Source of the DNA: Verrucomicrobiota bacterium
GTDB taxonomy: Bacteria > Verrucomicrobiota > Verrucomicrobiia > Limisphaerales > UBA8199
NCBI GenBank assembly: GCA_029974925.1
Contig: JARKQH010000288.1
Span: forward strand, 1-35,115
DNA: 35,115 nt
Reading direction: 5' to 3'
Shown: positions 1-35,115 of the stretch, one piece after another
Layout of the letters: every line of letters starts with the position of its first letter
Position numbering within the stretch: position 1 is the stretch's first letter
Notes under the pieces: model-generated
Told to the model about the DNA's origin: nothing
What the model saw: the letters and a program-made list of their open reading frames with translations, nothing else
The model's database searches: none
Position numbers and translations under genes: made by a program

Positions 1-82
1 CCGGCTACCAGCGGGTTTGCGCGTGGTTGGCCGCAACTGCGCCGCAGTTGAAAGGCCAGATGTTCGACGTGCCCCTCCCAAC

Positions 83-571
83 TCAAATCGGAGCCCCCAC
101 CGCATGAAAACTTACCCTCCAACTGCGGAATTTAGGATGAAGAGGGCGCCCCCCCGCACTCACCCCGACAGTCTGCACTTTGCCCCGCGTGAGGCGGTTC
201 CAGCGCTCCATCAGACCGTCCAGGTGCCCCACCCAAAAGGCAGGGACGGCCTGGCTCCAGTTGCGCGGCCGCCCGTCAGCCGGCTTCATCATCTTTGCCG
301 GAGCAGACTCGTTACGCCCTGCCTCGGCCTGCCGAGCGGAGTGGTCCTTGCTTGGAATCCGGCCTGCCCGTCCCGGCTCCGCGGCCTGGTTTGTCACCAC
401 GATGCCCACCGTCTGAGATCGGGCCTGCGGCATCGAATCGTGGACCGAAACCGGCAACGGCTTTACCTCCGCCGCCCGCAATGCCACTCCCCACAGCACG
501 AACGTCAAGACGCCGACCGCGAGCCATTTGCGCCTCCGTGAGGGCGAGCGGGATGGATGCCGCATGCGCAT
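83..571 (-). CDS. Hypothetical exported protein (162 aa)
   Basis: N-terminal basic stretch followed by a hydrophobic segment (RRRKWLAVGVLTFVLWGVALRAAE), consistent with a signal peptide. It starts 13 bp after the stop of the upstream minus-strand gene. No family recognised. Confidence 0.55.
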   Translation of the reverse strand: MRMRHPSRSPSRRRKWLAVGVLTFVLWGVALRAAEVKPLPVSVHDSMPQARSQTVGIVVTNQAAEPGRAGRIPSKDHSARQAEAGRNESAPAKMMKPADGRPRNWSQAVPAFWVGHLDGLMERWNRLTRGKVQTVGVSAGGRPLHPKFRSWRVSFHAVGAPI

Positions 572-584
572 TCTGCCGGGTCAA

Positions 585-3500
585 TTACGGTTCGAGCCGG
601 GCGCGGTAGAAACGACAGCACTGGGTTGCGGGTGCCGGGTCCACAAACAAAAAGGGCAGCGTGGGCGGGCGGGTGGTGCAGAGGGTCACCCAGTCCAGCA
701 GGTTCGAGGAAGTCTGGACCTCATAGTCGGGCCCTGCCGCGCCCGCAAGGAGAAAGGAGAACCTGCCCGCCGGGTCCAAACCCGGCGCGTGCAATGCGAG
801 TGGAGGCGGGGGGAGCACCACCACCCAGAAACTTTGCGTGGCACTCAAACCCGCCCCGCCGCCGGTTACCACCTGCAACCGCGGTGCCTGGACCGGCTCA
901 CCTTCTCTGGCGGTGTAATACACCAGACCGTCTGCCGTCGTCTGGGTCGCATAAACCCTTACGGACAACCGGCCGTCGGTCTCCAGCGCGCCTCGGGCGG
1001 CGGCCGTGAGCGGCACAGCCGTCACTTCTCCGGCGCGGGGCGTCCAGGTGGCCAAGGGGGGGCCGGACGCTGGTTTGTTCGCCCACGTCAGTGTGGTCTC
1101 ACCCCAAGCATTGCCCGCCACCGCCACCGCGTGGATGCCGGGGAGAATGGCGTCGCTGGAGTGCAGGCGGAGCTCCGCCCCGTCCACCCACCCCGGGATT
1201 TCGAACAGGTCAAAGCGCAGGAAACTTTCACGGCTCAGGCCCGCAGTGGCACTCTGCTTCACCACAAGGTGGGGTTGGGTGCCATAATTGGCATTGGGAT
1301 AACCGTCGAGAACATAGGCGTCCGCTTCGCATGGAACCTGGGTGTGCCACCCCTCCTGCGTGACCACCACCGTGAAGAGATTGCTGGTGCCGGCCATCTC
1401 GCGGGGCGGCCGCCACGACAGCAGGCCTTGGATTGGGTCCATGGCCGCGTCCGCCGGGGCGCTGGCGAGGCTGAACCGCAAGGACTGGGGCGGGACGTTC
1501 GGATCGAAGGCACGGTTGGTGACCCATAGCGTCGTTCCGGCGATGACCGATTGGCCGGCCACCGGGAGCAAACCGGGCGGGGACAAGAGGGGCGGGGCGG
1601 TGGCCGTGGCCTCGTTGCTGGCGGACGATTCGCCCGCGGCATTGGTGGCCACGACCCGATAGGCGTAGCTCGATCCCGCCGTTAGATTCGTATCCGTGAA
1701 GAAAGAAGCATCCCTGTCCAGCATGGCAATTCCCAAGTAGCCCCCTTCGGCGGCCGGGCGGCGCTCGACCCTGTAGCCGGTCTCGTTGGTGGCGGGGTCG
1801 GTCCACCGTAATCTAATCTGACACGGGGGTGCCGCCACCGCCACCAAGCCGGTCGGTGCGGCGGGGCGGGTCTCGGGCGCGCTCACCATGACCCGCACCG
1901 GTTCGGAAACCGCCTCGGCGCCGAGTGCATCAACCGCCCTGGCCGTGAGAAAGTACTCGCCCGGCTCCGCGAGGTCCCACACCACGGCATACGGGGGATC
2001 AGTTGCCACCCCCAAGAAGGCGGTATTGGCAAAAAACCGGACCTGGCTGATGCCATCGCTGTCGGAGGCGGATGCGGCGACGGTGATGCGGGCGGGGGTG
2101 AAGAACATCGCGCCGTTGGGCGGGTTGGTGATCTGCACGGCGGGCAATTGCGCGGGAAGATACGCCCTCCGCAGCTCATTCTCGAGGGCCACCCTTTCGA
2201 CATCCGACAGCGCCCGGCTGAAAATCAACACCTCGGCCAGATCGCCGGGGAAAAAGGTGCTGGCGGCACCCCGCCCGAGGTACGCGGCATTGACCGAGCC
2301 ATTGATGGCGGGGAGTTTGCCGGGCACGCTCATCACCAGGCGGCCATCCACGTAGAGACGGTCCGTGGTGCCGTCGTGGATGCCGACCGTGAGCGTGTAA
2401 CTGCCGCCGAGGCTGGCCGGGCGGTTGTATTTGATCAGGTTGCCGGTTTGGGTTGTGCCGAAGCGCATCACGACGTTGGTTTGAAACGGGCTCAGATAGG
2501 TCCAGCCCCAAGAGACGGTTTCATCCCAGAAAAGGGGGGCGTAATTGCCCTGATTGACGCCGGGGTCGCGGCTGGCATGGTTGGCGGAAACGAGAACCAT
2601 CGTCATGCCAGTCCAGCCGTTGATGGGGAGGGTGAAATTGAGGAAATCGTTCACCCCGTCGAACCGGACAACGGGCTTGCCGTTCAGCGCGTTGGGCACC
2701 CACGTGGGCTGGCTGGCGGCCGTCCCCTGGCTGGCATGGCGCTGGTGGCCGGATTGGTCCGCCCACTGCGACACAGCGCCCCCATTGAGCGTCACCCCCG
2801 CATCGGCCCGGACCCGGAAAGCCAGGTCTGGCGTGGGCAGCGTGGCGGCGGGCGTGGTGGCATGGACCGGCAGGCTCATTGGCGAATGGTTGCCGGCTGC
2901 GTCAAAGGCCCTCACGGTGTAACGATAGGTCGTTTCGGGGACCAGGCCAAAGTCCAGAAACGCCAGCGCGGCGGATGTGCCCACTTCCAACTGGTCGCGG
3001 TAAATCCGGTAGCCGGCCACGCCGGTGTCGTCCGTGGCGGGAGTCCAGCGCAACGAGACGCTTCGCGGCGTGGTGCCACTCACCTGCAGGCCGGCCGGCA
3101 CGGCTGGCGCCTGGATGTCCGGGCTGGAAAAAGAAGCCGAAAGGTTTCGAATCCGGATGTTGCGGAAGCGCGCCACGGCCCCGGCGGGCCACTCCGCCAC
3201 CGTCGAGTGCACCTGCAAGGCGATCCTTCCCGTGGGAGCAAGCCGGACCTGGCTGTCCTGGTAGTCTTTAATCTTGACACCGTTGATCCACGTGATGATG
3301 TGGGGCGGATTGTTGGTCACCTGGACGCGGAAGGTGTTCCAGCCCGCTGGATTCCAGATGGCGGGCCAATTGCTGGCGTTGAAGCAGGCAGGATTCCCCT
3401 GAATGGAATTGGTGCCGGTTAGAGTGAAATCCCAGAACCCCTGGTTGCCGATGCCTTCCAAATAAATGCCGCCCATGGGATTGTTGGGCTGATAATCAAT

Positions 3501-4967
3501 CGTGACCTGGTAAGCCCGGCCGCTGGCATCCGTGCGGGTAAAAAAGCCCGTATCCACGCCCCAATCCGGCCAGACCTCAAAGATGGCCTCAAAATCCCCG
3601 AAGCTTTGATCCGTGCAGAGCAGGCCGCCATTGCCGCTGCCCGGCGGAAGCTGCTGGCCGACGATGGCGCCGTTCTCGACCGTCCACAACCCGCCGGTGG
3701 CATGCCATCCGCTCAGGTTTGTGCCGGTGTCCAACCGGATCCAAACACTGTCGTTGCGCCAGAAATCGGCGTGGTAGGTGGGACCGTCCTTGTTCCAAAT
3801 CTTGCTCACCAGGTCCGGGTCCCCATCTCCATCCACGTCGCCCACACACGCGTCGTGCCACCCCGGATTGTCCTCCTGGATGACCCGCGGTTCAAACAGC
3901 GGGGGTGTCCCCCCCTGGTTCACCCAGATCACCCCCCGCTCTTTCAGCCCCCGAGGCTTCATCGGCAGCTTTCCCTGCGCCACCATGTAAGTGTCCGGGT
4001 CTTCCTGTTCTCCGGCAAAAATGTCCAAATCCCCGTCTCCGTCAAAATCCGCCACCGCCAGCGAGTGGAAGGATCCTGTCCCTTCCACACTGCCGGGAGA
4101 GGTTGGCGGGTCGGTCAGCCCGTAGCGCGTCCAATGGGTCCCTCCCCCATCGTTTCGCACCCAATAGACGTGGCTGTAGCCGGTGTCGCAGTCGCTGTAC
4201 ACGATGTCCTGGTCCCCATCTCCGTCCAGGTCCACCACCCAACTGCGAATGCTGGTGCCATAGGAGGCGTTGGGAATTTCCAGGTGCGGCCAGGGGTGGG
4301 CGGCCCACGCGCCCACGCCGGTGCCCGGATTGGCATACCACTTCCCTGCGATCACCAGGTCGAGGTCCCCATCCCCGTCCAAATCGCCCACGCCACGGGG
4401 TGCAACTCCTCCGTGATGCCCCACCCCCTGCGCCACCAGGTTGCTGGCCAGCCCCTGCGCCGAGTCGAACCAGGCCAGCGTGTTGCCATCAAACACCACG
4501 AGGTCATCCCGCCCATCTCCGTTCACGTCAGCGCCCAGCAGATCGTGCCCCGAGCCGCCAAAAGCATTCACCACCCAGGGGCTGTCCGGATTCTGACGCA
4601 GCGTTCCAGGGTTCTTGAACCACACCGAGCTGAACACCAGGTCAGTCCAACCGTCGTCGTCCACGTCCACCGCCGCCGCTCCCAAACCCTGCGGCAGTGC
4701 CGCACTGTCATTGATCAAGTGCGGGACCCACACCGCATCGCTGCGCCGCTCGTACCACCAGAAACCATGCGCGTCCCGCCGCGACAGGGCGCAGTCCCAA
4801 TCCCCGTCCCCGTCCAAGTCTGCCAAGGGAATGCCCGCCGTTCCCCAGTTGGTTCCGGGCAAGGGGTTGCAGATCGAAAAATGGGTGAACTGGACCTCCG
4901 CCTTCAGCAGCATGCCGGCGCACAAAGAGACGCCCAAGACCAGCCACCTTGAAACCGAATGAATCAT
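585..4967 (-). CDS. Large secreted mosaic protein: FG-GAP/VCBS repeats, DUF1080 (3-keto-disaccharide hydrolase-like) domain, FN3, LamG, bacterial Ig-like, FN3, DNRLRE/CBM96-like domain, C-terminal 'TSSNLLDW' domain
   Basis: ORF 585..5087. The likely start is the internal Met at 4967 (MIHSVSRWLVLGVSLCAGMLLKAE, signal peptide). Repeated DLDGDGDWD/DVNGDGRDD/DFDGDGDLD motifs; WHATGGLWTVENGAIVGQQ...INGVKIKDYQD (DUF1080-like); VRADAGVTLNGGAVSQWADQSG (LamG); DAYVLDGYPNANYGTQPHLVVKQS (DNRLRE). Confidence 0.85.
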   Translation of the reverse strand: MIHSVSRWLVLGVSLCAGMLLKAEVQFTHFSICNPLPGTNWGTAGIPLADLDGDGDWDCALSRRDAHGFWWYERRSDAVWVPHLINDSAALPQGLGAAAVDVDDDGWTDLVFSSVWFKNPGTLRQNPDSPWVVNAFGGSGHDLLGADVNGDGRDDLVVFDGNTLAWFDSAQGLASNLVAQGVGHHGGVAPRGVGDLDGDGDLDLVIAGKWYANPGTGVGAWAAHPWPHLEIPNASYGTSIRSWVVDLDGDGDQDIVYSDCDTGYSHVYWVRNDGGGTHWTRYGLTDPPTSPGSVEGTGSFHSLAVADFDGDGDLDIFAGEQEDPDTYMVAQGKLPMKPRGLKERGVIWVNQGGTPPLFEPRVIQEDNPGWHDACVGDVDGDGDPDLVSKIWNKDGPTYHADFWRNDSVWIRLDTGTNLSGWHATGGLWTVENGAIVGQQLPPGSGNGGLLCTDQSFGDFEAIFEVWPDWGVDTGFFTRTDASGRAYQVTIDYQPNNPMGGIYLEGIGNQGFWDFTLTGTNSIQGNPACFNASNWPAIWNPAGWNTFRVQVTNNPPHIITWINGVKIKDYQDSQVRLAPTGRIALQVHSTVAEWPAGAVARFRNIRIRNLSASFSSPDIQAPAVPAGLQVSGTTPRSVSLRWTPATDDTGVAGYRIYRDQLEVGTSAALAFLDFGLVPETTYRYTVRAFDAAGNHSPMSLPVHATTPAATLPTPDLAFRVRADAGVTLNGGAVSQWADQSGHQRHASQGTAASQPTWVPNALNGKPVVRFDGVNDFLNFTLPINGWTGMTMVLVSANHASRDPGVNQGNYAPLFWDETVSWGWTYLSPFQTNVVMRFGTTQTGNLIKYNRPASLGGSYTLTVGIHDGTTDRLYVDGRLVMSVPGKLPAINGSVNAAYLGRGAASTFFPGDLAEVLIFSRALSDVERVALENELRRAYLPAQLPAVQITNPPNGAMFFTPARITVAASASDSDGISQVRFFANTAFLGVATDPPYAVVWDLAEPGEYFLTARAVDALGAEAVSEPVRVMVSAPETRPAAPTGLVAVAAPPCQIRLRWTDPATNETGYRVERRPAAEGGYLGIAMLDRDASFFTDTNLTAGSSYAYRVVATNAAGESSASNEATATAPPLLSPPGLLPVAGQSVIAGTTLWVTNRAFDPNVPPQSLRFSLASAPADAAMDPIQGLLSWRPPREMAGTSNLFTVVVTQEGWHTQVPCEADAYVLDGYPNANYGTQPHLVVKQSATAGLSRESFLRFDLFEIPGWVDGAELRLHSSDAILPGIHAVAVAGNAWGETTLTWANKPASGPPLATWTPRAGEVTAVPLTAAARGALETDGRLSVRVYATQTTADGLVYYTAREGEPVQAPRLQVVTGGGAGLSATQSFWVVVLPPPPLALHAPGLDPAGRFSFLLAGAAGPDYEVQTSSNLLDWVTLCTTRPPTLPFLFVDPAPATQCCRFYRARLEP

Positions 4968-5002
4968 GTTCACGAGATTGCGTTCGAATCTGCCTTGTCC
5001 AC

Positions 5003-5029
5003 GCGGGGCGGCGCCGGAGGCCGCCCCGC
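5003..5029. repeat. Perfect 10-bp stem / 7-nt loop inverted repeat between the two large surface-protein genes
   Basis: GCGGGGCGGC (5003-5012), gccggag, GCCGCCCCGC (5020-5029). No T-tract on either side. Confidence 0.6.
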
Positions 5030-5137
5030 TCCCAGCCTTTGACACAAGCAGCGCCGCCCTGTGGGTGGCTCCGGCTGCTCCGAACAACCTGTTTCAACGT
5101 GTTGCCGGGCCGCCCCATGGGGCCGAATCCGAACGGG

Positions 5138-8077
5138 CTACTTCTTCAATCGAAGATACTTCGGCCCCTCGCTCAAGGGCAAGGTCACGGTCATCTGATC
5201 GCCGACCTGGACCGGTGTCTGGCTGACCGCTGACCAGGACGGCGCGTTCAGATTGTCGCACGATTCCAGCGTATAGTCAGTCGCGGCGGCAGGCCAGGAG
5301 ACGATGACATTGCCGCCCTCGCGGGCCACCGCCAAGGCCGGCGGCGGCGGTGCGGTGGGATCACTCAAGTCCTCCCCGACCGCCAGGTAAAAATCATCCA
5401 TCCAGAAACCGCCGTTGGGGGGATTGCTGACGGACTGCAAAATGGTGCGGATGTAGAGCCGGATCAGCGGGTTGGCGGCGACGCCATGGTAAAAGCTGAA
5501 GGTCATATTGCCTGACCAGTCCACCGGGGTGATGTTCGCATGTTCACCGCCCTGGATGTACATCTTCCATGTGTCGGTGGCATTGTTGACAACCATCCAT
5601 AACTTGTACCACACGTCCGACCGGAACGCCTGGCTGTTGGTCCGAAGCGTCCCGCCATCCAAAACGGCGAGGTAGGGATTGGCGAGGTTGTTACCCGTGT
5701 AACGGCGGCCTTGCACCTCGAAGGCGCTCTCCTCGGCATACCCAAACGCCGGCTCATCCGAGAACCCGAACTTGATGTCATCCCGGCTCCAGGTGGTCGA
5801 AGCGGCGCGGAAAAACAACGTGCGGGTCTCGCCTTCGGGAACAAGGGCCGGGAAGGAAAGCGTCTGATTGGCCTTGGCCAGGCGGAGCACCTTGTTGGTG
5901 GGATTTCCACCGGCAAAGGTTGTGGGGTCCAGGCGGACCGAGTCATCGGGGAACGCCCCAGACCACTCGCCTTGGAACAGCAGCGGAGCCAGTTGGCGGC
6001 CCTCGAAGTTTTCCAGCAGCGTGAAGCCCGCGGCCGCGCGGCCAAATACGAACACCGGCGCCGAATAGTTGAACAACCCGTCATTGTCCGTAGCTTTGGC
6101 CGTGATCATGTGCGCGCCGGGTCCGACGTTGTTCCACTCCACACTCCAGGGCGCCTCGGTGGCGGTGCCGATCAGGGTGCTGCCATCAAAGAACTCGACC
6201 TGCGTGATCGTGCCGTCCGCGTCCGACCCACTCGCCGTGAGGGTGAGGCTGGAGGGCAACACCAAGTCGGTGTTGTCGGCGGGCGTGGTGAGCGCCACCT
6301 CGGGTTGCGCCTTGGCCCAGTACTTCGCCTGCAGGTAGGTGTCCAGGTCCGCCAGTTCGCCGCTGGACAAGGCGTTGGTATAGACGAGAATCTCCTGAAT
6401 TTCCCCGCGGAGATAGGTGTAGAAGCTGCTGAAGAACCCCCGGCCGATGTTCCCCCGATTCCCATCAATGCCGGCGGTCATGGGGGCCTTGCCGCTTACC
6501 GTCACCGCCAGCACGCCGTTGGTGTAGAGGGTCTCGGTTGGACCGTCCTTGACGACCACGGTGCGGGTGTAGTTCCGCACCAGGGAGGCCGGGCGCTGCA
6601 GCGCCGGTCCCGGATAGTTCGGGCTGCCGGACTGGCTGCTTGTCGTGCCAATTCGCCAGGTTGCGGAGTCTTGAAAAACGCCGAGGTTCATGCCGCCCCA
6701 CCCCGCCGATTCGTTCCAGTAAAGGACGGCGCAACCTTCGCCCGCCGCGCCCGTCGTTTGGGGCGAGGTGTTGTTTCCCACCGCCACCAGCGTCAACCCG
6801 GTCAGGTCGTTGACCGGCATGGCGAAAGTCAAATGATTGCTGACGCCGTCAAAATAGAGGGCCGGCATGCCGTTGCCCCCGGTGATCAACCGGGGCCGCG
6901 CCGTGGCCACAGGCTGTACGGCATGCCGTTCGAAGCCGGACTGGTCGGCCCACACCGAGACCCCCCCCTCGGCGGTCGTGACCCCCGCGTCCGCCTTGTA
7001 CCACAGGCCCAATCCGCTCAACACCGGCCCATCTTCTGGAGACGCATAGTTCACGCGAATCACCACGCGCTCCGATACCGCCCACGCGCCCTCGGTGTCC
7101 GTCGCCCTGGCGGTCAATCCGTATGCCCCGCCGGACACCCCGCTCCAAGTGACACTGTAGGGCGGAGTCGAGTCGGTACCGATCGGGACGCCGTTGGCGA
7201 AAAACTCCACCTGCGCAATACTGCCATCGTCGGCGGCGTCCGCCGTGACGGTGATGTCCGCCGGAGCGGTGAACACGGCCAGGTTGGCCGGACTCGTGAT
7301 GCTCACGGTGGGCCGTTGATTGGCCAGGTATTTGTTGTAAAGATAGGTTTCCACAGTTTCCCGCTCGGTTTCGGACAAGGCCCGCGTGTAAACCAGAACC
7401 TCGAGGAGGTCCCCCGCGAAATAGGTGTTGTAGCCCCGCCCGAGGTAGCCATTGTCCGCCACGCCGGCGAGCGGATAGTTCTTGTATTCCAGACGCAGGG
7501 CTTCCGCCCGGTCCACAAACAAGGTCTCCACCTCCGTGTTCTTGATAAGGGTGGTCAGCGTGGGGGCCGACCCAATCGAGGCCGGCCGCGCATACCGGCA
7601 GTTGTTGCCGGAGGAGGTGGTGCCAAACCGCCAGTTGACATTGGTCTGAAACACGCCGAGAAACACCCACCCCCAACTGGCCGTTTCATTCCAGAAAATG
7701 GCCGGGCAATCCGAATAGCTGGTGCCGCCATTCTGCGCCGCCGAATTGTTGTTGCCCACCAGAATGAGGCTTACGCCCTCCAGCCCGTTGATCGGGATGC
7801 TGAAATTCAGGAAGTCGTTGACTCCGTCAAAGCGGACGGCCGGTTTCCCGAGGCTGGAGGTGATCAATACCGGTTGATTCGGGGCGCTGTCCTGGCTGCT
7901 GTGATGGCTCTGGCCGGACTGGTCGGCCCAGGTTTGCACCCCGTCGCCGTTCAACGTCAGGCCTGCATCGCTCCGCAGCCACAGCGTCAGGCCGTCCGTG
8001 GGAATTTGGGCGCCGGCGCGGTAACTTCCGCCGAGAGCCAGCGCCAGGAGGCTTGCGAGGATGATTTTGGTTTTCAT
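5138..8077 (-). CDS. Secreted protein with two tandem LamG + bacterial Ig-like cassettes and a C-terminal 'YTLESCDNLN..W' domain
   Basis: Signal peptide MKTKIILASLLALALGGSYRAGAQ; two copies of GL(T/G)LW..(S)DAG(L/V)T...WADQSG...(L/Y)FDGV(N/S)...; two copies of PxVxxTxPAxxxxxxxP..xTxxAxxxDG.IxQVEFF. Confidence 0.88.
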   Translation of the reverse strand: MKTKIILASLLALALGGSYRAGAQIPTDGLTLWLRSDAGLTLNGDGVQTWADQSGQSHHSSQDSAPNQPVLITSSLGKPAVRFDGVNDFLNFSIPINGLEGVSLILVGNNNSAAQNGGTSYSDCPAIFWNETASWGWVFLGVFQTNVNWRFGTTSSGNNCRYARPASIGSAPTLTTLIKNTEVETLFVDRAEALRLEYKNYPLAGVADNGYLGRGYNTYFAGDLLEVLVYTRALSETERETVETYLYNKYLANQRPTVSITSPANLAVFTAPADITVTADAADDGSIAQVEFFANGVPIGTDSTPPYSVTWSGVSGGAYGLTARATDTEGAWAVSERVVIRVNYASPEDGPVLSGLGLWYKADAGVTTAEGGVSVWADQSGFERHAVQPVATARPRLITGGNGMPALYFDGVSNHLTFAMPVNDLTGLTLVAVGNNTSPQTTGAAGEGCAVLYWNESAGWGGMNLGVFQDSATWRIGTTSSQSGSPNYPGPALQRPASLVRNYTRTVVVKDGPTETLYTNGVLAVTVSGKAPMTAGIDGNRGNIGRGFFSSFYTYLRGEIQEILVYTNALSSGELADLDTYLQAKYWAKAQPEVALTTPADNTDLVLPSSLTLTASGSDADGTITQVEFFDGSTLIGTATEAPWSVEWNNVGPGAHMITAKATDNDGLFNYSAPVFVFGRAAAGFTLLENFEGRQLAPLLFQGEWSGAFPDDSVRLDPTTFAGGNPTNKVLRLAKANQTLSFPALVPEGETRTLFFRAASTTWSRDDIKFGFSDEPAFGYAEESAFEVQGRRYTGNNLANPYLAVLDGGTLRTNSQAFRSDVWYKLWMVVNNATDTWKMYIQGGEHANITPVDWSGNMTFSFYHGVAANPLIRLYIRTILQSVSNPPNGGFWMDDFYLAVGEDLSDPTAPPPPALAVAREGGNVIVSWPAAATDYTLESCDNLNAPSWSAVSQTPVQVGDQMTVTLPLSEGPKYLRLKK

Positions 8078-8242
8078 ATCATAATGCAGTGTTGGTGTTT
8101 TGTGGGTTGATGCGTAACGAACTCAAAAGGGGCGCCGCCGGCAGGCCCGGCCCGTGAGGCGACCGGGGCCGAAACAAGTCCGGCTCGATTCAAGGTCAAT
8201 CATGATTCAATCTGCCGCCGGCCGGCCGGGTGGCCGGAGCGG

Positions 8243-9109
8243 CTAGTTCTTTCTCGCGGTGGTCCGCTCCCACAGCCAGCCCATGTCATTCGGCGCCGAT
8301 CCGCCCCGCGAATAGGTACCGCCCCGGTTCACCGGTTTGAGGGTGGCGGCATCCCGCCACTTGTGGATCTCCGCATGGCCGTCGGCGAAGGTCAGTCCCC
8401 CCGCTCCCCCGTGATAGCTGGCGGGGCAGTCGTTGACGACGTTGTCATTGAGCATGCCGAAGAAACCGTCATTAATGCTGTCCTCCCGCTCGTCCAGGAT
8501 CACCCACAAGTTCACCGGGGGAGGCCGGATGATGTCGGACAGTTTCTTGTAGCTGTAATAATCCGGTTTGTTGAAGCCCTCGTTGCCAGCGCCGACCACG
8601 TAGCTATTCATCGCGACACTGCGCACCCGCGGACCGAGACCCTCGACCACGCTCTGATCCGCGGGGCATTTGTAGATGGCCGGGCTCTTCGTATAAGGCC
8701 CCAGGACCGATTTCATCAAGAGCACAGTGTTGGTGTTGTCGCGGTTGCTGGCGTTGTAATCCATCATCCCGTCCACCCAGCCGTAGCCTTTCTGGCCGGC
8801 GGCGTTGACCCCCCACTGGTTGTTGGGCGGCAGCGTGCCATTGTGATCGTCCGCGTACAGGATCCAGGCGAGGGTCAGTTGTTTGAGGTGGTTCATGCAG
8901 TAAATGCCCTGCGCCCTGACCTTGGCCTTGGAAAGGACCGGGAGCAGCATCGCAGCGAGGATTGCGATGATTGCAACCACCACCAACAGCTCGATCAGCG
9001 TGAAGCCGCGCGGGCCCGCCCTCCAGACGCGGGTGCCTGAACGACCTTGGAACCATGTCTCCGGCCTCGAGACCGGTGTTAGACAACGTGTGAGTTTATT
9101 CTTTTCCAT
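8243..9109 (-). CDS. DUF1559-type prepilin-like protein (type II secretion / pseudopilin N-terminal cleavage motif, H-X9-DG C-terminus)
   Basis: [30 protein letters not shown] class III signal; C-terminal [19 protein letters not shown]. Confidence 0.92.
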
Positions 9110-9256
9110 GATCGGCTCTTCTCATCAACCGTCATTTCCACTGTTTGGTGCCGGGCCGCCGGGGGCCCTCGTGCCGCAACCCGTAAGCCCCCGGCGAACC
9201 GCAGCCCTGCGACATCACTCTACCGTGCCAGCTTAGCGCCGGCCCGGCATTTGCCT

Positions 9257-9276
9257 AGCTCCCCAATCGGGGAGTT
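9257..9276. promoter_or_regulatory. Inverted repeat, candidate operator (site 1), upstream of the pseudopilin gene
   Basis: AG CTCCCC AATC GGGGAG TT (perfect 6-bp arms 9259-9264/9269-9274); 16/20 identical to the site at 12340-12359. Confidence 0.4.
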
Positions 9277-9321
9277 TCCAAGCCACCCCCGCGCGCCTGC
9301 GGCGGGCCGGCCCGGGGAGGG

Positions 9322-10860
9322 TCAGCGTGTCAAGGGCTGACCCGGGCGGCGGCCGGTGCTGCGCCCGTCTGCAAACACGATTTCTCCATTGACCCACACC
9401 CGCACAATGCCCGTGGAAAGGCGGTGGGGTTCCTGGATCGTGGCCTGGTCCGCCACCGTGGCCGGATCGAACAAGACCAGATCGGCCGGCCAGCCCGCTT
9501 GCAATCGGCCGCGGTTGGTCAGACCCGCCTGTTGCGCCGCCAGCCAGGTCATCTTCCGCACCGCCTCCTCCAGCGACAGCACCGGGCGCTCCCGGACGTA
9601 ACGGCGCAAGACCCGCGGAAAGGCGCCCCGGTGCCGGGGATGCGCCATGACCAGCCCCCCGTCGGTGCAGACCGTCGCATGGGGCCAGACCAGGAGCGCT
9701 TCGACATCGGGCTCGCTCATACTGTGGCCAATGACGCATTCGCCGGCCTTGCCGGTGCGCTGCTGCCGGGCCAGGGATTCTTCGACCAACTCGATCAAGG
9801 TGGTGGCTTCATCCCGTTGCCGCTGGCGCGCGATCTCGGCGATGCTCATTCCAACCAGCCCGGGCTCGGCATCAAATTGTCCCAACACCAGTCCCGCCCC
9901 CGGCGCCACCTCCCGCAAGGCCAACTCGGCTGCCGCCCGGTTGGTGAAGTCCCGGTTCGGGAACAGAACCGTCATGGTGGACTGCCAGTAGGTGTAGGGA
10001 TAGACGTCCGCCGTGACGTTCACGCCCCCGGCGCGCGCCGCCTCCAGTTTCTTCAACAAGCGCGCACTCTGTCCCCACAACGAGCACATGCCCAGCTTGA
10101 GGTGGGAAATCTGCACGGGCACCTTGGCCTTGCGGCCAATTTCCAACGCTTCCTCCAACGCCTCCCAAAACCGCCGGTCCTCGCTGCGGATATGACTGAC
10201 ATAACGCCCCCCCGCGCGCGCCGCCACCCTGGCCAGTGCCACCAGTTCCGCCGTGTCCGAGTAAATGCCCGGGTTGTACTCCAAACCCGTGCTCAGCCCT
10301 AGCGCCCCCGCGCGCAGCTCCTGCTCCAAGAGAAGTGACATCGCGGCCAGCTCTGCCTCGCGGCATCGGCGTCCGATTTCCCGCCCCAGGACCCGGCGCC
10401 GCAGCGTGCCATGGCCGGCGAAGGCCGCCAGGTTGATGGCCGGCGGCTGGGTCCGCAAGCGCGCAAAAAAATCCGCCAGCGGGTACGGCGATTCGCCGTC
10501 CTGGCCCACAATGGCCGTCGTGATTCCCTGACTGACCGCCGCCAGCGCATCAGGTTGTTCGAGGATCAGCTCGTCCACATGGCTGTGCGCGTCAATGAAA
10601 CCGGGCGCGAGGACCAAGCCATGGCCGGAAACCACTTCCTCGCCCGGCTCCGGGCGCAGCTCCCCCATTTCAACAATGCGGCCAGCAGCGACGCGAACAC
10701 TCCCCTCCCGCCGCGGCGCGCCCGTGCCGTCCACCAGCGTGGCGTCGCGAATCAAGGTGGCCGCCACGACGGCCACCGGCCACAGCAAGGCCAGAGCCGC
10801 AGCCCGGGCGCGGCGCGGCGCGGAGACGGTTCCAGGGAAAAGAAGCTGTCCGGGTTTCAT
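9322..10860 (-). CDS. Exported N-acyl-D-amino-acid deacylase / D-aminoacylase family amidohydrolase (512 aa)
   Basis: Start at 10860 (MKPGQLLFPGTVSAPRRARAAALALLWPVAVVAA), giving an ATGA overlap with the upstream beta-lactamase stop. LVLAPGFIDAHSHVDE, YVSHIRSEDRRFWEALEEALEIGRKAKVPVQISHLK, GLTNRGRLQAGWPADLVLFDPATVAD. Confidence 0.88.
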   Translation of the reverse strand: MKPGQLLFPGTVSAPRRARAAALALLWPVAVVAATLIRDATLVDGTGAPRREGSVRVAAGRIVEMGELRPEPGEEVVSGHGLVLAPGFIDAHSHVDELILEQPDALAAVSQGITTAIVGQDGESPYPLADFFARLRTQPPAINLAAFAGHGTLRRRVLGREIGRRCREAELAAMSLLLEQELRAGALGLSTGLEYNPGIYSDTAELVALARVAARAGGRYVSHIRSEDRRFWEALEEALEIGRKAKVPVQISHLKLGMCSLWGQSARLLKKLEAARAGGVNVTADVYPYTYWQSTMTVLFPNRDFTNRAAAELALREVAPGAGLVLGQFDAEPGLVGMSIAEIARQRQRDEATTLIELVEESLARQQRTGKAGECVIGHSMSEPDVEALLVWPHATVCTDGGLVMAHPRHRGAFPRVLRRYVRERPVLSLEEAVRKMTWLAAQQAGLTNRGRLQAGWPADLVLFDPATVADQATIQEPHRLSTGIVRVWVNGEIVFADGRSTGRRPGQPLTR

Positions 10861-12305
10861 TCGGGTTCCATGCTCAGCGACCCCACCCGTCCTTCGGCAT
10901 CCGTGACCGCTTCCAGACGCAACACCCCGCGGCGCGCCGCCGTTCGATACAGGCGGCGCCGCACTCCGTCCCGCTGGGTGGTCTCGAGCAATTCCAAGCG
11001 TCCCAACGCGCCAAAATCCCGCAGGAGGGGCGGCAGTTTGCGCAACCATTTTGGGGGCGTGGAGTTTGGCCCGGCCACGGCGAACCCCTCCGGCAGGGGG
11101 TGGCCCGCCCGCACGTCTTCCAAGACGGACTTCAATCGCTGAGTGAATTCGGGATCGGGGTCGGGCCTGACCTGGCCGCGCAAGGCGGGCAGGACCCGCC
11201 GCGCCACACCGCGTGCCAGCGCCCCCGGATCGCCCTGTGCCAGATTGAACAGCACGATCACTGTGAGGCGGTCGTCGAGATAGCGGCTGATCTGGGCCTT
11301 GAACCCCTGCCAGGAACCGGAGTGGTAAACCACCCGATGGCCCAACTCCTGGTCCACAAACCACCCGCAGCCGTAACCGGCTCCTTCCAGGGCCAGGCAT
11401 GTGCTGGCGCCGTTCCCAAACCGAGCCGGGGTCCACATGGTCTCCCGCACCCAGCGGGACAGCGGCTGCTCCGCGTCCAGTGCCGCATCCCAGCGCAACA
11501 GGTCCCGGGCCGTGACATACAGGCAGCCGTCCCCCATGCGGTTGAGGCTGGGCGCAATCCAACCCTGGTTTTTCACCTGGTCTCCCACCAGGCGATACCC
11601 CGCTGCCCGTCCGGGAATCACGTCGCTTTCGCTGATCACCCGGGTCGCCTTCATGCCCAGCGGTGTGAGCAGGCGGTCACGTAAGAAATCGCCATGAAAC
11701 TGTCCCGTCACCCGCGTTACGAGGTGACCCAGGAGCATGTAACCGGTATTGCAGTAGGACCAACTGGTGCCCGGAGCGAACTTCAGCGGCCGGTCGGCCA
11801 GGAGTTGAATCAGTTCCTCCTCGGTGTAATCCCGGCGAAAGTCAATCACGTCGCTGCTGGTGTAGTCGGGCAAACCGGAGGTGTGTTGCAACAGGTGCCG
11901 CACGGTCACGGGCCGCCAGGCCGGCGGCACGCCGGGAATATGCTGGACGATTGAATCGTCCAGCCCCACGCGCCCTTCTTCCACCAGCAGGAGAACGCAC
12001 GCCGCCACAAATTGCTTTCCCATCGAACCGGCCTGGAAAACCGTGTCCGGTGTCACCGGCGCGCCGTGTTCCAGGTTGGCCAGTCCGTAACCCCTGGCTC
12101 GGCTCACCCGACCGTCTTTGACCACGGCCAGCGCCAGGCCGGGAATCTGCTGCCGCTTCATCTCGGCGCGGATGAACCGGTCCACGGCATCCCCCCGAGC
12201 TGACGCGGGCTGGACCAGGCCAAGTCCCAGGCCGGTGGCCAGGCCGGCCGCCACCAGTCGCGGCAACCGTTGGCTGGCCCACGCAACGCACCTGCGGCTT
12301 TTCAC
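10857..12305 (-). CDS. Exported serine hydrolase, class C beta-lactamase / D-aminopeptidase-like
   Basis: ORF 10857..12341; probable GTG start at 12305 (VKSRRCVAWASQRLPRLVAAGLATGLGLG signal peptide). SxxK in GSMGKQF, YxN in YCNTGY, HSG in VVYHSGSWQG. Confidence 0.85.
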   Translation of the reverse strand: MKSRRCVAWASQRLPRLVAAGLATGLGLGLVQPASARGDAVDRFIRAEMKRQQIPGLALAVVKDGRVSRARGYGLANLEHGAPVTPDTVFQAGSMGKQFVAACVLLLVEEGRVGLDDSIVQHIPGVPPAWRPVTVRHLLQHTSGLPDYTSSDVIDFRRDYTEEELIQLLADRPLKFAPGTSWSYCNTGYMLLGHLVTRVTGQFHGDFLRDRLLTPLGMKATRVISESDVIPGRAAGYRLVGDQVKNQGWIAPSLNRMGDGCLYVTARDLLRWDAALDAEQPLSRWVRETMWTPARFGNGASTCLALEGAGYGCGWFVDQELGHRVVYHSGSWQGFKAQISRYLDDRLTVIVLFNLAQGDPGALARGVARRVLPALRGQVRPDPDPEFTQRLKSVLEDVRAGHPLPEGFAVAGPNSTPPKWLRKLPPLLRDFGALGRLELLETTQRDGVRRRLYRTAARRGVLRLEAVTDAEGRVGSLSMEPE

Positions 12306-12339
12306 AACACGAAATGCTACCCCCCCGCGCGGCCCCGGC

Positions 12340-12359
12340 AACTCCCCAAATGAGGAGTT
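12340..12359. promoter_or_regulatory. Inverted repeat, candidate operator (site 2), immediately upstream of the beta-lactamase gene
   Basis: AACTCCCCAAATGAGGAGTT: arms AACTCC/GGAGTT; 16/20 identical to 9257-9276. Confidence 0.4.
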
Positions 12360-12386
12360 CTTGGATTCGTGCAGGCCGGCCGGGCC

Positions 12387-13019
12387 TCAGCCGCCCATGC
12401 CAGTCCGGTATTTGAGGAGGGCCTGGGCGCGCGAGTGCACGTGCAGCTTGGGATAGATGTGCCGCAAATGCCAGCGCACCGCCTCGACGCTGATTCCCAG
12501 CCGGTCTGCCACCTCCTTGTTGCTGAGCCCCTCGGCCACCAGGCGCAACACCTCCAGCTCCCGCGGTGACAATTCATCCATGGCCTCGGCCGCCGCCACC
12601 GGCTCGCGAAACTGGGCAATGACCTTGCGCGCGATTTCCCGCGTCATGGGCGCCCCGCCTGCATGGACCTCCCGGATCGCCGCCACGATTTGTTCCGGCG
12701 TGGATCGTTTCAACAGGTAGCCGCACGCGCCGGCCCGGAGGGCGCGAAAGATGCGGTCTGGATCCTCATACACCGTGAGCATGAGCACTTGGGTGTCGGG
12801 CAGAAGGTTTTTAAGTTGGGCGGTGCAGTCCACGCCCGAGAGGTTGGGCAACTGGATGTCCATCAAGACCACCTCCGGCGCACAGCGGGGCAGCAGGCGC
12901 AGGGCTTCCTCCGCCGTGGCCCACGCGCCCACGCACTGGCAGCCCGGCGCCAGATTCACAATGGTTTCAAGGCTTTCCCGAACCGTCCGATTGTCCTCAA
13001 CAATGGCTACCCGGATCAT
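12387..13019 (-). CDS. NarL/LuxR-family DNA-binding response regulator
   Basis: MIRVAIVEDNRTVRESLETIV, VLMDIQLPNLSGVDC receiver domain; LSPRELEVLRLVAEGLSNKEVADRLGISVEAVRWHLRHIYPKLHVHSRAQAL HTH. Confidence 0.95.
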   Translation of the reverse strand: MIRVAIVEDNRTVRESLETIVNLAPGCQCVGAWATAEEALRLLPRCAPEVVLMDIQLPNLSGVDCTAQLKNLLPDTQVLMLTVYEDPDRIFRALRAGACGYLLKRSTPEQIVAAIREVHAGGAPMTREIARKVIAQFREPVAAAEAMDELSPRELEVLRLVAEGLSNKEVADRLGISVEAVRWHLRHIYPKLHVHSRAQALLKYRTGMGG

Positions 13020-16000
13020 AAGGTTGCTGGGCCAGCGGTAATCGCATCTCGACCGTCGTGCCCTGGCCGGCGGCGCTCAGAATCCGGCACTGGCCGCCCA
13101 GATCGGCCAGCCGTGAGCGGAGATTGGCCAGGCCATTCCCCTTGGCCGGCGGGGCGGAGGGGTCGAATCCGCATCCGTTGTCCGCGACCGCCAGCACCAG
13201 TTCGTTGCCGCTGACCGCCATGCGGAGATGCACTTCGGTCGCCTGCGCGTGGCACACGACATTGTTCAGCGCCTCCTTGAACGCCAGCAGCAGTCCGTGC
13301 CGCGACGTGGAATCCAGGGCGCGATCCGGCAGGTCGTCCGGCACATCCAGGTTGCAGCGCAGGCCGGCCAGGCCGAGGAACCGCTGCGCGTAGAGCCCGC
13401 AATACCCCGCCAGGCTGGGCACCGAATCGTAGCGCGGATTGGCAGTCCACACAATTTCGTCCAGCGCGTCCACCAATTGCCGCGCCCGGTCCGTCAACTG
13501 GCGCAAACAATCGCTCTTCTTCTCGGGCGGCACGCTGCCGCCGGCCACCAGTTCGCCGAGCAGGCTGATCTCGGTCAATCCGCCGCCCAGGTCGTCGTGC
13601 AGATCGCGCGCCAGCCGGCTGCGTTCGCGCTCCAGCGCCTGCTGCTGCTGGATGCGCTGCCGGGTTTGAATTTCCCGTGCCAGTTGGCCTGTGCGCTGGC
13701 GCACCTCGTAGCGCAGGACATGAATCCAGAGGAGCGACGCGAGCAAGACCGCTCCCAGCACGCCCGCCAGTGCCAGGACCCGCCCCGGCGTCCACCAGGG
13801 CGGCCTCTTCAAAACCACGATGTCTCCCGCACCCCCCAATACCACCTCGAAGTCTTCCACTTCCCGCCCCGCCGCCCAATCGCCACCCCGGCCCACATAC
13901 ACCCCTGTCACCGCCACGCGGCTGCCGGGGGCCAGCGGCGGGAGCAGTCCCAATCCGGTGTACAGGCGCGCCGTATGCAGATGGTTCCCGGTCCGCAAGT
14001 CCATCACCTGATGGCCGGTCCGCTGGCCCACTTTCAGCAAATGCGACTCCACGCGCACGCGCGTGGCATCGTAACTGCCGCTGAACAGATTCGTCGTCTG
14101 CAACTGCCGGGGCTCCGGCAGCGGACACCGCCGCCCCGGCCGCACCACCGCCTGGCGGAGCACCGGGGCGAAGCCCCCGAGGTCGAGCACCCCCACGACC
14201 TCGACCATTGCCCCGGCGGGCGCTGGCACTGGCTCCCGCGGATAGAACCGCAGACCGTTGGTTCCCTCCAGAACACAATGCAAATCCGGCTGCGTGTGAA
14301 TCAACTGCCCCGCCACCCGGACGCGCTGCAGCGCACTGGCTTGGGGATCGAAGCCGCGCAGGGCCGCCACCGAACGCAACGGCAGGGCAAACGGATCCGC
14401 CGGCGCCGGCTCGTCCACCAGCACGGTTGGCTCGATGATACGCAGCGAGCCACTTTGCAGCAGCCCCGTGGCCCGGTCATACCCTGCGAACACGCAACCG
14501 CGCACGCGCACCAGGGCGTTCTCGTACTGCCGCCAATCCTTGCGACTCGTGCCCTCGGGATTGATCTCCAGCAGCTCGATTCCCCCCACCCGCGTCAGCA
14601 ACTCCACCCGCCCCTCACTCGCGCCTGTGACAATCCCCTGGATTTCCACGTACTGAGCGTCGAGACTCCCGTTCAAAACCTGGTCGCGGGTTGGCCAAAC
14701 GGGCTCCGGCAGGGCCGACAAGCCGAGTCGCCGCAACTCCCGTGCGTCAATAATCGGCGCAAAGTATCCCGGCAACGACACCCCCGTCACCTCGCAGTAG
14801 TCGCCGATTTCAAGCACCCCGCGGGTGCGCTGGTCCCGCACGCCGACGTAAATGCCCTGCTCGTGATCCTGGATCACCAGCCCCAGCGCGTCAATGAACT
14901 TGGCCGTGACAACTCCTCGCACCCGCACCGGGTAGTTGCGGGCGGCCTGCTCCGGACTGAGGCTGCGCACCTGCCGCACCCGGGTCAACAACGGGAGACC
15001 GTCCGGCTCCGGGCCTGCGGGTTGCTGCTGCACCACGGCATTCTCGAGCACCAGCCGGTCCTCGCAACTGGCCAGGCGCCCCACTGCTTCCACGGCATCG
15101 CCTGGCTGGATATTCAAGGGCTGGCCGCACCCGACATGCACTTCCCCCTCCCCGTCCTGCAACACCAGTACCCGGCCCGAGCCGAGACTCCCGACGTTCC
15201 CACGCACGCGAACCACGGCTGGCATTTCACCCGGGTGGTTCCTTTCCGCCAGCTCCCGCAACCTCACCAGCGGAAATTGCGCCCACCGCTCCGGTGACAC
15301 CCGCACCAGTTCGACTTTCTCCCACGCTGGACTCCACAACGCGCCGGCCACCCGGCGCCCCTCCAGCGTGTGCAGTCCGTGAACGATGCCGGTCGCCCGC
15401 AGCCACCCCCCCAAAAGCACTGCCGGACAGCATCCCCCTTTCCCGCCGACCTCCAGCCGCAGCCGCTCCCGGCCAGACTGCAGTTCCAGCCGCCAGCCCT
15501 GCTGGTGTTGCAGCACGGAAATGACTTCCCCCTCCGCCTCGTAAAGGCCGAACTCCTCTTCGTCGGCCAGCGCCGCACCGATGACCAGCCGGCGCGGAGC
15601 TGGCGGCCGCCCCTCTTGCAAAGCCGTGATTCGCACCTCCGGTTGGCCCACAAACAGCAGACTGCCGTCATCTGATTCCGTGTAAAAGTGATAGCGGCCT
15701 TCGCGCAGGATTTCCAAAAAACCGGTGAATTCCAGCCCCACGTTTTCCCGCCGGCTCCTCACCCCAAGGTCGAAATTGGCGCTTTGGCCGCGCGCGACAA
15801 CCGGCCACGGAGTGAAATCCGGCACCGCCCCCCACTCGCCTTCCCAGCACTGGTACTCGAGTCCAGGCACCCAGGCGGATGCCGGGGTGAACGCTCCCTT
15901 GTCCAACCGAAACAAAGCGCTGTCCGGAATGACCTGCCGCGGCAGGTCCGGCCCCTCGTAGGAGACTTTGAGCGCCGTCTGGCCGTGACGGTTGATCCAG

Positions 16001-16461
16001 GCCAGGCGGATCGGATGAAGCCCCGCGCGCAGAACGACCGAGCCGGAGGCTTCCCTCGCCAAATGCAGGCCGTCATTATTCACCACAAGGGCCGGCACCA
16101 GGATGAATCCCAGGCCGCTCCGCTGCGCCGAGCACTCTCCCTCCAACCGCAGCCCCTGGCCCGGCCGGGGAGCCTCCCCGGAGAATGTCAGCCGCACCGG
16201 CACCGCCCCGGAGCGGTCCACCAAAATCACCCGCCCCGCTTCCGGGTCCGCCCACCAAACCACCCCTTCCAGACACACCGGCCAGTTCTCATGTCTTCCG
16301 CCGCTGGCCAGACGGTAAAACCAGGCCGCATTGGTGACGATGGGCAGCGTCCGCTCGGGCTCGAATTCCGGCACCCCCGCGCTGCCACCCGAACTTGCGG
16401 CCGCCTTCACCCCGCAACTGGCCAAGCACAGCATCGTGGTGATGAACATCAGGGCGCGCAT
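12997..16461 (-). CDS. Sensor histidine kinase with very large exported ectodomain (PA14-like plus tandem OB-like repeats), one TM, HisKA_3/HATPase_c output
   Basis: N-terminal MRALMFITTMLCLASCG (signal/lipobox-like); GFLEILREGRYHFYTESDDGSLLFVG (PA14-like); repeated VRVRGxV...VLQD... modules; TM VLALAGVLGAVLLASLLWIHVL; RSRLARDLHDDLGGGLTEISLLGELV (HisKA_3); FKEALNNVVCHAQATEVHL...VADNGCGFDP (ATPase). Overlaps the RR gene by 23 bp. Confidence 0.9.
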   Translation of the reverse strand: MRALMFITTMLCLASCGVKAAASSGGSAGVPEFEPERTLPIVTNAAWFYRLASGGRHENWPVCLEGVVWWADPEAGRVILVDRSGAVPVRLTFSGEAPRPGQGLRLEGECSAQRSGLGFILVPALVVNNDGLHLAREASGSVVLRAGLHPIRLAWINRHGQTALKVSYEGPDLPRQVIPDSALFRLDKGAFTPASAWVPGLEYQCWEGEWGAVPDFTPWPVVARGQSANFDLGVRSRRENVGLEFTGFLEILREGRYHFYTESDDGSLLFVGQPEVRITALQEGRPPAPRRLVIGAALADEEEFGLYEAEGEVISVLQHQQGWRLELQSGRERLRLEVGGKGGCCPAVLLGGWLRATGIVHGLHTLEGRRVAGALWSPAWEKVELVRVSPERWAQFPLVRLRELAERNHPGEMPAVVRVRGNVGSLGSGRVLVLQDGEGEVHVGCGQPLNIQPGDAVEAVGRLASCEDRLVLENAVVQQQPAGPEPDGLPLLTRVRQVRSLSPEQAARNYPVRVRGVVTAKFIDALGLVIQDHEQGIYVGVRDQRTRGVLEIGDYCEVTGVSLPGYFAPIIDARELRRLGLSALPEPVWPTRDQVLNGSLDAQYVEIQGIVTGASEGRVELLTRVGGIELLEINPEGTSRKDWRQYENALVRVRGCVFAGYDRATGLLQSGSLRIIEPTVLVDEPAPADPFALPLRSVAALRGFDPQASALQRVRVAGQLIHTQPDLHCVLEGTNGLRFYPREPVPAPAGAMVEVVGVLDLGGFAPVLRQAVVRPGRRCPLPEPRQLQTTNLFSGSYDATRVRVESHLLKVGQRTGHQVMDLRTGNHLHTARLYTGLGLLPPLAPGSRVAVTGVYVGRGGDWAAGREVEDFEVVLGGAGDIVVLKRPPWWTPGRVLALAGVLGAVLLASLLWIHVLRYEVRQRTGQLAREIQTRQRIQQQQALERERSRLARDLHDDLGGGLTEISLLGELVAGGSVPPEKKSDCLRQLTDRARQLVDALDEIVWTANPRYDSVPSLAGYCGLYAQRFLGLAGLRCNLDVPDDLPDRALDSTSRHGLLLAFKEALNNVVCHAQATEVHLRMAVSGNELVLAVADNGCGFDPSAPPAKGNGLANLRSRLADLGGQCRILSAAGQGTTVEMRLPLAQQPYDPGSHC

Positions 16462-16606
16462 ACGGAATCCAATGAATCTTTACGCTGCCAGCCCGATCAG
16501 CGGCAAGTGGAAAGATGAGCCGAATGGCTTCCGCGGCCGGCCACCCACAAGTGCCCCGAAACCAGGAATTGTGGAATCAGCGCGGACCCGGATGGCCGCC
16601 GCCGAC

Positions 16607-18475
16607 TCAGCCCTGCAGGCGCGTTTCGCCGGAAAGGTCCACGCTGACCCCGTCGAACTCGAAGCCGTGCACCGTCCGGCGGGTGGTGGCCGCCGGGGAC
16701 CCGTTCACCGCGAGCGGCCGGGGCTCGGGCTCGAGTGCCAGCCGCAGCAGGCTGGCCTGCGGCAACGGTTGCGCCGCGCGCAACGTCACGGCTCCGCCCC
16801 CTTCAAACCGGGCCTGGACCTGCCGGCGCGCGGTTTCCCATGCCACAATCTGTTCGCTGGTCCACCACTCGAGTCCGCGCTCGCGCCCGCAGCTCACCAC
16901 CTCGTTCAAAGCGTCCGCCACGCCGGGCTTGAGGATATGGGCCGGATGAAACAGAAAATGCGCCACGCCGTGATGGCGAAGCGCGGCATCCAGCAGGGGC
17001 CGGCCACAAGCGGCCGGGCAGGTGATGACCAGGTCCTGCGTCAGCAGGTTCACCTCCAGGACCTTCAACCGCCGCGGCACGGCCGCTTCGTCGTCCAGCG
17101 GGAAGTAGGGTTGCGACCCGCCCAGCGGAAATCCGATGGTGCCTTTCTTGCTCGGCCCGCGCGTCTGGTCGGCGGCGATGCCGGCCTCCTCGCACCAGCG
17201 GAACAACTCCAGGCGCCCCTCCCAGCGGGTGTAGTGGTTCTTATTTGACGCAATCCGGCGCAGGCCCGCCGTCTGCATCAGCCAGCCCTGCTGGAACAGG
17301 AAGTTTGCCTTGGACCACGAGGTCCGCGCTCCGCCCGTGTGCGCATCATAGTGGAGGGCCACTTCGAAACCGTCGTCCAGCAGGGCGCGGTAGAACGCCG
17401 CCGGGTAGCCGCCCGGGTAAAGAATGCACCAGGTGGATTTCTGCCCGCAGCGGTTCATCACCTCCCGGAGAGCCTCGGCTTTTGCCGGTTCGTTGCCATC
17501 GGTGTCGTGGGAAAGGTGTCCCACCGCCGGCAGGCCGCGCGGCCAGTACCAGAGCAGGACCAGCGGCAGACGGGCCTGCCGGGCGGCGTGAAAAATCGCC
17601 CGGAGAATGAGCTCGCGCAGCTCGTCGCTGACCGGTTCGAGAAAGAACGGCGGATGCTCCGCCACCGGCGCCACCCGGTCCCGCCGCCAGTCCAGCACCA
17701 GGCCGTCTTCGGCCTTCAGCACCCCGTCATTCAGCGGCGCCGAGTCGTCCGGGGCGGGTTTGCCATCCTGGAGCACGCGGAGGCCTTGTTGCAAGTGCAC
17801 CACCGAAAAAATCAAGTCCGGCCCAAGCAAAATGGCCCGGCCGCGTCCGAATCGGTTCTCGAGAATGGCGCCGGACCGGACCGTGCCACTGGCCAGCTCG
17901 GCGTCCGCCAGCGCGGTGGCCGTGCTCTGTTTTGCCGTGCAGCCGCCAAAGACGTGCAGCGAACTGCGCAGCCCCGCCAGGAGGGGATGAGCCGCCGCCG
18001 CCGGCTTGAGCCAGCCTTCGGCCAGCGGGCTGCTTCCGCTCACGCCGAAGACTTCTTCCAGCCCCGAGGTGCCGCCGAGGCCGACCAGCGACCCGCCGTC
18101 TTTCACCCAGGCCGTCAATGCTTCGCGCTGAACCGAACTCAACGCCAGGTCGCCTGCCAGCACCACCACCGCCTCCGCCCCCTGCCCGGGCAGCCCCTCC
18201 AAATCCCGGGGCGACGCCGCTTCGAAGAACAATCCGGCGCGCTCGAGAATTTCGGCAATATACCCCCACGCCCGGGAACGCGGATTGACGTCGGTGGAGG
18301 GCGTTTGTGTGACGACGAGCAGCGGAGCCCTCGAGACGGGCGAAGGGGAAACGCGCGAACCGGCCTGAGCCGGTCGCGTCGGGGCGGCTTGCTCCGTTGC
18401 AGCAAGGGTCAGGCCCGGCAGCGCCATCAGGCTTCCCGCAGCGCCCGCATTTCGGAGAAAGTCGCGACGGGTCAC
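16607..18475 (-). CDS. Tat-exported protein with GATase-like N-terminal domain and polysaccharide-deacetylase-like C-terminal region
   Basis: MTRRDFLRNAGAAGSLMALPGLTLA Tat signal; VGHLSHDTDGNEPAKAEALREVMNRCGQKSTWCILYPGGYPAAFYRALLDDGFEVALHYDAHTGG (D-D...HxxxH pattern). Confidence 0.7.
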   Translation of the reverse strand: MTRRDFLRNAGAAGSLMALPGLTLAATEQAAPTRPAQAGSRVSPSPVSRAPLLVVTQTPSTDVNPRSRAWGYIAEILERAGLFFEAASPRDLEGLPGQGAEAVVVLAGDLALSSVQREALTAWVKDGGSLVGLGGTSGLEEVFGVSGSSPLAEGWLKPAAAAHPLLAGLRSSLHVFGGCTAKQSTATALADAELASGTVRSGAILENRFGRGRAILLGPDLIFSVVHLQQGLRVLQDGKPAPDDSAPLNDGVLKAEDGLVLDWRRDRVAPVAEHPPFFLEPVSDELRELILRAIFHAARQARLPLVLLWYWPRGLPAVGHLSHDTDGNEPAKAEALREVMNRCGQKSTWCILYPGGYPAAFYRALLDDGFEVALHYDAHTGGARTSWSKANFLFQQGWLMQTAGLRRIASNKNHYTRWEGRLELFRWCEEAGIAADQTRGPSKKGTIGFPLGGSQPYFPLDDEAAVPRRLKVLEVNLLTQDLVITCPAACGRPLLDAALRHHGVAHFLFHPAHILKPGVADALNEVVSCGRERGLEWWTSEQIVAWETARRQVQARFEGGGAVTLRAAQPLPQASLLRLALEPEPRPLAVNGSPAATTRRTVHGFEFDGVSVDLSGETRLQG

Positions 18476-18487
18476 AGGCTTAACCGC

Positions 18488-18934
18488 TCAGCCGTGGGGC
18501 GGGGCGGGGGGAGGCGCCGGGGGCTGCGGCTGCGGTTGGGAGGGGGCCAGCAGCACCGGGACGGGGTAGCGCAGCTTCATGACGTCATCCACCAGCACCT
18601 CGACATAATAGGTGCCGGCGGTTTTGAACTCGACCTGGGCGAACATGGTCACGTTGGTGGCATGCAACGCCGCATCTTGCAGCGCGAACTTGACTTCCCC
18701 CTTCCGCAGCACCGTCGTCTGGTCCGGCGCGATGAGCCGGACCGTTTCGGTGAACTGGCCCACACCCGCCGTCCAGCGGTTGAACAGGCTCAGCTTGAGC
18801 GCCACCACCGGCAATTGCGGCACGCGGATGAAATTGATGACGCCGACCAGGATGAAGTTGCCCGTGATTTCCTGGCGGATTTCCTCGCACAAGAGCGAGC
18901 ACTGCAGGTCGGGTAAAATGCGAGTCGGTGTCAT
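18488..18934 (-). CDS. DUF6941-like conserved protein
   Basis: MTPTRILPDLQCSLLCEEIRQEITGNFILVGVINFIRVPQLP...YYVEVLVDDVMKLRYPVPVLLAP; family assignment from memory of the pattern. Confidence 0.6.
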   Translation of the reverse strand: MTPTRILPDLQCSLLCEEIRQEITGNFILVGVINFIRVPQLPVVALKLSLFNRWTAGVGQFTETVRLIAPDQTTVLRKGEVKFALQDAALHATNVTMFAQVEFKTAGTYYVEVLVDDVMKLRYPVPVLLAPSQPQPQPPAPPPAPPHG

Positions 18935-18955
18935 AGGCTTGGGAGGACTGGGAGG

Positions 18956-19843
18956 CTAGCGCGTCGCGGCTTCCGCGGCACGCACGGTGTTGTGCATCAG
19001 CAGCGCGATGGTCATCGGGCCGACCCCGCCCGGGTTGGGCGTGATTCGCCCGGCAATCGGCTGCACCGCGGCAAAGTCAACGTCCCCGACCAGCCGCGAG
19101 CCGCCCTTGGCCGCCGGGTCGGCGACGCGGTTGACGCCCACGTCAATCACCACCGCGCCCGGTTTGACCATCCCGGCGGTGACAAACCCGGCCACCCCCA
19201 TTGCGGCCACCAGGATGTCGGCCCGGCGGCAATGGCCGGCGATGTCGCGCGTGCCCGAGTGACACAAGGTCACGGTGGCGTTGGCGTTCTTTTCCTTCTG
19301 ACAGAGCAACGCTGCCAGCGGTTTGCCCACGATGTTGCCCCGTCCCAACACCACCGCATGCGCGCCGGACGTCTGGATTCCCGACCGGACCAGCAATTCC
19401 AAAATCCCCGCCGGCGTGCACGGCACAAAACCGCTCCGGTCCCCCAACAGCAGCTTGCCCATGTTCACCGGGTGGAAGCCGTCCACATCCTTTTCCGGCC
19501 GCACGGTGGAATAAACCACCGCCTGCCGGATGTGGGGGGGCAGCGGCGCCTGAACCAGGATTCCATGCAGCCGCGCGTCCGTGTTCAGCCGTTCCAGCAA
19601 CGCCAGCAGCTCCCCCTCGGTCGTGGCTTCGGGCAGCACATGGGTTTCGGAGAAAATCCCCAGCTCGGCGCAGGTTTTCTCCTTCCGCCCGACATAGACC
19701 TTCGAGGCGGGGTCCTCGCCGACGCGCACGAAAGCCAAGCCGGGCTGGACACCGCGCGCGCGCAGGGCGCCCATGCGCTCCCCCAACTCCGCCTGCACCT
19801 GCCGGGCGATGGCGCGGCCGTCAATCAGGTTTTCCACGGCCAT
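18956..19843 (-). CDS. folD: Bifunctional methylenetetrahydrofolate dehydrogenase / methenyltetrahydrofolate cyclohydrolase
   Basis: VGEDPASKVYVGRKEKTCAELGI, ILVQAPLPPHI, KDVDGFHPVNMGKL, FVPCTPAGI, VVLGRGNIVGKPLA, PNPGGVGPMTIALLMHNT. Confidence 0.97.
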   Translation of the reverse strand: MAVENLIDGRAIARQVQAELGERMGALRARGVQPGLAFVRVGEDPASKVYVGRKEKTCAELGIFSETHVLPEATTEGELLALLERLNTDARLHGILVQAPLPPHIRQAVVYSTVRPEKDVDGFHPVNMGKLLLGDRSGFVPCTPAGILELLVRSGIQTSGAHAVVLGRGNIVGKPLAALLCQKEKNANATVTLCHSGTRDIAGHCRRADILVAAMGVAGFVTAGMVKPGAVVIDVGVNRVADPAAKGGSRLVGDVDFAAVQPIAGRITPNPGGVGPMTIALLMHNTVRAAEAATR

Positions 19844-19847
19844 CGGG

Positions 19848-20987
19848 TCATTCGATCACTTCGATTTTCTGAATGGTCAGCACGGGGGTGTTTTTCCAGC
19901 GCCGGTCCATGGCTTCCTCGCCGGTGACCACGATGCGCAAGCCTTTGTAGCGGGACAAATCCAGGTGCGGCGAGGGATTGTGCAGGTATTCAATCAAGCG
20001 CCGGTTTTCGGGGTTGTACAAGCCGTAAACGGTGGGCGCCTGGATGCTGACCGTGGGCATGACGATGCCCTCCCGCTCCACAATTCGGGGTGGCGGCGGT
20101 TCCTCCTCCTTCGGCTCCGCCATCGCGGTTTCGGCGGGCGCCGTGGACACGACGTTGGTGTCCGGCGCGGGCGTCGCGGGCTCGGGCGCCGGGGTCTCGG
20201 CGGGAGCAACCGCCACCATGGGCGGCTCGGTGACCGTGGCCGGCGTGGGGGTCGGCTCGGGCTCGGCGGGTGGCGTGACAGCGGCCACCGCCGGCGCCGG
20301 GGCTGGCAGTTGCTGCAAATACTGGGCGGCGACGAAGGCGTAGGCGTTCGTGGGCGCTTCGATCTCGAGCCAGTCGCCCTTGGAGCCAAATTCCTTGATG
20401 GTGTCGCCCTTCAGCAACTGCCCCAAGACGCTGTAATTCTCGCCCGGCCCGCTGCGGAGGTTGAGTTTGGTCGCCACCACGGTTTTGTTGGTGGGGTCAA
20501 TGTAGTGGGTGTTGACCCAGACGTGAATGCCGGCGGGGAGCAAGATTTTCGCCCAAGCCGACGGCTCGTCGGCCGCGGATTTCTTGAGCACGATTTCCTC
20601 GAGCACGGTCACTTCCTGGCCTTTGGTGACGCGCCCCACCACCTCGCTCCGCAGCCGGGCCTGGCCGCGAACGTTGACGTTGCTGGCCACCACGACCGCC
20701 GGACCCGCGACCAACGGAACCGTCCGCAGCTCCACCGCAGGCGCCTTTTTCGCGGCCGCGGGCGCTTTCTTGACGGTCTTCTTCTTGGGGGTGGTGGCGG
20801 GTTTGGCCGCGGGAGCGGGCGCCGGGGCAACCGCCGGACTTTCAGCCGTTGGGGCGGCCGGCGCCGGCGTGGCGCCGGGTGCGGTGGCCGGTGTCGCCGG
20901 CTGGGTGGGTGGCGCATCGGGTGCCTGCTGCGCCAGCAGGCTCGAGGTCAGGATGGCCCCGCAAAAAAGCCAAAAGGTTCTTTTCAT
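19848..20987 (-). CDS. Exported SH3-domain protein with Ala/Pro-rich and histone H1-like Lys/Ala/Pro linker
   Basis: Signal MKRTFWLFCGAILTSSLLAQQ; ASNVNVRGQARLRSEVVGRVTKGQEVTVLEE and ATKLNLRSGPGENYSVLGQLLKGDTIKEFGSKGDWLEIEAP (two SH3_3-like repeats); PKKKTVKKAPAAAKKAPA linker. Confidence 0.8.
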   Translation of the reverse strand: MKRTFWLFCGAILTSSLLAQQAPDAPPTQPATPATAPGATPAPAAPTAESPAVAPAPAPAAKPATTPKKKTVKKAPAAAKKAPAVELRTVPLVAGPAVVVASNVNVRGQARLRSEVVGRVTKGQEVTVLEEIVLKKSAADEPSAWAKILLPAGIHVWVNTHYIDPTNKTVVATKLNLRSGPGENYSVLGQLLKGDTIKEFGSKGDWLEIEAPTNAYAFVAAQYLQQLPAPAPAVAAVTPPAEPEPTPTPATVTEPPMVAVAPAETPAPEPATPAPDTNVVSTAPAETAMAEPKEEEPPPPRIVEREGIVMPTVSIQAPTVYGLYNPENRRLIEYLHNPSPHLDLSRYKGLRIVVTGEEAMDRRWKNTPVLTIQKIEVIE

Positions 20988-20992
20988 AAAAT

Positions 20993-21703
20993 TCAGGTCT
21001 CCAGTAGAGATTTAATTTCGGTTTCTGTCAATGTCCGCCATTTGCCCGGACGCAGCTCGCCGAGCTTGATTTTGCCAATCTGAATCCGCTGCAACCGCCG
21101 CACGGTGCGTCCCTGCGACTGGAACAGCCGGCGGACCTCGCGATACTTGCCTTCGGCCAGCTCCAGCTCGATGACGCAGCGTGAGGGGCCGTTGGAAATC
21201 AACCGGACGCGCTCCGCCTTGAGGCGTTCGCCTTGATGGTAAACGCCGCGAGTCAATGTCTCCAACAGCTCGTCGTCCGCCCGCCCCTCGACGGTGGCCA
21301 GGTATTTCTTTCTGACCCCAAACCGGGGATGCGTCAGCCGCAGGCTGAACGCGCCGTCATTGGTCAGGAATATCAGGCCTTCGCTGTTGAAATCCAGGCG
21401 GCCGGCCGAGTGAAGATGCCCCCATTCCTTCGGCAGCAACTCGAAGAGGGTCGGGCGGCCCCGCTCGTCCTGGCGCGAACAGACCACCCCGCGCGGCTTG
21501 TTCAACGCCAGATAAATCTTCCGCCGCGCCCGCAACGGTTTTCCATCCAGGCTCACATGGTCCCGGCCCGGGTCCACTTTGGCGCCCAGCTCGGTGACGA
21601 CGGCGCCGTTGACCCGCACGCGCCCGGCGAGAATGATCTGCTCGCTGGCGCGCCGCGAGGCAACGCCCGCCTCCGCCAGGTATTTCTGCAGCCTCACCAT
21701 CAT
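20993..21703 (-). CDS. RsuA/RluB-family rRNA pseudouridine synthase
   Basis: MVRLQKYLAEAGVASRRASEQIILAGRVRVNGAVV (S4), VCSRQDERGRPTLFELLP, HSAGRLDFNSEGLIFLTNDG, KYREVRRLFQSQGRTVRRLQRIQIG. GGGAG precedes ATG 21703; the ORF opens at 21724. Confidence 0.95.
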   Translation of the reverse strand: MMVRLQKYLAEAGVASRRASEQIILAGRVRVNGAVVTELGAKVDPGRDHVSLDGKPLRARRKIYLALNKPRGVVCSRQDERGRPTLFELLPKEWGHLHSAGRLDFNSEGLIFLTNDGAFSLRLTHPRFGVRKKYLATVEGRADDELLETLTRGVYHQGERLKAERVRLISNGPSRCVIELELAEGKYREVRRLFQSQGRTVRRLQRIQIGKIKLGELRPGKWRTLTETEIKSLLET

Positions 21704-21785
21704 GCGCTCCCGCTGGAAAGTCAAAACCCGAGTCGGACGCCTGCCGGCCCCGACTTCGGGTTCAACCTGAAGATGCCAGTGGAGA

Positions 21786-21941
21786 TTACGCGCCGGGCTT
21801 GGTCTTGCGCAAACCGGTAATCCGGTCGCCGTCTTTCCATTGCCCGCGCTTCTTCAACACCTCAATCCGCTCGAAACGCTTCAACACATTGCGCTTCCCG
21901 CCCAACAGGGCTGCCGCCCGCAAACTACGATGCTGTGACAT
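21786..21941 (-). CDS. Small basic protein (51 aa), PVC-type 'small basic protein' family (TIGR04137-like)
   Basis: Manual translation: MSQHRSLRAAALLGGKRNVLKRFERIEVLKKRGQWKDGDRITGLRKTKPGA*. Below the ORF-track cutoff. The KRNVLKRFERIE core and position fit the chlamydial/verrucomicrobial small basic protein as I recall it. Confidence 0.75.
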   Translation of the reverse strand: MSQHRSLRAAALLGGKRNVLKRFERIEVLKKRGQWKDGDRITGLRKTKPGA

Positions 21942-22485
21942 ATCTTAAAAAACGTCTGCTTTCCAATCTGTTGCCCGCTCCAGGTTCGAAGCGGACGTAG
22001 GTTGTAGCACGCCCGACCGGCCCAAGCCAAGCCCTTTCTCCGACCCGCTCCGGCCCCGCCCCAGCCGACCCCGCCGGCCGCGGCTGGCAGTTGGTTGGGG
22101 AACTTGAATTCGCACCGGCCCGCTTCAAGGGGTGAGCCGAACGCTGCATCGCTGGTTACCAAGGGTTTAGCGGCTGCCCTCTGCGATGCTGCCGGCACAG
22201 GTTCGGGTCGCCCAGGCAAACGCTTCCCCAATCCAACGGCCCGCGCCACAGTGCGTGCAAACCCGTGCAGAATCACCCTGAAAAACGACCCGGCGGGAAG
22301 GGCGTTCTGTTCGAATGGTGTTGGACCGAGGGGGGCGTCTGACCAGACCTCGCATCCCAACCCCCAACCGAACGATGCACGCGCCGGGCAAAGCGCTTCC
22401 CGGTTCCGGCCAACTGTTTTTGCGCGACACGCCCAGTTTGGCAACCCTTTGGGCCGGCTTGCGCCCGCGGGAGCCGATTTTGTTG

Positions 22486-22514
22486 TTGGCAAGGGGCGGT
22501 TTCGTTTCGATAGT
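22486..22514 (+). promoter_or_regulatory. Putative sigma70-type promoter for the topoisomerase B gene
   Basis: TTGGCA (22486-22491), 17-bp spacer, GATAGT (22509-22514), start codon at 22530. Confidence 0.45.
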
Positions 22515-22529
22515 CTTTGCGTTTGAAGT

Positions 22530-24359
22530 ATGGCAGAGAGCACGAGGCACGTTTACGACGAAAGCAAGATCAAGACGCTTTCCTCGCTGGAGCATATCCG
22601 GCTGCGGACCGGCATGTACATTGGCCGGATCGGCGACGGCTCGCATTATGATGACGGCTGCTACATCCTGTTGAAGGAGGTGATAGATAACGCCATTGAC
22701 GAATTCATCATGGGCGCCGGCCGGGAGGTGCAAATCTCCATTCAGGACCGCACGGTGACGGTGCGGGATTTTGGGCGGGGCATCCCGCTGGGCAAGGTGG
22801 TGGATTGCGTGTCGCAGATCAACACGGGGGCGAAGTACAACGACGACGTGTTCCAGTTCAGCGTGGGGCTGAACGGGGTGGGCACCAAGGCGGTCAACGC
22901 CCTGTCGAAGGAGTTCATGGTGCGCAGCCACCGCGAGGGCCAGTTCGTCGAGGCGTGGTTCAAGCAGGGCAAACTCAAGAAAGAGCTCAAGGGCAAGACC
23001 AGCGAACCGGACGGCACCCTGATCCGGTTCGAGCCCGACCCGGAGATTTTCAAGAACACGGAGTTTCGCCCCGAGCACGTCGAGCGGCGGCTGCGGCATT
23101 ACAGCTATCTGAATTCCGGTCTGCGGCTGATTTACAACGGGAAGGTGTTTCAATCGCGGAACGGGCTGTTGGACCTGGTGATGGAGGATTTGCGGGCGGA
23201 TGGGAGCGAGCCGATTTACCCGCCGCTGCATTACGCGGAGAAGACGCTTGAGTTTTGCTTTACCCACAGCAACAGCCGCTACGGCGAGACCTTCTACTCC
23301 TTCGTCAACGGCCAGTACACCAGCGACGGCGGCACACACCTGAGCGCGTTTCGCGAGGGGCTGCTCAAGGCCGTCAATGAGTACGCCCGCGAGAAGTTCG
23401 AGGGCGATGACGTGCGCGAAAGCATGGTGGGGGCGGTGGCCATCCGCCTCAAGGACCCGGTGTTCGAGTCGCAAACCAAGAACAAGCTGGGCAACACGGA
23501 GATTCGCACCGAGCTGGTGAACCGGGTGCGCGAGGAGCTGCTGCACTTCTTCAATCGCAACAAGGAAATCGCCGAGAAGATCATCGCCAAGGTTCAGGAC
23601 ACGCGGCAGCTCCGCAAGGAGCTGCAGGAGGTGAAGAAGCTCGCCCGCGAACGCGCCAAGGCCATCACCATCCGCATTCCGCAGCTCAAGGACTGCAAGG
23701 TTCATTACGACAAAGCCAAAGGCAAGGGCCGCGGCTCGATGATTTTCATCACCGAGGGGCAGTCGGCCGCCGGCTCGATTGTGAGCTGCCGGGACGTGAA
23801 CACGCAGGCCATCTTTGTGCTCAAGGGCAAGCCGCTGAACGTCTGGGACCTGAAACGCGACATCGTCTATAAGAATGACGAGATGTACAATCTCATGCGC
23901 AGCCTCGACATCGAGGACACCATTGAGAACCTGCGTTATGAAAAAGTGATTCTCGCCACCGACGCGGACGTGGACGGCCTGCACATTCGGAACCTGATGA
24001 TCACCTACTTTTTCCGCTTTTTTGATCAACTGGTTCATGACGGCCATCTTTACGTGCTGGAGACCCCGCTGTTCCGCGTGCGCACCCGGCAGGAGACCCT
24101 TTACTGTTACTCGGAGGCGGAGCGCGACGAGGCCGCGAAGCGATTTGGCAAAGGCTGCGAGATCACGCGGTTCAAGGGGCTGGGGGAGATTTCGCCCGAC
24201 GAATTCAAGCAATTCATCGGGAAAGACATGCGGCTGAGCCAGGTGGAGTACGCCCCCAAGGTGGAAGCCGCCGGCATTCTGGGTTTCTACATGGGCAAGA
24301 ACACCCCGGAGCGCAAGGACTACATCATGGAGAACCTCGTGGTGCCCGTGGAGGAGTAA
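22530..24359 (+). CDS. Type IIA DNA topoisomerase subunit B (GyrB/ParE family, ParE-like)
   Basis: EHIRLRTGMYIGRIGDGSHYDDGCYILLKEVIDNAIDEF (GHKL), GLNGVGTKAVNALS, FITEGQSAAGS...LKGKPLNVW (Toprim), LATDADVDGLHIRNLMITYFFRFF, RFKGLGEISPDEFKQFIGKDMR. Confidence 0.95.
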   Translation: MAESTRHVYDESKIKTLSSLEHIRLRTGMYIGRIGDGSHYDDGCYILLKEVIDNAIDEFIMGAGREVQISIQDRTVTVRDFGRGIPLGKVVDCVSQINTGAKYNDDVFQFSVGLNGVGTKAVNALSKEFMVRSHREGQFVEAWFKQGKLKKELKGKTSEPDGTLIRFEPDPEIFKNTEFRPEHVERRLRHYSYLNSGLRLIYNGKVFQSRNGLLDLVMEDLRADGSEPIYPPLHYAEKTLEFCFTHSNSRYGETFYSFVNGQYTSDGGTHLSAFREGLLKAVNEYAREKFEGDDVRESMVGAVAIRLKDPVFESQTKNKLGNTEIRTELVNRVREELLHFFNRNKEIAEKIIAKVQDTRQLRKELQEVKKLARERAKAITIRIPQLKDCKVHYDKAKGKGRGSMIFITEGQSAAGSIVSCRDVNTQAIFVLKGKPLNVWDLKRDIVYKNDEMYNLMRSLDIEDTIENLRYEKVILATDADVDGLHIRNLMITYFFRFFDQLVHDGHLYVLETPLFRVRTRQETLYCYSEAERDEAAKRFGKGCEITRFKGLGEISPDEFKQFIGKDMRLSQVEYAPKVEAAGILGFYMGKNTPERKDYIMENLVVPVEE

Positions 24360-24436
24360 GGGCGTGGTCCCGTTTCCCCGCCGGGTCGCCCCCGCCGCTC
24401 ATTTGACAGGAGCGGCTTCCTGCGCCATGTAAACCC

Positions 24437-25399
24437 ATGCGGCGGAATCGTCGAAGGTTTCTGAAGTATCTCGGGCTCGGGGCGGGCCTGACGGCCGCCG
24501 CCGGCACGTGGTGGGCGGCGACGTCGCAGCGCCGGCCGGCGCGGTGGCTGCGCCGGTTGGCGGCGGACGCCCGCCGCTCGATTCTTGCCGCCCCTGAAAA
24601 ACCAGTTCCGCAGTCGTGGCCGGACAACACCATCACCCTGGCCTGGATCGGGCATGCCACGGTGTTGATCCATTTTTATGGCGTGCGCATTCTCACGGAT
24701 CCGGCCTTGGGCAGCCGCGTAGGCATTTCGCTCGGCCTCGGCACCGCCGGGCCGAAGCGTTACGTTGCTCCCGCCCTGACCCGCAAGGAACTGCCGCCCC
24801 TTGACCTGGTGCTGCTGTCGCATGCGCACATGGACCACATGGACCTGCCGACGCTGGCCACTTTCGGCCCCGAGACTCCGGTGATCACGGCCCGGAAAAC
24901 GCAGGATGTGCTGGCCGGTCTGCCCCTGAGACCGCAGGAGCTGGCCTGGGGTGAGCGAACGGTGTTGCGAACCGCGCGGGGCGAACTGGAAATCGAGGCG
25001 TTCGAGGTCAAGCATTGGGGCGCCCGCTGGCCCAGCGAGGTCGAGCGCGGCTACAACGGCTACATCCTCCGGCGGGAGGGCAAAGCGTTGATCTTTGGCG
25101 GCGACACCGCCCGGACGCCGCGATTCGGCGAACTGCGAAGCCGGGGCCCGTTCGAGGCGGCCATCATGCCCATTGCCGCCTACCGGCCCTGGATTTGGAA
25201 CCATTGCACTCCCGAGGAGGCGGTCGAGATGGCTAATGCCGCCGGCGCCCGGTTCCTCGTCCCCGTTCACCACCAGACGTTCAAGTTGAGCGAAGAGCCC
25301 CTGAACGAGCCGCTCGAGCGGTTGGAAGCCGCCCTGGCGGCTGAACCGGAGCGCGTCGCCCTGCGGCGCATCGGTGAAACCTGGGTGTGCCCGGTCTGA
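24437..25399 (+). CDS. Exported MBL-fold metallohydrolase (RomA/UlaG-like)
   Basis: Tat-like N-terminus MRRNRRRFLKYLGLGAGLTAAAGTW; TLAWIGHATVLIHFYGVRILTDP, LLSHAHMDHMDLPTL, LIFGGDTART, LVPVHHQTF. Confidence 0.92.
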   Translation: MRRNRRRFLKYLGLGAGLTAAAGTWWAATSQRRPARWLRRLAADARRSILAAPEKPVPQSWPDNTITLAWIGHATVLIHFYGVRILTDPALGSRVGISLGLGTAGPKRYVAPALTRKELPPLDLVLLSHAHMDHMDLPTLATFGPETPVITARKTQDVLAGLPLRPQELAWGERTVLRTARGELEIEAFEVKHWGARWPSEVERGYNGYILRREGKALIFGGDTARTPRFGELRSRGPFEAAIMPIAAYRPWIWNHCTPEEAVEMANAAGARFLVPVHHQTFKLSEEPLNEPLERLEAALAAEPERVALRRIGETWVCPV

Positions 25400-25620
25400 G
25401 CCGTTGGACGCCTGTTTTCCTGCCGTTCGCGTTTTTTCCTCTGTCCGTTGGCTGGGACTCCACCCTCTTGGAGATGATTCGCAAGAGTTGGCCGACGAGC
25501 GAGGAGGCGCTGTCGCTCCCCCCCCGCAGGAAAAAGAACAAGAAATACCCTGCTTCCGAACGGCAGGCGGCGCAGGCCCCAAATCACGCCCCCCTGACAG
25601 GTTTTAGCGTCCGGCTGGGC

Positions 25621-25649
25621 TTGCCTAACCGGGGCGGAGACGGGATACT
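25621..25649 (+). promoter_or_regulatory. Putative promoter positioned for a leaderless response-regulator mRNA
   Basis: TTGCCT (25621-25626), 17-bp spacer, GATACT (25644-25649), ATG at 25657. Confidence 0.4.
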
Positions 25650-25656
25650 TTTCTTA

Positions 25657-26325
25657 ATGAAGACTGCGGCGGCAACTTCGAAGCCGGTGGTGTGGCTGAT
25701 TGAGGACCATGCGGATTCGCGGCGGGTTCTGGCGCGGGTGCTGAATCGCTCGGCGAAGCTCGCCTGTCCCTGCACGTTTGCCACGTGCGAGGAAGCGTTG
25801 GCGGCCCTCAAAACCAATCCGCCACCGGACGTGATTCTGCTGGACATCGGCCTGCCGGGGATGAACGGGATCGAAGGCATTCCGCTCTTGAAGAACCTCG
25901 CTCCGGCGACGCACGTCATCATCCTGACGGTCTTTGACGACCAGGAAAAAGTATTCAATGCCATCTGCGCCGGGGCGTCCGGCTACCTGCTGAAGAATAC
26001 CGATGAAGAGGCCATCGCCACGGCGGTGCGGGAGGTCCTGGACGGCGGGTCGCCCATCAATCCGCGCGTTGCCCGCATGGTGTTGAACATGTTCGCGTCG
26101 CGGGCCGCGCCTCACAAGCAGGAGTACGGCCTCTCGGCCCGGGAGCGCGAGGTGCTCGAATTGATGGTCCAGGGCTTGATCAAGAAGGAGATCGCCGCCC
26201 GCCTCAACCTCAGCTATCATACGGTGGACAACCACTTGCGCAGCATTTACGGCAAACTGCAGGTTCACACCCGCGGCGGGGCCGTGGCCAAGGCGGTCGC
26301 GGAGGGGATTTTGTCCACGTCATGA
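25657..26325 (+). CDS. NarL/LuxR-family response regulator without an adjacent histidine kinase
   Basis: KPVVWLIEDHADSRRVLARVL, VILLDIGLPGMNGIEGI, LSAREREVLELMVQGLIKKEIAARLNLSYHTVDNHLRSIYGKLQVHTRGGAVAKA; internal Met of ORF 25387..26325. Confidence 0.93.
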   Translation: MKTAAATSKPVVWLIEDHADSRRVLARVLNRSAKLACPCTFATCEEALAALKTNPPPDVILLDIGLPGMNGIEGIPLLKNLAPATHVIILTVFDDQEKVFNAICAGASGYLLKNTDEEAIATAVREVLDGGSPINPRVARMVLNMFASRAAPHKQEYGLSAREREVLELMVQGLIKKEIAARLNLSYHTVDNHLRSIYGKLQVHTRGGAVAKAVAEGILSTS

Positions 26326-27617
26326 GCCGGCGGCGGGTTTCATTCGGTGGTCACTTCTGGCAGGTGGCCGCGGTTCTGGCCGGGCTGGGCTTGGGGGCCG
26401 CGGGCTGCGGTTCGGACACGCCCGCTCCCCGGCGTCACATCACTTCCATTCACGGGACCGGGGGCTACGGCGACGCCGCCCGCGTGCTCGCCACCGAGTT
26501 CGAGCGGCGCACCGGCATCCAGGTTACCGTGGTCGAGGCCTCGCTTCTGAGCCTTCGCGAGAAGCAACTCACCGACCTCCTCACCGGCGCGGGCAACTAT
26601 GATGTGCTCCAAATCGCCTACCAGTGGGAGGGGGAACTCTTCCCGCACTTGCGGCCGCTCACGGACGTGGCGCCGGGGCTGATCGCGCACCTCGAGGATT
26701 TCATCCCCACCGTGCGCAGCAACTGCGGGCAATGGGAGGGCCGGATTTACGGCCTGCCCATGGCCTGCGATGTGATCACCCTGCTCTATCGCACCGATGT
26801 GTTTGCCGAGAAGTCGGCCGAGTTCCAACAACGCACGGGCCGCCCCCTGGCGCCGCCGCGCACCTGGCGGGAGTATCTCGAGATTGCGCGTTTCCTGAAT
26901 TCCGAGGCGATTTACGGAAACCTGGTCATGGGCCGCGAGCAATGCTTTACAATCTGGTCCGGCATCCTTTATGGCCTGGGCGGCCGGCTCGTGGACGAAA
27001 ACTGGCGGCCGGAGCTGAATTCCGACGTCGGCGTCGAGAGCCTGACGATCCTTGTGGAAATGTATAGGTATGCCCCGCCGCGGTCCGAAGAGGCGAGCGT
27101 GGACGCGAACCTGGCCTTCGTTCAGGGCCGGGGAGCCATGCTGATGGGCTGGCCGAGCTTGATTTGGCCGCTGCTTTCGGACACCAACCGTTGCAAAGTC
27201 GCCGGCAAAATCGGCGCGGCGGTCATCCCCGGCGGGCGCCCGCAACTCAGCTCCTGGTCGCTGAGCATCAACCCCGCCTGTCGGGATCCCGATGCCGCCC
27301 GCCAATGGATCGAATTCCTCGTCAGCCCCGCCAACACCAAGCGCCTGCTCCTCGAGTACGGCCGGGGCTCGCCGCGCCTCTCCACCTACGCGGACCCGGA
27401 GTGCAAACAGCGCATCTTTTACCATTCCCAATTGCTCGAGGGGTTGGCGGGCAACCAGGCCCGCTTCCGCATCCCGCCCTCGCAGGAGCTCTCGGACTAT
27501 CTCGACAACGAAATTCTGAAAGCCATTCGCGGCCAAACCACCCCCAAAGCCGCGTTGGACCGCACCGCCGCCCGCTGGCGCGAAATCCTGACGCAAACCG
27601 GTTACCTGCGGGAGTAA
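26322..27617 (+). CDS. Extracellular solute-binding lipoprotein (ABC sugar-binding, SBP family 1)
   Basis: Lipobox GAAGC; ARVLATEFERRTGIQVTVVEASLLSLREKQLTDLLTGAGNYDVLQI, GLPMACDVITLLYRTDVFAE, ATG overlaps the RR stop (ATGA, 26322-26325). Confidence 0.9.
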   Translation: MSRRRVSFGGHFWQVAAVLAGLGLGAAGCGSDTPAPRRHITSIHGTGGYGDAARVLATEFERRTGIQVTVVEASLLSLREKQLTDLLTGAGNYDVLQIAYQWEGELFPHLRPLTDVAPGLIAHLEDFIPTVRSNCGQWEGRIYGLPMACDVITLLYRTDVFAEKSAEFQQRTGRPLAPPRTWREYLEIARFLNSEAIYGNLVMGREQCFTIWSGILYGLGGRLVDENWRPELNSDVGVESLTILVEMYRYAPPRSEEASVDANLAFVQGRGAMLMGWPSLIWPLLSDTNRCKVAGKIGAAVIPGGRPQLSSWSLSINPACRDPDAARQWIEFLVSPANTKRLLLEYGRGSPRLSTYADPECKQRIFYHSQLLEGLAGNQARFRIPPSQELSDYLDNEILKAIRGQTTPKAALDRTAARWREILTQTGYLRE

Positions 27618-27727
27618 CCGGGGCGGAAGGTCTCCGCCGCGGCTGCCGGGTCCGGTGCCGCCAGCGGGAGGTGGAGGGGGAGAACCGAATCACGGTTTTT
27701 ATTTCTCGGCGCCGGGTTTTGTGGCAA

Positions 27728-28816
27728 ATGGAGAAGGCAATGCATCTGGCGCACTTACGGCTTCGCGACTTCCGCAATTACCCGCGGTTGGACGTGGATT
27801 TTGCGCCCGGCTTTCACTTGCTGCTGGGGGACAATGCCCAGGGCAAAACCAATATCCTGGAGGCCATCTACCTGATCGCCACCTTGCGCTCGTTCCGCGG
27901 CGTTGGCGGCGCTCAAATGGTGCGCCACGGCCAGAAGGGTTATTTCGTCGGGAGTCACATCATCGGCCAGGGGGAGCACGACACGAAAATGTATTGGTCG
28001 GTGCGGGAACGCAGCTTGAGCCTCGACGGGCGGCCGGTGCGAAAACTGACGGATTACCTCGGGGTATTGCGGACGGTTGTCTTTTGCACGGAAGACCTCC
28101 TGCTGGTCAAAGGGCCCGGGCGGGGGCGGCGACGCTTCCTGGACCTGCTGCTGACTCAGACTTATCCGGGTTATCTCCCCTTGCTCCAGCGTTATACGCG
28201 GGCCCTGCGTTCGCGCAACGCCCTGCTGAAGCAGGCGGCCGCCGACCCTCGAGCCCTGGAAGGTTTCTCACGCGAGCTGGTCAGCGCCGGGCAGGAAATC
28301 ACCCGCTTGCGGCGCGAGCTGGTGCCGCGACTGTCGCCGCTGGCGCGGCTGGCCTACCGGCGCATCTCCAACGACGCGGAGGAGCTGCGGATCGAATATG
28401 CTCCCAGCGTGCGCCAGGATTTTGCGGTGGAATTGGCCCAGAGCCAGCCGCGGGAGCGGACCTGCCGGATGACCGTGATCGGGCCGCACCGCGACGAGGT
28501 GCAATTGCTGCTCAAAGACCGGTCCGCCGCCGAATTTGGCAGCGAGGGCCAGAAGCGGACGCTGGCCATCGCGCTCAAGATGGCTCAAGCGGAGTACCTC
28601 ACCGGCATCCACGGGTCGCCGCCGGTTTTGCTCATTGACGACGTGATGGGCGAGCTGGACGCCAAACGGCGGGGAGGCCTCCTGCCGCTCCTGGAGCGCG
28701 CGCATCACGCGCACGGCCAGGTGTTTATGACCGCCACGGAAGAAAACTGGCCGCGCGAACTCGCCGGTCAGGTCCAACGGTGGACTGTAAAAGCCGGGGC
28801 CTTGGAGCGCGGGTAG
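27728..28816 (+). CDS. recF: DNA replication/repair protein RecF
   Basis: MHLAHLRLRDFRNYPRLDVDFAPGFHLLLGDNAQGKTNILEAIYLIATLRSFR, RRRFLDLLLTQTYPGYL, GPHRDEVQLLL, FGSEGQKRTLAIALKMAQ, PVLLIDDVMGELD; start 27728 or 27740. Confidence 0.96.
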   Translation: MEKAMHLAHLRLRDFRNYPRLDVDFAPGFHLLLGDNAQGKTNILEAIYLIATLRSFRGVGGAQMVRHGQKGYFVGSHIIGQGEHDTKMYWSVRERSLSLDGRPVRKLTDYLGVLRTVVFCTEDLLLVKGPGRGRRRFLDLLLTQTYPGYLPLLQRYTRALRSRNALLKQAAADPRALEGFSRELVSAGQEITRLRRELVPRLSPLARLAYRRISNDAEELRIEYAPSVRQDFAVELAQSQPRERTCRMTVIGPHRDEVQLLLKDRSAAEFGSEGQKRTLAIALKMAQAEYLTGIHGSPPVLLIDDVMGELDAKRRGGLLPLLERAHHAHGQVFMTATEENWPRELAGQVQRWTVKAGALERG

Positions 28817-28925
28817 GCCCCCGTTCGGGCTGGCGCGATTTCCCGCGTGACATGCGCGAGAGCTTTTCCTTCACCCCAGCCCCCGGCCCCGGCGGACGGG
28901 GGTTCGAGAGGAGGCGCCGCCTGGT

Positions 28926-29906
28926 TTATTCATGAATTTCCACCACGTCGCGGTCCCGCAATGCTTCGGTCTTGTGCACTTGCTGGCCATCGAAGCGACT
29001 GTGGCCCCATAACCGCGCATATTTCATCTGGTCCGGCAGATCACGGTGTATCTGCCGGGCCAGGTCCGCCACCGTCGCCCCTGCCGGCAACACGAACGGT
29101 CGCTGCATGTCCGCGGGTTTTCCCGGCTCCTTCGCATACACGCGGATCACCCCCAGCAACTCCCATAACGCCCGAAACCATTCCTCCAATCCCAGCCCCG
29201 TCCGGGCGCTGACGGGCAGCACCCGCAGCCGCGGATACAACTCGCGCAGGACCGGAATGGCGTCGGCCGCGGCCAGCTCCGCCTTGTTGACCACCATCAG
29301 TCCCGCATGTCTGCCGGGTTCCGATGCCGGAATATCCCGCGCCGGCACCGAAACCAGTTCCAGGCCGCGCGCGGTCAAGGCCCCCAGGATTTCCTCGCTT
29401 TGTTCGAGAAGGCGCTCCTCGCGGCCGTCGAGCACGACGCAGACGACGTCCGAGTTGCGGAGGGTGCCCATCAACCCCGGGGGCACGTGTGCGGGCGTGA
29501 TGGGCGGCGTGTCCACCAGTTCGATTGGAATGTCGTCCCGATGCCAGATGCCGGGTTGCGGCAGGGTGGTGGTGAAGGGGTAATCGGCGACTTTGACCTC
29601 GGCGTTGGTGGTGGCCGCCAGGAGACTGCTTTTCCCGCTGTTGGGTGGCCCGGCCAGGACCACCTGGCCTGCCCCCGTCTTCGGGATGTGGAACGGGTCC
29701 GGCCCCTTGCTCGCGCTGGATTTCTGCCCCGCCTTCCGCAACTGGCTCAGGCGGCGCTTCAGGTCCGCCTGCATTTTCTCCGTCCCCTTGTGCTTGGGGA
29801 TGGCCGCCAGCATGTCCTGTAATGCCGTGATCCGCTCCTCGTCCGAGCCCGCCTGCCGGTAGCGGAGCTCCGCCTTCTCGTATTCCGGTGTCAGATTCGC
29901 CGGCAT
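28926..29906 (-). CDS. OBG/DRG-type GTPase with C-terminal TGS domain
   Basis: QVVLAGPPNSGKSSLLAATTNAEVKVADYPFTTTLPQPGIWHRDDIPIELVDTPPI, VVNKAEL, TGS: PFVLPAGATVADLARQIHRDLPDQMKYARLWGHSRFDGQQVHKTEALRDRDVVEIHE. Confidence 0.92.
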   Translation of the reverse strand: MPANLTPEYEKAELRYRQAGSDEERITALQDMLAAIPKHKGTEKMQADLKRRLSQLRKAGQKSSASKGPDPFHIPKTGAGQVVLAGPPNSGKSSLLAATTNAEVKVADYPFTTTLPQPGIWHRDDIPIELVDTPPITPAHVPPGLMGTLRNSDVVCVVLDGREERLLEQSEEILGALTARGLELVSVPARDIPASEPGRHAGLMVVNKAELAAADAIPVLRELYPRLRVLPVSARTGLGLEEWFRALWELLGVIRVYAKEPGKPADMQRPFVLPAGATVADLARQIHRDLPDQMKYARLWGHSRFDGQQVHKTEALRDRDVVEIHE

Positions 29907-29915
29907 GACGATGGG

Positions 29916-30884
29916 TCAGAAGGTCAACCCCGCTTTTCGCCCCGTCGCCAGGATGTGGTCCCGCCCGGCCGCGTATTCCTCGGGGCCGTTGAGATGTTCG
30001 ATCATCAGCGGCGGGTTCTGCGGCAGCGCGGCCAGCCGCCGCAGGTAGGTGGAATAATCCAGTTCACCCTTGCCCGGCACCACTTCGCGAAAATGCACAT
30101 TCATTTCGATGTCCCAGGTCAGGTCCTTGGCATGGCAGCTCGCAATCCAGCGCCCGAGCTTGTCAAAGCACTCGTTGAGCAGCGCCGTGTTGCGGTAGAA
30201 ACGCTCGGGCGAGTTGATCAGGTTGCAGGGGTCCAGGTGGACCCCGAACCCCTTCCGGTCCACCGCCTTGATCATTCGCAGACAGCTCCCGGGACTGTCC
30301 GGATACGCCCACCCCATCATTTCATAGCAGAATTTCGCCCGCTTCGGCTTGACCGCGTCAATGATCTTTCGGGCGTTTTCGACGCTGGCGTCGAAATGTT
30401 TCCACGTCAGGTTGTCCGGATGCGGCCCGAACCACGACGTCGGATTGTAAGACCCCGCAATATCCACGCAGCACCGCGCCCCGATCTCGTCCGCGAGCGC
30501 CAGCCCCTCCGTCACCGCCTGCAAGTTCTGCCGCCGCTTTTCGGGGTCCGCGTCCAGCAGGTTCACCCAACGCCCCACTTCCGCCACCACCACGTCATGC
30601 CTGGCGAAGGCGCGCTCGAACGCCCGGATGCGATCCCCCTCCTTCAAGGCAACATTGGGGCAATACGCCGCCCGGTAGCCCAGCTTCCGATGGGCCAGGG
30701 CCAGCTCTTCCGGGTCCTCGGTTCGCGCAAACACAGGCGCCCCCAATCGAATGGATTGTGGTGCCCGCCGGGACGCCCCCTCTGCCGAACCGATCGCACC
30801 GGAGCCCGGATGCCACAGGGGAGCGGTCGCGGCAAAGGCAATCGAGGAACGCAGGAAATGGCGACGTGAGCAGGCAGATTTCAT
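29916..30884 (-). CDS. Tat-exported sugar phosphate isomerase/epimerase-like TIM-barrel protein
   Basis: SRRHFLRSSIAFAATAPLW Tat signal; KFCYEMMGWAYPDSPGSCLRMIKAVDRKGFGVHLDPCNLI, CHAKDL, VVPGKGELDYSTYLRRLAALP. Start 30884 (AGGAG-adjacent) or 30899. Confidence 0.85.
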   Translation of the reverse strand: MKSACSRRHFLRSSIAFAATAPLWHPGSGAIGSAEGASRRAPQSIRLGAPVFARTEDPEELALAHRKLGYRAAYCPNVALKEGDRIRAFERAFARHDVVVAEVGRWVNLLDADPEKRRQNLQAVTEGLALADEIGARCCVDIAGSYNPTSWFGPHPDNLTWKHFDASVENARKIIDAVKPKRAKFCYEMMGWAYPDSPGSCLRMIKAVDRKGFGVHLDPCNLINSPERFYRNTALLNECFDKLGRWIASCHAKDLTWDIEMNVHFREVVPGKGELDYSTYLRRLAALPQNPPLMIEHLNGPEEYAAGRDHILATGRKAGLTF

Positions 30885-30962
30885 GCTCCTTTTTCCCATG
30901 TTCAGCGCCTGATTTCAAGGCCAGAACCGTGCCGCGCCCCGCCCCGGGGGGGATTGAAACGC

Positions 30963-31814
30963 TCAGCCGTCCTTCGCGCCGAAGCCCGCGGGGGGCCGGA
31001 ACCGCGGCCGGTCCACCTGGTGCCGCACGCGACGCTGCGGGCTGTCGGGGGTGAAAATCTCGTACGAAAACGGCGCCTGGGAGTACATGCCGCCCGCCCA
31101 GCGCCGCAGACGATGGTGAACAACCCAGAGCGGTTTCAACATCCGCGCCCACGCCGGCGCGCTGCGGCGCAACTCCCGCGCCTCCCGGCGCGCATTGGGC
31201 GCCGCGCTCATGTTCGCCCCCGTCTGCGTGAACGCCGAGGTGAACCGGCCCAGGGTGGCCATCGCCACCCCGCGCCTCAGCAGTCGCAACATCCATTCCC
31301 CATCCCCCACGTCCCGCAGGTTCGGGTCAAAAAAACAGTCATAATCAAACACCACCCGCCGGCGGAAAAAAGTCGCACAACTCAAGGTCGAGAGGTGGCA
31401 CGTCCACGTGTGATACTTCAGGGGCGTCAGCATTTTGCGATGCCACAGATACCTCCCCGAACCGTCCACCATCACCACATCCCCAAACACCAGGTCCACC
31501 TCCGGATGGGCCGCAAAGAAATCCGTCACGGCGCGCAGCGCCCCCGGCAGATACTGTTCGTCGCAATTCAGCCAGGCGAGAATCTCGCCCCGGCTCCGCC
31601 GCAGACCCCGGTTTACCGCGTCATACATCCCCCGGTCCTTCTCCACAAACGCTCGCACCCGCCCATCTGCGTTCAGCCATTCCAGCGTGCCGTCATCCGA
31701 ACCGGCGTCTTGCACAATGTGCTCGACCTCGGCCCCTTGGTCCGCCACCGAGGCAATGCACAGGCGCAGCCATTGGCCGCTGCGGAAACTGGGGGTGACC
31801 ACGGAAACCAGCAT
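30963..31814 (-). CDS. Family 2 glycosyltransferase
   Basis: MLVSVVTPSFRSGQWLRLCIASVADQ, VEHIVQDAGSDDGTLEWL, DRGMYDAVNRGLRRSRGEILAWLNCDEQYLPGAL. Confidence 0.95.
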   Translation of the reverse strand: MLVSVVTPSFRSGQWLRLCIASVADQGAEVEHIVQDAGSDDGTLEWLNADGRVRAFVEKDRGMYDAVNRGLRRSRGEILAWLNCDEQYLPGALRAVTDFFAAHPEVDLVFGDVVMVDGSGRYLWHRKMLTPLKYHTWTCHLSTLSCATFFRRRVVFDYDCFFDPNLRDVGDGEWMLRLLRRGVAMATLGRFTSAFTQTGANMSAAPNARREARELRRSAPAWARMLKPLWVVHHRLRRWAGGMYSQAPFSYEIFTPDSPQRRVRHQVDRPRFRPPAGFGAKDG

Positions 31815-31989
31815 GACGCAAGATCAGTTGGCCGACGCCATTCTGTCAACATCACCGCCGCCCGCCTGCCCATCAAACCTCGATTGCATGCGCCAAGCCT
31901 GCCATAACTCCGGACCCCGGCCAAGGCAATCCCGGGTCCCGGGCCGCGCCCGTTCCGTTTTGTTCGTTGACACCTCCGCCAGCGCCCGC

Positions 31990-32018
31990 TTGCGCTGGAC
32001 GCCCGGCTGGCGGATACT
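31990..32018 (+). promoter_or_regulatory. Putative promoter positioned for a leaderless serine acetyltransferase mRNA
   Basis: TTGCGC (31990-31995), 17-bp spacer, GATACT (32013-32018), GTG start at 32025. Confidence 0.4.
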
Positions 32019-32024
32019 CGCAGC

Positions 32025-32945
32025 GTGCAGTTGACGGTGCCCAAACTGACCGAACGGTTGCTTGACTCCTACGCGCGCGTGGGCGGCATCAACCATCTCG
32101 ACGAAATCAACCTCCCCTCCAAACGCGCCGTGGCGGTCATCACCATGGACTTGCTGCGCCTGCTCTTCCCGGGCTTCTTCGACGAAAAACTCATCCATTC
32201 CTCCGAACTGCGGGAGCAGACCACCGCCTTGCTGCAAAAGGTGTTCAAAAACCTCGAGGCCGAAATCGCCAAAAGCCTCCGTTACCACCCGCCCCCCGAG
32301 CTGCCCCAGAAGGATTTCAAGAGTGTCGCCCGCGCGTACACGGTGGATTTTCTCGACAGCCTGCCTCGCATCCGGGATTTGCTCGCCACCGATGCCGAGG
32401 CCGCCTACAACGGCGACCCCGCCGCCCTGAGCAAAGAAGAGGTGATTGTCGCCTACCCTTGCATCGAAGCCATCGCCGTCCAGCGCCTCGCCCACGAGCT
32501 TTACCTTAAGAACGTGGCCCTCATCCCGCGAATCATGACCGAATGGGCCCACAGCCGGACCGGCATGGACCTCCATCCCGGCGCCCAGATCGGCTCCCAT
32601 TTCTTCGTGGACCATTGCACCGGCACGGTGATTGGCGAAACCGCCGTCATCGGCAACCATGTCAAGATGTATCAGGGCGTCGGCCTGGTGGCCCGCTCGC
32701 TGGCCGCCGGCCAGCAGTTGCGCGGCCAGAAACGCCACCCCACCGTCGAAGACCATGTAACCATCTACGCCGGCGCCACCATCATGGGCGGCGACACCAT
32801 CGTCGGCGAGGGCAGCACCATTGGCGCGAACGTCTTCCTCACCTCCAGCGTCCCGGCCTACTCCCTCGTCATCCAGGAAGAGGCCAACGTCAAGGTCATG
32901 GACAAACGCTCCCGCCAAAAACCCCGCCTCGACCCCAACATCTGA
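32025..32945 (+). CDS. cysE: Serine O-acetyltransferase, EpsC/CysE-type left-handed beta-helix enzyme (GTG start)
   Basis: GMDLHPGAQIGSHFFVDHCTGTVIGETAVIGNHVKMYQGVGLVA...HPTVEDHVTIYAGATIMGGDTIVGEGSTIGANVFLTSSVPAYS. Confidence 0.9.
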   Translation: MQLTVPKLTERLLDSYARVGGINHLDEINLPSKRAVAVITMDLLRLLFPGFFDEKLIHSSELREQTTALLQKVFKNLEAEIAKSLRYHPPPELPQKDFKSVARAYTVDFLDSLPRIRDLLATDAEAAYNGDPAALSKEEVIVAYPCIEAIAVQRLAHELYLKNVALIPRIMTEWAHSRTGMDLHPGAQIGSHFFVDHCTGTVIGETAVIGNHVKMYQGVGLVARSLAAGQQLRGQKRHPTVEDHVTIYAGATIMGGDTIVGEGSTIGANVFLTSSVPAYSLVIQEEANVKVMDKRSRQKPRLDPNI

Positions 32946-33001
32946 GCCGCGGTCAAGAACAATAGGGGCTGTTTTGCGCTGGCCGGCGGGCGCCTCCCTG
33001 C

Positions 33002-33007
33002 TATAAT
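33002..33007 (+). promoter_or_regulatory. Extended -10 promoter element (TGCTATAAT)
   Basis: Perfect TATAAT with upstream TGN, 6 nt before the ATG at 33014. Confidence 0.5.
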
Positions 33008-33013
33008 TGCGCC

Positions 33014-33949
33014 ATGCACGAGCGCTTGCTTTCCTCTTGCGTTATCCTCCTTCTCTCCCTGTGCTTGTCCGCCGGCCAAACCACCTCCTTCACCTACCAG
33101 GGGCGTCTGGCCGAAAACGGCGCCGCCGTTTCGGGGCCCTACGACCTGGCCTTCAAGCTTTTCGACCAGCCCGGCGGCGGCGCCCAGCAGGGCAGCACGG
33201 TTTCCCGCGATGGCCTCTGGATCAGCAACGGCCTTTTTGCCGTCGAGCTGGACTTCGGCTCCGCCCCGCTCGATGGCTCACCCCGCTGGCTCGAAATCTC
33301 GGCGCGCAAAACCGGCGATCCCGCGCCCCCGACCGTTCTGCTGCCCCGGCAACCCATCACCGCCGCTCCCTACGCCGTCAAAGCCCTCGCCGCGGCCTCC
33401 TACCTCGGCCCGGTTGCCGACACCCAGCTTTCCCCCAACGTTGCCTTGCGCAACGCCAGCCAGACCTTCACCGCCCCGGTCCAGTTCGCCAGTGCCAGCG
33501 GCGCCTTCTCCGGCACGTTCGCCGGCAACGGCTCTGGCTTGACAAATCTCCCCGTCACCGGCAGCGCCGGCGGCGCCGGATTCATCACCGGACGCATCAA
33601 CCAGTTGCCCACCTCGGCCGGTTCCGTTTTCTTCGCTTCCGCCAGCGGAATCACCGACGCCACAGCCACCGAGGCCCTGACCACCACTCTCTCCCCGGCG
33701 GTTTCCGCCGTCGCCACGGGTCTCAGTGTCCGGCTTTCCCAACCCCCGGGCGCCGGGAACTCCCTGACCTTCACCCTTCGCGTCAACGGCTCCGATACCG
33801 CCGTTTCCTGCACCATCGCCGGCTCCGCCCGCACGGCGGAATCCGCCGCCGCCGCCTTCATCCCTGCCGGCTCGGAATTGTCCATCAGCATCAGAGCGGC
33901 AGGCGTGCCCAACAGCGGTTCGGCGCTCTTCGGGTGGCTGTTTCAATAG
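33014..33949 (+). CDS. Exported tail-fibre-like hypothetical protein
   Basis: Signal peptide MHERLLSSCVILLLSLCLSAG; FTYQGRLAENGAAVSGPYDLAFKLFD; LRNASQTFTAPVQFASASGAFSGTFAGNGSGLTNLPV repeat-type sequence. Confidence 0.75.
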   Translation: MHERLLSSCVILLLSLCLSAGQTTSFTYQGRLAENGAAVSGPYDLAFKLFDQPGGGAQQGSTVSRDGLWISNGLFAVELDFGSAPLDGSPRWLEISARKTGDPAPPTVLLPRQPITAAPYAVKALAAASYLGPVADTQLSPNVALRNASQTFTAPVQFASASGAFSGTFAGNGSGLTNLPVTGSAGGAGFITGRINQLPTSAGSVFFASASGITDATATEALTTTLSPAVSAVATGLSVRLSQPPGAGNSLTFTLRVNGSDTAVSCTIAGSARTAESAAAAFIPAGSELSISIRAAGVPNSGSALFGWLFQ

Positions 33950-34154
33950 CCTCAATGGCAGGTGTTTAACACCCACAGTGCCTTCACCCCGGCCACCGCA
34001 TCTCCCGTTTCCTCACCCTCTTGACTCGTCCCTTGGGCCGGGTCCTGGCTCCCTTTTGCCCTCCACACCCGGTGGCGGGCCTCAGCCCTGGCCGGCGGCT
34101 GGAAATCGTAAAGCGTTGGGAAACAAGAGCCTGTGGCGTAATTGAAGTCTTCGC

Positions 34155-34212
34155 AAAAAAATGAAAATTTTTTTGAAAAAACGCTTGCGCGTTCTCCAAC
34201 TCCCGCTATTGT
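34155..34212 (+). promoter_or_regulatory. rRNA promoter P1 with phased A-tracts
   Basis: A-tracts 34155-34161, 34164-34174 (A4T7), 34176-34181; TTGCGC 34185-34190, 16-bp spacer, TATTGT 34207-34212. Confidence 0.5.
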
Positions 34213-34262
34213 GTGCGCCCTGTTCTTTGCGAGACAGTTTTGACGCGGTCGAAAACAGGCCG

Positions 34263-34311
34263 AAAAAAAATAAAAAGAACCTGTTGACGACTCGGGTAAA
34301 ACCGGTAAGAT
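34263..34311 (+). promoter_or_regulatory. rRNA promoter P2
   Basis: A8 tract 34263-34270; TTGACG 34284-34289; 16-bp spacer; TAAGAT 34306-34311. Confidence 0.6.
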
Positions 34312-34339
34312 AAAGGTGTTGCTGAGAGCAACCGCAGCG

Positions 34340-34389
34340 AAAAAAAACTTGCAGAAAGTTGTTGACGCTGCTGGCAGATCAGATAATCT
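34340..34389 (+). promoter_or_regulatory. rRNA promoter P3
   Basis: A8 tract 34340-34347; TTGACG 34362-34367; 16-bp spacer; TAATCT 34384-34389 (or GATAAT 34382-34387). Confidence 0.6.
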
Positions 34390-34416
34390 GACTGCGTAAC
34401 TAACAAAGCTCTGAGA

Positions 34417-34456
34417 AGCCGAGTTAAAGTGGATAAATCGGCTCCTCGGATTTTTT
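34417..34456 (+). promoter_or_regulatory. Attenuator/terminator-like element in rRNA leader
   Basis: AGCCGA (34417-34422)/TCGGCT (34438-34443), or alternatively CCGAG (34419-34423)/CTCGG (34445-34449), followed by A and T6 (34451-34456). Confidence 0.35.
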
Positions 34457-34538
34457 GTCCCCCGCAGAGGGGCAAAACCAGCGGTTGGTTGGACGCGCTG
34501 GAGAGATGGGAAAAGATTTTTCGGGTGGCAACACCCGC

Positions 34539-34551
34539 TGCTCATTGAAAA
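34539..34551 (+). promoter_or_regulatory. boxA-like antitermination element in rRNA leader
   Basis: TGCTCATTGAAAA, similar to the E. coli rrn boxA TGCTCTTTAACAA. Confidence 0.45.
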
Positions 34552-34677
34552 TTGAATTGTGCGATAAGTTTTAGAGCCCCTTCAGGTCCATCCTGTTAGT
34601 GGGATGGGTTTGGAGAGTTTTAATAGTAAGACACCAGTCCGGTTTTCACGAGCCGGACCGGAATCAACTAACGTTTT

Positions 34678-35115
<438 letters not shown>

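Follow-up and report, generated by a model that had tools for sequence, protein, structure and literature searches.

Candidate palindromic operators of a NarL-type response regulator in a Limisphaerales genome and their counterparts in related two-component loci

Regulators of the NarL/FixJ family bind short inverted repeats as dimers. NarL, VraR, DevR and DesR, all LuxR-type members of this family, share their domain architecture with the regulator studied here, and a NarL-type regulator on an inverted repeat at the -35 position is a known kind of arrangement. To our knowledge, the arms of the operator family described below are unlike the NarL heptamer. In contrast to the NarL/FixJ operators, this family has a dyad with a 4-nt centre, a near-constant CTAGGC at -35, and arms that vary with the class of the recognition helix. 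The layout resembles that of class II activator promoters, of which CRP at -41.5 is an example: the activator site lies near -42, overlaps the -35 element and keeps a fixed distance to the -10 element, although this geometry is here inferred from sequence and activators such as CRP belong to a family other than that of the NarL-type regulator. The nearest described analogue, with many paralogues and local motifs, is found in the polysaccharide loci of Bacteroides, where footprinting has defined local motifs for many paralogous AraC-type hybrid two-component systems (PMC3878776). Those are single-chain regulators acting on long-spaced direct repeats, whereas the systems considered here consist of a separate kinase and NarL-type regulator, with palindromes at -35. 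No description of this operator family, or of a matching motif in the group, was found in the open-access literature searched.

Two palindromes in a two-component locus

The window (the whole stretch of DNA that was analysed, 35,115 nt) contains two palindromes, sites A and B. The minus strand is the coding strand of all genes around them, and the order on it is kinase, regulator, site A, hydrolase, deacylase, site B, prepilin-type gene, and the genes of two large proteins (Table 1). The regulator combines a receiver domain (Pfam Response_reg, PF00072, 1e-24) with a LuxR-type helix-turn-helix (GerE, PF00196, 5.7e-19), and VraR, NarL, and DevR are among its closest solved structures. The kinase and regulator genes are kept together in relatives.

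Table 1. Features of the two-component locus and of the predicted promoters at sites A and B
Feature	Position	Strand	Remarks
Partner sensor histidine kinase	12997-16461	-	weak partial PA14 match (N-terminal part), HisKA_3, HATPase
NarL/FixJ-type response regulator	12387-13019	-	recognition helix VEAVRWHL; candidate binding protein for both sites
Site A, palindromic operator candidate	12340-12359	.	AACTCCCCAAATGAGGAGTT; minus strand AACTCCTCATTTGGGGAGTT
TTGCCG, -35 slot of site A	12336-12341	-	overlaps 3' end of palindrome; slot is CTAGGC elsewhere
TAGCAT, -10-like, site A	12314-12319	-	16 nt after TTGCCG
Beta-lactamase-family serine hydrolase	10857-12305	-	PF00144; likely start GTG 12305; first gene behind site A
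Amidohydrolase / N-acyl-D-amino-acid-deacylase-like protein	9322-10845 (start ~10845)	-	PF07969; second gene behind site A
Site B, palindromic operator candidate	9257-9276	.	AGCTCCCCAATCGGGGAGTT; minus strand AACTCCCCGATTGGGGAGCT
CTAGGC, -35 slot of site B	9253-9258	-	2-nt overlap with palindrome
TAAGCT, -10-like, site B	9230-9235	-	exactly 17 nt after CTAGGC
Prepilin-type (DUF1559-like) protein	8243-9109	-	first gene behind site B
Secreted Ig-like/LamG protein	5138-8077	-	probable second gene of site B operon; order kept in G137
Secreted multidomain protein (FG-GAP, 3-keto-disaccharide hydrolase, CBM96)	585-5087	-	probable third gene of site B operon; order kept in G137

The initial annotation had described an inverted repeat between the regulator stop and the likely hydrolase start, matching a second palindrome at 16 of 20 positions. 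The repeat is present as claimed, about 27 nt 3' of the regulator stop and upstream of the hydrolase gene, and the degree of identity was confirmed. Site B follows the deacylase stop by about 45 nt and lies upstream of the prepilin-type operon; the two copies bracket the beta-lactamase/deacylase pair at a distance of 3.1 kb from each other. No further intergenic copy had been seen by eye, and a scan of the window with up to 3 mismatches to site A likewise returned no other copy (shuffle mean, 0.01). The degenerate motif of the initial annotation matched only these two sites in the window, against 0.37 matches expected. A weak TAGCAT element had also been pointed out; it is real, stands at the -10 position and belongs to a layout conserved in relatives.

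Both sites are rare in the source genome. With ACTCCCC-N4-GGGGAGT and at most 1 mismatch, nothing else in the assembly (5.73 Mb in 487 contigs) matches. At up to 3 mismatches, 227 matches were found genome-wide compared with 268 for the reversed control; there is no enrichment, and thus the motif is not global. A global regulon motif or dispersed repeat was ruled out on these counts, and a palindrome pattern with a 5-nt spacer was dropped as wrongly spaced, the true centre being 4 nt. These genome-wide statistics are pattern searches, and since the consensus was derived from sites A and B, the genome-wide count is in part circular when taken by itself; what supports the putative motif independently is its conservation in relatives.

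Transcription is predicted to start at about 12307 for site A and about 9222 for site B. Site A fits the consensus layout less well: its slot reads TTGCCG instead of CTAGGC, the spacing is 16 nt, and the predicted start precedes the GTG at 12305 by only about 2 nt. The message would then have almost no leader, unless translation begins at a codon further in. A related locus (L148) has TTGCCA in the corresponding -35 slot. A strict promoter scan found nothing at sites A and B, as is expected given the poor -35.

The genes behind site A look like D-amino-acid or peptide hydrolases. The hydrolase and deacylase are also adjacent in two Saprospiraceae genomes (L051, L052), where the deacylase is 53% identical, and the pair may travel between phyla as a unit. 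The hydrolase relatives were uninformative as evidence on the site, the closest ones found being in other phyla. The window also encodes a second NarL-type response regulator (25693-26292, plus strand; 43% identical; helix NLSYHTVDNHL), with no recognisable matching site adjoining it.

Conservation of the site and of the promoter layout in relatives

The closest regulator is that of G137, a genome from a different family, whose cluster is collinear with the window (identities of 50% for the kinase, 75% for the regulator, 67% for the prepilin-type protein, and 60% and 68% for the next two). There, the site ACTCCTCATTTGGGGAGCTAGGC is found 27 nt after the regulator stop; it is identical to site A at 19 of 20 positions, while its flanks are poorly conserved. 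The hydrolase/deacylase pair is absent between the regulator and the prepilin gene, and the single site is immediately followed by the prepilin orthologue. This indicates a gain of the pair in the window or a loss in G137. Compared with the G137 site, site A has kept the arm sequence and its spacing from the regulator, and site B has kept CTAGGC and the prepilin target. The check for conservation near regulator orthologues that the initial annotation had proposed was run, and it showed a non-random motif: alongside the near-identical G137 copy, related forms track the recognition helix elsewhere.

Across the order, kinase orthologues are followed by the regulator and then by varied secreted proteins. 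The intergenic DNA behind the relatives' regulators contains palindromes with a 4-nt centre, for example AACTAGCC-TTTT-GGCTAGTT in G010; G029 and G052 have the same CCACACATTTGTGAGG. Among the related NarL-type regulators, about 60 have a [WF]HL recognition helix; in these, the dyad often adjoins the gene and is followed by CTAGGC and then TAnnnT. CTAGGC was picked out in an initial set of loci, and loci from genomes reached only later served as the hold-out. Sites were scored by six arm pairs and six anchor letters, within 203 nt in the hold-out search. A score of at least 10 was reached at 11 of 34 hold-out [WF]HL regulators, compared with 0.24 in dinucleotide shuffles and 0 both in coding windows and on the reverse strand; a score of at least 11 was reached at 9 of 34, compared with 0.00 in shuffles. 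None of 75 same-family regulators with other helices reached a score of 10.

TAnnnT stands exactly 17 nt past the CTAGGC slot in 20 of 39 anchored sites and at 17-19 nt in 30 of 39, while any other offset accounts for 0-2 of the 39. This spacing is that of a putative sigma-70-type promoter with the dyad overlapping its -35. The palindrome-plus-anchor score misses imperfect dyads, sites that do not carry CTAGGC, and site A itself; thus, its counts are lower bounds. At 18 of 61 [WF]HL regulators, no recognised site was found within 253 nt downstream, and some of these have one farther off (G071). An early hint of no conservation, in which the strict pattern ACTCCYCNNWTKRGGAGT found almost nothing in 97 relatives, was rejected, since each helix class has arms of its own. 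The reversed-pattern control is unsuitable for patterns that contain CTAG, because CTAG reversed becomes GATC, and was not used for them; the control of an order-wide scan calls for the same caution.

Recognition helices, operator arms and predicted regulons

The arms of the dyad follow the recognition helix. Helices of the form AAVK[WF]HL go with CTAGCC-N4-GGCTAG (14/15), [DE]GT[VI]RWHL with ACATTTGTGnGG (9/14), ETVTWHL with CCnCAGnTTTTGGGGG (5/6), and LTLRWHL with CACCCyAnTTGTGGGG (3/3). The class of the window regulator, [EDA]A[VI]R[WF]HL, goes with CTnCyCnnTTGGGGAG in 5/15, and in more with looser matching. The class patterns are nearly absent outside their own class, and none adjoins any of the 78 regulators whose helices are of other types. 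In a tree of receiver domains, built without the recognition helix, the helix classes are largely clades and require about 5 changes of helix and 7 of operator; the helix-operator pairing is consistent, but the correlation therefore rests on few independent shifts. The same tree places the window regulator and that of G137, with weak support, nearer to the DGT class than to the rest of their own helix class. Since regulators across the order often have their own version of the site within a promoter of fixed distances, it appears that the two have coevolved. The balance tips slightly toward a large family of paralogous kinase/NarL-type pairs, in which a private operator beside each regulator gene keeps the pair apart from the others, and a single layout (dyad, CTAGGC, 17 nt, TAnnnT), in which the arms would form a readable code against a few helix residues.

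Downstream palindromes were also observed at 13 of the 78 regulators with other helices, compared with 3.6 in shuffles. Perfect palindromes with a 4-nt centre lie behind L173, L176, L291, and L303, for example AAATCATCC-GTTT-GGATGATGC. This excess hints that private operators are general, and they may extend to the whole regulator family. Several unrelated perfect hairpins, such as CGCAGACA-TTCT-TGTCTGCG and CGCCGCACT-TTCC-AGTGCGGCG, were found 3' of the regulators at L281 and L161; these runs look like dispersed REP-type elements and not like operators.

An order-wide scan of 320 genomes was used to view the distribution of the operators. For the D-class pattern, 15 of 16 matches were on the contig of a listed regulator (control, 0), and for the K-class pattern, 13 of 18; nearly all matches on regulator contigs were within about 10 kb of the regulator. 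The predicted regulons are small and local, with no genome-wide regulon in the source genome. Class-type operators were also seen on contigs that carry no listed regulator (G180:C2, G183:C322, G248:C35 and C262, and G021:C80), and these are remote targets, unless their regulators fell below the cut-off or were lost at contig breaks. The relatives' targets are mostly secreted: GH16 enzymes (G071, G122, G029, G165), CBM and Ig-like proteins, one PEP-CTERM protein, and prepilin-type proteins. The GH16 targets suggest that the regulator subfamily often serves polysaccharide breakdown.

Proposed regulation and alternative explanations

Sites A and B are very probably operators of the adjacent regulator. 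The initial annotation had suggested this NarL/LuxR-type regulator as the binder of the repeat, and the conservation in G137 and the helix-following arms support that proposal. In the proposed mechanism, the adjacent kinase would phosphorylate and activate the regulator, and a regulator dimer would bind the palindrome. Transcription is predicted to start about 42 bp downstream of the dyad centre, so the downstream half of the dyad would cover the -35 slot, and the bound regulator would recruit RNA polymerase, as in class II activation. Site A would act on the hydrolase and deacylase genes. Site B is probably the other half of the local regulon, driving the prepilin-type operon at 9109. The analysis shows the sequence with its rarity and conservation, the fixed spacing to the -10-like hexamer, and the helix-following arms; we infer the binding, the phosphorylation, activation in preference to repression, and a sensed signal.

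The same regulator might instead act as a repressor at both sites, with a dimer on the -35 slot blocking RNA polymerase until the signal changes. NarL-type regulators can both activate and repress, and a dyad over the -35 slot also suits repression. However, measured against TTGACA, CTAGGC makes a poor -35, suggesting that the promoter needs help, and the spacing from the dyad to the -10 is tightly held, as is typical of polymerase contact. Repression is thus unlikely, and activation is the more likely mode. The position of the palindromes, no more than about 50 nt after a stop codon, and their capacity to form hairpins would also suit a role at the 3' ends of the regulator and deacylase genes, as terminators or hairpins. 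Yet there is no T-run on either strand, both sites are absent from the terminator scan, and neither the one-sided CTAGGC-17-TAnnnT tail nor the helix-specific arms fit such a role; in G033, G122, G029, and G132, moreover, the sites precede distant genes. We regard termination as highly improbable.

Sites A and B might lack any regulatory role and instead mark a mobile piece with the beta-lactamase/deacylase pair as cargo, being its ends or target duplications. This is also very unlikely: the uninterrupted G137 cluster has one site without the pair, as do dozens of related regulators. What speaks for a mobile piece is that the copies flank the pair exactly, that G137 lacks the pair in a cluster that is otherwise syntenic, and that the closest hydrolase relatives found belong to other phyla. 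An insertion may be real and may have duplicated the operator, but the sequence itself is left unexplained by it. A chance likeness of two palindromes in a GC-rich genome would agree with there being just two genome copies, but is practically negligible given the conservation in G137, the class-matched forms in dozens of genomes, and the enrichment beside regulators in the hold-out loci.

In sum, the reading of sites A and B as operators of the adjacent regulator gives a two-component family from a little-studied order a candidate binding site, a promoter layout, and a local regulon, and it links these two-component systems to secreted carbohydrate-active enzymes. With dozens of regulators showing matching helix and operator changes, the family provides a natural data set on the way in which duplicated regulators come to differ in DNA specificity. 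If the arm-helix code is true, targets would be predictable from sequence alone for uncultured members.
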